Shown: piece after piece, positions 1 to 64,000 of the stretch
Numbering within the stretch: position 1 is the first letter of the stretch
How the letters are laid out: each line of letters begins with the position of its first letter
From: Candidatus Neomarinimicrobiota bacterium
GTDB lineage: Bacteria > Fidelibacterota > Marinisomatia > Marinisomatales > S15-B10
Direction: 5' to 3'
NCBI GenBank assembly: GCA_036476315.1
Contig: JAZGBI010000098.1
Span: 94,001 to 158,000, forward strand
DNA length: 64,000 nucleotides
Program-made: the position numbers and the translations under genes
The notes under the pieces: model-generated
Seen by the model: only the letters and a program-made list of their open reading frames with translations
What the model was told of the DNA's origin: nothing
Database searches by the model: none

Positions 1-24
1 TGACAGGGCTTGACCGACCTGTCA
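1..24. other. 7-bp inverted repeat at window edge
   Basis: TGACAGG (1-7) is mirrored by CCTGTCA (18-24) around a 10-nt loop. No T-run follows, so it is not a convincing terminator by itself. It could be the end of a hairpin or an operator belonging to a gene to the left of the window. Confidence 0.35.
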
Positions 25-128
25 GGTTAGATATTGACAATGGAGTTTCAAGAACTAGACATCGTCATTTCCCGCAATACGCATAGAAACTCTCAAGCGG
101 AAATGTCTCTGGGTTTCGATAAAAACCG

Positions 129-157
129 TTGACCTAACAATATTTCTTGTTTAATAT
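129..157 (+). promoter_or_regulatory. sigma70-like promoter of arsR-arsM
   Basis: A -35 box TTGACC (129-134) is followed after exactly 17 nt by a -10 box TAATAT (152-157). The start codon of arsR lies about 31 nt downstream of the -10 box. The -10 overlaps the inverted repeat at 153-182, the arrangement expected for autorepression by an ArsR protein. Confidence 0.6.
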
Positions 158-182
158 ATGCATATATGCGCATAGATATATT
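153..182. promoter_or_regulatory. probable ArsR operator (AT-rich inverted repeat)
   Basis: AATATAT (153-159) and ATATATT (176-182) form the outer arms of an imperfect dyad with a TGCGCA core between them. ArsR/SmtB repressors typically bind AT-rich imperfect dyads over their own promoters. The position over the -10 box and just upstream of the start codon supports an operator. Binding itself is inferred. Confidence 0.5.
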
Positions 183-188
183 TATTAG

Positions 189-545
189 ATGAGTATGGAA
201 AAAGCCTATATCTGCTGCCCACCCGATCTTGTGGACGATTGTCAAAGGTTGATGGCGGACGACTTTTTCAAAGCCTTTATCGATGAGAGTCGACTAAAGG
301 CGTTCCTTATACTGATGGAACGGGGAGAACTGACGGTGAATGAAGTTGCAGGCCGAATGGACATTAGCCAATCAAACGTCTCCCGGCACCTGTCTTTCCT
401 CAAAAAGGCCGGTGTGACACTCAGCAGAAAGAACGGCCGGGAAACCTATTACAGAGTCAACTACGAAAATCTTGCGGGTCGGCTGCGGTCCATACTTTCC
501 ATCATCCGGGAATGCTGCCCCCCGGGAAAGGAAAAAACACAATAA
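189..545 (+). CDS. arsR: ArsR/SmtB-family metalloregulator
   Basis: A 118-residue winged-helix repressor. The recognition helix is at about residues 60-73 ([12 protein letters not shown]) and the wing at about 74-92, both typical of ArsR/SmtB. Candidate metal/metalloid thiol ligands are C9-C10 near the N-terminus, C18, and C109-C110 near the C-terminus, so the sensing site is probably not the classical ELCVCDL helix. The ATG at 189 follows the promoter/operator directly; a second ATG two codons on is possible. The next gene, arsM, overlaps its 3' end by 34 nt, so the two are almost certainly co-transcribed. The likely inducer is trivalent arsenic, inferred from arsM rather than from the sensor itself. 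Confidence 0.85.
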
Positions 546-1351
546 GAACAGATATTCAAGAAAAAGTCAAAGAACGCTACGGCCAAATGGCCTCTTCTTG
601 CTGCTGCGGCGATAATGAATCGGCCGGTCAGCAGGCGACACGCCTGGGATATACCCGTGAGGAGCTTCAGGCCCTGCCTGACGGTGCTAACCTCGGTCTC
701 GGGTGCGGCAATCCCCTCGCCTTTTTGGAGGTCAAACCCGGAGATACGGTGCTCGATCTGGGAAGTGGAGCAGGAATAGACTGTTTTCTGGCCGCTCAAA
801 AAGTAGGGCCCCGGGGGCTTGTAATAGGTGTGGATATGACGACCAAAATGATCGACAAGGCAAACCAAAACAGGGGCAAAATCGGAGCCGCCAACGTAGA
901 GTTTCGTGCTGGCCAAATCGAAAATCTTCCCGTGGAGACCGGGTCCGTGGATCTCGTCATCAGTAACTGCGTCATTAACCTCTCCCCTGATAAGACAAAA
1001 GTTTTTCGGGAAGCCTTTCGGGTGCTGAAGTCGGGTGGACTTCTTCAGATTTCAGATATCGTCCTTCTGAAGAAACTTCCCCGGCCCATCCGCAAAAGCG
1101 TGAACTCCTATGTGGGATGCGTCGCCGGAGCGGCGAAAAAGGAAGATTACCTCTCCTACATTCGCGATGCCGGGTTTATAGAAATGGAAATTCTGGAGGA
1201 AAGGGGCGTGGGAGATATATTCCTCGAGAATGACCCCACCATTCAAAAACCGATGCGATGGGTCCCCTTTCCCAGAAATATGATGAGACGTATGTCAGGA
1301 AGTTACGCTGAAAGCATAAAAGTGCGCGCTGTTAAGCCTGCCGCCGTTTAA
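512..1351 (+). CDS. arsM: Arsenite S-adenosylmethionine methyltransferase
   Basis: Methylates As(III) using SAM to give mono- to trimethylated arsenicals, in the cytoplasm. The class I SAM-binding motif [10 protein letters not shown] is at residues 81-90 and the acidic post-strand-2 GVDM at 106-109. All cysteine positions of characterised ArsM enzymes are present: the N-terminal CCC cluster (30-32), GLGCGNP (C65), SNCVINL (C153) and YVGCVAGA (C203). Length (279 aa) is normal. The only nearby start in frame is the ATG at 512, inside arsR, after GGGA; this predicts translational coupling. Its stop overlaps the stop region of the convergent gene at 1348 by 4 nt. No arsenic efflux pump or reductase gene is adjacent, so methylation appears to be the local resistance route. 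Confidence 0.92.
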
Positions 1352-1866
1352 TTCCCGGGGTAAACAGGAAACTGTTCTTTTTCTTTTGCCTCCACCTTCG
1401 ATTTCTCCACGGGGACTTTTCCCCAGATCCCTTCTTCCTCCTCCCACCTGTACCGCTCTACTCCGCCTTCTTTATGCACAACCACCTCTGTGGGGACCAG
1501 TTCATCGGCTGACTCTCCCTTCATGAAAATATCCAGATCGTATACTTTCCCTTGAGGAGAGGCGAAATCCGCACAGGCAAAGTAGGTGTCATCTCCCACT
1601 GCGGAAAGTCTGTCTTCATGAACTTTCTTGAGAGCGAGTTTTAGCGTGTCACCCGTTTCCTCATCATAGTGGAGAAACATGCCGTCATTTTCTTTCATCC
1701 GTTCGTCAATATGATGTCGAATGACTTCCGCCAAACTCTCTTCCGTCACTGCCGCTGTACTCAGTCCCACCGGATGCTCTTTTGGGTGTTCCTGGGTGAA
1801 CACAATTGATCCAGAGAAGAGCATCACACTCAGGACTGCTAAACTCAGGGGGATCCTTCTGTTCAT
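1348..1866 (-). CDS. Hypothetical exported protein
   Basis: A 172-residue protein with an N-terminal signal peptide (RR followed by a hydrophobic stretch ending near FTQ, about residues 5-24). The mature part is acidic and rich in E/K/D with no motif I recognise. The start was placed at the ATG at 1866 because an AGGAG element sits 5 nt upstream; a GTG six nt earlier would overlap that ribosome site. It is convergent with arsM and its stop overlaps arsM by 4 nt. Probably periplasmic; function unknown. Confidence 0.7.
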
Positions 1867-2043
1867 AGTCACTCCTTTCCTGTTTTCGGCCCGTTCACGT
1901 CCATAATGCTTACAAGGTATAATAGAAATGCAGCTTTGTCAAGGAGCTTCCCCGCAATTCGCGCAAAGTGTCAGCCAAAAGACACATTCCGAACGCCACT
2001 GTTGTGAGGCGGATCCAAACAGGTTAATTTCATAACGGGGAAA

Positions 2044-2997
2044 ATGAGGTCCACACTTCTCGCGACTATCTTTTCTGCTCTACTGGTTGTCTCTTGTGGC
2101 TATCATCCTCAGGTAAAACAACGGACGTTTCATTTCAACTATGAAGTGTCCGTATTGCCCATTGAAAACGAGGGGGCTGTGGAGCTCTGGATCCCCTTGC
2201 CCCATAACGGCCCGCATCAGACGATCTCCAATGTGACCATTGAAAGTCTCCTTGATGCCTCTGTACACATCGATACCACTTATGGAAATGCGCTGGTCTA
2301 CCTTTCAACGAATTCCCCTCCTCCGGCCGGTTTTACAGTGTCCCTCTCTTTCGACGTCAACCGAAAGGAACAGAGGATCATCCCCAGCTCATTACCATCG
2401 CATAAGAAACATCTCTACCTTGCTCCCAAGTCAAAGGTCCCCAGGGACAACCGCTTTGACGAGATCGTTCAAACGGTACTGTCTCCTCACTTGACGACCA
2501 TGGAAAATGGGCGACTGCTTTACGATCATACCCTTGACAGGATGACCTATGACAAGTCCGGCGAAGGATGGGGTCTCGGTGATGCAATCTATGCCTGTGA
2601 CATGGGAAGGGGAAACTGTACAGATTTTCACTCCCTCTTCAATGCGCTGGTCCGTACGGCAGATATTCCTGCCCGGTTCCTTATCGGATTCCCTCTCTCT
2701 GAAGAAGAAGAGGGCACCATCGGTGGCTATCACTGCTGGGCGGAGTTCCACGACGCGCAAAGAGGGTGGGTGCCCGTGGATATCTCCCAAGCCGATAAGC
2801 ATCCCGAACGGGAAGATTATCTTTTCGGAAATCTCGACCCGAACCGGGTTCTCTTCACCATGGGCAGGGATATTGTCCTCGTTCCGAAGGCACAAGGAGG
2901 TCCGGTCAATTTCTTTATCTACCCTGTTCTGGAGATCGACGGTGCTCGATCAGATGCATATACGAGAAAATTTACCTACCACTCCCTACGCAGTTAA
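2044..2997 (+). CDS. Transglutaminase-like lipoprotein
   Basis: A 317-residue transglutaminase-fold (papain-like) protein. Residues 1-18 are a lipoprotein signal ending in VVSC (C18). The N-terminal half is a beta-rich domain of the kind found before bacterial transglutaminase-like domains. The catalytic triad is visible: C192 in GNCTDFHSLF, H230 in YHCWAEF and D246 in PVDIS. Related proteins act as cysteine peptidases or transamidases on unknown substrates. The 3' end overlaps the convergent sodC by 4 nt. The triad is intact, so activity is likely, but the substrate cannot be told from sequence. Confidence 0.85.
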   Translation: MRSTLLATIFSALLVVSCGYHPQVKQRTFHFNYEVSVLPIENEGAVELWIPLPHNGPHQTISNVTIESLLDASVHIDTTYGNALVYLSTNSPPPAGFTVSLSFDVNRKEQRIIPSSLPSHKKHLYLAPKSKVPRDNRFDEIVQTVLSPHLTTMENGRLLYDHTLDRMTYDKSGEGWGLGDAIYACDMGRGNCTDFHSLFNALVRTADIPARFLIGFPLSEEEEGTIGGYHCWAEFHDAQRGWVPVDISQADKHPEREDYLFGNLDPNRVLFTMGRDIVLVPKAQGGPVNFFIYPVLEIDGARSDAYTRKFTYHSLRS

Positions 2998-3542
2998 TCC
3001 GGTGCGATAACACCGCAGGCGAGTCTCCCCCCTCCGGCGCCACCTGTGGCCCCGGTGGTACCTTTGTCCGGGTTGACGTGTACGATAATAGCACTTCCAT
3101 CTTTGTCGAACAGACTAAGAGGACCGGGCGATAGTGTGATGCGACTGGTTCGATGCTCCAGAACCGCCACACCGTTACCGTCAGCGACGAGATTGGGGAG
3201 GTCACCCATATGGAACGGATGGTTGGCATCAGGATTGGACATACCGTAGGGGCCCGGATCAAAATGCCCGCCAGCAGCCTTGAAGTCAGGATCACAGGTT
3301 CCAGTCTCGTGAATATGGCACCCGTGGATACTGCCGGGCTGGAGCCCCTTTACCTCCACAACGACCAGCACCGTGCCCAAGATGCCCGTCCCCGTTTGAA
3401 TGAATGTGGCCTTTCCAGATACGCCTGACCTTTCTGCTCCGTGGATGGCGGCATGAGCCACGTAGAGGGAACTATCCCCCAGCCCCAGAGCTTTCACTGA
3501 ACCCAGGAGGCAAACGACAGCGAGCTTTTTTATTCCATTCAT
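2994..3542 (-). CDS. sodC: Cu/Zn superoxide dismutase, exported
   Basis: Dismutates superoxide outside the cytoplasm. In the 182-residue protein starting at the ATG at 3542, the copper ligands are H76 and H78 (HIHE), bridging H93 (GGHFDP) and H155 (IIVHVNPD). The zinc ligands are H108, H111 and D114 (HPFHMGD). C83 and C176 match the conserved disulfide, and a glycine-rich loop precedes C176. Residues 1-20 form a signal-like segment. The ATG at 3542 has GGAGAGAG just upstream; the frame runs 20 codons further back, but that part is the translated dispersed repeat at 3576-3634 and should not be included. Confidence 0.93.
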   Translation of the reverse strand: MNGIKKLAVVCLLGSVKALGLGDSSLYVAHAAIHGAERSGVSGKATFIQTGTGILGTVLVVVEVKGLQPGSIHGCHIHETGTCDPDFKAAGGHFDPGPYGMSNPDANHPFHMGDLPNLVADGNGVAVLEHRTSRITLSPGPLSLFDKDGSAIIVHVNPDKGTTGATGGAGGGRLACGVIAPD

Positions 3543-3575
3543 GACTCTCTCCTCTAACATATCTGATCCAACAGA

Positions 3576-3634
3576 ACCACAGAGGTCACAGAGAAACAAC
3601 AATAAATATGTTTCATAGAAGAATGTGGCATTGA
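3576..3634. repeat. Dispersed repeat, copy 1 (CACAGAGGTCACAGAGAA type)
   Basis: About 59 bp that align with 58731-58789: both begin ACCA(C)AGAGAGG/GG-TCACAGAGAAA, share an AATA(A/G)ATAT block and end in CATTGAC. It lies just upstream of sodC. Such CACAGAG-rich intergenic repeats recur in many environmental bacterial genomes; here the two copies show it is multicopy within 64 kb. Confidence 0.6.
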
Positions 3635-3712
3635 CGTAAAGTACTTCAAGTAACGGGTTTGAAGCCGAATCATGATTAAGAAGCCATTTTCATATCCTCT
3701 GCGCTCACCCCG

Positions 3713-3729
3713 TCCCGATCAAGTCGGGA
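3713..3729. repeat. Short stem-loop TCCCGA-N5-TCGGGA
   Basis: A perfect 6-bp stem (3713-3718 with 3724-3729) and 5-nt loop downstream of the udg stop codon. No T-run follows, so it is a weak terminator candidate at best. It resembles REP-like GC hairpins between genes; only one copy was seen in the window. Confidence 0.4.
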
Positions 3730-3751
3730 TGTGGTTAATAAGAAACTCAGC

Positions 3752-4357
3752 TTAGAAAAAGCTCTCCTGCCCTGGAGGGGGTCTTAATTCTGGCCTCGAT
3801 TCGATAAATTCTTTGAGCACAACAAAGTCTTGCCGGGCTATGGAAAGAAGGTCCGGCCTCCGGAGAACGGCGGCAGGATGCAACATGGGAAACAGGAAAT
3901 GGGTTCTCTGGGGTATCGGTTTCCCCCTCATTTCCCGGATTTTGGCTGATGGCTCCAGCAACAGCTGCAGTGCAACGTTTCCTAGCGGAGAAACGACTGC
4001 TGGTTTTATGATGTCGATCTCCTGCAGGACGTAGGGCGCACACGCTTTGATCTCGCTCGCCAGGGGCAGTCGTTTCTCCGGTGGAAAACACCGTGTTACA
4101 TTCGTAATCCTGATATCACTCCTGTCGATAGCAACTCCCTTTAGAAATCGGTCAAGAAGATCTCCCGCTCGCCCGACGAAAGGACGCCCCAGCGCATCCT
4201 CATTCTCTCCAGGGCCCTGGCCTACCAGAACAAGGGCGGCGTCGTGATTCCCTTCACCCGGCACCGCCCGAGTCCTGGACTCATGCAGAGGACATTTGGT
4301 ACACCCCAAAATACGCTGCCGCACTTCCTCCAGCCTTTTCTCTTTCTCCTTCTCCAC
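3752..4357 (-). CDS. Uracil-DNA glycosylase, family 4 (Fe-S)
   Basis: Excises uracil from DNA to start base-excision repair. Motif A is GQGPGENEDALGRPFVGRAG (residues 46-65), where the family usually has GEAPG, so an E-to-Q change is present. The 4Fe-4S cluster cysteines are C19, C22, C90 and C106. The C-terminal motif LHPAAVLRRP begins at residue 159, with H160 in the family position. The 201-residue length is typical. The start is a GTG at 4357 with a weak ribosome site, so it could lie a few codons further in. It stands alone, with no obvious operon partner. Confidence 0.9.
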   Translation of the reverse strand: MEKEKEKRLEEVRQRILGCTKCPLHESRTRAVPGEGNHDAALVLVGQGPGENEDALGRPFVGRAGDLLDRFLKGVAIDRSDIRITNVTRCFPPEKRLPLASEIKACAPYVLQEIDIIKPAVVSPLGNVALQLLLEPSAKIREMRGKPIPQRTHFLFPMLHPAAVLRRPDLLSIARQDFVVLKEFIESRPELRPPPGQESFF

Positions 4358-4495
4358 GTCACTTATGAGCGTTGGTCACAGAAACAAAGTTAAGGCTGCC
4401 ATGCCTGAAAATCGACACCAGGGCCCATCATACATGAATATGGAAAGAGCCCGGGAATTGGCGAGACCCTCCTCTATGGTCTTCTAGGATCGCTT

Positions 4496-4846
4496 TTAAT
4501 CGCCGGGCACAAACTCTGATGACTCTACGACCAGATCGCCCTGGCTGAAAGAGGAGAAACCAATCTTATCTTTTATCTGTTCGTACCCCGGGCTCGGCTC
4601 CCTGTAGATCCACGCTACGTTCTGCTGAACGGAGCCGTCTTTCTTCTTCAGATCAACCCAAAAACATCGTCCCTTGTACCAGCAGGTGTAGATGCGCTGT
4701 GTCACTTCCAGCTGCTCCATGTCCACGTCTTCCTCATCAAAATAGTAGTTACCCTCAAACCTCAAGGGAGCATCGCCTGAAGCGATGACTTCGTCGCTGA
4801 CTCTGTTCTTGATGGTCAATGGTCTCCCTCTCATTTTATGCTCCAT
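4496..4846 (-). CDS. DUF427 domain protein
   Basis: A small protein (116 aa from the ATG at 4846) that matches the DUF427 pattern: a YYF-EEDV segment, TCWYKGRCFWVDL in the centre and a NVAWIYREPSPGYEQIKDKIGFS ending. DUF427 proteins are widespread soluble proteins without a settled biochemical role. The frame can be extended to a TTG at 4873, but no ribosome site favours it. Single gene between udg and the PEBP gene, same strand. Confidence 0.75.
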   Translation of the reverse strand: MEHKMRGRPLTIKNRVSDEVIASGDAPLRFEGNYYFDEEDVDMEQLEVTQRIYTCWYKGRCFWVDLKKKDGSVQQNVAWIYREPSPGYEQIKDKIGFSSFSQGDLVVESSEFVPGD

Positions 4847-4968
4847 CTCACATGAATAGGATTCATACTTCAATATTCACTGGGATAAACACTCCCTCCG
4901 TTAGAAGTTACTTAAGAGGAGTGGGCGAAACCTGACAGAGGGGCGACAGTTCTTGAGGTGGGCTCGGT

Positions 4969-5454
4969 TCAGTCCCGCTTGTACTTTCCCATCACCCCCG
5001 CTTTGCCCAGAACGTGGCCTTCCATCGCTCTTTCCACCTGCTTCCATTCAGCTTTGGGGGCAAGACCCAGGGAGTCCACCTCAAGCGCATACAGGGTAAA
5101 ATAGTAGCGGTGCCATCCGTGGCCTGAGGGTGGAAATGGACCGTAATAGCCCACACGGCTGAAGGAATCCACGCCCCAGCACGCCCCCTGTCTGGCTCCG
5201 TTGTCAAGAGTCTCTGTCTTCAGCACGCCTTCCTCCAGGCTCACTGAATCCCCCGGCAGGTCGTAGAGTATCCAGTGAACCCAGGTGCCGGGCGGAGCGT
5301 CAGGGTCCAGACAGATTAGGCCAAAGCTTTTCGTCCCCCCTGGAACACCTGTCCATTCAAACGGCGGAGACACGTCCTCGCCTTCGCCCGTGTATTTGGA
5401 TGGAATACCCTCTCCCTCTTTGAAGGCGGTCGTTATGATGTTGAACTCTTCCAT
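4969..5454 (-). CDS. YbhB/YbcL-type PEBP family protein
   Basis: Phosphatidylethanolamine-binding-protein fold of the bacterial YbhB/YbcL type. Visible signatures are SPPFEWTGVP, DPDAPPGTWVHWILYDLP and YGPFPPSGHGWHRYYF, which build the ligand pocket. From the ATG at 5454, preceded by AGGAGGA at 5-nt spacing, the protein is 161 residues, the usual size. The frame continues upstream to an ATG at 5526 that would add a hydrophobic segment like a signal peptide, so an exported form cannot be ruled out. Ligand unknown. Confidence 0.85.
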   Translation of the reverse strand: MEEFNIITTAFKEGEGIPSKYTGEGEDVSPPFEWTGVPGGTKSFGLICLDPDAPPGTWVHWILYDLPGDSVSLEEGVLKTETLDNGARQGACWGVDSFSRVGYYGPFPPSGHGWHRYYFTLYALEVDSLGLAPKAEWKQVERAMEGHVLGKAGVMGKYKRD

Positions 5455-5668
5455 CTTGTCCTCCTGGTTCTGCAATAATGAAAAAGGGGAACTGACAAAA
5501 AGAAAAACGGCAACTATGCGGTTCATTGGCCCTGCGTGATGATACATTCCTGGTAACTAAAAGGCAAGGATTTGATGGAAATAAAAACATTTAACGCCAA
5601 ACGAGATCTTTTTAGATTTTTAGCTTTCTGAGAGACACGTTTTGCTCACATAAGACATCACGAAGCCT

Positions 5669-6853
5669 ATGATTATAGCAATCGCAACCGCATTCCTTAT
5701 TCTTGTGATACTCTATTTCATCTGGGAGACGGCGCAAGACCAGAATCTTGACCTCGACTATTCCGTCCACTATTCCCCCCGCCAGGCCGAGGTGGAAACG
5801 AGAATAGAAACTGAAGCTTCTCCCAAGGACATCTGGAATGTGTTGACCGATCTGTCAAACTATCCCACCTGGTTCCCCTGGATAAGAAAGGTTCGGGTAA
5901 CGAATGAGCCAGCCGACCGCTGGGTTCACCGTCACTCTCTTCAGCATTTCAGGGTCGAGGTGGGGAACCGTTTCAAAATCCGCCCATTCTTACTCTCACC
6001 CTTGACTCACTGCCGGTTTATTGCGCTAAGACCCGAATCTTTCCTGAGCCTCGAGGCCCGCTTTTTTCCTATGAATCGAGAAATCGTAACCTTCTCAATG
6101 TCTCCAGCGAGTTCCCTTGTTGAGATCACCTACAAGGCCACAAGCCGTTCTCTTTTCAACTTCATGACACCGACCCTGTTCTCCTGGCGGGGAAAGAATG
6201 TCCTGGAACACCTGGCAGAGCGCCTCCCTGAGGTTTCTTATCATCGCGAAGAGGGGGAAGCCCCGGCCCTGGAAGAGACCTTTCTTATGGACCAGGGTTT
6301 TGTTCATGCCCTGGTTGCAAAGGCTCTCCACGAGGGCGACGACATTCTCAACAATCTCACTGACAGAACCACCCGGGCTAAGGCGAAGTCGGCTTACATG
6401 AAAGCAAAGCGATCGGGACGCGTTCCAGAAGTTACGCCCGAAGCCGCCGAAGCTCTCGGGCGCTATCTGGCAGGCGACAAAGCTTCCACAACGAAAGTTG
6501 CTCCCCCGCCTCCCAGCCAGGATGCTCAGATCAATGAGCTGGTGGCCACGGCTCTGGCCGGGGATGAAGAAGTTATCAGTTCGGTTGAAGATCGCGTCCT
6601 CCGCTCCAGGGCGAAAGCTGCCCTCATAAAGGCAAAACGCAGCGGCGTCACCCCACAGATCCCAGGGACTGAAAAAGTTGCCAAATCCTCTCCGGCCCCG
6701 GAGACCCCGTTAGATGATACCGGGATCATCATCAAGGCCGCAGTGAAAAAAGCTCTTGCGGGGGATATGGACGCCATCAACGCTATTTCGGACAGGATCG
6801 TACGTGCAAAGGCAAAGTCGGCGTATATGAGGGCAAAGCGGCAGAGAGACTAG
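5669..6853 (+). CDS. Membrane-anchored SRPBCC protein with three C-terminal repeats
   Basis: A 394-residue protein in two parts. A transmembrane helix (about 3-19) is followed by an SRPBCC/START-like domain (about 35-190; DIWNVLTDLSNYPTWFPWI is the typical opening of polyketide-cyclase-like proteins), which usually binds lipids or other hydrophobic ligands. After it come three copies of a roughly 40-residue unit at about 210-254, 288-332 and 349-394, with a consensus like VxxALaGD-x5-DRxxRxKAKsAYmkAKRsG, joined by proline/lysine-rich linkers. The repeats are basic, helical and unfamiliar to me. The combination suggests a membrane-bound lipid sensor or carrier with a nucleic-acid- or protein-binding tail, but this is speculation. 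Confidence 0.75.
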   Translation: MIIAIATAFLILVILYFIWETAQDQNLDLDYSVHYSPRQAEVETRIETEASPKDIWNVLTDLSNYPTWFPWIRKVRVTNEPADRWVHRHSLQHFRVEVGNRFKIRPFLLSPLTHCRFIALRPESFLSLEARFFPMNREIVTFSMSPASSLVEITYKATSRSLFNFMTPTLFSWRGKNVLEHLAERLPEVSYHREEGEAPALEETFLMDQGFVHALVAKALHEGDDILNNLTDRTTRAKAKSAYMKAKRSGRVPEVTPEAAEALGRYLAGDKASTTKVAPPPPSQDAQINELVATALAGDEEVISSVEDRVLRSRAKAALIKAKRSGVTPQIPGTEKVAKSSPAPETPLDDTGIIIKAAVKKALAGDMDAINAISDRIVRAKAKSAYMRAKRQRD

Positions 6854-6865
6854 AGGGGGATCTTT

Positions 6866-7525
6866 CTAGAGAGGAAACACCTTGGCCAGGAACCTGCGGA
6901 CGTCCTCCAGCTCGTCGATCACCACCCTGTGATCTGCGTCATATTCCTTCCATTCCACGTCAAAGCCTAGCTCCCTCAATACCAGAATCGATGATTTACC
7001 AACTTCCAGCGGTATGAGGGAATCCACTCTTCCATGACCCGCAAACACACGCATCCGAGTGGGCAGATTTTTCCGATGTTTCATGGTTTCCGCATCCAGC
7101 AGGAAGCCGCTCAACGATATGACGGCAGCCACGCCCCCCGAAGACTTCTTCACAGAGGACGCTTCTCCCGAACTGTAGTTCAGTGCCACATCAAAGCTCA
7201 TGCTGGCCCCTTGCGAGAATCCCATGAAAACCACTTTCCCCGGCGGTGTCCCTTCGGTCTCAAGATCAGTGAGAATTTCCATCAATTTCTTTCTGCTGTG
7301 AGCCCTTTCCCTCTGCGAATTCTCGTCTGGCGGTAATGAATACCACGCCTTTCCCCGGTCCCCTGTCCCCGGCACATCGAATTCCCCCTGAGGAATGAGA
7401 TACCGAACTTTCGGAAGGCGAAGTGCCTCTGCCAGCAATTCAACGTCACGGCTACTTGCTCCCCAGCCGTGGAGAACGATAACCGTGCCGACACCTGGGG
7501 TCACTTTGGCCGGAATATCGAGCAT
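6866..7525 (-). CDS. Alpha/beta hydrolase (phospholipase/carboxylesterase family)
   Basis: A 219-residue serine esterase of the YpfH/carboxylesterase group. The catalytic triad is S104 in GFSQGA, D168 in GHGRVDSLIP and H199 in DADHR; the oxyanion loop is HGWG near residue 20. There is no signal peptide, so it is probably cytoplasmic. Convergent with the SRPBCC gene (12-nt gap). Likely hydrolyses short acyl esters; the natural substrate is unknown. Confidence 0.85.
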   Translation of the reverse strand: MLDIPAKVTPGVGTVIVLHGWGASSRDVELLAEALRLPKVRYLIPQGEFDVPGTGDRGKAWYSLPPDENSQRERAHSRKKLMEILTDLETEGTPPGKVVFMGFSQGASMSFDVALNYSSGEASSVKKSSGGVAAVISLSGFLLDAETMKHRKNLPTRMRVFAGHGRVDSLIPLEVGKSSILVLRELGFDVEWKEYDADHRVVIDELEDVRRFLAKVFPL

Positions 7526-7607
7526 GGTGCGGTGGCCGAAGTGTCAGTGTGAAGAGCAAGAATCATGATAAGGCGCACAGTTGGAAGATGTGACGAATTT
7601 CATAGAA

Positions 7608-8063
7608 TTAGTTGCCCAGGACTCTGTACTGGAATTGATAGATTCCATTTTGGGCGTCCGCTTGCACCATCCGATCGAACTGGAGAAGAATATCTCTTTG
7701 AAGACCGGAGAAGAGGGGAACTGACCTGCTAGGAAAAATAAGGGGATGATACGTCAAATAGACGTGCGTCAGGAAGGGGGCAAACCGGGTATATGTCCTG
7801 GATCCTCCTATGACAAAACATTTCGGCGTTTTGACATTCGCCAGAAGCTCTGTTAAGTCCGAATCCCGGTGCATCACCACAACCTCCCGTCTATCCAGCT
7901 CTGTGGCAAGTGTGCTGGCCGTCGTGGAGCCCATGATTACTGTTTGACCCATGGTCTGATCCCGGAAGAGCCTCAGATCCTGGGACCAGGATACAGTCTC
8001 CCGCGTGTCGTGGGCAATCATCCCATTTGCCGTGACGGCCGCCGTCATAATCACATCCATGGA
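7608..8063 (-). CDS. RibD-C/DHFR-like reductase
   Basis: A 151-residue protein resembling the C-terminal reductase domain of RibD and DHFR-type reductases. The N-terminal MTAAVTANGMIA, TVIMGSTTAS and the nucleotide-binding CFVIGGSRTYTRF segment support this. It probably binds NAD(P)H; riboflavin-pathway activity is not implied. The ATG at 8063 lies 2 nt after the stop of the upstream M16 gene, with GGAAGGA as ribosome site, so it is the last gene of the M16 operon. Confidence 0.7.
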   Translation of the reverse strand, partial: SMDVIMTAAVTANGMIAHDTRETVSWSQDLRLFRDQTMGQTVIMGSTTASTLATELDRREVVVMHRDSDLTELLANVKTPKCFVIGGSRTYTRFAPFLTHVYLTYHPLIFPSRSVPLFSGLQRDILLQFDRMVQADAQNGIYQFQYRVLGN

Positions 8064-8065
8064 TA

Positions 8066-9373
8066 CTATCCTTCCAGTGCCTTCCAATCCCCATCGATGG
8101 CACCAGCAGCTATGGTCACCAGTTTTCCGGAGTGGGAATACGTCTTGATGGCCTGGTTTACCTCTTCCAGGGAAACAGCGTTGATCTGTTGGGGATATTC
8201 ATCGATGTGGCTCAGTTGCTTTCCTCTTTCAACTGCAACAAGGATCCGGCCCGCCAGGCCACCGGTTGTCGCGAGACTTACCTTGTAACTACCTGTGATG
8301 GTTGTTTTCTTCCGGGCCAGCTCTTCGGATGTAACCCCCTCTGATATCCACTCCTCCAGCTGTTCCATGGTGCACTGGTGTCCCTGTTCCAGCAGCCCCG
8401 GGGAGTACGTCCCGAGAATGTACCAGAACCCGTCGTTGCCATTATCGACGCCCCCGATGGTAGAGCCCGTTGCATAAGTCAAACCCAGTTCGTCCCGCAC
8501 GACAGCCATCAGCCTGGATGAGAAATTTCCCCCAAGGACAAAATGTCCCACCATCAAGGGATAGAAATCCTCGTGTTCCCGGTCAATTCCGATGGGTTGT
8601 CCCATGATGACATCAATACTTGTCTTATCCCTCATGGTCACAACCTGGTTGTGCCGTCCCTTCCCCTTTTTCGCTCTAACTGAACCGGCAACCTGAACGG
8701 ACAGGGGTGACTTTTTCCAGCCGGAGAATTCCCTCTCAACAGCATCCTCAAGAATCTGTCGGTCCACATCCCCTACTGCTACAAGTGTAAAGTCTCCTCT
8801 TCCGTAGTTTTCCCGGTGAAATTTTTTCACGTCCTTGACTTCCGCTCCTTCCGTGTCTCGAATCTGCCGGTCGACAGGGACAAAAAAATTTGGGTGATCG
8901 TCCGGATACAGTTCCTGCAGGAAGGTACTCATGGCCCGTGTAAATGTGTCCTCTTTCGACCTCGTTAGTCCTCCGATTCTTCGTCTCTTTGCTGTCTCGA
9001 GATCCTTCGCGTGCATCGCCGGCTCCCTTAACTGTTCCGCCAGCAATTCAACGACCATAGGGACATCCTTTGAAAGGCACTGCGCCGTGAATCGAACGCG
9101 GTAAGTTCCTGTGCGGAACGAAAGAGAGGCCCCTACCACTTCGAGGGTGTTGCTGATGTCGAACTTGTCACGGCGTACCGTTCCCTGATCCAGCATGGAC
9201 GCAGTCATTTCAGCCACAGCGGTGTTGGATCGGGGACTGAACAGATCCCCACCCGGAAAGCTCCCGTACACGGTAACCACATCATTAATCTCAGTCTTCA
9301 TGGAAAGAACTCGCACCCCGGGGAGAACCTGGCTACTGGCAACGCGCTTTGCGATGGAGCTGTTGATAGACAC
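8066..9373 (-). CDS. M16 peptidase-like subunit lacking HxxEH
   Basis: A 435-residue M16 (pitrilysin/processing-peptidase) fold protein. Where active members have HxxEH, this one has VAEMTASMLDQGT, so zinc ligands are missing. The R/Y substrate-binding pair typical of the partner half is kept in SSRLMAVVRDELGLTYATGS. It should form a heterodimer with the active subunit encoded just upstream. The start is a GTG overlapping the upstream stop (TAGTG), a sign of translational coupling. No signal peptide is evident. Confidence 0.88.
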   Translation of the reverse strand: MSINSSIAKRVASSQVLPGVRVLSMKTEINDVVTVYGSFPGGDLFSPRSNTAVAEMTASMLDQGTVRRDKFDISNTLEVVGASLSFRTGTYRVRFTAQCLSKDVPMVVELLAEQLREPAMHAKDLETAKRRRIGGLTRSKEDTFTRAMSTFLQELYPDDHPNFFVPVDRQIRDTEGAEVKDVKKFHRENYGRGDFTLVAVGDVDRQILEDAVEREFSGWKKSPLSVQVAGSVRAKKGKGRHNQVVTMRDKTSIDVIMGQPIGIDREHEDFYPLMVGHFVLGGNFSSRLMAVVRDELGLTYATGSTIGGVDNGNDGFWYILGTYSPGLLEQGHQCTMEQLEEWISEGVTSEELARKKTTITGSYKVSLATTGGLAGRILVAVERGKQLSHIDEYPQQINAVSLEEVNQAIKTYSHSGKLVTIAAGAIDGDWKALEG

Positions 9374-10674
9374 TACCCGGTTCCGGACTGCTCCGTTACA
9401 GGGATAAAATGGCCAATGGTACTCCGGTCTTCAATTAGGTAGGATTTTGCTGCCCGCTGAACATCCTCGGCTCTTACCTGCGCGATTCTGTCAAGAAAAG
9501 TTGGATAGAACGTCCAGTCTCCAATAGCTATCGCTTCATTAAGGTTGCTGGCAATAGAGTGGGCGCCATCGCGACTGAACGCAGTTTCGGCCCTGATTTT
9601 TCCCTTTACGCGCGCCACCTCATCCTCCTGGACGCCTCGTTCTTTGATCTGCCGGTACTCATTCAAAACGATCTTTTCCACCTTGTCTGGGGACGTGTCC
9701 GGTGTTAAGAAGACATAGGTAATAAAAAGGCCGTTGTCATGGAGTGGCTGGGCCCAGGTCCGGGTGTCTGTCGCCAGCCCTTTATCGACAATCATCCTGT
9801 AAAATCGACTTGTCTTTCCCGATGCGAGAATTCGCGACAACACGAGAAGCGCCGGCATATCCCCATGCAGACCTTCGGGCGATTTATGTGCCACCCCGAC
9901 CACGGCTGTCTCTCCCGACCGTCTCACAATTAGTCGTCGGGGCCCCTCCTGCTTCGGCTCAGTTGTGTAAACCTGCGGGATCTCCCCGGGAGAGCTCGGT
10001 ATGCGCCCAAAATGCTCTTCAATCTTTTCCAGAGCCGACTCTTCATCAAAATCACCTATGATAGTCATAGTCGCATTGTTTGGCCAGTAGAAGGTGTCAT
10101 AGAATTCCCGCAGGCGGGCGGTGGGAACATTTTCGATGTCCGAAAGCCAGCCAATGGTCGCGTGGTGATACGGATGGGCTTGGTAGGCGGTCGCCCAGAT
10201 ATTCTTGTCCAGAACTTCAAAGGGCTCATTCTCCCCCCGATCAAACTCGTTTCGCACAACCGTCATCTCTGGCTGGCGATCCTCGTCCCGTATGAGAGCG
10301 CCACGCATCCTGTCGGCCTCAATCTTCATGGCCTCCTCCAAGTATTCACTTGGCAGAAGTTCAAAATAGTTCGTACGATCCATCCATGTCGTGGCATTGA
10401 TGATGCTTCCCAGATTCTGAAGCTCCGCCCAGATTGTCTTCCCATTTTCCCTGTTGTAGTTTTCCGACCCTTTGAACATGAGATGTTCCAACAGGTGCGT
10501 GGCGCCGGTGTATCCTGATGCTTCGTTCCTGGATCCCACCCGGTAGGTTGCCATGAGCGTTACCACGGGGGCAAAATGGTCCTCCATCAAGAGAACCATT
10601 AAATCATTTTTCTTAAGACGATACTCCCGGATGCCGCCGGAACTTTTGACAAAGTCGAACGCCGTCTTCACCAC
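9373..10674 (-). CDS. M16 zinc peptidase, catalytic subunit
   Basis: A 433-residue active M16 subunit: HLLEH at residues 60-64 with the distal glutamate in VVRNEFDRGENE (about E143). It clips peptides, with the substrate held between two M16 subunits. GTG start at 10674, only 3 nt after the stop of the larger M16 gene, and 1-nt overlap with the next. No signal peptide is visible, unlike its upstream neighbour, so this pair may be cytoplasmic or rely on another export route. Confidence 0.9.
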   Translation of the reverse strand: MVKTAFDFVKSSGGIREYRLKKNDLMVLLMEDHFAPVVTLMATYRVGSRNEASGYTGATHLLEHLMFKGSENYNRENGKTIWAELQNLGSIINATTWMDRTNYFELLPSEYLEEAMKIEADRMRGALIRDEDRQPEMTVVRNEFDRGENEPFEVLDKNIWATAYQAHPYHHATIGWLSDIENVPTARLREFYDTFYWPNNATMTIIGDFDEESALEKIEEHFGRIPSSPGEIPQVYTTEPKQEGPRRLIVRRSGETAVVGVAHKSPEGLHGDMPALLVLSRILASGKTSRFYRMIVDKGLATDTRTWAQPLHDNGLFITYVFLTPDTSPDKVEKIVLNEYRQIKERGVQEDEVARVKGKIRAETAFSRDGAHSIASNLNEAIAIGDWTFYPTFLDRIAQVRAEDVQRAAKSYLIEDRSTIGHFIPVTEQSGTG

Positions 10675-10677
10675 AGC

Positions 10678-13395
10678 TCAGTCCAATTCTATTACCTCAA
10701 CTTCCCCGAATCCGAGGTCGCGTATTCCGTCTTCTACCTTCATTCTATCGCCCACAATGAGCCAAACCAGATTATCAGGATGCAACACCTTGCCTCCAGT
10801 TTCAGCAATGTCTTCTGTTCCGAGCGCCCAGACAACGTCCACATAGGTTTCATAGTAATCCTCAGCGATCCCGAATTGCACCATCTCCACGATGGCGGCG
10901 GAGACAGCACTCATCGTTTCAAACCTCCCGGGAAGCCTCAAGGTCCGTCCCTTCTGTGCTTTGGCGAGCTCATCTTCAGTTGCCGGCCGCGAGCCTAGAA
11001 TGTCCCGGAACTCTCTGTTGATCTCCTGAGTCGATTCCACGGTTTTATCAGTTTGAACGGGAGCATAAGCGAAAAACATCTGTTGTCCTTTCGCCTCGAC
11101 AAAAACGCTCCTCGCACCATAAGACCAGTGCTTGTCCTCCCTGAGATTCATGTTCAGGCGAGAGGTGAACGTTCCTCCCAGAATTGTATTCATAATTTCG
11201 ATGGCGATTCTGTCAGGATTATTGGTGGGTGGCGCCAGATGCCCTGCAATAATAACGGACTGGATGGCCCCCGGCTTGTCCAGAAGAAAGACTCTCTGCG
11301 CAGGTGGAAGGGAAACATGTTCGATGTTCTTTTCCGGGACCTTTCTCCCTATCAGCCATTGGCCGAACAGCACCTCCAGGGCCGGAATCACTTCTTCCAG
11401 AGTGATGTCTCCCACGACAATCATTCTGGCGTTGTTCGGCTGAAACCACGTTCTGTGAAAATCCACGAGATCCTCCCGCGTCATCGCTTCCGTCGATTGT
11501 TCTGTTCCAGACCCCGTTAGCGAGTTGCCATAGGCATGCCCCTTACCGTAAAGAAGACCCGGTAGCACGCGCAACGCCATGGAAACAGGGTGCGACTTCT
11601 CCTGCTTAATGCGGGCAAACCGCTGTTTTTTCAGCCGCTCAAAGTCGCTTTCCGGAAAGACGGGATTCAAGATAACATCTGCGTATATGGACAATGACTC
11701 GTCCAGCCTGTCCACAAGGGTCGACAGGGAAACAGTACAGATGTCCAGGGTGGAGCTTGTTCTCAGCCGGGAACCAAGCATGGCAAGTTCCTCACTGATC
11801 TCAAGGGCCGTGCGGTGTTCCGTCCCTTCATCCAGCATATCCGTGGCCATGCTGGCTGTTCCCGCGAGACCGAACTGATCAGCCGCATATCCTGCGTCCA
11901 CAACCAGAGCGAAATTGACGATAGGTATGTCGTGGCGCTCCGCCACGATTATTTTCAGACCGTTGGGCAGTGTCCCCTTCCGCAATTCCGGGAATTCCAG
12001 CGTGGGAAACTCTCCCGACTCTGGGAAGGCGGATCGGTCAATCTCAGAATCGAGCGTGGCGTAGTCGGGAAATGGGTGAATCTCCAGTATGAAGACGCCG
12101 TCGGAAAGCCACCTCCTTGCCGCCTCCTTCAAATCCTTTCCTGTGGCTGCCGCAATGCGCTCGAGCGTTACCTTATAATAATTGGACTTGCCGCCGTACA
12201 CCTCATTCCTGGCAAGAATGTCAGACTTGCCACCAAAACCCCCGATCCGTTCAATACCACGAATGAAACCCGCCCGGTATTGACTCTTGACGCGTTGCAG
12301 CTCTCTGCGTGAGGGGCCCCTTTTGCGAAACGCGGAAATTTCCTCGTCTATCGCCGCTTCTACCGTTTCCAGATCGACTCCTTCCTGGGCCGTCGCAACC
12401 AGATGGAATTGGCCCGCGATTTCCCTTAAGTCAACATAGGATGACACATCTGTCGCAATCTGATCTTCGTACACGAGCCTTCTGTAGAGTCGCGAGGTCT
12501 TGCCCGCGGTCAGCACATCACTGACAAGATTGAGATAGTCAGCATCGGGGGTGCCCCACTGGGGTATGTTCCACACCTTGTACAATCTGGGCAACGGAAC
12601 TCTGTCCTGGGCCTGCTGTCGGTGCGTCCCGGTCATTTGGGGAATCCACACCTCCTGTTTTGAGATAGGCGGGCCTGCTGGAATATCCCCAAAATATGCT
12701 TCCACTTTCGCTTTTGCCGACGCGGGATCAATGTCCCCTGCGACAGCAATGACCGCGTTGGCAGCCCCGTAGTAGGCCTTGAACCATTCATGAACATCCT
12801 CGAGCGAAGCGGCATCAAGATCTTCCATGGATCCGATCACCGTCCACGAGTACGGGTGGCCCTCAGGAAAGGTGTTCTTCGTAATTAACTCATGATTCAT
12901 ACTGTAGGGTTGGTTTTCATACTGTCTCTTCTCGTTTTGAACAACGCCGCGCTGCTCATCAAGCTTTGCCTGATCAATGGCGCCCAGAAGGTGTCCCATC
13001 CGGTCTGACTCCATCCATAGGACCAGATCGACCGCATTGCTGGGCACATTCTGAAAGTAGTTAGTTCGGTCTTCATTTGTCGTCCCGTTCAAGTCGGTTG
13101 ACCCCACTTGTTCCAGCGGAATAAAATAATCGTCATCAAAACTTTCAGAGCCGTTGAACATGAGGTGCTCGAAGAGATGAGCGAAGCCGGTTCTTCCTGG
13201 TTTTTCATTCTTCGACCCCACATGATACCAGACGTTCACTGCAACGATGGGGGCTTTATGATCCTCATGAACGATAAGTGTAAGACCGTTGTCCAGAACG
13301 TATTTTTCAAACGGTATCTCAATCGGGTTCTCTTGGGCTTTGCTGAAACCCGCGACAAACAGGAAAATCAACAATATCACCATCTGTTTTCTCAT
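10678..13395 (-). CDS. Exported two-domain M16 zinc protease
   Basis: A 905-residue fusion of an active and an inactive M16 half. Signal peptide at 1-20 (MRKQMVILLIFLFVAGFSKA). The first half carries HLFEH at 73-77; the second half (from about 480) lacks HxxEH (TASMATDMLDEGT) but has the SRLNMNLREDKHWSYGA R/Y motif. The ATG at 13395 has AAAGGAGG 5 nt upstream; the frame is open for another 61 codons but that extension has no coding character. First gene of the minus-strand unit M16-M16-M16-reductase. Probably degrades peptides in the periplasm. Confidence 0.92.
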   Translation of the reverse strand: MRKQMVILLIFLFVAGFSKAQENPIEIPFEKYVLDNGLTLIVHEDHKAPIVAVNVWYHVGSKNEKPGRTGFAHLFEHLMFNGSESFDDDYFIPLEQVGSTDLNGTTNEDRTNYFQNVPSNAVDLVLWMESDRMGHLLGAIDQAKLDEQRGVVQNEKRQYENQPYSMNHELITKNTFPEGHPYSWTVIGSMEDLDAASLEDVHEWFKAYYGAANAVIAVAGDIDPASAKAKVEAYFGDIPAGPPISKQEVWIPQMTGTHRQQAQDRVPLPRLYKVWNIPQWGTPDADYLNLVSDVLTAGKTSRLYRRLVYEDQIATDVSSYVDLREIAGQFHLVATAQEGVDLETVEAAIDEEISAFRKRGPSRRELQRVKSQYRAGFIRGIERIGGFGGKSDILARNEVYGGKSNYYKVTLERIAAATGKDLKEAARRWLSDGVFILEIHPFPDYATLDSEIDRSAFPESGEFPTLEFPELRKGTLPNGLKIIVAERHDIPIVNFALVVDAGYAADQFGLAGTASMATDMLDEGTEHRTALEISEELAMLGSRLRTSSTLDICTVSLSTLVDRLDESLSIYADVILNPVFPESDFERLKKQRFARIKQEKSHPVSMALRVLPGLLYGKGHAYGNSLTGSGTEQSTEAMTREDLVDFHRTWFQPNNARMIVVGDITLEEVIPALEVLFGQWLIGRKVPEKNIEHVSLPPAQRVFLLDKPGAIQSVIIAGHLAPPTNNPDRIAIEIMNTILGGTFTSRLNMNLREDKHWSYGARSVFVEAKGQQMFFAYAPVQTDKTVESTQEINREFRDILGSRPATEDELAKAQKGRTLRLPGRFETMSAVSAAIVEMVQFGIAEDYYETYVDVVWALGTEDIAETGGKVLHPDNLVWLIVGDRMKVEDGIRDLGFGEVEVIELD

Positions 13396-13516
13396 AATTT
13401 CCTCCTTTTGTCCTAACCTGGACACCCTGATTCTCAAATGGCAATCCCCCTGGTCTCTGCCAAAATGATTACGGTTGGGCGGGTGCCCGGATCGAAAGCA
13501 CCTGTGCCGGAGGGCT

Positions 13517-14059
13517 CTACTTGATGATTTGTGCAATGGATTTGAACGTCTCCCCCCGAGCGATGCGCTGAAGTTCAAAGAGCGCCATTTCCACCGAAGT
13601 CAGGTTTGCTCCCAGATCATGCACCTTCTGAAGGGCAAGACGGTAATTTAACTCGTGTCGCGACATAACGGCATCGCTCACCAGATGGACCTCGAAGCCC
13701 TTCTCCAACAGATCCACCGCTGTCTGGTAGACACAGACATGTGCCTCGATTCCACAAAGAAGTATTTGCTTTCTGGCCTGTGACTCAATTGTACTCTCGA
13801 TTTCTTTATCCCCACAACAGCTGAAAGCTGTTTTCTCCAGCGGCTTTCGCCCTTCGAGCGCCTCCCTAACGCTCCTGATGGTTCGTCCCAATCCCTTAGG
13901 ATACTGCTCCGTCCAGATAACAGGCATATGAAACACTTTGGCCCCCGCAATAAGGCGAACGATGTTTCTTTCTGTTTCAACCTGTTCATGCATTGTCGCA
14001 AAAATCTTCTGTTGTACATCGATGACCATGAGCACGGAATTTTCCACGATCAATCCCAT
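13517..14059 (-). CDS. Isochorismatase-family hydrolase
   Basis: A 180-residue cysteine hydrolase with the isochorismatase-like fold. The catalytic trio is D14 (MVIDVQ), K75 (EKTAFS) and the cysteine of GIEAHVCVYQTA (about 109). The group includes nicotinamidase-like and YcaC-like enzymes acting on small amides; the C-terminal SVEMALFELQRIARG ending is typical of the YcaC-like clade. Immediately upstream lies the peroxiredoxin pseudogene. Substrate not predictable. Confidence 0.85.
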   Translation of the reverse strand: MGLIVENSVLMVIDVQQKIFATMHEQVETERNIVRLIAGAKVFHMPVIWTEQYPKGLGRTIRSVREALEGRKPLEKTAFSCCGDKEIESTIESQARKQILLCGIEAHVCVYQTAVDLLEKGFEVHLVSDAVMSRHELNYRLALQKVHDLGANLTSVEMALFELQRIARGETFKSIAQIIK

Positions 14060-14069
14060 ATCAACCCTT

Positions 14070-14535
14070 CAGATCTCAAGTTTCCGCAGAATCTCCTCCC
14101 CGCATAATGTACCGGCCTCACACTTTCGAACACGTCCGTTACAACCGTGCTATTGTCTACGATAACAGTAGTGCGAATGATCCCCTCGTATTCCCTGTCG
14201 TAAAGCTTTTTCATGCCCCAGGCTCCCGACTGCTTCCTGATTGGTCGCTTCTCCTACATCGCTCACCAGGGGGTAACTCACGCGCCGGGCCGTGGCGAAT
14301 TCTTACTGTTTGGGAACTTCTCTTCCGACACGCCGAATAGCTGTACACCCGCTTGGCAGAACCGTTCTATGTTGGCCTGGAGGCCAGTAACCTTATTCTA
14401 TTCGCCCGGGGGCGCATTCGCCTCGGCAAAAGGTAAGATGACAGCGGATTCCATTCCGGGTAACAGCTGCTCATCCCCGTCCTGGTCAACCAGTTTCGCC
14501 GGATCGGCTCTTTCGGCCAACCTTGATTATCGTGC
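14070..14535 (-). pseudogene. bcp: Decayed bcp-type peroxiredoxin
   Basis: No intact frame exists, yet peroxiredoxin sequence is readable in pieces on the minus strand. In order: KLVDQDGDEQLLPG, then SAVILPFAEANAPP ended by an in-frame TAG, then KVTGLQANIERFCQAGVQLF, then after a frameshift ARRVSYPLVSDVGEATN, then after another shift MKKLYDREYEGIIRTTVIV through VRPVHYA, then after a third shift EEILRKLEI and a TGA at 14070-14072. The peroxidatic-cysteine motif (normally NTPGC-T) is destroyed at NAPPGE-stop. At least three frameshifts and one stop make sequencing error an unlikely full explanation. The start is no longer clear, near 14525-14535 just after the lexA stop. Confidence 0.85.
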
Positions 14536-14538
14536 TCC

Positions 14539-15135
14539 CTAATACTTCCTCAGAACACCCACGACAATCCCTTGAACCCGAACGCGGTCTCCAGCCACAA
14601 CCATACTGTCTAGGTTCTCATTTGCCGGGCGCAGTTCGATTTCACCATTTCTCTTGAAAAACTTCTTTATGGTGACCTCGCCGCCGTCTATGAGCGCCAC
14701 TACCGTTTCCCCGTTATGGGCTTCAACTCTTTCCTGCACAACCACGAAATCTCCATCCGCGATCTGTTCTTCGATCATCGAATTGCCCACCACACGCAAT
14801 ACGTAGTGTCGACCCGTCCTGAGAAACTCAGATGGCACCTTCACGTTCTCATGAGACTCTATCGCCTCAATGGGTCTTCCGGCTGCAACCAGGCCCAGGA
14901 TCGGTAAACTGCTCTCCTCCTTCTCCGGACGCTCAATTTCTATCGCCCGGGTTCGGTTCCACTCGTGCCTGATCAGCCGTTTCTCTTGTAACGCCTTAAT
15001 ATGTTTGTAAACTGTACCCTTCGAACTGAATCCGAAAGCATGGCCAATTTCGTCGAACGTGGGTGAATAGCCGTGTTCGGCGAGGTACCCCTTCAGATAA
15101 TCTAGTACTTCCTTCTGTCTTTTGGTAACGAACAT
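14539..15135 (-). CDS. lexA: LexA repressor
   Basis: SOS-response repressor with autoproteolysis. The winged helix-turn-helix occupies about 1-65 (GFSSKGTVYKHIKAL as recognition region). The cleavage site is A85-G86 in VAAGRP, the catalytic serine is S119 in GNSM and the lysine K157 in EVTIKKFF. 198 residues, normal. It lies 102 nt downstream of dnaA on the same strand. I did not find a convincing SOS box upstream by eye. Confidence 0.95.
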   Translation of the reverse strand: MFVTKRQKEVLDYLKGYLAEHGYSPTFDEIGHAFGFSSKGTVYKHIKALQEKRLIRHEWNRTRAIEIERPEKEESSLPILGLVAAGRPIEAIESHENVKVPSEFLRTGRHYVLRVVGNSMIEEQIADGDFVVVQERVEAHNGETVVALIDGGEVTIKKFFKRNGEIELRPANENLDSMVVAGDRVRVQGIVVGVLRKY

Positions 15136-15237
15136 GGAAACAAATGGCGTATATAAGTTAGTCTGCAGATATTGAAATTAAAACAGAAAACCACCACAAC
15201 CGTTGCCTCTCGGTGGGTGAGCGGTGGTCGCCGATCT

Positions 15238-16593
15238 TTAGGCGGCAAGTTTCATTTGGATGGTTTCCATTCGCCCCTTGAACTCCCGATCCGCCTTCAT
15301 CTTCATCCGAACCGTTCTGCACGCATGAATGACCGTGGTGTGGTCCCTTCCGCCGAAGTGCAGTCCGATGTTTTCCAGCGAAGCTCCCACCATTTCGCGA
15401 CACAGATACATGGCCATTTGTCTCGCGTGCGCCACTTCCATCTTTCTCCCTTTCCCGATCAATTTGTTTTCCGGGATAGCCGTCAAAGAGCTAACCCTTC
15501 GAATTACGTCATCAATGGTTATGCCCGATTCAGCCGACTTGCCCAGGGTCTCCCGTAGTGCCCGCTTCGCCAGGTCGAGCGTAATGTCGGCGTGCGACAA
15601 CGATGAGTAAGCGAGAAGCTTGATGAGGGCCCCCTCGAGTTCCCTGATGTTGCTTCGGATGTTCGTGGCAATAAATTCCGTGATTTCATAGGGGATATCC
15701 AGCCCGTCCTCCTCAGATTTCCTCTGCAAGATCGCTATGCGTGTCTCCAGGTTTGGCGCCTGAATGTCAACGATCAATCCAGACTGGAATCGCGACACCA
15801 GTCTGTCTTTCAAACCGTAGAGCTCCCGGGGATGCCGGTCCGTGGTAAGGACAATCTGCTTTCCCTGTTGATACAACTCATTGAACGTGTGGAAAAACTG
15901 TTCCTGGGTCTGTTCCTTTTTTTGAAGGAACTGTATATCGTCCACGAGGAGGAGACCCGCCCCGCGGTACCGGCTTGAAAAGTCCGACGTTTTGTTGTTC
16001 TGAATAGCAGAGATAAAATCGAGCGTAAATTTTTCGCTCGTCGTATAATGAACGCCCGCTCTCACATTCGTCCCCAAGACCGCGTTTCCGATTGCTTGCA
16101 AAAGGTGTGTCTTTCCCAGGCCCACACCACCGTAGATAAGCAATGGATTGAAGGACGTCTGCCCCGGACCGTCTGCCACTGAGACGGCCCCAGCCTTCGC
16201 CAGTTGATTATTAGGCCCCTCCACAAAACTGTCGAAAGTGTACCGCTTGTTGAGTTTACTGCCCCGATCGTAATACCGGGGCCGGACGCCGTCCATGTCC
16301 ACGCCCTCGCTGACCCCCGTTTCTTCCCCTACTCCCCGGACATCTCCCACAACCACGCTGTACTTCAGATCACATTCTGAACCTGACACTTCCCTGATTT
16401 TATCCAAAATTAGGGACCGGTAGTGGGTGTCGATCCACTCGTAGTAGAACCGACTCGGCACCTCCAGCGTTAATGTCCCATCATCGATGACCATTCCTCG
16501 AATCGGGTCAAACCATGTCGCGTATGTCTGACCGCTAACTACAGGCTTTATTTTCTCGCTTACCTGTTGCCAGAGGTCAGTTGCTGATACCAT
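15238..16593 (-). CDS. dnaA: Chromosomal replication initiator DnaA
   Basis: Binds DnaA boxes at oriC and melts the origin. Domain I is at about 1-85, a short linker to about 110, the AAA+ domain from about 115 with Walker A GGVGLGKT (K161) and Walker B LLLVDDIQF, and domain IV at the end with the GGRDHTTVIHACRTV DNA-binding signature. 451 residues. A perfect DnaA box (16600-16608) lies 7 nt upstream of the start codon, consistent with autoregulation. It is transcribed away from the proposed origin at 27.6-28.1 kb, co-directional with the leftward fork. Confidence 0.98.
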   Translation of the reverse strand: MVSATDLWQQVSEKIKPVVSGQTYATWFDPIRGMVIDDGTLTLEVPSRFYYEWIDTHYRSLILDKIREVSGSECDLKYSVVVGDVRGVGEETGVSEGVDMDGVRPRYYDRGSKLNKRYTFDSFVEGPNNQLAKAGAVSVADGPGQTSFNPLLIYGGVGLGKTHLLQAIGNAVLGTNVRAGVHYTTSEKFTLDFISAIQNNKTSDFSSRYRGAGLLLVDDIQFLQKKEQTQEQFFHTFNELYQQGKQIVLTTDRHPRELYGLKDRLVSRFQSGLIVDIQAPNLETRIAILQRKSEEDGLDIPYEITEFIATNIRSNIRELEGALIKLLAYSSLSHADITLDLAKRALRETLGKSAESGITIDDVIRRVSSLTAIPENKLIGKGRKMEVAHARQMAMYLCREMVGASLENIGLHFGGRDHTTVIHACRTVRMKMKADREFKGRMETIQMKLAA

Positions 16594-16599
16594 CTATAG

Positions 16600-16608
16600 T
16601 TATCCACA
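16600..16608. promoter_or_regulatory. DnaA box upstream of dnaA
   Basis: Perfect TTATCCACA. It sits just before the dnaA start codon, in the dnaA-rpmH intergenic region. Most likely an autoregulatory site, or a secondary part of a bipartite origin. Confidence 0.7.
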
Positions 16609-16733
16609 AATTATTAACACATGGAAGTTCCTTCAATTTATGTCCTACACCCTTCGAAAGGCAAACAGAAATAGTTCACCAGAGCGAAAATTTCTCCCTT
16701 TTCCATCTCCACCGTCCATCTCCAGCATTGTCG

Positions 16734-16762
16734 TTGAATTGATTTCTGTTCTGTCTTAACTT
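16734..16762 (+). promoter_or_regulatory. Candidate rpmH promoter
   Basis: TTGAAT (16734-16739), 17-nt spacer, TAACTT (16757-16762), about 25 nt ahead of the rpmH ATG. Moderate match to a sigma70 consensus and correctly placed for the rpmH-yidD-yidC-mnmE-mnmG run. Confidence 0.4.
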
Positions 16763-16786
16763 AAGAGTCTAATTTCTGGACGAACC

Positions 16787-16921
16787 ATGAAAAGAACGTA
16801 TCAGCCCAGCAACCGGAAACGCAAGAATAAACACGGATACAGAGCGCGGAAGGCTTCCGCCGCAGGCAGAAGAATCCTGAGGCGACGTCGCCGAAAGGGC
16901 CGCAAACGGCTTTCCGCATAA
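16787..16921 (+). CDS. rpmH: 50S ribosomal protein L34
   Basis: A 44-residue, highly basic protein beginning [20 protein letters not shown] and ending KGRKRLSA, the L34 pattern throughout. The centre reads [18 protein letters not shown], slightly richer in arginine than usual. First gene of the plus-strand block that runs toward oriC. The usual next gene, rnpA, is not present; yidD follows. Confidence 0.97.
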
Positions 16922-16999
16922 CAGACCTCCTTTCTTTACACCCCTGTAGTGCGCCCTCACACTGTGATGTTTCCTGAAAAGAGGTTGTTTTCCCTTCCT

Positions 17000-17260
17000 A
17001 TGAGGCGAATTTCCCACGGCCCGTCCCGGAACTTGTCCACACGAAAACTGGTTTCACTCACAGCCCTCGGTTTGATCAGGCTTTACACGCTTCTCGTTTC
17101 CCCCTTTTTCCCTCCCGCATGCCGGTTCCGGCCCACCTGTTCAGAGTACGCAGCCGAAGCATTCAAGAAGCATTCTCTGTCTGACGCCGGCCGGCTCACG
17201 ATTAAGCGGATACTCAGATGCCATCCGTGGTCTCGCGGGGGCCTGGATCCCGTTCCATAG
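17000..17260 (+). CDS. yidD: Membrane protein insertion efficiency factor YidD
   Basis: A small amphipathic protein that assists YidC-dependent insertion. Hallmarks are LIRLYTLLVSPFFPPACRFRPTC, SEYAAEAFKKHS and RILRCHPWSRGGLDPVP. I list the ATG at 17000 (86 aa, family-typical); the frame is open back to a GTG at 16949 and neither start has a clear ribosome site. It lies 5 nt upstream of yidC, an expected pairing. Confidence 0.9.
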   Translation: MRRISHGPSRNLSTRKLVSLTALGLIRLYTLLVSPFFPPACRFRPTCSEYAAEAFKKHSLSDAGRLTIKRILRCHPWSRGGLDPVP

Positions 17261-17265
17261 ATCCC

Positions 17266-18957
17266 ATGGACAAACGAACCGTTCTCGCATTTTTTCTTAT
17301 CGCTCTCATCCTTCTGCTCATGCGGCCCTATTACCGGATGGTGGGCCTCGCTGAGCCTGAGCCGGAACCTTCAACTTCTCCCGATACCACAGTCGCGCTC
17401 TCTGCTAGCAAACGGCAACAAGCGCCCACCAGTGAGTTGCTGCCCCCTCCCGAAACGCCCCGAAAGGGAGAATTATTTCATGTCAAGAATGATCTCTTCA
17501 CCGCCACGGTCTCCTCGCAAGGGGGCGGCACTCTCGCCTCGTATGCCCTGAACGACTATCGCACCCACGACGGTCAACCCGTAGACCTCATTCGTTCTGA
17601 TTTCCCGGCCAACAACCTCCTCATGCGCTTTGATGATGTCACCGGCAGAACCGTGTCCCTTTCCCACCCCTTTTCCCTTGTAGAATACTACGTTCCAGGA
17701 GACACGCTTACCGTGGGCCCCAACGGCCTAACACTCACGTTTCAGAGCCACGTGTCTGGAGGGACGGTTTCCAAAAGCCTCTCATTTCAGCAACACGATT
17801 ATCTTGTTCTCGTCTCCATGGACTTGTCCGCCATCAGCAACCAGGCCGTGTCCCAGGAAAAATTCACACTTAACTGGGACCACGGACTTCCCATCACAGA
17901 ACAAGACGCTAGCGCGTCCGCCCGCGAATTCGCCGGTCACCTCTACCAGGGCAAAACTCATGACAAAGTCAGTCACAACAAGCCAAAGAAATCCCCCGTT
18001 GCCGGTCCGGGGGAAACCGCCTGGACCGCCCTCCGCTCCAAATACTTCATCGCTGCCTTTATTCCCGTGACCGACAGCAATTCCGGCCGGATCGCCACAC
18101 ACCCCTACAACCCCTCCAAATACGCGACCGCCTCCGCTCCGCAATACGCCATGAATGTCGGCTTTCGTTCTGACGCGCCCGCCCAGTGCTTGCTCTACCT
18201 GGGCCCTCTCAAATACGCTCAAATCAAGTCGCTCGGTGTCGAGCTGGAGAAAAGCATGAGTCTGGGTCTCCCTGTCATCCGTCCCATCAGCCGGGGCGTT
18301 TTACTACTCCTTACGGCCATGCACAAAGTGGTGCCTAACTATGGTGTGCTACTCATTGTTTTTTCCGTGCTTGTAAAAATTGTCGTTTATCCGCTTACCA
18401 AGAAAAGCTATCAGTCAACCAAGGAGATGCAGGCCGTTCAGCCCCTCATCGCGGAGATGAGGGAAAAATACAAGGGGGACCCCCAGCGCCTCAACAAAGC
18501 AACCATGAGGCTGTACAAGGAGCACGGTGTCAATCCCCTTGGAGGCTGTCTTCCCATGCTTCTGCAGATGCCTCTGCTGTTCGCCCTGTTCGTGGTTTTC
18601 CGTTCCACCATTGAATTAAGACAGGCCCCATTTCTCTGGTGGATCGATGATCTCTCCTCACCCGATGCTCTCATCCCTCTCCCCTTCACCCTGCCCCTTT
18701 ACGGTGACCAGATCAGTGTGCTGCCCGTTCTCATGGGTGTCTCTATGTTCATTCAACAGAGAATGATGGGCACTCAGACGTCGGGTCAGCAAAAATTCAT
18801 GAGTTATTTCATGACTGGCTTCTTTCTCCTAATCTTCAATCAGTTCCCTTCGGGCCTTAACCTCTACTACACCCTTTTCAATGTTTTGACCATCCTTCAA
18901 CAGAAGTATTTCGTCACTCCCTCCCCCGCTCCCGTCCCGAAGAAAGCCAAACGATAA
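17266..18957 (+). CDS. yidC: Membrane protein insertase YidC
   Basis: Inserts inner-membrane proteins, alone or with Sec. 563 residues: N-terminal TM helix (about 5-21, LAFFLIALILLLM), a large periplasmic beta domain, then the conserved insertase core with LLIVFSVLVKIVVYPLT, the cytoplasmic hairpin (YQSTKEMQAVQPLIAEMREK), GGCLPMLLQMPLLFALFVVF and the last TM helices. Gram-negative-type architecture. The ATG at 17266 is chosen because the frame's earlier ATG (17218) lies inside yidD and adds only a non-hydrophobic extension. mnmE starts 9 nt after it. Confidence 0.96.
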   Translation: MDKRTVLAFFLIALILLLMRPYYRMVGLAEPEPEPSTSPDTTVALSASKRQQAPTSELLPPPETPRKGELFHVKNDLFTATVSSQGGGTLASYALNDYRTHDGQPVDLIRSDFPANNLLMRFDDVTGRTVSLSHPFSLVEYYVPGDTLTVGPNGLTLTFQSHVSGGTVSKSLSFQQHDYLVLVSMDLSAISNQAVSQEKFTLNWDHGLPITEQDASASAREFAGHLYQGKTHDKVSHNKPKKSPVAGPGETAWTALRSKYFIAAFIPVTDSNSGRIATHPYNPSKYATASAPQYAMNVGFRSDAPAQCLLYLGPLKYAQIKSLGVELEKSMSLGLPVIRPISRGVLLLLTAMHKVVPNYGVLLIVFSVLVKIVVYPLTKKSYQSTKEMQAVQPLIAEMREKYKGDPQRLNKATMRLYKEHGVNPLGGCLPMLLQMPLLFALFVVFRSTIELRQAPFLWWIDDLSSPDALIPLPFTLPLYGDQISVLPVLMGVSMFIQQRMMGTQTSGQQKFMSYFMTGFFLLIFNQFPSGLNLYYTLFNVLTILQQKYFVTPSPAPVPKKAKR

Positions 18958-18966
18958 AACGCCCCC

Positions 18967-20337
18967 GTGGTTTGCTCTTCCCAAAACACCATCGTGGCCC
19001 TTGCCACACCCCTCGGCATAAGCGGCCTCGCCGTTATCCGGATAAGTGGCCAGAAGTCTCTGAATGTCGCTCATCAAATGGCCGGATTACCCAAGGAACG
19101 CTTCCAACCACGCTATTCCCTTTTCTGCTCTCTCCGCAACAGAGACGGACAGGAGATTGACCACGGTCTGATCACTTTCTTCAAGGGCCCTCAATCCTAT
19201 ACTGGAGAAGACGTTGTGGAAATTTCCTGCCATGGCGGAACCGTGATTCCCCAGCGCATTGTTGAAACATGTCTTCAGTTTGGATGCCATCCAGCTGGGC
19301 CGGGGGAATTCACCCGACGGGCCTTTCTTAACGGGAAAATGGATCTTTCCCAGGCGGAGGCTGTGTCAGACGTCATCGCGGCCAAAACTGCCCTGGGCCA
19401 GAAGGTGAGTTATCGCATTTTGAGTGGGAAGTTTTCATCCCTCATCCACGCTCTCAAGGAAGAACTGCTTCATGGCGTTGTCCTTGTGGAGGGGGAGTTG
19501 GATTTTGCAGCCGACGAGGTCCCCCCATCAACTCAGAAGGATAAGGAACGTGTTCTTTCGTCTGTCATTGAAACGGGAAAGGCCCTTCTGGAGACCTACC
19601 AGACAGGCCGTCTTCTCACCCACGGCGCCATTGTCTCCATCATCGGAAAGCCCAACGTGGGAAAATCAACCCTTTTGAATGCCCTCATCGCAGAAGAGCG
19701 CGTCATTGTCTCGGATGCGCCTGGAACCACCCGTGACGCCGTCGAGGTACTCTACCAGATCCAAGGTTTTCCCATCAGTTTCATCGATACGGCGGGGCTC
19801 GGGCGGTCCCACAATCCTGCCGAAAAGCGGGGCATTGAGTTCTCACGAGAATATATCAGAAAATCGGATCTCGTCCTCTGGGTATTCGATAGTTCAGACC
19901 ACAACGAGAGCTGGTCCCGTGCTGTAAAGCACCCCTTTTTCGAGGCCCCTTTCCTCACGGTACTCAACAAGGCCGATCTCCTGGAAGGTATCTTTCCCGC
20001 CAGTGGCCCTGACGGGGGTGACGCTACTCCCCTCTTTGTCTCGGCCCTCAAGGGTCAGGGCCTGGACCAGCTCACCCAACGCATTTTCCGAACTCTCGTC
20101 TCATCAGACCCGAGTGATGAGGAAGTCCTTCTCACAAACGCTCGTCACAAGGAAGCACTCGAAGCTTGTATGGATTGTGTGGCTTCGGCGAACGCACGTC
20201 TTGCAGAGGGTCGCGAAGCAGAAATCGTCGCCTTCGAGCTGCGTGAAGCCTTATCTCATCTGGACAGGATTCTAGGGGTTACCACTGCCCAGGATATTCT
20301 CGATAATATCTTTTCCACTTTCTGTGTGGGGAAGTAA
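18967..20337 (+). CDS. mnmE: tRNA modification GTPase MnmE
   Basis: With MnmG makes the 5-carboxymethylaminomethyl modification of U34 in tRNA wobble positions. 456 residues: N-terminal folate-binding domain, helical domain interrupted by a G domain with GKPNVGKST (G1), DAPGTTRD, DTAGLGRS (G3) and NKAD (G4), and the C-terminal CVGK motif whose cysteine is needed for modification. GTG start. mnmG follows after a 28-nt gap that holds a parS site. Confidence 0.97.
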   Translation: MVCSSQNTIVALATPLGISGLAVIRISGQKSLNVAHQMAGLPKERFQPRYSLFCSLRNRDGQEIDHGLITFFKGPQSYTGEDVVEISCHGGTVIPQRIVETCLQFGCHPAGPGEFTRRAFLNGKMDLSQAEAVSDVIAAKTALGQKVSYRILSGKFSSLIHALKEELLHGVVLVEGELDFAADEVPPSTQKDKERVLSSVIETGKALLETYQTGRLLTHGAIVSIIGKPNVGKSTLLNALIAEERVIVSDAPGTTRDAVEVLYQIQGFPISFIDTAGLGRSHNPAEKRGIEFSREYIRKSDLVLWVFDSSDHNESWSRAVKHPFFEAPFLTVLNKADLLEGIFPASGPDGGDATPLFVSALKGQGLDQLTQRIFRTLVSSDPSDEEVLLTNARHKEALEACMDCVASANARLAEGREAEIVAFELREALSHLDRILGVTTAQDILDNIFSTFCVGK

Positions 20338-20353
20338 TGTTTCACGTGAAACA
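20338..20353. promoter_or_regulatory. parS centromere site 1
   Basis: Perfect 16-bp palindrome TGTTTCACGTGAAACA, identical to the canonical bacterial ParB/Spo0J-binding parS. It fills the mnmE-mnmG gap, about 7.4 kb from the proposed oriC. ParB loads here as a CTP clamp for origin segregation. Confidence 0.93.
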
Positions 20354-20365
20354 CCTCCGTAGCTC

Positions 20366-22237
20366 ATGAAGGCTTACGACGTCGTCGTTGTCGGGGGAGG
20401 CCACGCGGGCGTTGAAGCCGCCCTGGCGGCCGCCCGAATGGGGTGCACCGTCGCCCTCGCCAGCATCGACACGAAGGCCATCGCACGCATGTCATGTAAT
20501 CCTGCCATCGGAGGGCTCGCCAAGGGCCACCTTGTTCGTGAGATTGACGCTCTTGGAGGAGAAATGGGTCTTGCAGCCGACACCACCGGCATTCAGTTCA
20601 AGATGCTCAACACCTCAAAAGGACGGGCCGTACAGTCTCCAAGGGCCCAGATCGATAAGAAGTGCTATGAAGCCTATATGCAACGGGTGGTCTCAGGGCA
20701 ACCTAACCTCTCCATCATCGAAGCAGAGGCGACACGTGTTTCCGTTGAAGGAAGCCACATACGAGGTCTCATCTTCAATGGCTCCGCCAAGGTAGAGGCG
20801 GGCGCCGTTGTGCTTACGTGCGGGACCTTCCTCAACGGGCTAATCCACATCGGCCACCGCAAAATCAGGGCCGGTCGCATGGGCGAGGAAGCCTCCAATG
20901 GAATTACGGAATCCCTTGTATCGCTCGGCTTCAGATCGGAACGTCTGAAAACGGGAACTCCCCCCAGGCTCAAGAAATCGTCCATTGATTTCGCTTCCCT
21001 CCGCGAACTTCGCGGAGACAGGCCACCGCGCCCTTTCTCATTCAGAACACGATTGTTCTCACCTCCCGACATTCCGTGTCACATAACCCAAACCAATGAA
21101 AAGACCCATGACATCATTCGAGCTAATCTTTCGCAATCACCTATCTACTCCGGTGAGATCGTAGGGGTGGGACCCCGGTATTGCCCGTCCATCGAAGACA
21201 AGGTGGTCAGGTTCTCTGGAAAGTCATCTCACCAGCTGTTCCTCGAGCCCGAATGGACAGGGGCCTCCCAGATTTACGCCAACGGCTTTTCCACCAGTCT
21301 CCCCGAAGAGGTTCAGTTGACCGCTCTCCGCACGGTGCAAGGACTGGAGAATGTCACTTTCCTCCGTCCCGGCTACGCGATTGAATATGACTTTTTCCCC
21401 CCCTCCCAGTTGACCGCAAGCCTCGAGACCAAAGACGTTTCCGGCCTCTTCCTCGCGGGCCAAATCAATGGGACTTCCGGCTATGAAGAAGCCGCCGCCC
21501 AGGGGCTTCTCGCGGGTATGAACGCCGCCCTCAGCGTAACGGACAGGCCCCCCATCACGCTCACAAGAAGCCAAGCATATGTGGGCGTACTCATAGATGA
21601 CCTTATCACGAAGGACACGGCCGAGCCTTACCGGATGTTCACGGCCCGTGCCGAACACCGCCTCCTCTTGAGGCACACTAATGCGGACCGCCGCTTGTCT
21701 CCCATCGGCTTCTCCGCCGGTCTTCTACACCACGAAGCTTACTCACTCACGTCCAAGAAACTGTCGGTGGTCGATTCGATTGTTGCCCAATTGTGGCGTT
21801 CTCACCATACCCACAAGGAGTTAAATTCACTCCTGAAGGGTCACCTCCACCAGGCATTGTCCTCCGCCTCTTACCTCGGATCCCTCCTCAAACGACCCGA
21901 TGTCTCAGTCACGCTTCTCATGTCTGTCGGCCTCTTTTCTCCACGCTCCGTGCGTCCCCTCCCCCCTTCTGTCGCCCGAGATGTTCTGGATGAAGCCGAA
22001 ACCATTATCAAGTATGACGGTTATATCAAGCGTCAGAACCGGATGATCCATCGATTAGCAGAAAACGAGACCAAGACCATTCCTTCGTCATTTGACTATT
22101 CCTCCTGCACCTCCCTCAGTTCTGAAGCCCGCGAAAAACTCTCAGCAGTGCGTCCTGAAACAGTGGGTCAGGCGTCTCGTATCTCCGGCGTCTCCCCCTC
22201 AGATGTTGCAGTTCTTGCCGTTATGCTGGCGGCCTAA
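20366..22237 (+). CDS. mnmG: tRNA uridine-5-carboxymethylaminomethyl modification enzyme MnmG
   Basis: FAD-dependent partner of MnmE (formerly GidA). 623 residues, with the N-terminal dinucleotide-binding [40 protein letters not shown], and [15 protein letters not shown]. The C-terminal helical domain is complete. It sits between two parS sites. In many bacteria rsmG (gidB) and parAB follow; here mfd follows with a 1-nt overlap (TAATG). Confidence 0.97.
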
Positions 22238-25200
22238 TGACCCCTGTTTCACGTGAAACAACCCCGCTAAAAGAGGTCTCCCCGTTCATCCGCCACCTCG
22301 CCTGGTCGAGTGCGGTGAGGCGGTGGCTCTCCACATACCGCGTTGCCTCTGGACCACCTGCTCCTCTCCGCAGTGTTCACGATTCCCTTCTCTCTTTTCT
22401 CCTCATCCTCCTTTCAAGACACGTCCCAAAGCCGCTCCTTTGTCTCACCCCTGCCCCTAACATGGCAGACATTCTTTTCCAACACCTGTCCTACTTGCTC
22501 CCTGGACAGATTGGCCGCATCACCCACGACGCACCCACCGCCCCGACCCAGCCGCCCCAAACGATCTCCCTCCATGATGACCAGGCCCTGAATCTCTTCC
22601 TCTCCAAGACATTTCTCGTCCTCATTATGCCCGCGCACCTTCTTGAATGGGTCGCTCCCGTGTACGACACTTCCTCTCCTTCCTCCATCGACCTTCACGT
22701 GGGTAAGCCTCTTAAACTCCAGAACCTTCAACAAACTCTTGCCTCCTGGCGTTACGAACGTGTGACCACTGTTACCCTTCCTGCAACCTTCGCGAGGCGC
22801 GGCGGGATTGTTGACGTTTTTCCGCTCGGCCTCCGCTCCCCTGTCCGGGTGGAACTCCTTGGAAATGAAATCGAATCCTTGAGACCTTTCGACCCCGTGT
22901 CCCAGCGAATGCAACCCGGCGCATCCATCGATCAGCTAAGACTCTCCACACCCTGGCGCATCAGGCCCGGCCGTGCGCCCCGGCCTGGCTCCCCACCTTT
23001 CCCTCCCCCCCATGTCCTCCCTCTGCACATCACCGACACGGGCCCTCCCCATCTAGTCAACCTGACGCCCCATCCGCCTGGAGAGCACGGCCCCGCCTCC
23101 CCGATTGATCTTCGCTGCATGGCGCGAGGTCCCTTCTATGAAAACCGCCCAGTCCTCCTTGCCCTAATCGACCAACTCACTAAAAAACAGGAGGTTACAT
23201 TCTTTCTCTTTCATGATCATCACCATGGCGGGAAGGCCGCGTCCGATCCAAGTCTTCACGACTTTCATAAGTTGCCGTCTCCTGTCCAGGCGTCCTTCTC
23301 GAGCGAGCCGCTGGGGCTGTTCTGCCTCTCTCTTTCCCACATCTACAGGCTTCCCAAGCCCGTGCCTCCTCCCGTTCAACCGCCGTATGTTCAAGCCCAG
23401 CAGACTCCCACACCAGTGCTTTCTGGGGATTTCGTCTGGGGAGGTCCTTTGGTTCATGAAGATTTCGGAATAGGCCTCTACCGTGGTCTTACCACCGTGG
23501 GAGCCCCGGGAGCCAAACAGGAGTGTGTCTCCATTTTGTATAAAGGCGGCGACCTGGTGCATGTCCCTTTCCACCGTTTAGGCCGGGTTCACCCCTACGT
23601 AGGCTCCTCCACCAAGCCTCCTCCGCTGTCAAGTCTTGCTTCCACCAAATGGCAGCGCTTTAAGCAGCAGACCCGCCGCTCTGCCGAAAAAGTCGTGGAT
23701 GAATTCATCAACCTGTACGCCCTGCGACACAAGTCAAAAGGGTACTCCTTCTCTCAAGACGCAGAGCTCCACGCCGAACTGAAACAGTCTTTCCCTTACA
23801 CTGAAACTGGGGATCAGATAAGGGCGTACGCGAATGTCTGCGAGGACATGGAAGCTTCAAAGCCTATGGACCGTCTCATTTGTGGCGATGTGGGCTTTGG
23901 AAAAACAGAAGTTGCCCTGCGGGCAGCGCTCAAGGCAGCCTATGATAACAAGCAGGTGGCTGTGCTCACGCCAACCACGATACTCGCGAATCAGCATTAC
24001 ATCACCTTCACGGCCAGGCTCGACCCTCTTGGCGTGCGGGTTGCGTTTCTATCCAGATTCACTCCCCCCGCGCAAGCCAGGGAAACCGTTCGTCACCTTG
24101 GGCTCGGCCAAGTGGATGTGCTGGTTGGCACACACCGGCTACTCTCCCCCGATATAGAGTTTGCCGACCTCGGTCTGGTCATTGTTGATGAAGAACATCG
24201 ATTCGGTGCTCGACAAAAAGAGAAGCTTAAGACGCTCCGCACGGAAGTTGATGTTCTTACCATGACCGCCACACCGATACCTAGGACACTTCAGTTTTCA
24301 CTTCTCGGAATACGCGACGTCTCCAGCATCATGACACCCCCCAGAGAGCGGCTACCAATCGTGACAAAACTCGTGACATTCAGCGAGGACACTGTCCAGA
24401 GGGGCGTGATGGCTGAAATCCAGCGGGGCGGACAGGTCTTTTTTGTCAACGATAATGTTAAAACGATTGATGATCTACGCACCCGACTGGAAAGGCTGCT
24501 TCCCTCTTTGTCTCTGGGTGTCGCCCATGGTCAACTACCCGGCCGTCAACTGGAAAAAACTATGGTGGGCTTCCTGGGCCGAAAACTGGATGTCCTAATC
24601 TGCACCACGATCATAGAATCGGGCATCGACCTGCCCAATGTGAATACAATCTTTGTCAACAATGCTCATCGGTTTGGCCTTTCTCAAATTCACCAGATTC
24701 GCGGTCGTGTGGGCAGAAGTGACAAGCAGGCGTTCTGCTATCTTCTTATCCCTCATGACCGGAAATTAACGGCCGCGGCCCTAGATCGCCTCAGAACCAT
24801 AGAATATCACTCTTCCCTCGGGTCCGGTTATGCCCTCGCCCTCAAAGACCTGGAAATGCGCGGTGCGGGAAACCTCTTCGGCGTTGAACAGTCTGGCCAC
24901 ATTTCATCTGTCGGGTTTTACCTTTTCTGCAAAATCGTTGAGGAGGCCGCAAACCAACGGTTGCAAAAAGATTCTCCTGAACTGGTGCCCCCGACTGCTG
25001 ACGTCTCATTCAGCGGCAGTGCCATGATTCCTACTTCTTATGTCAGCGAAGTGGGAGACCGGCTCCACTTCTATCGTCGCCTCTCCAGTGCCAAGAACCG
25101 AGAAGAGTTAGCAGACGTAGCCGAGGAAATGAAAGACCGCTATGGTCCCTATCCTCCCCCCACAGACAACCTTCTCACTGTTGCTGCGCTCCAGCTTAAA

Positions 25201-25470
25201 GCGAAAGAAAGATCTGTGACGAGGCTCACCATTTCGCGGCAAGGGATACGGGCCCATTTGGCCCCGTGGGAAGAGCGCAAAGCCCTCCTTGCCTACGTGG
25301 AAAATGTGCGGACTCGCTTTGATGCTCTCGGGTGTCCTTTAGAATTCACGCACGATTCAAAAGGTGGCCTGGAGATTATCATTTCAAAAGATTCCAAGGA
25401 TCCTGCCCATGGACTTAAACTCGCCCAATACCTTTTTGAATCGAGTCCCGACTACTCTAACTTTCGTTGA
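22237..25470 (+). CDS. mfd: Transcription-repair coupling factor Mfd
   Basis: Removes stalled RNA polymerase and recruits UvrA. 1077 residues: UvrB-like N-terminal region (about 40-330, divergent), the RNA-polymerase-interacting domain ([19 protein letters not shown] and following), a superfamily 2 translocase with Walker [15 protein letters not shown] box, [10 protein letters not shown] and the helicase C-terminal half with QIRGRVGRS, then the TRCF D7 domain. The first codons contain parS site 2, so the start of the protein (PVSRET) is fixed by the palindrome. The plus strand here is extremely C-rich (33 C to 8 G in 22981-23040). The next gene begins at its stop codon. Confidence 0.95.
22245..22260. 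promoter_or_regulatory. parS centromere site 2, within mfd
   Basis: Second perfect TGTTTCACGTGAAACA, 1.9 kb from the first and about 5.5 kb from the proposed oriC. It lies inside the first eight codons of mfd and encodes VSRET. Confidence 0.93.
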
Positions 25471-26333
25471 ATGACATATTTCACCTGTTCTCAATTTACA
25501 TAATCGTGCCTCGTACCACCGGAAGAGTTCTCCCCTGCCTCGTCCTTGGCTCCTTCCTTGCCATCACCGCCTGTGAGAAAAACCCTGAAGAACTGGACTA
25601 CGTTGCCAGGATTGGCGAGACGCTCTTTACGGAGGCTGATCTTCAAAAAGCCCTCCCCCCCAAATCCTCAAGCCTCGGCCGGGCATCCCTTGTGGAAGAC
25701 GCAATTCATCAGTGGGCCGAACGGGAACTCCTGTTCCGCGAAGCCGTTCACAAAGGCCTGGACCAGGACATGGATCTTGAGAGGCGTATTGATAATTATC
25801 GGAAATCTCTGTACGGAAGCACTTTTCTCGATATCTACCTTTCAGACAGGGTCCTTGTTTCAACGGATGAAGTGAGAGAGCACTATACAAAGAACCGTGA
25901 CGCGTTCCGCAGAGCTGTTCCTGAAGCCCAGGTTTCTCATTTCCTGCTCCCCACAGAGGATGAAGCTGCGGACGTAAAGAAACGTCTTCTTTCCTACGAT
26001 GGCGAGGTGCGACAGAATCTCCTCGCGTCACACCGTGTCGATATCAAGACTGTCAGAAAAGGGCAGCTTGTTCCCGAGCTGGATCGACAGCTTTTTGGCT
26101 CCCGGCAGCCGCGCGGCGTTTTGGGGCCTGTCCGAACTGCCTATGGGTTCCACGTTCTGGAGGTCCTGGATCTATATCCGGAAGGAACTTACCGCGGTCT
26201 TGATGAGGTTTATGACGAAATCTCCCAGCGACTCTTCCGCCTTAAATCCCGGCTCCTCCATTTGCACCTTATGGACAGTTTGAAGGCGGCCTATTCACTC
26301 GACATAAATCGAGACTACATCGCCCATGACTGA
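25467..26333 (+). CDS. Parvulin-type peptidyl-prolyl isomerase lipoprotein
   Basis: An exported foldase related to PrsA/SurA. The lipobox is ITAC (cysteine 36 of the long form). A SurA-N-like helical part follows ([19 protein letters not shown]), then a reduced parvulin region containing [19 protein letters not shown] and [15 protein letters not shown]. The TTG at 25467 overlaps the mfd stop by 4 nt; a GTG at 25506 would give a more standard 23-residue lipoprotein signal, so the true start is open. It overlaps the next foldase gene by 8 nt, so mfd, this gene and surA are likely one transcript. Confidence 0.8.
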
Positions 26334-27630
26334 CACCGAGACCACCCGTTCCAAACGAACGCGTCTAGCCGTTCTTTTCCTTTTTGTCTCCAGTTCTTTC
26401 CTCTGCGGCCAGGAAACAATCGATGGGATTGCGGCAATCGTCGGAGACAATATCGTTCTAAAAAGCGAATTGGCGGAGCTCGTCTTCAGGTCCGCGCTGG
26501 AACTTAAACTGGACCCTCAGCGCGATACTGATCGTTTGAGTAAACTCCAAAAACAGGTTCTTGAGTCCATGATTGACCAGAAGCTTATGCTCGAAATGGC
26601 GGAAATCGAGACCGTTGAGGTTAACGATCGTGAGGTTGATGCGGCGCTGGACCAGTACCTTGAATCTCTCGTCGCCCAATACGGATCGGAAGCGCGCGTG
26701 GCTGAACTTATGGGAAAGTCCGTCACTGAAATGCGCAGAGAACTCTGGCCGGACATGCATGATCAACTCATCTCCCAGCGGTTTCAGGAAGAATTGCTCA
26801 GTGATGTTGCCGTCACCCGGAATGAGGTTGTGACTTTCTATGACGAATACAGAGACAGCCTTCAAGCTCTCCCCACTCTCTACGACATAAGCCACATTCT
26901 ATTCGGCTTCGCCCCGGGGGAAGAAAGCCGACAGGCTGCATACGATTACATTCGCTCCATACGGAGACGGGTCCTCACGGGGGAAGATTTCGCCGCGCTC
27001 GCCCGCGAGTATTCCCAGGATCCCGGCTCCTCACCGCACGGCGGAGAACTAGGGCTCGTCAGCCGGGGAACTCTTGTTCCCGAATTTGAAGAGCTGGCCT
27101 TCTCTCTGGAACCCGATGAAACAAGCGCCATTATTAAGACAGGCTTTGGATACCACATCGTGCAGCTCGTGAACAAGGTTGGCGAGAAAATCAACGTCCG
27201 CCACATCCTGATTTCCCCTCAGATGTCTGATGCGGACGAGGATAGTGTCTACAGTGCCGCTCTGTCGATCCGGGACAGCATAGTTTCGGGGAATGATTTT
27301 TCCACCTTTGCCCAGCGCTACTCCGCTCACGAACTCTCCAGACTGCAGGGCGGAAACCTTGGTTGGGTAAGCCCTTCCACCCTTCCCGTTCCCGAAATGG
27401 CCGAGGCTCTTCCCATCCTAACCGTTGGCGATATTTCAGTCCCTATCCGTTCTAACGATGGCTATCACCTTTTGCTTCTCCAGGGTATTAAGGTGGGCGG
27501 TTTTCCCGCTTTGTCATCCCATTGGTCTGAAATAGAGACCCTCGCCCTGGCGAAAAAAAAATCCGACTTCTTTTCAGATTGGATAGAAAAAGCTTCAAGT
27601 TCTCTTTACATCAAGACGTTCATCCAATAA
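26326..27630 (+). CDS. surA: SurA-type periplasmic chaperone/PPIase
   Basis: Chaperone for outer-membrane proteins. 434 residues: signal peptide (about 12-28, ending FLCGQ), SurA N-terminal helical domain ([17 protein letters not shown]...), parvulin domain 1 (about 183-285; [43 protein letters not shown]) and parvulin domain 2 (about 290-395; [33 protein letters not shown]). Last gene of the head-on block, ending where the AT-rich origin region begins. Confidence 0.9.
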
Positions 27631-27834
27631 ACCTTCCTCACTCTTCACCCTTCATGTGCCAGCCTCCAGTCCGCAGCATCCTCTGGACACCCCGGGGCGC
27701 TGCCACCGCCAGTGAAAATCTTAGACGTTAGACGCTTCACGCACCACGTTTGACATATCCCTGTCCATATTACCCCTACAATCGTTACTCTTTACGCGTT
27801 ACCTTATATTATATATAACTTGTTGTTTGACATA

Positions 27835-27843
27835 TTATCCACA
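27835..27843. promoter_or_regulatory. DnaA box 1 of oriC
   Basis: Perfect TTATCCACA, 16 nt to the right of the AT-rich element. Confidence 0.8.
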
Positions 27844-27922
27844 TAAAGTAACAAATCATTATACCGTCTCTTCCTCCCCAAATATCTTATTATTGGTCTT
27901 TTGCAGGACCTTCGAAGTTGGT

Positions 27923-27931
27923 TTATCCACA
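27923..27931. promoter_or_regulatory. DnaA box 2 of oriC
   Basis: Perfect TTATCCACA, same orientation as box 1, followed by a second AT-rich stretch (27935-27980). Confidence 0.8.
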
Positions 27932-28087
27932 CCCCTTATTATTACTACAATATTGTTTCTAAATATCCTTTATTTATTGTATGAAGAGGAAAAAATTGTT
28001 GTGAGTAACTCTATTTATAATTAACATCAATGTCTAGCCTGCGAACCTTGATTTAGTAAAAATTTCAGAGTGTAAGGACAACGATCG

Positions 28088-29206
28088 ATGAAAATTTCCC
28101 TTTCCAAGGATGCGCTCCAACAAGCACTACAAAATCTGGCGAAAGCAATGCCGGGAAGATCAACAGTTCCGATCTTGAACAGTGTATTGTTCGAGGCTGA
28201 GGAGAACGCCCTTGTGCTTCGGGCAACGGATCTGGAGATCACAATGGTCATACGCCTGAACGTCAATATACGGGAGACGGGAAGCGTTGCGATTCCCCAC
28301 AGGGTGCTTATGGAGACAACAAACGCGATGCCGGAGACGGACTTGAGCATTGAAGCCGATGAGAAATGGAGAGTAACTATTGACACGGATTTCGGCAGCT
28401 ACGATATTTCGGGTTCGGACGGGGATGAATTTCCAGCGATCCCCGAAGTGGACGACAAGAAGGAGGTGGTTGTTCCATCTGAAACGCTGGAGAGGCTCAT
28501 TGGGAAAACGGTATTTGCGTTGAGTTCAGATGAATTGAAGCCAGCATTAATGGGGACACTTTTTGAGTTTCGCGAGGACTCCATCACCGCAGTGGCAACA
28601 GATGGACACCGGCTTTCCATATGTTCAAGATCAGACCAGTCATCCGGAGGATACCGGGGTGAAATTATTGTACCAAGGAAGTTCCTGCAACTTGTACTGC
28701 AGCACATGCACGAGGAAAAAGAGATTGTCCTGTGGATAGGTGAGAATCACGTGACAGTATCATTTGGCGACATGACAGTCTTTACACGAATCATTGATGA
28801 GAGGTACCCGGATTACAGGACCGTGCTGCCTCAAGAGCAGGACAAGATTGTTAAGGCAAACAGAGAGGATCTTCTGGCTGCTGTGAGGCGAGTAGCAATT
28901 TTTTCAAATCGCTCTACCAGGCAGATCACCCTCAAGTTTTCGACGGAGGAAAATTCGATCTCCACTGAAGACCCCGAACGGGCCTCGAGTGCAAAGGAAA
29001 AGATTGACCTCGAGTACGAAGGTGACGAACTGCTCATAGGATACAACGCAGCATATCTCGGTGATCTGCTGTCCCATCTGGACACCGACAAAGTCATCAT
29101 GAGGCTTAAGACATCAGTGAGTGCCGGTCTCATTGTTCCAGAAACCCAGGTTGAAAACGAAGAACTGACGATGCTCCTTATGCCAATGCGTACGACAGCT
29201 CAATAA
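28088..29206 (+). CDS. dnaN: DNA polymerase III sliding clamp (beta)
   Basis: Ring-shaped processivity clamp of the replicase. 372 residues with three clamp domains; MKISLSKDALQQALQNLAKAMPGRST is the typical opening (written in two parts: MKISLSKDALQQ and LAKAMPGRST) and the C-terminal MLLMPMR ending fits the family. First gene on the rightward replichore, co-directional with its fork. Confidence 0.97.
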   Translation: MKISLSKDALQQALQNLAKAMPGRSTVPILNSVLFEAEENALVLRATDLEITMVIRLNVNIRETGSVAIPHRVLMETTNAMPETDLSIEADEKWRVTIDTDFGSYDISGSDGDEFPAIPEVDDKKEVVVPSETLERLIGKTVFALSSDELKPALMGTLFEFREDSITAVATDGHRLSICSRSDQSSGGYRGEIIVPRKFLQLVLQHMHEEKEIVLWIGENHVTVSFGDMTVFTRIIDERYPDYRTVLPQEQDKIVKANREDLLAAVRRVAIFSNRSTRQITLKFSTEENSISTEDPERASSAKEKIDLEYEGDELLIGYNAAYLGDLLSHLDTDKVIMRLKTSVSAGLIVPETQVENEELTMLLMPMRTTAQ

Positions 29207-29314
29207 TCGAGTATTTGCACCACCTATTTTACGCGTCCTCCTAATCTTCTTTACTGGCCCAGCAACCTTGTAACGGTTTGCCGTGCTGAACGAAAAAGCC
29301 GGAAGCAATCAAAT

Positions 29315-31575
<2,261 letters not shown>

Positions 31576-31589
31576 CAGACGAGCATAGT

Positions 31590-34103
31590 ATGGATATTGC
31601 CCGGGAAAACATCATAGGCCGCGACATTGTTGATGAGATGCGGGAGAGTTATCTCAACTACTCCATGTCCGTCATCGTCGCCAGGGCCCTTCCTGATGTT
31701 CGGGATGGCCTCAAACCCGTCCACAGGAGAATTCTGTACGGGATGAATGAGTTGGGACTCCATTGGAACCGTGGATATAAAAAGTGTGCCCGTATCGTGG
31801 GCGATGTCCTGGGGAAGTACCACCCACACGGCGATACGTCCGTCTACTTTTCCCTGGTGCGAATGGCGCAGCTTTTTGCCATGCGGTATCCCCTGGTGGA
31901 CGGTCAGGGAAACTTCGGCTCGGTTGATGGCGACAATGCAGCTGCCATGCGGTACACCGAGGCAAGAATGACTCGCCTGGGAGGAGAAAGCCTCCGTGAT
32001 CTTGAGAAAGAGACGGTCCGCTGGACTGCCAATTTTGACGAGACCCTTGAAGAGCCAGCTGTTCTTCCCACAGTCATACCCAACTTACTCGTCAACGGGG
32101 CTGAGGGAATCGCCGTGGGCATGGCAACCAAAATCCCTCCACACAATCTTACAGAAGTAACGGACGGATTGATTGCCATTATTGAGAATCCCGAGATGAC
32201 GGTGGACGAAGTAATGGGATATATAAAAGGCCCCGATCTGCCCACAGGCGCCATAATTGAAGGCGTGGAGGGAATCAGGGAGGCCTATGAAACTGGCCGG
32301 GGAAAGATCACCATGACGGCCCGGGCCTTCATAGAAACAAACAAACAGGGGAGGTCGAGTATTATTGTAAGTGAGATACCCTATCAGATCAACAAATCAA
32401 ATCTGCTCGAGAAAATAGCGCAGTTGGTTCGGGCGAAGAAAATTTCCGGCATTTCCGATTTCCGGGATGAATCCGACAAGGAAGGAATCCGGATTGTCAT
32501 TGAAACAAAGAGGGATGCAATTCCCGAGGTCGTTCTCAATCAACTCTATGTAAACACCCAGCTGAGGGAGACCTTTGGGATAATTCTTCTGGCTCTCGTG
32601 GACGGCGTGCCGAAAGTCCTTTCGTTGAAGGAAATGATGCAGCTGTTTATCGATCATCGACATGATGTGGTAACGAGGCGGACAGAATATGATTTGAGAC
32701 AGGCGGAGGAAAGAGCCCATATTCTGGAGGGCCTCAAAGTTGCCCTCGACAACATCGATGACGTGATCGCTCTTATTCGTGGGAGAAAAGACCCCAAAGA
32801 TGCTAAGGAAGGCCTGATGGAGAATTTTGACCTGTCTGACAAGCAGGCACAGGCGATCCTTGAGATGAGACTTCAGAGGTTGACAAGCCTGGAAGTGGAG
32901 AAAGTGGTTGAGGAATACAAGGAGACAATTAAGCTACTTGCGAAGCTGCGGGGCATTCTGGACAGTAAGGCGCAACGGATGGCGATTATTAAGGAGGAAT
33001 TGGAGGGGATTCGGGAACTTTACGGCGATGAGCGCCGAACGGAAATCGCACCCGTGGGAACCTCTTTTTCCGTTGAGGACATGATTGCCGAGGAGGACGT
33101 GGTCCTTACGATCACGCACAACGGCTATATCAAGCGGACGTCGACGTCGACGTACCGTCGTCAGCGCCGGGGCGGGCGTGGACTCCAGGGAGCCGGCATG
33201 AGAGAAGATGATTTCGTTGAGCATCTTTTCATCGCAAACACGCACGACTATCTGCTCTTTTTTACAGACCGGGGGAAGTGTTACTGGCTTAAGGTGCATC
33301 AGGTTCCACTGGGAGGCCGGGCGACTCAGGGCCGGGCCATCGTAAACCTTATTGAATGTGAACCAGGGGAAAGGGTGGAAGCCTTCGTATCCGTCAAAGA
33401 GTTTGATGAACAACGATTCATCATCATGGCAACGGAAAGGGGCCTTGTCAAGAAAACCAAGCTGTCTGCATACGGACACCCCCGGAAGGGTGGCATCTAT
33501 GCCATCGACATTCAGGAAGGTGACAAGCTGATTGACGCCAAGATCACGGAGGGGGACAATGACGTGCTCCTCGGAACAAGAGAGGGAAAAGCGATCCGTT
33601 TTTCCGAGAGGGATGTGCGGCCCATGGGCAGAAAAACGAGGGGTGTCATCGGCATCCGCCTCGCATCGAAGAAAAACCGTGTGCTGGGAATGGTCGTCGT
33701 TCGGAGGGAAGGGACGATTCTGGTTGCCACAAAGAACGGGTATGGGAAGCGCACCGATGTTTTGCAGTACCGGGTTCAGAAGCGAGGCGGTATGGGAATC
33801 ATGACCATGCGGACAACAGAAAAAGTGGGGAAAATGGTATCGATTATGGAGGTGGTTGAGACGGACGATCTCATGGTCATTACAGATCGGGGCGTCCTCA
33901 TACGACAGCCGATATCGACCATCAGGACTATCGGACGTGTAACTCAAGGGGTGAAATTGATACGCCTGGATAAAAATGATAAGATTTCCACGGTGACGCG
34001 CGTGGTTCGTGAGGAACAGGAGGAAGAAGAAGGAGAGACGGTTAATAATGGGGAAAACAAGGAAGAGCCGTCCTCTACCGGTGCAGTAGAAAATAACGCG
34101 TGA
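31590..34103 (+). CDS. gyrA: DNA gyrase subunit A
   Basis: Breakage-reunion subunit of gyrase. 837 residues: winged helix with catalytic tyrosine in [10 protein letters not shown], coiled-coil tower, and a beta-pinwheel C-terminal domain with a GyrA box (QRRGGRGL). In the quinolone-determining region the sequence is [17 protein letters not shown], where E. coli has HPHGDSAVYDTIVRMAQ: the positions of S83 and D87 are T and F. The stop overlaps the GTG start of the next gene by 4 nt. Confidence 0.98.
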
Positions 34104-34795
34104 TCAGTCCCGCCGCCCTTCAATCGGTTGCGCAGAGGATCGCCAAGGCCCGATCCCACGCCGGCCGGGGAAACGAACCCCCCATAGAAATTGTGGCCGT
34201 TACCAAAGCATTCCCCCCCCAGGTCATTCTAAGCGCGTACGAAGCAGGTATCAAATCCATTGGGGAAAATCGCGTGCAGGAGGCCGAGGCCAAGTTCAAA
34301 CAGATCCCCCCCCTTCCTGGAATGAAACGAAGACTCATCGGACACCTCCAGTCTAATAAAACACGGATGGCCGTGAGGATATTCGATGCTATTGACTCAC
34401 TGGATTCCGTGAAACTCGCACGAAAAGTGGCCAGATGTTCTGAAGAAGAAGACAAGGAAATGGCCGCCCTTATTCAGGTTAATACTGGAGAGGATCCGGC
34501 CAAATTTGGGTTCCATGCCCACGAGACGGAGGAGATGCTTGAAGTGATGGCTATGGAGGGACTTCGCGTCGATGGTTTAATGACCATTGGGACGTTAACC
34601 GAAGATGAGTCGGAGATTAGAAGAACCTTCCGCGGGCTCTGGAAGTTGAAGGAAGACTTAAACGGTCAGGCGCCGAGAGAAAGACAGCTCATTCATCTCT
34701 CGATGGGCATGAGCGCGGACTACGAACTGGCGGTGGAAGAAGGGGCGACCATGCTGAGGCTGGGGACAGTGCTCTTTGGACCAAGGCCGGCATAG
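34100..34795 (+). CDS. YggS-family pyridoxal phosphate homeostasis protein
   Basis: A 231-residue PLP-binding TIM barrel without known catalysis, involved in B6 homeostasis. The PLP lysine is K36 (AVTKAFPP); [18 protein letters not shown], and the phosphate-binding [24 protein letters not shown] are all present. The GTG start overlaps gyrA (GTGA), so it is translationally coupled. Confidence 0.93.
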
Positions 34796-34799
34796 TACA

Positions 34800-35369
34800 A
34801 TGGTTTTCTATCTTCCTCACGGTGCCGAAGCCTACCAGGGGGCATTTCCAGTGACACACAGGGCAGGAAAGCGGCTTGGGTCGCATTCTGTTATGGAGAG
34901 TGAAAGGGGAACAGTTATTTCACCGGACGAACTGTCTCCCGAGATCATACAGCCCCAAAACTTCATAGACCTGCAGGAGGCCCGGGATCTTAAACGATTT
35001 TGGTTGATAGACCTTGTAACAGGGGCGGACGCGCTGGTGCAGATTATTGACCATCGCAACTTGTCGGGGATTAATCCTCTGGCTGGAAAAACGCCCATTG
35101 GATATCGTCCCCGGTTTCCAGATATGGGGCGGATTTATGTCAGGGAAAGCGTGGGACTTCCCCAGCGCGTTGTGAGCACAGTGGGGCCAGAGAGATTCCA
35201 TGGGGAGGTGAGGGAGAACATGTCGGAAATAACCGCCCACGTGGCCCTATGTGCGGCTTATGCCGGGATGGAGGTCATGGCCATGGGGTGGAACAGGAGT
35301 CGGGATCCCCACGGCAAAGTTCTCGCCCAGTTCATATCAAACGTCATAGAGAGAATCGATGCAGTCTGA
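34800..35369 (+). CDS. Divergent purine-nucleoside-phosphorylase-like protein
   Basis: A 189-residue protein whose middle resembles the core of trimeric PNP/MTAP enzymes: IDHRNLSGINPLAG followed by RPRFPDMGRIYV parallels the DHxNL-xGxNPLxGPN and RFPDMS-xAYD blocks, and MSEITAHVALCAAYAGMEVMAMG parallels the MSxVPEVIVARHxGLRVFG helix. The N-terminal GSGLG phosphate-binding loop of real PNPs is absent and the protein is about 80 residues short, so catalysis as a phosphorylase is doubtful. ATG at 34800, 4 nt after yggS, so it belongs to the same transcript. Assignment is by eye and moderate. Confidence 0.5.
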   Translation: MVFYLPHGAEAYQGAFPVTHRAGKRLGSHSVMESERGTVISPDELSPEIIQPQNFIDLQEARDLKRFWLIDLVTGADALVQIIDHRNLSGINPLAGKTPIGYRPRFPDMGRIYVRESVGLPQRVVSTVGPERFHGEVRENMSEITAHVALCAAYAGMEVMAMGWNRSRDPHGKVLAQFISNVIERIDAV

Positions 35370-35396
35370 CCTTCTCTTCTTATTTGTACAACCGAG

Positions 35397-37163
35397 ATGA
35401 GAGAAGTAGAGTCCATACCGGCATACTTATTGAAGCAGGCGGAACAGCAGCCCGAAGTGGCTGCTGTCCGTTACAGAAAAGAGGGGGAATGGCGTACGGT
35501 CACCTGGTCAGACTACGCTACAGAGGTGGAGCAGGCTGGTCGAGCGTTGATAAGTCTTGGACTTGAGCCAATGGGGAAGGTCTGTATTCTTGGATATAAC
35601 AGGCCGGAATGGGTGATCTTCGATCTGGCCGCCATGATGGCCGGGGGAGTTCCCGCAGGCATCTATGAAACGAGCTCACCCGAGGGGGTTGCGTACATAC
35701 TTTCCCATTCGGAGGCGACGATCGTGCTGGTTGAGAACACTATTCAGTTGGAAAAGATCCTGGGAGAGAGAAAAAGTCTCCCGAAACTGAGGCAGGTGAT
35801 CCTCATGAAGGGGGCGACAAGCGACGACCCCATGGTTCTTGGATGGGAAGAGTTTCTCGGGAGAGGAGATAGCGTTCAGCTGAAGGAGCTTGAGGAGCGA
35901 GGGGAGAAAATTGAGCCGGGCGACCTTGCGACGCTCATCTATACCTCGGGGACGACAGGCCCGCCCAAGGCGGTTATGCTGTCCCATCGAAATCTAATCT
36001 GGACGGCACAGACGGCCATCGACATGTTCGAAATCACCACCGAAGACTCCTCCCTTTCCTATCTACCCCTATCACATATTGCCGAACAAATGTTCACGAT
36101 TCACGCACCCATGATCGCAGGTTGGAAGGTCGATTTTGCGGAGAGTCAGGAGAAAGCGGCGGAAAACCTGCGTGATGTTCAGCCCACCATCTTCTTCGGT
36201 GTACCGCGGGTATGGGAGAAAGTGTTTGCTGCCGTCTATCCCAAGCTCCAGGATGTGGGAGGAGCGAAGAAGGGCCTTCTCAGTTGGGCCCGGTGGGTGG
36301 CGAGCAAGGTTCATGGCGTGAGAAACGAAGGAGGAGAAGTGGGATGGGGAACCCGGCTTCAGTTCGGAATTGCCCGCAAGCTCGTCCTCTCGAAGTTGAA
36401 ATATGCAATGGGCTTGGGGAGAGCCCGTTTTTGTGTGACCGGCGCAGCTCCCATATCGGCGACCGTCCTGGAGTTCTTTGCGAGCGTCGATATTCCCATT
36501 CTCGAGGTCTACGGACAATCAGAGGGGAGCGGACCGACATCCTTCAATCGGTGGGGACAGACACGCTACGGTTCTGTGGGTCCACCTCTCCCTGGCACTG
36601 AGGTGAAAACGGCGGAAGATGGAGAAATCCTTCTGAAGGGGCCAAATGTTTTTCCAGGATATTTCAAGGACGAGGCTGCGACGGCTGACACACTGGTTAA
36701 CAGATGGCTCCATTCAGGAGACTTGGGCAAGTTTGACGAAGACGGCTTTCTATGGATCACGGGTCGGAAGAAGGATATCATCGTCACGTCTGGCGGCAAA
36801 AACATTGCCCCGGCGTATATTGAAGGATTGCTCCAAGATAGCGACCTTGTTGAACAGGCAATTGTGATCGGCGACGGAAGAAAATATCTTACCGCCTTGA
36901 TTGTTGTTGATGAGCAGGCCACTGGGGGAGATGAGGGAAAAAAGGCAAGCGGAAACAAAGAAATACTGGATCAGGTCCAGGAAGAGATTGCCCGGGTGAA
37001 CTCCCGGGTTTCGAGAGTCGAGAATATTCGCAAGTTCCGGATTCTCGGCCGTCCACTCATGCAGGAGAAAGGTGAGCTCACTCCTACGTTGAAAATGGTT
37101 CGACACGTGATTGCGGAAAACTGGGTGGCCCTGATCGAGGAAATGTATGAGGAAGACAACTGA
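35397..37163 (+). CDS. Long-chain acyl-CoA synthetase (AMP-forming)
   Basis: Activates fatty acids to acyl-CoA with ATP. 588 residues of the ANL superfamily: P-loop YTSGTTGPPKAVMLSH, YGQSEGSG motif, HSGDLGKFDEDGFLWITGRKKDIIVTSGGKNIAPA hinge region (quoted in part: SGDLGKFDEDGFLWITGRKK) and a C-terminal domain ending ELTPTLKMVR. It lacks a membrane segment and resembles the bubblegum/FadD15-like group. Last gene before a strong terminator (37171-37198), so it closes the transcription unit that started upstream. Confidence 0.92.
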   Translation: MREVESIPAYLLKQAEQQPEVAAVRYRKEGEWRTVTWSDYATEVEQAGRALISLGLEPMGKVCILGYNRPEWVIFDLAAMMAGGVPAGIYETSSPEGVAYILSHSEATIVLVENTIQLEKILGERKSLPKLRQVILMKGATSDDPMVLGWEEFLGRGDSVQLKELEERGEKIEPGDLATLIYTSGTTGPPKAVMLSHRNLIWTAQTAIDMFEITTEDSSLSYLPLSHIAEQMFTIHAPMIAGWKVDFAESQEKAAENLRDVQPTIFFGVPRVWEKVFAAVYPKLQDVGGAKKGLLSWARWVASKVHGVRNEGGEVGWGTRLQFGIARKLVLSKLKYAMGLGRARFCVTGAAPISATVLEFFASVDIPILEVYGQSEGSGPTSFNRWGQTRYGSVGPPLPGTEVKTAEDGEILLKGPNVFPGYFKDEAATADTLVNRWLHSGDLGKFDEDGFLWITGRKKDIIVTSGGKNIAPAYIEGLLQDSDLVEQAIVIGDGRKYLTALIVVDEQATGGDEGKKASGNKEILDQVQEEIARVNSRVSRVENIRKFRILGRPLMQEKGELTPTLKMVRHVIAENWVALIEEMYEEDN

Positions 37164-37170
37164 ACCAAGA

Positions 37171-37198
37171 AGCCTCCGGAGGCAACCGGAGGCTTTTG
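37171..37198 (+). terminator. Intrinsic terminator after acyl-CoA synthetase
   Basis: A perfect 9-bp stem AGCCTCCGG (37171-37179) / CCGGAGGCT (37186-37194), 6-nt loop, then TTTT. Eight nt after the stop codon of the ligase gene. It may also stop transcription of the convergent hsp20. Confidence 0.9.
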
Positions 37199-37232
37199 TA
37201 TGAATTACGATTTATTTTAGTTGTCGGCAATC

Positions 37233-37697
37233 TCAGCTGATCTCAACCTCGATCTCTTTCGCCTTCAGAGGCTTGGAACGGGGCAGGGAAACAGTCAGGA
37301 CGCCATCTTTATAGTTGGCCTTGATATTTTTTTCCGTTGCCTCGTCAGGCAGGCGAAATGAGCGGGAGAACCGGCCGTAACGCGATTCCCTGTAGCTGTA
37401 ACGATCGCCGTTTTTTGACTCCTCATCCTTCTTCTCCCCGGAAATGGTCAGCACACCGTCTTTAGCTGCGACATGAAAATCTGACTTCTTCATCCCCGGA
37501 GCCTCAACACGCACCTCGTGTTCCTTCTCCTTCTCCACAACATCGAAGGAGGGCAACCAGTCCGCATCATGAAAGCGTGAAGGATGAACGGGCCAGCGAG
37601 CGAAGGAATCGAAAAATCGATCCGTCTCATCGGCCCAGGAGTCAATACCGAAGGGCCTTAACAAGCTGCTTCTAGGTGTCCATTTAATCAGGTTCAT
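37233..37697 (-). CDS. Small heat shock protein, Hsp20 family
   Basis: ATP-independent holdase. 154 residues: the alpha-crystallin domain covers about 48-140 (FDVVEKEKEHEVRVEAPGM, VLTISGEKK, YGRFSRSFRLPDEA, YKDGVLTVSLPRS). The C-terminal IxI-type motif appears as IEVEI. AAGGAG lies ahead of the ATG at 37697. Single gene, convergent with the acyl-CoA ligase and divergent from susC. Confidence 0.95.
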   Translation of the reverse strand: MNLIKWTPRSSLLRPFGIDSWADETDRFFDSFARWPVHPSRFHDADWLPSFDVVEKEKEHEVRVEAPGMKKSDFHVAAKDGVLTISGEKKDEESKNGDRYSYRESRYGRFSRSFRLPDEATEKNIKANYKDGVLTVSLPRSKPLKAKEIEVEIS

Positions 37698-37996
37698 TTT
37701 TCTTTCTCCTTGACTTAATTGGTCTGTTTTCGATCTTCACGCTTTATCATTATGCAACGGGTATGCCAGGTAGCCGATTGTGGCGAAACGTCATCTCCCA
37801 CAGCCGTACTGTCAGAAATGACCTGAAACAAAGTCACCCATTCTGACCTTTCGACCACATTCTTGGCCACGGAGCACTTTTTTCTTGACTTCTGTTATTA
37901 TTGGTGGCGAACTTTACTGTTACTGTAGCAACTGGCATGCTGGGCCCAAAAAGGCCACCGCCAACACAACACATAATTAATATTACGTAGGGGTAT
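37698..37996. other. Intergenic region between divergent hsp20 and susC
   Basis: 299 bp without a supportable gene. It must hold the promoters of both divergent genes, but I see no clear sigma70 or FCB-type promoter pair and no CIRCE-type heat-shock operator. Confidence 0.4.
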
Positions 37997-40900
37997 ATGC
38001 TCATGACGACGAAGCACACATTTATCCTGGCTGTTATTTTGTTGTTTGGATTCCAGGCCGTTAAAGGGGAACGAGAGGTTACGGGAAAGGTGACCGTGAG
38101 GACCACAGGAGAAGCGCTTCCCGGAGCCCAAATTGTCGTGAAAGGATCCCTGATGGGAACAACAACGGATCTGGACGGTGAGTACCGGCTGGATGTTCCC
38201 GATGAAGAAGTAACGCTCACCGTGACCTTCATCGGTTACAAATCGGAGGATGTTGTAGTAGGTACCGGTGTGGGAATAACCGACGTTCAGATGGAAGAAG
38301 ATGTGCTTAAAATGTCTGAGGTGGTTGTGACGGGACTTGCGTCGACGGTCAAAAGAAGGAACCTTGCGAACGCGGTGGCCACCGTGTCCGGAGATGAGTT
38401 GATTCCCTCTCCGGTTCAGACTCTTGACGGTGCTCTGAGTGGTAAATTCGCGGGCATCAATGTTCGTCAGAACACGGGTGCGCCAGGGGGAGGAATGAAC
38501 GTGAACCTTCGGGGTATCTCTACGATTCAGGGGAGTACGCAGCCCATATACGTGGTGGATGGAGTGATCCTAAACAATTTTGCCAATCAATCGGGCGTAG
38601 ATGTGATAACTAAGGCTACAGGAGCCGGAAGTGCCACGCCCCAGGGACAACCCACGAATCGAATTGGGGATATCAATCCAAACGATATCGAAAGTATTGA
38701 GGTCCTCAAAGGAGCTAGTGCGGCAGCTCTCTACGGTTCCAAGGCCTCCAACGGCGTGATCATCATTAACACCAAGAGAGGAAGGGGTGGAAAAACCAAA
38801 TTCAGCATCTCGCATAAGGTGGGGCAACGTTCTTTGTTGAATAAGATGGGTCACAGAGTCTTTGAAACTTACGCGGAGGCGGAGGATCAATTCGGGGCGG
38901 ATATTGCTGCCTTGGGACTCAGCAACTCCTCAGATATAAACTCATGGATAGGCAGAGATATTGATTATGAGGAGGAGTTGTATGCCAGCGGCAGCGGAGA
39001 ACTGTCAGAAACGTTAGTTAGCGCAGCCGGTGGAACGGGGCGTACCCAATTCTACCTTTCTGGACAGCACATGAACGAAAGGGCTACTATTGTCAACACC
39101 GGCTTTGAAAGATGGTCGGGTCGTGTGAATATCAGTCACAGGTTTAGCGACAAAGCAAGGGTCAGGTTGAGCACCAACCTCATAAGGACGGATTCAGACA
39201 GGGGAGTAACCGGGAACGACAATACGAATATCACGTACGGATTCTCCATCGGTTTTACACCAAGCTTCCTGGACATACGGGCCAAGGATGGTGTCTATCC
39301 TGATCATCCTACAAATCCATCAAACTACCTGCATACGGCCCGTGCATTTGTGAATAGCGAACTGACGAACCGGGCACTAGGTTCAATCGAGTTTACCTAT
39401 GGCCTCTTCAAAAGGGAGAAAATGAGCTTAGACTGGATCACCTCGACAGGCGTAGATTTTTATGCGCAGGAGAACAAGGTGTTCTCACCCGCCGAGTTGC
39501 AATACGAAAAGACATCGTCAACTCCCGGTCAGTCGGTCAACACCACAGCCAACAACCTGAACACGAATCTTTATACAAACCTGGTTCATCGTATGATTCT
39601 ACCAGGCAACCTTAACTTCACGACAACCGCAGGGCTGCAGTATGAAACCCAGGATTGGGATCAGGTTTTCGTCCATGCAAAAGGGATGGTGGTAGGTCAG
39701 ACCAATGTGGACCAGGCCAGCTCTGCCGATGTCTATCATACCAGGAGGATGCAGCAGGATCGCGGTTTCTTTGCTCAGGAGGAAGTGAGCATAGGAGATC
39801 AGATCAACGTGGCGTTCGGAATGCGAGGGGACAAAAGCAGCACCCTGGGGGATACGGAGGAATGGTTCACCTATCCAAAGTTCTCCGCTTCTTACCAGGT
39901 TGGGGCCCTGGGTGGAATTATTGATGACTTCAAACCAAGACTGGCCTGGGGGCAAACAGGAAACCTGCCCAGCGCAACGGCGAAGTTTACGTCCCTGATT
40001 CCGATGAATATAGGCGGCAATTCGGGGTTAATTCCTTCTAGAGTCCTGGGGAACTTCGAAATCAACCCGGAGAAAACGACTGAGCTGGAATACGGCGTGG
40101 ACTTTTCGTTCCTCAGCGGCTTTGGCTCTGTTGAATTCACGCTGTACCAGCAGAACATAGAAGAGTTAATCCTGGAGGTTGATCAAGCGTCCTCTTCAGG
40201 AGCAACGAACAAATGGATGAACGCGGCAGAAATGGAGACCAAGGGAACGGAATTTTCCCTGCTTCTCAACCCGGTCCGCAGAAGCCAACTGAACTGGACG
40301 TCCCGAGTCAACTACTACAAGACAGCGTCTGAAATAACCAAGCTGAGCGGGGATGTGGATCCTTTTAATATGGGTGGGTTTGCAACGTTCCTCGGTACCT
40401 ACAGGATTGAAGAAGGATGGTCGCCCACAGCCATTGTTGGATCAGAAATGCAGTACGAGTATGATTCAAGTGGCGATCTAGTGCCTGTCAAGAAAGACGG
40501 GGTACATCAGCACGTAAAACTGGGTGACGAGACGCCTGACTTCCAGATGTCCTTCAACAACAGTGTCAGGGTTGGCGACTTCACCCTGCAGTTTCTCCTT
40601 GACTGGAAGAAGGGGGGGTATATCATCAACCTGGCCAAGCTAATCTATGACTTGGGTGGGACGACGGAAGATTACGAAGATGATGTAGAGTTCACCTTCC
40701 GTCCCTCTGAGGGGTTTGAAACATCAGACGGAAAGGATTCGACGGAAACCATGCAAAGTGGCCCGGGTCGTTTGGCAGCGTTGGGCGGGTTGACCCGGCC
40801 GTATGTTGAGGACGGTTCCTACATGAAGCTCAGAGAACTGAGTCTGGTCTATGATTTTGATCGCGAGAAGATACAAAGCTGGTTCGGAGGATCCATATCC

Positions 40901-41068
40901 GGTCTTAGATTGGGTATTAGTGGTCGCAACCTGGCGGTGTGGACTGACTATACAGGACTGGATCCAGAGGTCAGTCAGTTCGGAAATATCGCCATCGGAG
41001 GTTCGGTGGATACAAACCCGTTCCCATCGTCGAGAGCGGTTTACTTCAGCATTTCTCTGGGATTATAG
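37997..41068 (+). CDS. SusC/RagA-family TonB-dependent outer-membrane receptor
   Basis: Outer-membrane importer that forms a lidded channel with its SusD partner and takes energy from TonB. 1023 residues: signal peptide (1-24), a carboxypeptidase-regulatory-like beta domain (about 26-105; GAQIVVKGSLMGTTTDLDGEY), a TonB-box region (MSEVVVTGL), the plug (about 115-250; LDGALSGKFAGINVRQNTG, VDGVILN, NDIESIEVLKGASAAALYG) and the barrel, ending in an aromatic strand (FSISLGL). The gene downstream is susD-like. Substrate is not evident; no glycoside hydrolase is nearby, and the right-hand peptidase cluster suggests peptides. Confidence 0.95.
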   Translation: MLMTTKHTFILAVILLFGFQAVKGEREVTGKVTVRTTGEALPGAQIVVKGSLMGTTTDLDGEYRLDVPDEEVTLTVTFIGYKSEDVVVGTGVGITDVQMEEDVLKMSEVVVTGLASTVKRRNLANAVATVSGDELIPSPVQTLDGALSGKFAGINVRQNTGAPGGGMNVNLRGISTIQGSTQPIYVVDGVILNNFANQSGVDVITKATGAGSATPQGQPTNRIGDINPNDIESIEVLKGASAAALYGSKASNGVIIINTKRGRGGKTKFSISHKVGQRSLLNKMGHRVFETYAEAEDQFGADIAALGLSNSSDINSWIGRDIDYEEELYASGSGELSETLVSAAGGTGRTQFYLSGQHMNERATIVNTGFERWSGRVNISHRFSDKARVRLSTNLIRTDSDRGVTGNDNTNITYGFSIGFTPSFLDIRAKDGVYPDHPTNPSNYLHTARAFVNSELTNRALGSIEFTYGLFKREKMSLDWITSTGVDFYAQENKVFSPAELQYEKTSSTPGQSVNTTANNLNTNLYTNLVHRMILPGNLNFTTTAGLQYETQDWDQVFVHAKGMVVGQTNVDQASSADVYHTRRMQQDRGFFAQEEVSIGDQINVAFGMRGDKSSTLGDTEEWFTYPKFSASYQVGALGGIIDDFKPRLAWGQTGNLPSATAKFTSLIPMNIGGNSGLIPSRVLGNFEINPEKTTELEYGVDFSFLSGFGSVEFTLYQQNIEELILEVDQASSSGATNKWMNAAEMETKGTEFSLLLNPVRRSQLNWTSRVNYYKTASEITKLSGDVDPFNMGGFATFLGTYRIEEGWSPTAIVGSEMQYEYDSSGDLVPVKKDGVHQHVKLGDETPDFQMSFNNSVRVGDFTLQFLLDWKKGGYIINLAKLIYDLGGTTEDYEDDVEFTFRPSEGFETSDGKDSTETMQSGPGRLAALGGLTRPYVEDGSYMKLRELSLVYDFDREKIQSWFGGSISGLRLGISGRNLAVWTDYTGLDPEVSQFGNIAIGGSVDTNPFPSSRAVYFSISLGL

Positions 41069-41083
41069 CAGGAGGTGAACGTG

Positions 41084-42358
41084 ATGATCCTAAGAATGAA
41101 TTCCTTTAAGAAGATCGTTCCCCTGGCAGCGGTTGTTCTGTGGGTAGGATGCGACACGCTAGACTTTGCTGATCCCAACTCACCAGTCGTGGAATCGGCA
41201 ACGATTCAATCCCTGGTGACTGGAGCCGAAGCGGGCATGAGGGTCGATCTGGACATCTATCTACGGAATATAGGTGTCGTGGGCAGGGAAGTCTACTATC
41301 TCGAACCTGCCGATCCCAGGTATACGGGCGAACTGCTGAGAGGGCCCCTGGATCCGGGCGGGTTCTTGACGACGAGACCGTGGAACGCTCACTACCGCGT
41401 GATAAAAAACTGCAACCTGCTGTTGGAAAGGACTGACACGGATGCTGGGGTGAGGGGTTTCGCGAAGACCATTCTGGCGTATAACCTTTTATTGGTGATC
41501 AACATGCAGGACGAAAATGGTGCCAGAACTAACTATGATGGAAACATCAATGTGTCTGTTGCCACAAAAACCGAGGTTTTCGCCGAGATCGAGTCACTTC
41601 TGGAGGGAGGTTATGATGACCTCCAGGATGCCGGGGGCGAATTCTCCTTTGTTTTAAGCTCAGGTTTTGACGGCTTTGACAGTCCAGCAAGTACGTTTGC
41701 CGAGTTCAACCGGGCCCTGGCCGCCAGAGTAGCCGTGTACGATGACCGGTGGCAGGATGCCCTCGATGCTCTAGCGGAGTCATTCCTGGATGAAAGCGGC
41801 GACCTGGATGAGGGTGTCTTCCATGTGTTCAGCTCTGGACTGAATGATCAGGAGAGCGAAATGTATGAGGACCCGACAGCAACATTTGTGAAGCTCCTGG
41901 GTCATCCGACGTTTGAAACGGATGCAGAGGACGGGGATGCCCGGTTCTCCAGCAAAGTGACCGTCCGGGAAGCCTCTCTTCCTGTGATCACCTACGACGA
42001 CCTGACAAGCAACCTTGCTCCCATTATGTGGAGCAGTGGCTTCGATCCGGTTTCTATTATCCGCAATGAGGAGCTGATACTTCTTCAGGCAGAGGCGAAT
42101 ATTGGACTCGGGGATTATGATGACGCTCAAACCGACATGAATATCGTTCGGGAGGCAGCCGGACTGGACGCCTACACCGATACGGACGCCGGCAACGCAC
42201 TGGATCGGCTTCTTTATGAGAAACGGTACTCCCTGTTCCTGGAAGGGCATCGCTTGATTGACATGCGACACTATAATAAGTTAGACGATCTCCCTTTGGA
42301 TAGGGACGGCGATGCCATAGTCACGTTTCCTTTGCCGGAAACGGAGACTCCGGGTTAG
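41084..42358 (+). CDS. SusD/RagB-family nutrient-binding lipoprotein
   Basis: Surface lipoprotein that lids the SusC channel and binds substrate. 424 residues with a lipobox in LWVGC (about residue 23), TPR-like helices and a typical C-terminal YEKRYSLFLEGHRLIDMRHY. It is shorter than many SusD proteins (about 500). The ATG at 41084 has AGGAGG 8 nt upstream; in-frame GTG codons before it overlap that ribosome site. The 15-nt gap to susC and the terminator after it define a two-gene operon. Confidence 0.9.
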   Translation: MILRMNSFKKIVPLAAVVLWVGCDTLDFADPNSPVVESATIQSLVTGAEAGMRVDLDIYLRNIGVVGREVYYLEPADPRYTGELLRGPLDPGGFLTTRPWNAHYRVIKNCNLLLERTDTDAGVRGFAKTILAYNLLLVINMQDENGARTNYDGNINVSVATKTEVFAEIESLLEGGYDDLQDAGGEFSFVLSSGFDGFDSPASTFAEFNRALAARVAVYDDRWQDALDALAESFLDESGDLDEGVFHVFSSGLNDQESEMYEDPTATFVKLLGHPTFETDAEDGDARFSSKVTVREASLPVITYDDLTSNLAPIMWSSGFDPVSIIRNEELILLQAEANIGLGDYDDAQTDMNIVREAAGLDAYTDTDAGNALDRLLYEKRYSLFLEGHRLIDMRHYNKLDDLPLDRDGDAIVTFPLPETETPG

Positions 42359-42384
42359 AGAAGAATCTAACCCAGCACAAATGC

Positions 42385-42417
42385 AGGCCTTCGAGGAATC
42401 ATCCTTGGAGGCCTTTT
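42385..42417 (+). terminator. Intrinsic terminator of the susC-susD operon
   Basis: AGGCCTTCGAGGA (42385-42397) pairs with TCCTTGGAGGCCT (42402-42414) around a 4-nt loop and runs into TTTT. It lies 26 nt after the susD stop. Confidence 0.88.
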
Positions 42418-42590
42418 ATGTTTACAGCTCCTGACACGCCCGTTTCTTAAACACCCCACACATTATCGTGGCGGAATCATCTCCACCACTAATCAACAAG
42501 CCGGCGATAACAAGGCCACAAATTTCTAGATGCCTTGGTTTACAGCAATTTAGATTGAAATTAGCCCCGGGAGGTTCTTATTATGTTTCT

Positions 42591-44108
42591 GTGGATATTC
42601 GCGGAATTGACCTCGTGATCGTAGTTGCCTACCTGGTCGCCCTCCCCATCTTTGGTGTCTATTTCAGAAAGTTTGTTCGAACGGAGCGGGACTATTTTCT
42701 TGCGGGCAAAATGTTGCCATGGTGGGTGATAAGCATGTCCATAATCGGCACCAATATTGGTGCTTATGATTACATGGGCGCGGCGGGGGGCGCCTATCGA
42801 TTTGGCATTGCCCAAGCCCATTATGAGTGGCTTGGAGCCATTCCCGCGATGGTTCTGGCGTCACTTCTGTTTGTCCCCTATTACTGGAAAGCCGGGGTCT
42901 ACACGGTGCCGGAATTCCTCGGGAAGCGGTATAACACGGCTGTCCGTGTTATCGAGGCGCTGCTCTGGGGATCCTTTCTCGCGTGTGTGTTAGGGGTGTT
43001 CTTCTGGGCGAGCGGCCTTATGTTGAATGAATATCTGGGCATTCCTATACGGATCAGTCTCCTGATTACGGCAGTGGTGGTGGGAGTGTATACGATCACG
43101 GGTGGTCTTGCCGCGGTGGCCATGACGGATGTGGTGCAGCTTCTGGTGATGTTTATCGGCGGCATCGCCCTTACGATTCTGGGCCTTTGGACCGTGGGCG
43201 GCTGGTCAGGACTTGTAGACAAGATTATTCCAACGCACCCTGACCACTTCAAGCTGTTTCTGCCGCTGGACAATCCCACATATCCCTGGTTGGGCATGAT
43301 ATTCGGGTTGGCGTTTGTCCTCTCCCCGGCCTGGTGGTGTTGCCATCAGGCGATCATCCAGAGAACACTGGGAGCGAGGAGCGAATGGGACGCCAAGGCA
43401 GGAATGCTCTTTGCTGCGATTCCGAAAATGTTTGTTCCCGTTTTGGTGGTGCTGCCCGGTTTGCTCGCACTGGCACTCAACCCCAATCTGGTGGGCCCTG
43501 AAATGGACAAAGCGTTTCCGTGGCTCATTAAGACGCTGCTGCCTGCGGGACTGGCAGGACTTGTATTTGCTGCGTTTATGGCGGCCCTCATCTCCAGCGT
43601 GGATTCAACGCTCAACTCAGCTGCCACCCTCTGGACCCGGGACATTTACCAGCGGTTCATTGTCAAGAACGGGTCAGACAGACATTATCTTACCGTGGGA
43701 AGGGCCCTCACCTTCGTATTTGTTGTCTGGGCGATTCTCTTTGCGCCCGTGACCCAGAAATTTCCGGGAATCTATGTGGCCATGCAGACGCTGCTGTCTA
43801 TCTTTCAGGGACCGACGTTTGCCATCACTCTTTTGGGTATCTACTGGAAACGAGCGACTGGATGGGGGGGCCTGGCGGGATTGCTTGGGGGCGTTGCCAT
43901 TTCAAGTTTCCTTTTTCTCGCCATGGACTGGAGCTTTCTCTATATCGCCTGGTGGTCGTTCGTCGGGGCCCTGCTGCTGAATGCCATCGTTAGTCTGCTC
44001 ACGGAGCCCGAGTCCGCGGACAAACTGGAAGGATTAGTATACGGCCTGGTCATGAAGGATAAAGGAATTCAAAACATTCTAGCTAAAAGGGCCAGAGGAG
44101 AAGAGTAA
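42591..44108 (+). CDS. Sodium:solute symporter (SSS family)
   Basis: Sodium-coupled uptake permease of the inner membrane, 505 residues with about 12-13 TM helices. SSS hallmarks are DYFLAGKMLPWWVISMSIIGTNIG near the N-terminus (quoted in part: RDYFLAGKMLPWW), the GGLAAVAMTDVVQ motif and AAFMAALISSVDSTLNSAATL containing the sodium-site serines. The GTG at 42591 puts the first helix at the protein start; the frame is open back to 42468 but that part is not membrane-like. Two tiny membrane genes follow. Substrate unknown (sugar, amino acid or vitamin). Confidence 0.9.
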   Translation: MDIRGIDLVIVVAYLVALPIFGVYFRKFVRTERDYFLAGKMLPWWVISMSIIGTNIGAYDYMGAAGGAYRFGIAQAHYEWLGAIPAMVLASLLFVPYYWKAGVYTVPEFLGKRYNTAVRVIEALLWGSFLACVLGVFFWASGLMLNEYLGIPIRISLLITAVVVGVYTITGGLAAVAMTDVVQLLVMFIGGIALTILGLWTVGGWSGLVDKIIPTHPDHFKLFLPLDNPTYPWLGMIFGLAFVLSPAWWCCHQAIIQRTLGARSEWDAKAGMLFAAIPKMFVPVLVVLPGLLALALNPNLVGPEMDKAFPWLIKTLLPAGLAGLVFAAFMAALISSVDSTLNSAATLWTRDIYQRFIVKNGSDRHYLTVGRALTFVFVVWAILFAPVTQKFPGIYVAMQTLLSIFQGPTFAITLLGIYWKRATGWGGLAGLLGGVAISSFLFLAMDWSFLYIAWWSFVGALLLNAIVSLLTEPESADKLEGLVYGLVMKDKGIQNILAKRARGEE

Positions 44109-44109
44109 C

Positions 44110-44313
44110 GTGACCGACTGGCTGGCCACCATTCCCCTGTTTTGGGGGAAAATCCTTGCCGTTAGTGCCTTCACGGGAATGATCGTTTGGACATGGCTCC
44201 GCCCCAGGCGTTTCATCTTTCAGGGTGCGCCCGACGATGCCGTCTGGCGGGACCTGAGAATCTGGGCGACCCTGTGTCTGGTCATTCAAATCGTTATCTA
44301 TATGAGTTTTTAG
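44110..44313 (+). CDS. Small two-helix membrane protein, symporter-linked
   Basis: A 67-residue protein with two TM segments (about 9-29 and 50-66) separated by a short basic/acidic loop. GTG start 1 nt after the symporter stop. Not recognised as a named family. Its place directly behind the symporter, with a second tiny membrane protein next, suggests an accessory subunit of that transporter. Confidence 0.65.
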   Translation: MTDWLATIPLFWGKILAVSAFTGMIVWTWLRPRRFIFQGAPDDAVWRDLRIWATLCLVIQIVIYMSF

Positions 44314-44332
44314 AACTGTAAGGAGGATTAAC

Positions 44333-44572
44333 TTGACTGAAAAAAGGGAATTCCGGCCACTGGAAATCATGGGCATTTTCTGGCTGGTGTTTGGCTCCAT
44401 TATCGTCGTGGCCACTTTTTTTGTCAGGGCCACTCCCCAGGTGCCATTGGCCCGGGGTGTTGCCACGAATCTTGTCGCGGGGTTTCTGCTCTTGGCGGCA
44501 GGTGGTTTCTCCATCATCAGGGGCAGGAGAGGAAGGGAGAAGGGAGAGCGAAATCGCACCCCAAAATCATAG
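44333..44572 (+). CDS. Small membrane protein, symporter-linked
   Basis: A 79-residue protein with two TM helices (about 12-31 and 43-62) and a very basic, arginine/lysine-rich tail. The start is a TTG at 44333 with a strong AAGGAGG 6 nt upstream. Third gene of the symporter unit. Function unknown; a partner or stability factor of the permease is plausible. Confidence 0.6.
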   Translation: MTEKREFRPLEIMGIFWLVFGSIIVVATFFVRATPQVPLARGVATNLVAGFLLLAAGGFSIIRGRRGREKGERNRTPKS

Positions 44573-45098
44573 ATACATTGAACCCCAAATCGCTCCTGGC
44601 GAAGCGGAAGAAGCTCTGAGGCGGAACAGGCCTTGGGTTTCCAGACAAGTTTTGAGGCGGATGGAACTGATCTTTTTACCCTATTACCTGTTCCAGGTCT
44701 CATTAAGGCGGAAGGGACGTGACCAGATCGTGAAGATCGCCATTGATGGGTTGACGGGCCATTCACATCTCTTTTCGGGGGACGGCCTGACTTACCTCTC
44801 AAGGGTGGACAATCCGGTTTGCCTACATGAGCTGCATCGTGAGGAAGCCTTGAGGATTGTGTCAGAAGAGTACAGAGGAAGAGTTCTTGACGAGAGCGTC
44901 AGGAGCAAAGAAGTCACAACAGTAAAGAGCGTAACCATGGGGGAGAAAACATTCTATCCTTTCTGGGTGGGCTATTTCGAGAAAGGTGACGGTCATGATT
45001 TCGGTGCGGTTGATGCGGTAACGGGGGAAAGGCAGGGCGTCCGGATGCGTAGAATGTTGCTAAAGGCGCTTCGTCAGATTACCCGGGTCGACGGGTAA
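44502..45098 (+). CDS. Hypothetical protein, start uncertain
   Basis: A protein-like frame ends at 45098 with recognisably coded sequence from about 44574 (YIEPQIAPGEAEEALRRNRP, then ELIFLPYYLFQVSLRRKGRD, then VKSVTMGEKTFYPFWVGYFE). The best start is unclear: a GTG at 44502 (listed) overlaps the previous gene by 71 nt, an ATG at 44661 would drop a conserved-looking stretch. No signal peptide or clear domain; IDGLTGHSH and EVGYFEKG-like strands suggest a small alpha/beta or beta-rich fold. Confidence 0.5.
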   Translation: MVSPSSGAGEEGRRESEIAPQNHRYIEPQIAPGEAEEALRRNRPWVSRQVLRRMELIFLPYYLFQVSLRRKGRDQIVKIAIDGLTGHSHLFSGDGLTYLSRVDNPVCLHELHREEALRIVSEEYRGRVLDESVRSKEVTTVKSVTMGEKTFYPFWVGYFEKGDGHDFGAVDAVTGERQGVRMRRMLLKALRQITRVDG

Positions 45099-45204
45099 GA
45101 GCCGCGTGTAATTCTTAGGATTCTTGAGTAAATTATTCCGAGAGGTTGATCCTTTACCGAAGATAGAGATCACGTGACATGTGGCGGATCGCTGCGTCAC
45201 GAAA

Positions 45205-45585
45205 ATGGCTGTTCTAATCATGATCACAAGCAATCAACAAGCTCGTGAGCAAGTACGCAAAGCGTACAGAAGGAGAGGTAAGGACCTGTTTTTGGGAAAG
45301 CTCGCAGCCAATGTTTATGTCATGAAGAATGACGGGAAAGCTCTCATGTGGGCCTGGAAGGAAAAAAGGCGCAACCCCATGTTTGTGGATCTCTATGCGG
45401 CAGAAGAGCTCAGGAAGTGGCAAATACCGGAAGACATTAGAAGGGCGGCAGAATGGAAACTGGAAAAGGGGAGGGCAAGTTATCCCAGGAAGGAAGAAAC
45501 TCTGGCGAAGGAGAATCTTCCGAGCATGGGGGAGCTGGAGAAGATCGAACTGAACTTTTCTCTCAGTTCGCTCAGGAAGAGATAA
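45205..45585 (+). CDS. Hypothetical protein upstream of the SMC-like ATPase
   Basis: A basic 126-residue protein from the ATG at 45205 (a GTG at 45181 and an ATG at 45220 are alternatives). It has no motif I know; the segment FVDLYAAEELRKWQIPEDIRRAAEWKLEKGRA is helical (quoted in part: ELRKWQIPEDIRRAAEWK). Its last 130 nt overlap a second frame that looks more protein-like after about 45550, so the gene may be a single reading frame broken by a one-base shift near 45555-45585. Placed directly before the SMC-like ATPase, so a partner role is possible. Confidence 0.45.
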   Translation: MAVLIMITSNQQAREQVRKAYRRRGKDLFLGKLAANVYVMKNDGKALMWAWKEKRRNPMFVDLYAAEELRKWQIPEDIRRAAEWKLEKGRASYPRKEETLAKENLPSMGELEKIELNFSLSSLRKR

Positions 45586-45710
45586 CCCTTCTGAAGGAAG
45601 AGGAAGAGCAGGGATCCAGGCGCGAGGGTCTCTCGCCGGGATTGAAAAAGAGCTTGCGGGGAGTTCTGGAGAAATATCTCTCCGAGTGGCGTAAGAAGAA
45701 GGAGGATTAG
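45453..45710 (+). CDS. Overlapping frame, probably the shifted C-terminus of the previous gene
   Basis: From an ATG at 45453 this frame would give 85 residues. The first 30 are G/E/S-rich and look like an out-of-frame reading; from about 45550 the sequence (SQFAQEEITLLKEEEEQ..., GLSPGLKKSLRGVLEKYLSEWRKKKED) is a convincing charged helical region ending 5 nt before the SMC-like start. It reads best as the continuation of the 45205 frame after a -1 shift. Independent translation cannot be excluded. Confidence 0.35.
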   Translation: METGKGEGKLSQEGRNSGEGESSEHGGAGEDRTELFSQFAQEEITLLKEEEEQGSRREGLSPGLKKSLRGVLEKYLSEWRKKKED

Positions 45711-45715
45711 GCACA

Positions 45716-47563
45716 TTGAAAACGGTAAGGACGGGCAATTTGAAATTGGTACTTGAGAACATTGGAGGTCTCGTCGGCCGGCACGAATATGTGCTAAAAG
45801 AGGGTTTGAACCTCATTTCCGCCCCCAACGCTGCCGGGAAGAGTTCCATCATCCATGGTTTACAGGCGCTCATCATGGACAGCAAGGAACTGGAAAAAAA
45901 GAGCCATTTTTTGAATGCATTCGAACAGTCAGGACGGGCTGAGCTTTCGTGGGATCACAGCCATTCGGTTCGCCGGATCATTGGAGGGAATGGATCAGTC
46001 TCGGTGGGAGGCGACGCCATCCATCCGGAGGAGCAGAAATGTAGCCTGTTTGCGGTTGCCAGCGAGGACAATGAGCTTCTGGCGAGGATCAAATCCGGTA
46101 GGCCCATTAGAAACCTCATTCTTGAATTTTCAGATTACCGCTATTTCCAGCTCTTTGGGGAATATCTTCAAGGTGAGCTCGAAGGAAATGAAAACGAGCT
46201 CAGCAAGCACCACGACACGTTGACAAAGTTGAAATCGCTATATGGTGACCTGAAGAAAAAGGAGCAGGACCTCGCCCGTTGCGAGGAGGAACGCGGTAAA
46301 GTCGCAGAGATATCTATGGACGCTATCGCTGAGAACAAGAAGCTGACCATGACTCTGTCGTCACTGGATTTTGAGCTCAGTGAACTGATAGCCGAAATTG
46401 CGCACATTCACGGAAAGTACCAAAGAGTCAAGAACCGTATCGCAAGCAGCGAAGATAAGGAAAGGCGTTTGAGATCGGAAGTCTCCCAGTTCGAGCGGGA
46501 ACACCCTGACATCGAGGACGAACTGGAAAAACTTCAGGAGACGCTCACCGAGATTCGACAGAAAGATTCAGAGTCAGAAGCCCGAGCAGCCGTTAACAAT
46601 GACAGCCTTGAAAAAACGAACAGTGGTCTCATCCACTATATGGAATACGGGCAGGACATCTGTCCCACCTGCGGCCAGGAGATTACTCCGGAACTTCTCA
46701 GGCAGAGGCAGAAGACACTGGAGAAAGAGCAGAAGAACCTCCGGGAGACACTTGAGCAGCTGAAAGACAAGCAAACGAAACTTGAAAGGAACTACAATGC
46801 CTTGGGTCATTATGCCATCCAGGTGAAAACGGAATTGCGAGAGAAATTGCTCAAGGGCGTAGAGCGTATCGTGACCGACAAAAAGAACGTTACCGCCCTT
46901 GAAAAACAGCTGGATGTGAAGGTTAACAAAAGGAAGAAACTGGTGGAAAAGGTCAAGGAATTGGAGGCCATGGTAGACAGTCATCTACGGAATATGCTGA
47001 ACCAACGCCGGAGGCTGGATGAGGAGATCGCAAGGTTGGATGAGAACATTAAAACCATCAAGGCTGAGATTGAAGACCTGGGTGACGTGCGCTCTATCGT
47101 GGACTACCTGGTGAATGAAAAGTCCTTCCTGGAACGCGCAGTGGAGTACGTTTCACGAAGAGAAGAAGAAGTCAAAACGGTGGTTCGAAAGCGGTTCAAC
47201 GAGCAGATAACCCAGGTCTATTCCGTCATGGAATTCGACGATGTATTTGATAAGATATTTCTTGATGAGAATTTCGATTTGCAGATCATCCGGCGCCAGA
47301 AAGGATTAACGACCCAGGACTCGGTCGCCTCCCTCAGTCGAGGGGAAAAAGAAACCGTAGGACTCGTTCTCATGCTGGCCGGGAAACAGGAACATCTTCC
47401 CGATTTCCCCTTCTTTATAGCGGATGAAACCAGCTTCTATGATGCCACCCGGTTTCGCCGTATTGTGGATTTCATAACCAACATGGTTGGGTACACGGTG
47501 GTGACAAAGCTCGTGCCGAAAGAGGAGCAGGCGGGCCTGAAGCTGACGCACAGCTTCGGATGA
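45716..47563 (+). CDS. SMC/Rad50-like ATPase with zinc hook (archaeal SMC-related type)
   Basis: A 615-residue ABC-type ATPase with long coiled coils. Walker A SAPNAAGKSS is at 35-44, a coiled coil runs from about 150 to 500, a zinc-hook CPTCG is at its apex (C316, C319), the ABC signature is LSRGEKE (540-546) and Walker B FFIADETSF at about 565-573. The N-terminal part (LENIGGLVG... and SLFAVASEDNELLARIKSGRPIRNLIL) recalls the family named archaea-specific SMC-related proteins rather than SbcC/Rad50, RecN or RecF. No Mre11/SbcD nuclease adjoins. TTG start after AAGGAGG. It probably acts on DNA or chromosome structure; role unproven. Confidence 0.75.
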   Translation: MKTVRTGNLKLVLENIGGLVGRHEYVLKEGLNLISAPNAAGKSSIIHGLQALIMDSKELEKKSHFLNAFEQSGRAELSWDHSHSVRRIIGGNGSVSVGGDAIHPEEQKCSLFAVASEDNELLARIKSGRPIRNLILEFSDYRYFQLFGEYLQGELEGNENELSKHHDTLTKLKSLYGDLKKKEQDLARCEEERGKVAEISMDAIAENKKLTMTLSSLDFELSELIAEIAHIHGKYQRVKNRIASSEDKERRLRSEVSQFEREHPDIEDELEKLQETLTEIRQKDSESEARAAVNNDSLEKTNSGLIHYMEYGQDICPTCGQEITPELLRQRQKTLEKEQKNLRETLEQLKDKQTKLERNYNALGHYAIQVKTELREKLLKGVERIVTDKKNVTALEKQLDVKVNKRKKLVEKVKELEAMVDSHLRNMLNQRRRLDEEIARLDENIKTIKAEIEDLGDVRSIVDYLVNEKSFLERAVEYVSRREEEVKTVVRKRFNEQITQVYSVMEFDDVFDKIFLDENFDLQIIRRQKGLTTQDSVASLSRGEKETVGLVLMLAGKQEHLPDFPFFIADETSFYDATRFRRIVDFITNMVGYTVVTKLVPKEEQAGLKLTHSFG

Positions 47564-48588
47564 AACACCGAAGTTCTTCCTCTTACCCCCTCCTTATTGT
47601 CCTCCTCTGTCTAACCCTTTCTTCCTGTGTGGAAAACATTATCCATATTCAGATTCACCCGAGGGGCGACTACTCAGTGAAATTTACCGCCCGGGGTGAT
47701 TCGACGGATCTATTCAACGACGATTTTGTCATCCCCACGGGGGCGGGATGGAAGACGGTGCGTTCCATTGAAGAAGAGGATGATGACGAGAAGTATGTCA
47801 TTGAATCCACAAGGCATGTCCGGCGCGGAGGTCAACTCCCCTCCAATTTTTCCAGGGACAATTATCCCAGTGAAATAAAACTTCACCATCCGCTTGTTGT
47901 TGATATGGAAGACCGGTTCTTCTCGAGGAGATTTCGACTGAACTATACATTCCGGGGTCGCCAGATGGAGGATAAGTACGCGGCGCTGAAAGACGTGCTT
48001 GACGATGAGGAGACCGCGGGGTGGCAGAACGAGGTTATTCGCTATATTGCGTCTGAGGGTCTCAACCGTGCAAAGGAGGAGCTCCCCGGAGCGGTGTCTG
48101 CGCTCTTGGTAACGGAAATCGAAGCCGCGTTGGATTCAGCTTTGAGCTCTTTTCGAGAGATTGAGGAGGACAGTGTACTAATCGAGTGGATGGAGAGCAA
48201 AGGGGACTGGATCTCGAGCTTGATGGACGGAGTGGAGTCAGGTCCATCGCAGGAGTTCCTGGTGGCGTGGGAGCATCAGATGAATACTCTGGAGAAGGAA
48301 GTGACGATTACCATGGATCTGGACGATGATAGCTTCAAGGTTTTTGCCACTCTGCCCGGGAGTGTGGTGTCAGGAAATTATGATTCCCTCAATGGGGATA
48401 CGTTGGGGTGGGAATTCTCTCTGGAGGATTTTGTTGATAACGATTACGTCATGGAAGCCGAATCCCGTCTCGAGATGCCCCAGCGCATCCGCTCCCTCAT
48501 CGTTCTTGCCGCAGTCATGGTCCTCTTCGTCATTGCTACATACGCCGGAAGTCATCGGGAAAGAAGGAAACAGTCGATTTCTCTCTAA
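47560..48588 (+). CDS. Lipoprotein with C-terminal membrane helix
   Basis: A 342-residue protein with a lipobox LSSC (about residue 23) and a second membrane segment near the C-terminus (about 312-331, LIVLAAVMVLFVIATYAG) followed by a basic tail. The extracytoplasmic body is acidic and unlike anything I recognise. Anchoring at both ends by lipid and helix is unusual. Its ATG overlaps the SMC-like gene stop by 4 nt, so the two are co-transcribed. Confidence 0.7.
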   Translation: MKHRSSSSYPLLIVLLCLTLSSCVENIIHIQIHPRGDYSVKFTARGDSTDLFNDDFVIPTGAGWKTVRSIEEEDDDEKYVIESTRHVRRGGQLPSNFSRDNYPSEIKLHHPLVVDMEDRFFSRRFRLNYTFRGRQMEDKYAALKDVLDDEETAGWQNEVIRYIASEGLNRAKEELPGAVSALLVTEIEAALDSALSSFREIEEDSVLIEWMESKGDWISSLMDGVESGPSQEFLVAWEHQMNTLEKEVTITMDLDDDSFKVFATLPGSVVSGNYDSLNGDTLGWEFSLEDFVDNDYVMEAESRLEMPQRIRSLIVLAAVMVLFVIATYAGSHRERRKQSISL

Positions 48589-48629
48589 CATTGTAGAACA
48601 ACAGGCCAAGGTATTACCGTTTAGGTTAA

Positions 48630-49253
48630 GTGGCTTATTCTGAATGGAAGAGTTTGCAGGATGTTGATCGATACGCGAGAAACCGGTATCGGTCATGGGA
48701 CCAACAGTGGCTGGACCAGAGAGAGCAGAAGTTGGTGAAGAGGATCTTCCGTGAGCACGACCTTTCAGGGACCATTCTTGACATCCCGTCGGGTTACGGC
48801 CGGTTCCATCGTCTGCTGGAGGCGTTCGGGACACCTCTTTCAGCCGATCTTGGGTCCAAGCCTCTCCACTATATGACTGAAACCCTTGGGATGAGTGGCG
48901 AATCTGTAAACTGTGCGGCAGAGAAACTCCCCTTTTCCGACAAAAGTGTGGATGTCATTTTTTGCTTTAGGCTCATGCAGCACATTCATACAGGGGAGGA
49001 GCGGAAGGCGGTTTTGAAAGAGTTCGGGCGGGTGAGCTGTCGATGGATTGTGATTTCGGTATATCTTTCCAACCCGCTTCATCGACTCCTCCGGGCGGTC
49101 TCATCGCCATCGGCACGAATTACCATGTTGAGCCGATCGGGATTTGAGTCTGATCTTCAGAAAGCTGACCTGACAATATTGAAAAAGGTGTCCGTAGCAC
49201 CGGGTCTTCACGCCCAGCGAGTCTATCTACTTGCTGTGGGAAAGTTGCCGTAG
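48630..49253 (+). CDS. SAM-dependent methyltransferase, class I
   Basis: A 207-residue Rossmann-fold methyltransferase: motif I ILDIPSGYGRFHRLL, motif II-like SADLGSKPL, and the post-motif NCAAEKLPFSDKSVDVIFCF. The IPSGYGR form instead of GxGxG is a divergent variant. GTG start. It converges with the Kdo-kinase-like gene, overlapping by 27 nt; both may modify cell-envelope lipids. Substrate unknown. Confidence 0.75.
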   Translation: MAYSEWKSLQDVDRYARNRYRSWDQQWLDQREQKLVKRIFREHDLSGTILDIPSGYGRFHRLLEAFGTPLSADLGSKPLHYMTETLGMSGESVNCAAEKLPFSDKSVDVIFCFRLMQHIHTGEERKAVLKEFGRVSCRWIVISVYLSNPLHRLLRAVSSPSARITMLSRSGFESDLQKADLTILKKVSVAPGLHAQRVYLLAVGKLP

Positions 49254-50009
49254 CTTTTTCTTCAGTCTGCGTCTTCGGAGGAGTCTTTCGCGATAATTTC
49301 GATACGGACGGATCAAGTTTGGTAAGGTTTTGGATTCCGCCGTGTAGGTGTCAAAGAAGAGCCGTGTGAGCTCTTCAGTGAGGTTCGTCTCAGCGGTTTT
49401 GAATGTCAGTTTTGCCAGATCGGTCAAGCGGTGGTGAGTGGAAAGTTCACTTAACTGTCTGGCGCGGTTAAGATCAATAATGAAGACCTTTCCGGCGTCA
49501 TTAACGAGAAAGTTGGCTGTTGTGAGATCGCGGTGAAGGATTCCCCTTCGATGCATCTTGGCAAGGCTGCGGGCCAGATCCTCGATTGCCGTGCTGAACA
49601 AGGTTTCCGAAGCGTTGGAGAGTAACAGAGGACGGAGCCGGGTGTGGGGATAAATGGCCTCAGTGACAGAGAAATTCTCCTTGATAAATCCCATGTGGCG
49701 GCGCGTATACACATAAAGAGGTTCCGGCGTGCGTGCACCGGCACGTTTGAGAGCATGAGCCACGGACCAGCTTGCGTAGGCCCGGCTGGGAAACGTAGGG
49801 CTGAGATAGTAGTGAACGGAATGCCGCCAGCCGAACCACTTGATCACGATGGGACCTTCAGTGGAATCGAGGCGGGCGACGAGATTCGGGGAAGTCTTGT
49901 ACACCTGTTCGGCTTTCGACAGGATGGAATCTCTGTTTGAGAAATCGCTCATGGTCAAAGGTTCCGGCAGATCTCCATAGATTGAGACGGATGAGCCAAA
50001 ATGGGTCAT
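49227..50009 (-). CDS. Kdo/LPS-kinase-like protein
   Basis: A 260-residue protein with a protein-kinase-like fold, of the lipopolysaccharide kinase (KdkA/WaaP) group. Catalytic features are the lysine in IVIKWFG (K57), HRDLTTANF (D161, N166) and the metal-binding IIDLNRAR (D179). Such enzymes phosphorylate Kdo or core heptose of LPS at the inner membrane, so this organism likely makes LPS. No transmembrane segment. Overlaps the methyltransferase tail-to-tail. Confidence 0.82.
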   Translation of the reverse strand: MTHFGSSVSIYGDLPEPLTMSDFSNRDSILSKAEQVYKTSPNLVARLDSTEGPIVIKWFGWRHSVHYYLSPTFPSRAYASWSVAHALKRAGARTPEPLYVYTRRHMGFIKENFSVTEAIYPHTRLRPLLLSNASETLFSTAIEDLARSLAKMHRRGILHRDLTTANFLVNDAGKVFIIDLNRARQLSELSTHHRLTDLAKLTFKTAETNLTEELTRLFFDTYTAESKTLPNLIRPYRNYRERLLRRRRLKKKLRQLSHSK

Positions 50010-50084
50010 GGCAGGCAGAACTTAGAGATATGGCGTGAGAGCGACAACCTTGAACGATAAAAGGAATCAGATTAAGTTTCATTG

Positions 50085-51011
50085 ATGCGTGTGTTTGTAG
50101 CAGGTGGCACAGGATTTGTTGGGGGGTATGTTCTGGAGGAATTGGTCCTCCGGGAGCATGACGCTGTGGTTCTCGTTCGGTCAGGCAGCGAAAGGAAACT
50201 ACCGAAAGGCTTTAAGGGAGAGATTGTAAGTGGTGATGCTCTCAACTTTTCCATGCCCTCTGATTGTGATGCTGTCATTCACTTGATCGGGATTCTGCGG
50301 GAGTTCAGGCGGCGCGGGATCTCTTTTGAGAAGAGCCAGTTCCAGGCCGCAAAGGCCGTGGCCGACCGCGCCTTAGGTGCGGGCGTCAACCGGTTCATTC
50401 TCCAGAGTGCCAACAGGGTGAGACCTGACGGCACAAAATATCAATACACGAAATACCTTGCTGAAGAATATGTGAAGAGTAAGAAGTTTGATTGGACAAT
50501 TTTCCGGCCGTCCACACTCTTTGGGGACCCAACACATCCCAGCGGTCCTGTAGGCAAACCGGAATTCTGTACAACACTCCGGGACAAAATGATCAAACTT
50601 CCTTTGCCGGCGCCACTGTTTCATCCGGGCCTGAATCTTATGAAAGCAGGGAAATTCAAGCTTCAACCCATCCATGTGAAAGACCTGGCAAAGGGGATAG
50701 TGGCATCACTCGACCATCAGAAATCGACGGGGAAAATATACCCCGTTGGGGGGAAAGACCAGCTGACCTGGCACGAGATCATTAGTCTCATCGCCGACGC
50801 TTCCGGGAAGAAGAAGTGGAAAGTGCCAGCGCCTGGGTGGGCTGTGAAACTTATGGCCTCCCTTTTCGCGTGGATTCCCGCATTTCCCATTACTGTGGAT
50901 CAAATAACCATGTTGATGGAAGGGAATACGTGCGACGGCTCGGAGTTCCTCTCCCATTTCAAAATAGACCCTGTCCCCTTCAATGGCGAGAATCTGTCAT
51001 ATCTTTCTTGA
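50085..51011 (+). CDS. NAD(P)-binding SDR (NDUFA9-like)
   Basis: A 308-residue atypical short-chain dehydrogenase. The dinucleotide motif is GGTGFVGGYV at residues 8-17, and QYTKYLAEEYVKSKKFDWTIFRPSTLFG holds the conserved Y-x3-K-like region and the RPS motif (quoted in part: YLAEEYVKSKKFDWTIFRP). Proteins of this group relate to complex I subunit NDUFA9 and to epimerases; a catalytic role is unclear. The ATG at 50085 was taken over a TTG one codon earlier. Divergent from the kinase gene. Confidence 0.8.
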   Translation: MRVFVAGGTGFVGGYVLEELVLREHDAVVLVRSGSERKLPKGFKGEIVSGDALNFSMPSDCDAVIHLIGILREFRRRGISFEKSQFQAAKAVADRALGAGVNRFILQSANRVRPDGTKYQYTKYLAEEYVKSKKFDWTIFRPSTLFGDPTHPSGPVGKPEFCTTLRDKMIKLPLPAPLFHPGLNLMKAGKFKLQPIHVKDLAKGIVASLDHQKSTGKIYPVGGKDQLTWHEIISLIADASGKKKWKVPAPGWAVKLMASLFAWIPAFPITVDQITMLMEGNTCDGSEFLSHFKIDPVPFNGENLSYLS

Positions 51012-51077
51012 GTTTCGGTCGGTCGGTGTGTATCTTGAAAACATAATCCATTCATATTGAGAAAGGAGGCAAAGATA

Positions 51078-52589
51078 ATGGTCCGTAGAATACCATTCCA
51101 GAATGTTCTTTTCCTGGGCTATGTGGGTTTACTGTTTCTGCAGACGGCTTCGGCACAGAGTCTGAAGGCGTTCGAGAAAAATGTAACAGAGTTTACTCTC
51201 GACAACGGCCTGAACTTTATCGTTGTGGAACGACACGAGGCCCCCGTGGTTTCCCTGTTTACCTACGCGGACGTGGGATCTGTTGATGAGATAAAAGGAA
51301 TCACCGGGATTGCTCACATATTTGAACACATGGCCTTCAAAGGAACGCGGAACATTGGGACAGACGATTACGAATCGGAAAAAGCGGTCATGGACCGGAT
51401 GGACAGACTTTTTCTCGAGATGAAAAAGGAACGGAGAAAAGGAAATCAGGTCAATGAGGGGCGGTTAGAAGGGCTCGAAGAACAGTTCGAAAAAGCCCAG
51501 CAGGAAGCGCAAGAATACCTGGTGCACGATGAATTCGAGGAGGCCATCGACCGTCAGGGCGGTGTGGGTCTCAACGCCACTACCGGTCCGGATGCCACCC
51601 GATATTTCTACAGCCTTCCATCCAACAAGCTTGAATTGTGGATGTCACTGGAGTCGGATCGGTTTCTGAATCCTGTTCTTCGGGAGTTCTACAAAGAAAA
51701 GGATGTGGTGATGGAGGAACGGCGCCTCGGTGAAAACAATCCAATCGGAAGGCTCGTGGAGGATTTTCTTGCCACGGCCTACAAAGCCCATCCCTACGGG
51801 GAACCTGTGGTCGGTCACATGTCTGATCTGAAGACGATTACGCGGGAAGAGGGAGAAGCTTGGTTTGCAAAATACTATGGCGCCAATAACTTGACTATTG
51901 CTATCGTGGGCGATGTGAAGCCGAGAGAGGTGGAGGAAATGGCCGACACCTACTTTGGAAGACTTCGCAAGGGTGAAAAGCCTGAACCGGTGGAAACGGT
52001 GGAGCCGGAGCAGCAAGGGGAGCGCCGCTGCACCGTGGTCGCTCAAGCCCAGCCTCTTATCATCATTGGCTACCACCGTCCAGACATTAATCATCCTGAT
52101 AACGCAGCTTTTGACGCCATCACCGATATGATGGGAAGGGGCCGGACGTCAAGACTCTATAAACGCCTGGTGAAGGAAAAGAAGATCGCCATCAGCGTTG
52201 GAGCTTTCACGGGGCTCACGGGCGATAAATACCCCGGACTGTTCATTTTCTATGCGTTCCCGGCCAAAGATCAGACAAATGAGGAAAGCGAGGAAACCCT
52301 CTACGACGAGATTGAGAAGATGAAAACTGAACTGGTGACCGCTGAGGAGCTCGAAAAAGCCAAGACGAGGGCCCGAGCGGACTTGATTCGCCAGCTGAAT
52401 TCCAATTTCGGCCTGGCTTACCAGCTCACCTTTTATGAGGTGGTCACCGGTGGCTGGCGCAACCTGTTCCGTCAATTGGAACGAATAGAAAAGCTGACAG
52501 AGGAAGACATCAGGCGGGTGGCCAAGGAGTATTTTGACCGTAAGAATAAGACCGTGGGAACCTTGGTGACAGAGGAGGTGGGAACATGA
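51078..52589 (+). CDS. Exported M16 zinc peptidase, catalytic subunit
   Basis: 503 residues with a signal peptide (1-27, ending TASAQ) and HIFEH at 80-84. It carries an insertion of about 50 charged residues (roughly 105-165) after the HxxEH block, rich in E/K, compared with the 433-residue paralogue at 9.4 kb. AAAGGAGG precedes the ATG at 51078. Overlaps the following inactive subunit by 4 nt (ATGA). Likely periplasmic peptide degradation. Confidence 0.92.
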   Translation: MVRRIPFQNVLFLGYVGLLFLQTASAQSLKAFEKNVTEFTLDNGLNFIVVERHEAPVVSLFTYADVGSVDEIKGITGIAHIFEHMAFKGTRNIGTDDYESEKAVMDRMDRLFLEMKKERRKGNQVNEGRLEGLEEQFEKAQQEAQEYLVHDEFEEAIDRQGGVGLNATTGPDATRYFYSLPSNKLELWMSLESDRFLNPVLREFYKEKDVVMEERRLGENNPIGRLVEDFLATAYKAHPYGEPVVGHMSDLKTITREEGEAWFAKYYGANNLTIAIVGDVKPREVEEMADTYFGRLRKGEKPEPVETVEPEQQGERRCTVVAQAQPLIIIGYHRPDINHPDNAAFDAITDMMGRGRTSRLYKRLVKEKKIAISVGAFTGLTGDKYPGLFIFYAFPAKDQTNEESEETLYDEIEKMKTELVTAEELEKAKTRARADLIRQLNSNFGLAYQLTFYEVVTGGWRNLFRQLERIEKLTEEDIRRVAKEYFDRKNKTVGTLVTEEVGT

Positions 52590-54061
52590 AGACAAAATGT
52601 TTTAGACTCTGGCTCTCCGCAGCCCTTATTGTGCTGGCCTTTGTGGCTCCTGGGAGGGGCCAGAAGCACTATAAGGACCTCAAATATCCTAAACTCCATA
52701 AGCTGAAGATTCCCGACGTTAAGCGTGTGGAATTAGACAATGGAATAATCCTGTTTCTGGTGGAGGACCATGAGGTGCCCCTCATCAACCTTTCGGCCCG
52801 CATCGGAGTCGGTTCAATCTACGACACACCGGAAAAAATCGGTCTGGGCTCCATCACGGGGCAGGTCATGCGAACAGGGGGCACTTCGACAATGACAGGT
52901 GATGAAATTGATGAAGCGCTGGAAAGTATTGCGGCCACCGTGGAAACGGGCATTGGACTCACCTCGGGCCATGCCAGCATGTCTGTTTTGAAAGAGCACC
53001 TGGATAAGGGACTTTCCATTCTCGCCGATGTTCTGATGCATCCTGCTTTTGCCGAGGAAAAAATCCATCTGGCAAAAATTCAATCCCGAAGCTCCATTTC
53101 CCGGCGCAACGACAATCCTCACAGTATCACCTTCAGAGAGTATAATAAGTTGATCTACGGTACGGGCAGTGTCTATGCCAGGCATACGGAATATGCAACC
53201 ATTGATGCGATTACGCGAGATGATCTGGTTTTCTTCCATGAGCAGTTTTTTCACCCGGATAATGTGATGATCAGTATATGGGGTGATTTCAAGACCAGGA
53301 CGATGATCAAGAAGATCGAAGGCATATTTGATGACTGGAAGGCTGTGGGATTCAAAAGACCCCGGGTTCCGGAGGTAGACTATACCTACGACACGTCCAT
53401 CAGTCTTGTAAGAAAGGAAGATATTAATCAGACACATATAATGATGGGGCATATAGGGGGATTGAGAAGCAATCCTGACTATTTTGCTCTGCTTGTCATG
53501 AACGACATTCTGGGTGGAGGCTTTACAGGCCGCCTGTTCAAGAATGTGAGGTCACGCATGGGGCTTGCCTACTCCGTATTTGGCGCTTATGGAGCTAACT
53601 ATGACTATCCCGGGACATTCTATGTTGGATGCCAGACGAAGGCGGAAACCACCGTGGAGGCCCTCAATGCCATGCGGGCGGAGGTGGAGAAGATGGCGCG
53701 TGAACCGGTCACCGATGAAGAGCTTGCCCAGGCGAAAGAGAGCTTTCTCAACTCCTTCGTGTTCAACTTCGACACAAAGAGCGAAATTGTTAACCGCATC
53801 ATGACGTACGAGTATTATGGCTATCCGCGAGATTTTCTGGAGAAAACCAAAGAAACTATTGAGAAGGTCTCTAAAGAAGATGTTCTTAGGGTCGCCCGAA
53901 AATACCTTCAGCCAGACAAGCTTCGGATACTTGCCGTGGGGAACCCGGAGAACTTTGATCAGTCCCTGTCGACATTGAGTGATGTGCGGGAAATTGATAT
54001 TACCATTCCCTCTGCGGAGGAAGAAGCCTCAGAAGCGATCGAGTCCTCATTGATCAGATGA
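52586..54061 (+). CDS. Exported M16 peptidase subunit lacking HxxEH
   Basis: 491 residues with a signal peptide (about 1-25). At the zinc site it reads GSITGQVMRTGGT, so it is non-catalytic; the R/Y motif is present (TGRLFKNVRSRMGLAYSV). Non-catalytic partner of the preceding gene, with which it should form the closed M16 chamber. C-terminal acidic tail (about 470-491). A weak hairpin downstream may end the two-gene unit. Confidence 0.92.
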   Translation: MKTKCFRLWLSAALIVLAFVAPGRGQKHYKDLKYPKLHKLKIPDVKRVELDNGIILFLVEDHEVPLINLSARIGVGSIYDTPEKIGLGSITGQVMRTGGTSTMTGDEIDEALESIAATVETGIGLTSGHASMSVLKEHLDKGLSILADVLMHPAFAEEKIHLAKIQSRSSISRRNDNPHSITFREYNKLIYGTGSVYARHTEYATIDAITRDDLVFFHEQFFHPDNVMISIWGDFKTRTMIKKIEGIFDDWKAVGFKRPRVPEVDYTYDTSISLVRKEDINQTHIMMGHIGGLRSNPDYFALLVMNDILGGGFTGRLFKNVRSRMGLAYSVFGAYGANYDYPGTFYVGCQTKAETTVEALNAMRAEVEKMAREPVTDEELAQAKESFLNSFVFNFDTKSEIVNRIMTYEYYGYPRDFLEKTKETIEKVSKEDVLRVARKYLQPDKLRILAVGNPENFDQSLSTLSDVREIDITIPSAEEEASEAIESSLIR

Positions 54062-54136
54062 GGTCACCTGTTGAATAAGTCGCTTACCGCATGTCGCGAA
54101 TTGGGCTATCAGATCATGAGTATGATGGGACCGGCA

Positions 54137-54176
54137 GAAGTGGAAGAGATCTCTTGAGGCCACTTCCCACTCTTTT
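54137..54176 (+). terminator. Weak terminator candidate after the M16 pair
   Basis: GAAGTGG (54137-54143) pairs with CCACTTC (54160-54166) around a 16-nt loop that holds a 12-nt palindrome (AAGAGATCTCTT), followed four nt later by TCTTTT. The long loop makes this only a candidate. Confidence 0.3.
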
Positions 54177-54235
54177 GATTCTCCGGTCATAGAGATTACT
54201 ACGACAGTCTTGCCCGGCGCGATCTTGAACTATCC

Positions 54236-56248
54236 ATGAACACCAAAGGGTATCGTTTGCTACTCTACCTGGGGATTCTCATCTGCCCCTTTCTTATGTC
54301 GGGCCAGGATGTGCGCCAGGAGATTCTGAAGATGGAACGGGCACGCGCTCTTCGCATGGAGGAGCTCTTCCGGTCAAGGGGTCTGCAAGGAGAAGAAGCC
54401 GGGTTTGATGTCACCTTTTACCGCGTAAGCCTCAATATCGATCCGGGGACAAAAAGCATTGCTGGCGATGTGACAATGCGGGCCCACTCCACGGTTTCGG
54501 ACCTTCAAGAGGTAACACTCGACCTCTATAACAATATGGTTGTTGATTCGATCACGAGTGAAGGCTCACTTCTTGCGTATTCTCACGCGGACAACAAGCT
54601 AAATATTGATCTTTCCAGGAAACATGACACGGGGGAGGCGTTTGCCGTGAGGATCTATTACAGTGGTCAGCCGGTGAATGAGGGCGGTTTTCATTCCTTT
54701 ACGTTTGAAGAGCATGAAGGTGTACCTATCATCTCAACCTTGAGCGAACCGTTCGGATCGCCCACCTGGTGGCCGTGTAACGATGATCCCGCAGACAAGG
54801 CCGATTCGGTAGACCTGATTATTACGGTGCCCTCCTCGCTCGTCGTGGCATCAAACGGAGTCCTCATTAGCGAGATAACCCACGGAGACGGCACGAAAAC
54901 GTTTTTCTGGAAGGAGCGGTACCCCATCAGCTCCTACCTGGTATCACTTGCCATTACTAATTATGAGACTTTCTCTGATTATTATCACTATTCCGAAAGT
55001 GATTCCATGGAAGTGGTCTATTTCGTCTATCCGGAAGATCTGAATGCCGCGAAAGAGGATTTTACCGTTATTGTGCCAATGATTGAATACTATTCGTCGC
55101 TCTTTGGCCAGTATCCATTCATTGAGGAGAAGTACGGGATGGCGGAGTTTCCGTGGGGCGGTGCCATGGAACATCAAACGTGCACAAGCTACGGATCGAG
55201 ATTGATTCAAGGGAATCATTACTACGATTGGATCATCGCACACGAATTAGCTCACCAGTGGTTCGGTAACCTCATCACCATGAAAGGGTGGTCCCATATC
55301 TGGCTGAATGAGGGATTTGCCTCTTACGCGGAGGCTCTCTGGGAGGAGACTCTCCATGGGCGGGGAGCGTATCTCAATTACATGGACCGGATGGATTCCG
55401 GTCTGTTTCCTACGTCCGTATTCGTTTATGATTCAACAGATATCTATTCCCTGTTCAATCGCACGGTATACGACAAGGGAGCATGGGTGCTTCATATGTT
55501 GCGCCGTGTTATGGGGGATTCTGCGTTTTTTCAGGCAATGAAAACATACGTAGAAGAGTACCCATTTGAAAATGCAACCACAGAGGATTTTTGCAGGATC
55601 TGCGAATCGTACTATGCGGATGATCTCGACTGGTTTTTCCATCAATGGATTTATGAGCGGTTTCGGCCTACCTACGAATACAGCTGGTACGAGACCACGA
55701 GTGAGGGGAATCATATTGTAAGCTTGAGATTGGTCCAGACATCGACAGGTTCAACACTCTTCAAAATGCCGCTGGACATTGTTCTAACGATGGCGTCCGG
55801 CGAAACGACCTTCGTGGTATGGGATAGCCTGAAAACGCAGGAATTTCAGTTCGTTCTGGATGAGGCAGTGACCCATCTGGAGATTGATCCGGAAGGGTGG
55901 GTCCTGAAAGAACTGCAATACGCCGCGGGGCTTCCGGCATCTCCCGGGATGGCCGAAGCATTTTCCCTTTCTCAAAACTACCCAAATCCGTTTAATTCCA
56001 GCACCAGGATTCCTTATGAATTAACCCGCGAGGGAGCAGTTACGCTGGAAATTATCGACTTAGCGGGCAGCGCAGTAACACGGTTACTGGTCCAGGAGGG
56101 ACTACCAGGCCACCACGTGGTGAGCTGGGATGGTCGCAACGGAAATGGCGAACCGGTTGCAAGCGGGATTTACATCTGCCGGCTCCGTGTTGACACGGGG
56201 GGCGGGGGCAAAACTCAAAAAATGAGAAAAATGGCACTCATTCGTTAG
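54236..56248 (+). CDS. Secreted M1 aminopeptidase with type IX-like sorting tail
   Basis: Zinc aminopeptidase releasing N-terminal residues. 670 residues: signal peptide (about 1-23), M1 N-terminal beta domain, exopeptidase motif GGAMEH (usual form GAMEN), HELAHQWF with H336, E337, H340 and E359 (NEGF) as zinc ligands, helical middle, then a C-terminal domain of about 85 residues from QNYPNPFNSSTRIPYEL to RLRV, with SYxAG-type beta strands. The tail matches type A sorting/FlgD-like domains used by type IX secretion in FCB bacteria. It implies the enzyme is exported across the outer membrane. Confidence 0.93.
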   Translation: MNTKGYRLLLYLGILICPFLMSGQDVRQEILKMERARALRMEELFRSRGLQGEEAGFDVTFYRVSLNIDPGTKSIAGDVTMRAHSTVSDLQEVTLDLYNNMVVDSITSEGSLLAYSHADNKLNIDLSRKHDTGEAFAVRIYYSGQPVNEGGFHSFTFEEHEGVPIISTLSEPFGSPTWWPCNDDPADKADSVDLIITVPSSLVVASNGVLISEITHGDGTKTFFWKERYPISSYLVSLAITNYETFSDYYHYSESDSMEVVYFVYPEDLNAAKEDFTVIVPMIEYYSSLFGQYPFIEEKYGMAEFPWGGAMEHQTCTSYGSRLIQGNHYYDWIIAHELAHQWFGNLITMKGWSHIWLNEGFASYAEALWEETLHGRGAYLNYMDRMDSGLFPTSVFVYDSTDIYSLFNRTVYDKGAWVLHMLRRVMGDSAFFQAMKTYVEEYPFENATTEDFCRICESYYADDLDWFFHQWIYERFRPTYEYSWYETTSEGNHIVSLRLVQTSTGSTLFKMPLDIVLTMASGETTFVVWDSLKTQEFQFVLDEAVTHLEIDPEGWVLKELQYAAGLPASPGMAEAFSLSQNYPNPFNSSTRIPYELTREGAVTLEIIDLAGSAVTRLLVQEGLPGHHVVSWDGRNGNGEPVASGIYICRLRVDTGGGGKTQKMRKMALIR

Positions 56249-56311
56249 CGCTTGCCTTGATAGAAACAGGATTCCTTGACTCGCGTCGGATGGACAATTA
56301 TTTTATCGAGT

Positions 56312-58090
56312 ATGTACGGCCCACTATCATCTAGAGCACAACTTGCAGTGGTCCTGGGATTGATTTTCCTCACCGGGGCATGTGGTCGCAGAGCGTTAAC
56401 TATGAGTGAGGAGCTTCACACTCTTTTTCGGCTGGAGTGGGAAACTCGATTGAACGAAAACCCCGAGTTTGCCACCTATCTGGGCGATGAGCGGTACAAT
56501 GACCGGCTTAAAGACGTAAGTATGGAAGCCATTGAACGCCGCCATGTCTACAGTGAACAAATGCTGGAGAAACTCCTGTCGATTGACCGGAGCGAATTGA
56601 GTCAATCCGATCAATTAAATCATGACCTGTTCAGAAAGGAGCTGGAATCGCGCCTGGAAGAATATGAGTTCCTCCCCTTCCTCATGCCAGTAAATCAAAT
56701 GGGAGGACTGCAGATCGATTTACCTAATCTGGTACACGTGACGAAGTTTCGTCATGCGAAGGACTACGACGATTTTCTCTCTCGGCTGGCGGCTTTTCCC
56801 ACCTTGGTGGACCAAACCATAGCACTTATGAAGGAAGGAGCGAAAGAGCAGATCGTGCAACCAGCTATCGTCTTGAGAACAGTCCCAAGGCAGATAAAGG
56901 CCCAGTTCGATATCGATGTAGAAACGAGTCCCCTATATCTCCCCTTTGCGCAAATGTCCGAGGAGATGACAGAGGCGGAAAAAAAACGGTATAAGGATCA
57001 GGGACGCAAGGCCATTCGAGACCTCATTTTCTCATCGTATAGAAAGTTTCATGACTTCTTTGTCAACGATTACCTCCCTGCTGCCCGCGATGAGATTGCC
57101 ATCAGCGAGATTCCCAATGGTTCAGAGTATTACGATTTCCTTGTGAGACACCACACCACGACGGACTTGAGCGCCAAGGAAATCCATGAGATTGGTGTTG
57201 AGGAAGTCAAACGAATACGAGGGGAGATGAAGAAAATCATTGGGGAAGTAAACTTCCAGGGCTCCTTCGATGATTTCATCGAATTCCTCCGCACCGATCC
57301 ACAATTCTACTTCACATCTCGCGACGAGCTGCTTGCGGGGTACAGAGATATTTGTAAGCGGGCGGATCCCGAGCTGACCAAACTCTTTGGGATACTTCCG
57401 CGAACGCCTTACGGCGTGATGGCCATGCCGGAGTACCAGGCTCCGGCCGCGCCCACGGCCTACTACCACCCCCCATCTGCCAATGGGTCAAGAGCCGGAT
57501 ACTTTTGGGTAAATACCTATCTCCTTGAGGTTCGTCCCAAATATGAGATGGAGGCTCTCGCTCTTCACGAGGCGGTTCCGGGGCATCATCTTCAAATTGC
57601 TCTTGCCATGGAGTTGGAGGAAACACCGGAGTTTCGGAAACAGGGTGGTTTCACCGCGTTCGTGGAAGGGTGGGGCCTCTACGCTGAAAGTCTGGGAGAA
57701 AAAATCGGTTTCTATGAGGATCCCTATTCCAAGTTCGGGCAGCTTACGTATGAAATGTGGCGGGCATGTCGGCTCGTGGTAGACACGGGAATGCACGCCT
57801 TTGGCTGGTCACGGCAGAAGGCCATCGATTTCATGAAGAAAAACAGCGCCAAGACGGAACATGATATTGAAGTGGAGATAGACCGTTACATCGCCTGGCC
57901 TGGACAGGCACTGGCGTATAAGATTGGGGAGTTGAAGATTAAGGAACTGCGTAGAGTGGCAAAAGAGTCGCTTGGAACCGAATTTGACATTCGTGAATTT
58001 CACGATGTTGTGCTGAGAAATGGTGCCTTGCCCCTGGATTTGCTGGAAGATGCAGTAATGACTTACGTGGAGACGAGACAGAAGAATTGA
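56312..58090 (+). CDS. DUF885 metallopeptidase-like lipoprotein
   Basis: A 592-residue DUF885 protein, a group of predicted zinc carboxypeptidases distantly like M2/M32. The putative metal motif is HEAVPGHH (419-426) and the downstream EGWGLYAE box supplies the glutamate. Lipobox TGAC near residue 24. The ATG at 56312 gives a normal lipoprotein signal; the frame extends to a TTG at 56276. The NUDIX gene starts at its stop codon. Confidence 0.85.
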   Translation: MYGPLSSRAQLAVVLGLIFLTGACGRRALTMSEELHTLFRLEWETRLNENPEFATYLGDERYNDRLKDVSMEAIERRHVYSEQMLEKLLSIDRSELSQSDQLNHDLFRKELESRLEEYEFLPFLMPVNQMGGLQIDLPNLVHVTKFRHAKDYDDFLSRLAAFPTLVDQTIALMKEGAKEQIVQPAIVLRTVPRQIKAQFDIDVETSPLYLPFAQMSEEMTEAEKKRYKDQGRKAIRDLIFSSYRKFHDFFVNDYLPAARDEIAISEIPNGSEYYDFLVRHHTTTDLSAKEIHEIGVEEVKRIRGEMKKIIGEVNFQGSFDDFIEFLRTDPQFYFTSRDELLAGYRDICKRADPELTKLFGILPRTPYGVMAMPEYQAPAAPTAYYHPPSANGSRAGYFWVNTYLLEVRPKYEMEALALHEAVPGHHLQIALAMELEETPEFRKQGGFTAFVEGWGLYAESLGEKIGFYEDPYSKFGQLTYEMWRACRLVVDTGMHAFGWSRQKAIDFMKKNSAKTEHDIEVEIDRYIAWPGQALAYKIGELKIKELRRVAKESLGTEFDIREFHDVVLRNGALPLDLLEDAVMTYVETRQKN

Positions 58091-58719
58091 AACAGCCACC
58101 TTTCATAGAAGCCATTCAAAAACAGCTCGCAGCCGAGCTTCCGGGCAAAAAATCACAGGAGCAGATGGCACCAGTGCCGAGAGAGATTCCCGTGTTCTCC
58201 ACCAGCAAAGATGACTCGACTCCAGCCGCCGTATTGATTTTACTGTTTCCGGACGACGATAACTGGTTGTTCCTCCTCACCGAGCGTTCCTCTAGGGTTG
58301 AATACCATCAGGGACAGATCTCCCTTCCGGGAGGCGCTCAGGAAGCTGAAGAGTCGCTTCAGCAAACCGCCCTTCGGGAGACCCACGAGGAACTCGGCAT
58401 CGATGCAGACAGTGTTGCTTTATTAGGTTCGCTCACACCGCTTTTTATCGCCGTGAGCGGATTTATGGTTCATCCGTTCGTCGCATGGACGGACAGTGAG
58501 CCCAACATAACCCGCGACTCCATTGAAGTGGATTCGGTTCCCCTTGTATCCACCCATCAGCTTCTGGAGCCGAAAAATATCCTTCGGGAGAGGAAGACAA
58601 TAAGAGGAACAGAAGTGGATGTTCCCTTTTTTGATTTTGGCCCGGCGAGGGTGTGGGGTGCCACTGCAATGATTCTCAGTGAATTCCGGCAGGTCCTGTC
58701 GGAAACTCAGTTAACTTGA
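58087..58719 (+). CDS. CoA-type NUDIX hydrolase
   Basis: A 210-residue NUDIX protein. The NUDIX box GGAQEAEESLQQTALRETHEELGI is complete (quoted in part: RETHEELGI), and just before it HQGQISLPGG fits the CoA-pyrophosphatase (NudL-like) signature. Probably cleaves CoA or acyl-CoA to phosphopantetheine and 3',5'-ADP. The TTG start overlaps the DUF885 stop by 4 nt. Confidence 0.88.
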   Translation: MKQPPFIEAIQKQLAAELPGKKSQEQMAPVPREIPVFSTSKDDSTPAAVLILLFPDDDNWLFLLTERSSRVEYHQGQISLPGGAQEAEESLQQTALRETHEELGIDADSVALLGSLTPLFIAVSGFMVHPFVAWTDSEPNITRDSIEVDSVPLVSTHQLLEPKNILRERKTIRGTEVDVPFFDFGPARVWGATAMILSEFRQVLSETQLT

Positions 58720-58730
58720 GCTCTTGATTA

Positions 58731-58877
58731 ACCAGAGAGGTCACAGAGAAAAGCAATAGATATAGATTTAGAAAAAGGAAACATTGACCAACAGAATTTC
58801 AGGGACAGGTGGCAGACCAGCGGTCAATCTAAAACCCCTAAAGTTATGAAAACATTTTCTCTGTGTTCTCTGTGGCT
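58731..58877. repeat. Inverted-repeat intergenic element, includes dispersed repeat copy 2
   Basis: Left arm ACCAGAGAGGTCACAGAGAA begins at 58731 and the right arm TTTTCTCTGTGTTCTCTGTG (from 58855) is its imperfect reverse complement, so the whole ~147-bp unit can fold. Bases 58731-58789 match copy 1 at 3576-3634. It has no gene and lies between the NUDIX and M14 genes. Compatible with a small non-autonomous (MITE-like) or REP-type element; no transposase is visible and no target-site duplication is clear. Confidence 0.6.
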
Positions 58878-58925
58878 GATCTCAAGATCCTGCGGATAAT
58901 CCAGGACAGGAAAGGAAACCATATC

Positions 58926-61751
58926 ATGAAGCAGCTTCTCGCAATTCTTGTGATGCTCAACACACCATTTCTTTCGATTCATTTGGATGCTCAGAGAGTA
59001 CGCACCCACCCGGCCCCCGGGTTGGGGGATTATGATCTTCCATTCTACTCTGACGGCACCTATGAACCGGATGTTCTATCACCGGATGAATTCCTGGGTT
59101 TTGCCCTTGGATCCCGACCTGTAACACATCGGGAGGTAACATCATATTTCGAGTACTTGGCTGAGGCGCTACCCAATGCGACACTCAATACCTACGGTCA
59201 CACTTATGAAGGACGAAAACTTATTTACCTGACGATTACGTCAGAAAGAAATGGCCCGGATCTGGAAATCATTCAAAAGAACATCACCCTTCTGGCGGAC
59301 CCGCGCAAACTGAAAAATGAACAAATTGCCCGTAAGATTATCGAGACTAGCCCGGCCATCGCCTGGATGGGATATGCCATCCATGGAGACGAGCTCTCCA
59401 GCACCGACGCCGCCCTTCAATTGGCCTACCAGCTCCTCGCTGGCAACGATGAGGTGAGCGAGAAAATCCGGAATAATCTGGTGGTATGCATTGATCCACT
59501 TCAGAATCCCGACGGACGCACAAGATTCCTGACCCAATTCACTCAGTTCAGCAGTGCTTTGCCGAACACAGATGTTCAGAGTCTGCAACATCGGGGAGTC
59601 TGGCCCTGGGGTCGCGGGAATCACTATCTGTTCGATCTGAACCGGGATTGGTTCGCTCTCGTACATCCGGAAACGCGGGGAAAGGTTAAGGCCATGCTAA
59701 GCTGGCACCCACAGTTTGTGGTGGACTGCCATGAAATGGGGGCGTTTGACACGTACCTTTTCGATCCGCCACGTGAACCGTTTAATCCATTCCTTCCGCA
59801 CAATATCCGCAGATGGTGGGACATTTTCGCCAAAGATCAAGCCGCCGCCTTTGATCATTATGGCTGGAGCTATTATACAAGGGAGTGGAATGAAGAAATG
59901 TATCCAGGATACGGCAGTTCGTGGCCTATTTACACCGGGGCGGTAGGAATTCTGTATGAACAGGCGGGGGTGGACGGTTCCCAGGTCAAAAGGCCGGACG
60001 GAACGATCCTGACCTACCGCGAGGCAGTTCATCACCAGTTTATCAGTTCCCTGGCGAACCTGGAAACGGCGGCCGATCACCGAGAGGAACTTCTTGAAGA
60101 TTATTACTCTCAGAAAGTGGAAGCATCGGGGGCTGGAAGAACAAAGACAAGGAACGCGGCCTTCCTGTTTCCCCCGGGAACCCATCCGACCCGGCAGGAA
60201 CGATTTGCCGAAGTGCTGACACTTCAAGGTATTGAGGTGGAGATGTCCAAAGAGTCTTTCAAAGTGCGAGGTGCCCTATCAGCGAACGGGACGGAAGCGA
60301 GGGAACTGACCCTTCCCCAGAGGACCTTGATCGTCTGGTTAAATCAACCCAATCGAAATCTCGTGGAGGCTATCCTCACATTCGATGTTCGCTTCAACAC
60401 TGATTTCCTTGAAACTCAGAGGAAATCCCGCCTCAAGCACGGGCGCAGCGAAATCTATGATGTAACGGGGTGGTCCCTGGCGGTGGCTTACGACAGTGAA
60501 GCCTATTTTTCCGAAGCGGTACCCGATGTGGGAACAGTTCTGTTTTTGCCGTCCGGGGAAAAGGGGGGCATTGAAGGAAAATCTCCCAAGGTCGGTTATC
60601 TATTCTCCGGCGACGATGAGCGGGCTCTGATGGCGCTGGTCCCGCTGATGGAAAAGGGGGTGAAGGTCTGGTGTGCCCGAAAACCTTTTGAGGTGGAGGG
60701 ACGCGAGTTTCCAAAAGGGAGTTTCTTGATTCGGATCAGTGCGAATCGCGAGGTCGACGAGGAAGCCCTCGAAACGATCGCGAAAGATGCGGGAATCGTC
60801 ATGTACGGAATCAACGAAGGATTGGTGACAGGGGGACCCGATCTTGGGGGAAGGGAGTTTCAATTGCTGACCCATCCTCGTATCGCCCTGGTGGGCGGCA
60901 GTCCCGTTTCCACGTATGAGTTTGGGGCGGTGTGGCATCTTCTCGACAGCCGCATGGCTATTCCTGTTTCTACACTGGACATTTCAACTCTCTCACGTAC
61001 AGATCTGGACAAATACAATGTGCTTCTGCTTCCGTCCGTGTGGGGAGGTCCCGGTACCTACAAAAGACTTCTGGGCGATGTTGGCATTGGGAATCTCAAA
61101 GATTGGATAAAAGATGGGGGAACTCTGGTTGCCATGGGATCGGCCACGGCCTTTTTGGCCGACACGTCTTCGGGCTTGAGTAGCGTCCGCCAGAAACGGC
61201 AGGTTCTGAAAAAGCTTCCCGAATATGAAGAAGGTCTTCGAGCCTCCAAAGAGGCAGAATCGCCCCAGGTGGACAGTCTGGCGGTATGGGAGGGTAAAAT
61301 GCCAGAAGAAAAGGAAAAGGCTTCTCCGACTGTTCCTGACCGTTCGGAAGTTGAGAGGCGTGATGAGCTGGCGCGGAAACTCTCGCCTCAAGGGGTTATC
61401 ATGAAGGTGGAGCTTGACGAGGAACATTGGCTCGGATTTGGCTGCGGAAATGAAGTGCCCGTTACGGTGAACACGTCGTTTGCTTACCTGGCAAAAGGGA
61501 GTGTGGAAGTAGCAGGGCGGCTCGCCGACCGGGACCTCGTCAGACTATCGGGGCTTTTGTGGCCGGAAGCAAGGGAGCGGTGGAGCGAGACCGTCTGGGC
61601 CAGTCGTGAAGGCATGGGCAAAGGCCAGATGATCCTCTTTGCCACGCAGCCAAACTTCCGGGCCTACTTCCACGGAAGTGAGCGAATGCTTCTTAATGCC
61701 CTTCTTCTGGGACCCGGCTTTGGTTCAAGGCCGACAGTGGAATGGCGATAG
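58926..61751 (+). CDS. M14-family zinc carboxypeptidase-like exported protein
   Basis: A 941-residue exported protein. After a signal peptide (1-23, ending LDAQ) comes an M14 domain (about 75-400): HGDE (H153, E156) as first ligands, NPDGR as substrate-binding block, DCHEMG (H269) as third ligand and the catalytic glutamate in GILYEQAG (E345). The rest (about 430-941) has a class I glutamine-amidotransferase-like fold segment (VALVGGSPVSTYEFG, VLLLPSVWG) frequent in large bacterial M14 proteins. ATG at 58926 with AGGAAA upstream; an open frame upstream runs into the repeat and is not coding. Confidence 0.88.
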   Translation: MKQLLAILVMLNTPFLSIHLDAQRVRTHPAPGLGDYDLPFYSDGTYEPDVLSPDEFLGFALGSRPVTHREVTSYFEYLAEALPNATLNTYGHTYEGRKLIYLTITSERNGPDLEIIQKNITLLADPRKLKNEQIARKIIETSPAIAWMGYAIHGDELSSTDAALQLAYQLLAGNDEVSEKIRNNLVVCIDPLQNPDGRTRFLTQFTQFSSALPNTDVQSLQHRGVWPWGRGNHYLFDLNRDWFALVHPETRGKVKAMLSWHPQFVVDCHEMGAFDTYLFDPPREPFNPFLPHNIRRWWDIFAKDQAAAFDHYGWSYYTREWNEEMYPGYGSSWPIYTGAVGILYEQAGVDGSQVKRPDGTILTYREAVHHQFISSLANLETAADHREELLEDYYSQKVEASGAGRTKTRNAAFLFPPGTHPTRQERFAEVLTLQGIEVEMSKESFKVRGALSANGTEARELTLPQRTLIVWLNQPNRNLVEAILTFDVRFNTDFLETQRKSRLKHGRSEIYDVTGWSLAVAYDSEAYFSEAVPDVGTVLFLPSGEKGGIEGKSPKVGYLFSGDDERALMALVPLMEKGVKVWCARKPFEVEGREFPKGSFLIRISANREVDEEALETIAKDAGIVMYGINEGLVTGGPDLGGREFQLLTHPRIALVGGSPVSTYEFGAVWHLLDSRMAIPVSTLDISTLSRTDLDKYNVLLLPSVWGGPGTYKRLLGDVGIGNLKDWIKDGGTLVAMGSATAFLADTSSGLSSVRQKRQVLKKLPEYEEGLRASKEAESPQVDSLAVWEGKMPEEKEKASPTVPDRSEVERRDELARKLSPQGVIMKVELDEEHWLGFGCGNEVPVTVNTSFAYLAKGSVEVAGRLADRDLVRLSGLLWPEARERWSETVWASREGMGKGQMILFATQPNFRAYFHGSERMLLNALLLGPGFGSRPTVEWR

Positions 61752-61776
61752 CTCTATAAGACGTGGAGGGCACTTC

Positions 61777-62703
61777 GTGGGGCAGAGCACCAGGTTAGCC
61801 AACATATTCCTTGTTCAATGCCTGATGATATCATTTTCATGCAATCCCAGTGAACCCAGTAATGTAAGCGAATCATCCTACATGAAAGAAATCGACAGCT
61901 GGCGAAACAGGCGCATTGCATCCCTTAAAGACAAAAATGGATGGCTGAGTTTAGCAGGTTTATTCTGGTTAGAAGAGGGTAAGAACGGTTTCGGTTCTGA
62001 TCAAACGAATGATATTATTTTTCCCGCTGGTAAGGCACCGGACTTCATTGGATCGTTTGTGCTGGAAGGTAAACAAGTACGTGTGAAAGTCAGACCGGAT
62101 GTAAAAGTCCTGCATGAGGGTGAACCCGTTCATGACATGATTTTGCAAAGCGATGAAAATGGCACCCCCACAATTCTGTCACTGGAATCACTGAGCTGGT
62201 ATATCATCAAGCGTGGGGAGAAACTTGCTGTTCGCCTAAAAGACAGTGAAAACCCAAGATTCAAGCAGTTCAAGGGAATCAATTCATACCCCATTGACTC
62301 CGCATGGCGAATTCCAGCTCATTTTGAGTCGTTTGAGAAACCGAACAGAACAAGGATGGCAACAATTTTAGGCACGGTCGAAGAGCTAACATCGCCTGGA
62401 GTCCTGGTGTTTGAGATTCAGGATAAGACATATCAACTGGACGTCATTGCTGAACCGGAGGATGACCAGTTTTGGGTGATTTTTGGTGATCAGACGAATC
62501 GGGATTCGACCTATGGAGGTGGACGCTATTTATATGTCGACAAACCGGAATCAGATAGTGCAACCATCATAGATTTCAATAAAGCATACAACCCGCCTTG
62601 CGTATTCTCAGAATTTTCGACTTGTCCACTACCCCACGAGCGGAACCGCCTTCCGGTAAAGATAATTGCGGGTGAAAAGAATTACGAAAACGGCCCACAT
62701 TAG
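61777..62703 (+). CDS. DUF1684 lipoprotein
   Basis: A 308-residue DUF1684 protein: WLSLAGLFWLEEGKNGFGSD, GGGRYLYVDKP and the C-terminal FNKAYNPPCVFSEFSTCPLP (conserved Asn/Cys-containing block) are typical. Residues 1-21 look like a lipoprotein signal ending FSC. The GTG at 61777 has GGAGGG 7 nt upstream and is preferred over an open extension back to 61639 that lies inside the M14 gene. DUF1684 has no established role. Confidence 0.82.
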   Translation: MGQSTRLANIFLVQCLMISFSCNPSEPSNVSESSYMKEIDSWRNRRIASLKDKNGWLSLAGLFWLEEGKNGFGSDQTNDIIFPAGKAPDFIGSFVLEGKQVRVKVRPDVKVLHEGEPVHDMILQSDENGTPTILSLESLSWYIIKRGEKLAVRLKDSENPRFKQFKGINSYPIDSAWRIPAHFESFEKPNRTRMATILGTVEELTSPGVLVFEIQDKTYQLDVIAEPEDDQFWVIFGDQTNRDSTYGGGRYLYVDKPESDSATIIDFNKAYNPPCVFSEFSTCPLPHERNRLPVKIIAGEKNYENGPH

Positions 62704-62772
62704 CAGAACAATCAAGCGTGGCGCCTTCGGCGTCTCTGGAGAACTAGGGAAACCATCGAGGCACATCTCGAA

Positions 62773-63801
62773 CTGAATAAAACCGCGTATCTTCTCTTTC
62801 TTGCCCTGTTAACCACCGGTTGTGATCCCGGCTACGTGGGACACGTGGCCTTGGGAGAGGTAAAACTGCTGGCCGGCCGGAAACCTGTGGAAGAGGTTTT
62901 GCGGGAATCTCAACTGAGTCACCAGGAACAGCTGAAGATTCAACTGATCATTGATGTCAAATCGTTTGCTGTTGATCATCTTGGACTGGACGGAGGCGAC
63001 AGCTATTCCAGCTATGTGAACATTGACGGACCCTATGTGAGCTATGCCCTGTCTGCCGCACCCAAGGACGCCCTGGAGTCCTATCTCTGGCACTTTCCCA
63101 TCATCGGGGAATTGCCATATAAGGGATTCTTCCGGAAGGACTATGCTTTGCGGAGGGAAAAGAGGCTGGCCCGCAAAGGATACGATACCTATCTGAGGGG
63201 CATTTCCGCATTCAGCACGCTTGGGTATTTTGATGATCCTATTGTTTCATGCATGTTGCGCTACGATGATTCGGACCTTGTAGAGACGGTCATACATGAA
63301 TTGTTGCACAGGACCGTGTGGGTGAAAGGCAACGTAAATTTCAACGAAAACCTGGCGAACTTTGTAGCGGAGAAAGGGACGCTTGCCTATCTTGTGAGGC
63401 GTTATGGTGAGTCCTCCCCGGAATCCAGGCATTACCGGGACGTTCTGGCCGATACGAGACTGTTTGAAAAGCAGATTGAAGTGTTAACCACGCAACTGGA
63501 AACCATGTACGGTGAGTCCATCAGTCGCGAGGAAAAAGTGAGGCGTAGGGAGGAGTTTTTTGAACAGGCAAAGGCTGATTATGCTCCTATCTTGCTTCAG
63601 ATGAAGACAGAGCGATACAAGGGCTTTTTCGAAAGGCACACCATGAACAATGCTCTCCTTTTATCATACCGGCGGTATCACCGCGATACATCCTTTTTCG
63701 AAAAGGCTCTTGAGGGGGACGGAGCTGATCTCAGCCGCATGATTGTCGCCCTTCAGAACCTTAGTCCTGAAGAGATACCAGTGACGTTTCGTGACCCATG
63801 A
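62773..63801 (+). CDS. Predicted zinc aminopeptidase lipoprotein (COG4324-like)
   Basis: A 342-residue predicted aminopeptidase with HELLH (H175, E176, H179) and a downstream NENLANFVAEKG that would supply the glutamate. Gene callers would choose the GTG at 62836, but the frame continues upstream and encodes NKTAYLLFLALLTTGC, a textbook lipoprotein signal, with no ATG, GTG or TTG before the stop at 62701. The start therefore seems to be a CTG at 62773 or an ATC at 62755. Last member of the exported-peptidase group. Confidence 0.75.
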   Translation: MNKTAYLLFLALLTTGCDPGYVGHVALGEVKLLAGRKPVEEVLRESQLSHQEQLKIQLIIDVKSFAVDHLGLDGGDSYSSYVNIDGPYVSYALSAAPKDALESYLWHFPIIGELPYKGFFRKDYALRREKRLARKGYDTYLRGISAFSTLGYFDDPIVSCMLRYDDSDLVETVIHELLHRTVWVKGNVNFNENLANFVAEKGTLAYLVRRYGESSPESRHYRDVLADTRLFEKQIEVLTTQLETMYGESISREEKVRRREEFFEQAKADYAPILLQMKTERYKGFFERHTMNNALLLSYRRYHRDTSFFEKALEGDGADLSRMIVALQNLSPEEIPVTFRDP

Positions 63802-63833
63802 AGATAACCGGTCCAGACTTTCATGACAGTCGC

Positions 63834-63862
63834 TTGACTTTCGCCTTTCGAGGAGGTATCTT
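63834..63862 (+). promoter_or_regulatory. Candidate sigma70-like promoter
   Basis: TTGACT (63834-63839), 17-nt spacer, TATCTT (63857-63862), about 40 nt before the ATG at 63902. Well placed for the last, truncated gene. Confidence 0.5.
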
Positions 63863-63901
63863 GTTTATTTCAGAATCACTTTCGATGGAGGGGAGGGTAA
63901 A

Positions 63902-64000
63902 ATGAGTGAACTTGACCGACGCCAATTTCTGGGGTCCATGATCAAACCGGCAGCCGGTGCGTGGGCATTTGCCATGTTGAATCCCATGGGCGCAAAACAG
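63902..64000 (+). CDS. Tat-signal protein, 5' part only
   Basis: Opens at the ATG at 63902 behind GGAGGGG. The 33 residues visible begin MSELDRRQFLGSMIKPAAG, a twin-arginine (RRQFLG) signal followed by a weakly hydrophobic stretch. The product is exported folded, so a cofactor-binding or metal enzyme is likely. The gene is cut by the window edge and cannot be identified. Confidence 0.65.
   Translation, partial: MSELDRRQFLGSMIKPAAGAWAFAMLNPMGAKQ

Follow-up and report, generated by a model that had tools for sequence, protein, structure and literature searches.

An open reading frame (ORF) in the chromosome of a Candidatus Neomarinimicrobiota bacterium resembles the archaea-specific SMC-related proteins (ASRPs), the least understood proteins of the SMC superfamily. 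The family has been defined as archaea-specific, with bacterial cases left unresolved (PMC9389158); the three bacterial sequences reported in 2022 by Yoshinaga et al. came from metagenomes, on contigs of 3.9-14.9 kb for which contamination was not excludable (PMC9389158). The locus thus raises the question of whether an ASRP can be a genuine bacterial gene and, if so, with which partners it works and to what end. The window analysed here is a stretch of 64,000 nucleotides, in which the following features are relevant.

27630..28088, no strand: likely oriC, between a SurA-like gene and dnaN (GC-skew sign change, DnaA boxes, and dnaN/gyrB/gyrA)
45181..45585, forward strand: gene A, small basic protein of 134 aa with a GTG start (archaeal A profile, synteny with the ASRP)
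45453..45710, forward strand: gene B (tentative), up to 85 aa, overlapping gene A in another frame (position, C-terminal motif)
45716..47563, forward strand: ASRP, SMC-like zinc-hook ATPase of 615 aa (NF045487 score, motifs, AlphaFold2 model, tree, native codon usage)
47560..48588, forward strand: lipoprotein of 342 aa, outside the module, its start overlapping the ASRP stop by 4 nt

Family Assignment

The frame at 45716-47563 is open throughout and encodes 615 aa from a TTG start. A second TTG in the same frame, at 45740, would yield a protein beginning MKLVLENIGG, as in relatives (MTLHIILENIGG), leaving the predicted start ambiguous by 8 codons. The motifs read in the original prediction are all in place, namely Walker A (APNAAGKSS, residues 36-44), the zinc hook (CPTCG, 316-320), the signature motif (LSRGEKE, 540-546), and Walker B (FFIADE, 566-571). 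Among the 15 ASRPs compared, most key positions of these motifs show little or no variation. A Pfam search returned nothing above threshold for this ORF. The NCBIfam profile NF045487, “archaea-specific SMC-related protein,” which covers the Sulfolobus coalescin ClsN and haloarchaeal Sph (PMC9389158), scores 354.5 bits over residues 15-599 against a curated cut-off of 300. Judged by its sequence, the ORF is a member of the ASRP family, as had been proposed, and the label “archaea-specific” fails since its host is not the archaeon that the profile presupposes. The AlphaFold2 model (mean pLDDT 85.7) predicts a split ABC head, its halves joined by one long antiparallel coiled coil that has a short zinc hook at its tip, and Foldseek matches to it include Rad50, SMC5/6, MukB, Lamassu, and Jet structures, Rad50/SMC-type heads being the best.

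An ordinary SbcC that has lost its SbcD partner is not what the comparisons describe. The Rad50/SbcC profile reaches 47.7 bits against a cut-off of 1000, and in the tree the ASRP rows, including that of the window, are separated from the only Rad50 row, from three short SMCs, and from further Rad50-like rows, on a deeper backbone of moderate support. The lack of an Mre11/SbcD partner, noticed from the window alone, extends to the host genome (95.8% complete), where the SbcD/Mre11 search gave 0 matches while being positive in 13 of 14 control genomes; no SbcC-type protein was found in that genome either. The host does possess a canonical SMC, a 1178-aa frame on another contig (C61). As a separate observation, family f9 of the same order contains very small genomes (0.4-1.0 Mb) with a shortened SMC of 687-709 aa, versus about 1180 aa, that matches end to end (L007, L011, L022).

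Residence in a Bacterial Chromosome

The ASRP contig spans 218,158 bp and holds dnaN, gyrB, gyrA, mfd, and dnaA, together with SusC/SusD-like genes recognised by eye. GC skew has its minimum and changes sign at about 27.9 kb of the window, where DnaA boxes (27835 and 27923) precede dnaN at 28088, followed by gyrB and gyrA. The ASRP lies 17.8 kb from this likely origin, in agreement with the 18 kb originally estimated. The dnaA gene itself is located at 15241-16593 on the reverse strand, roughly 11 kb from the GC-skew origin.

The GC content, GC3, and codon usage of the module are those of its neighbour genes, and the codon usage of the ASRP is native to the host. The loci of its archaeal relatives mostly have 26-38% GC, with one at 44%. 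Furthermore, the ASRP stop codon and the lipoprotein ATG share 4 nt (47560-47563), an overlap which shows that the cassette sits inside a bacterial transcription unit. Mis-binning or mis-assembly of an archaeal contig might have been suspected, given that the assembly is in 112 contigs and that close ASRPs are archaeal. Such an artefact is now very improbable and largely refuted by the bacterial dnaN, gyrB, gyrA, dnaA, and mfd genes on the same contig, by a base composition and codon usage matching the neighbours rather than the 26-44% GC of the archaeal relatives, and by the overlap with a lineage-native gene. Native codon usage, the overlap of the stop codon with the lipoprotein gene, and the large oriC-bearing contig together argue that the ASRP is not contamination. 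With one securely placed on a contig of 218 kb, ASRPs are established as possible, though rare, residents of bacterial chromosomes.

The lipoprotein is another matter. Its family occurs in 78 of the 130 genomes of the order, and only the window's own genome among those 78 has an ASRP above the cut-off. Being common in the lineage whether or not an ASRP is present, it was rejected as a module member, and the chromosome-envelope system for which it had been invoked finds nothing in its favour.

Conserved Partners

The small basic protein ahead of the ASRP has fared far better. Homologues of gene A lie directly upstream of the ASRP in 12 archaeal loci, found in nine Asgard genomes (G251, G254, G271, G303, G305, G311, G312, G357, and G376), one Thermoplasmatota bin (G256), and two Halobacteriota (G1080 and G1223). 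A profile built from archaeal A sequences only, with the window left out, scores 63 bits on the window gene, the best of 2000 shuffles reaching 10.3 bits. A-profile matches in the more divergent loci are clear for L106 and L115 and weak for the rest. In the G271 genome, gene A is split over two frames (L156:3178-3596), through either assembly error or decay. The neighbourhood, proposed at the outset as a check, is kept on one side only: synteny with gene A is retained in archaea, and the lipoprotein occurs without the ASRP. By sequence and synteny, gene A is thus a genuine conserved partner of the ASRP. No Pfam or NCBIfam family matched it, and its AlphaFold2 model, of low confidence (pLDDT 52), has a beta-alpha-beta-beta-alpha-beta order.

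Gene B is more tentative. In the archaeal loci inspected, an ORF between A and the ASRP ends in an LxxYxxxWR-like C-terminus with a similar helix motif, comparable with the C-terminal motif of the window ORF (VLEKYLSEWRKKKED). An Asgard B profile gives the window B 7.3 bits, rank 2 of 2001 with 2000 shuffles included, which is no more than suggestive of homology with archaeal B. A single upstream gene broken by a frameshift into the 134- and 85-aa ORFs was considered and rejected, as Asgard loci likewise have two separate ORFs. Neither A nor B matched a kleisin or KITE profile in Pfam/NCBIfam.

In archaea, the cluster is larger. The order X-AAA+-A-B-ASRP is seen in six loci (L118, L156, L157, L158, L183, and L184; B read by eye), and an AAA+ gene plus a small gene in the A position precede the divergent ASRPs of L106 (an Archaeoglobales bin), L159 (a Thermoplasmatota genome), and L134 and L135 (two Asgard genomes). 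The AAA+ protein belongs to PF00004; X matched no Pfam family. Neither gene is present at the window locus, and the best match to the AAA+ query in the host genome is a 679-aa frame on contig C107 that is probably FtsH, so that the bacterial module may be a remnant or have another way of working. The partners listed in the original prediction were hence incomplete, the conserved ones being A, probably B, and, in archaea, AAA+ and X. The authors of the family found no consensus gene neighbourhood (PMC9389158), and no description of the X-AAA+-A-B-ASRP module, or of gene A as a partner, was found in the literature searched. These four genes are the first candidate subunits for the ASRP class, and the question of its loader and partners is now directly testable.

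Several archaeal neighbourhoods have features of their own. A histone-like ORF, recognised by eye, lies directly upstream of one X-AAA+-A-B-ASRP cluster (L183:4170-4424). ANME-2 ASRPs (L107, L112, and L113) have a different conserved ORF just upstream (TSTTIEDDTGYQSTLAFILLTDVVDG...), a possible third type of partner, and one ANME-2 genome carries a tandem pair of ASRP genes (L113:7198-11149). Finally, the Hodarchaeota genome G251 has a second, divergent ASRP (L115).

Phylogeny, Distribution, and Transfer

The A-associated ASRPs, including that of the window, form one clade with support values of 96/93 in an 11-row tree and 92/94 in a 13-row tree, some backbone supports being moderate (92/94, 84/80). 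Outside it fall ClsN, the ANME-2 clade, and the Sph/Methanosarcina clade with its RdfA-like partner. The sister of the window ASRP is that of L184, from the Halobacteriota genome G1080, at 36% identity and with support of 100/99.

Within the phylum, an ASRP above the NF045487 cut-off was found in only 1 of 245 genomes, the host itself (G000), which is also the only one with a clear gene A; two others gave marginal A matches (E 0.002-0.008). A single-protein scan of the genome contig collection found no ASRP relatives. A degenerate NIGG...PNAxGK[ST] DNA pattern of low sensitivity, scanned instead across genomes of 84,980 species, identified 19 stretches, 18 in archaeal records and one in the bacterium Croceibacterium, the latter being rejected as a chance match. 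With so insensitive a scan, these sequence matches indicate, at most, that ASRPs are rare in bacteria. A viral origin of the module was also rejected, as protein searches of viral contigs and tblastn against phages came back empty.

Every close relative being archaeal, the sequences compared are most simply explained by transfer of the module into bacteria from archaea, the most likely direction among the genomes covered. Codon amelioration and the 36% identity indicate that such a transfer was not recent.

Proposed Function

We consider it likely (about 60%) that the module is an archaeal SMC-like complex gained by lateral transfer, pared down to A-B-ASRP and probably acting on DNA beside the host SMC. 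Since the canonical 1178-aa SMC is present in the same cell, redundancy is unlikely and a separate job would be expected. In the mechanism envisaged, the ASRP would dimerise through its zinc hook, and ATP-driven closing and opening of its heads would clamp, bridge, or loop DNA, as SMC/Rad50 proteins do. A and B would be its small accessory subunits, with A as an adaptor and B possibly binding the neck or coiled coil as a helical peptide, in a kleisin-like role. The AAA+ protein of archaea may load or remove the complex, a step with which the bacterium would dispense. The job itself could be local compaction or compartmentation of DNA, similar to ClsN, or a role in cell shape or segregation, similar to Sph3.

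A more ambitious version, to which we give slightly less than even odds, would make X-AAA+-A-B-ASRP the ancestral form for much of the ASRP family: an undescribed SMC-like machine of archaea, built of several subunits and served by its own AAA+ remodeller. The bacterium would then run a minimal A-B-ASRP form beside its own SMC, the first case in which an archaeal complex for chromosome organisation is securely placed in a bacterium.

Characterised relatives offer limited guidance. The original prediction had linked haloarchaeal homologues to chromosome biology; a chromosome role is indeed documented, but for Sulfolobus ClsN (PMC9389158, PMC9764264), which compartmentalises the chromosome (PMC9764264), whereas the haloarchaeal role of sph3 is in rod shape and motility (PMC10869688). 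Deletion of sph3 in Haloferax abolishes both traits, as does deletion of rdfA (PMC10869688); PMC13286277 states the reverse for the Sph3 deletion, and the primary paper is followed here. ClsN and Sph have, moreover, been argued to be unrepresentative of the family (PMC9389158), and the function of neither ClsN nor Sph3 is assignable to the window ASRP by homology.

The Haloferax phenotypes do lend some weight to a cytoskeletal module, in which the ASRP would be a coiled-coil scaffold that sets cell form, as Sph3 does with RdfA, and A would replace RdfA; haloarchaea also have a small gene directly before the ASRP. Yet the A and RdfA profiles fail to align (hhalign probability 0.2%), A was accordingly rejected as an RdfA homologue, and no RdfA-family gene was recognised beside the window ASRP. 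The Sph/RdfA ASRPs form a separate clade, and no cytoskeletal gene adjoins the bacterial cluster, leaving this explanation unlikely. RdfA-like genes, with a CxxC start and an ...LTxxxNExxL... motif, do occur directly downstream of ASRPs in Methanomethylovorans and Methanosarcina bins (L036:5913-6536; L104 and L105), suggesting from sequence that the RdfA-ASRP pairing may reach beyond haloarchaea.

Somewhat less probable still is a defence module, in which an SMC-like protein, similar to Lamassu LmuB or Wadjet JetC, would sense DNA that is foreign or bears ends and would act with A and B as effectors. The PADLOC matches to LmuB (5.8e-15) span the coiled coil and heads and are weak, the LmuB profile attaining only 53.5 bits, far under the ASRP score. 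The Foldseek matches to Lamassu and Jet proteins and the patchy distribution would fit such a module, as would the loose resemblance of the A model to Cas2/VapD folds, but these fold matches have E values of 0.05 or more with a poor model, and A has no recognisable Cas2 active site. No nuclease domain was found in A, B, or their neighbours, no LmuA nuclease adjoins the ASRP, and no defence genes were recognised beside the cluster. An A-B-ASRP complex acting on DNA remains our preferred reading.

Comparison with Known Systems

The module can be placed against four known systems. With SbcC/Rad50, the best Foldseek match, it has the zinc hook and ABC head in common; it differs in its length (615 aa versus about 900-1200), in a host genome without detectable SbcD, and in its position among ASRPs in the tree. 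Lamassu LmuB and Wadjet JetC are likewise SMC-like coiled-coil ATPases with small partners, whereas the window module has no nuclease partner and its profile similarity to them is weak. RdfA-Sph3 of haloarchaea (PMC10869688) is likewise a syntenic pair in which an ASRP gene adjoins one for a small protein, although A is not homologous to RdfA and the ASRP clades are separate. Closest of all are the ASRPs themselves, ClsN and Sph, which are homologous to the window protein over its full length of about 600 aa and have the same zinc hook and NIGG...PNAxGKS head motif. In contrast to them, the window ASRP resides in a bacterial chromosome and belongs to an A-associated clade distinct from both.
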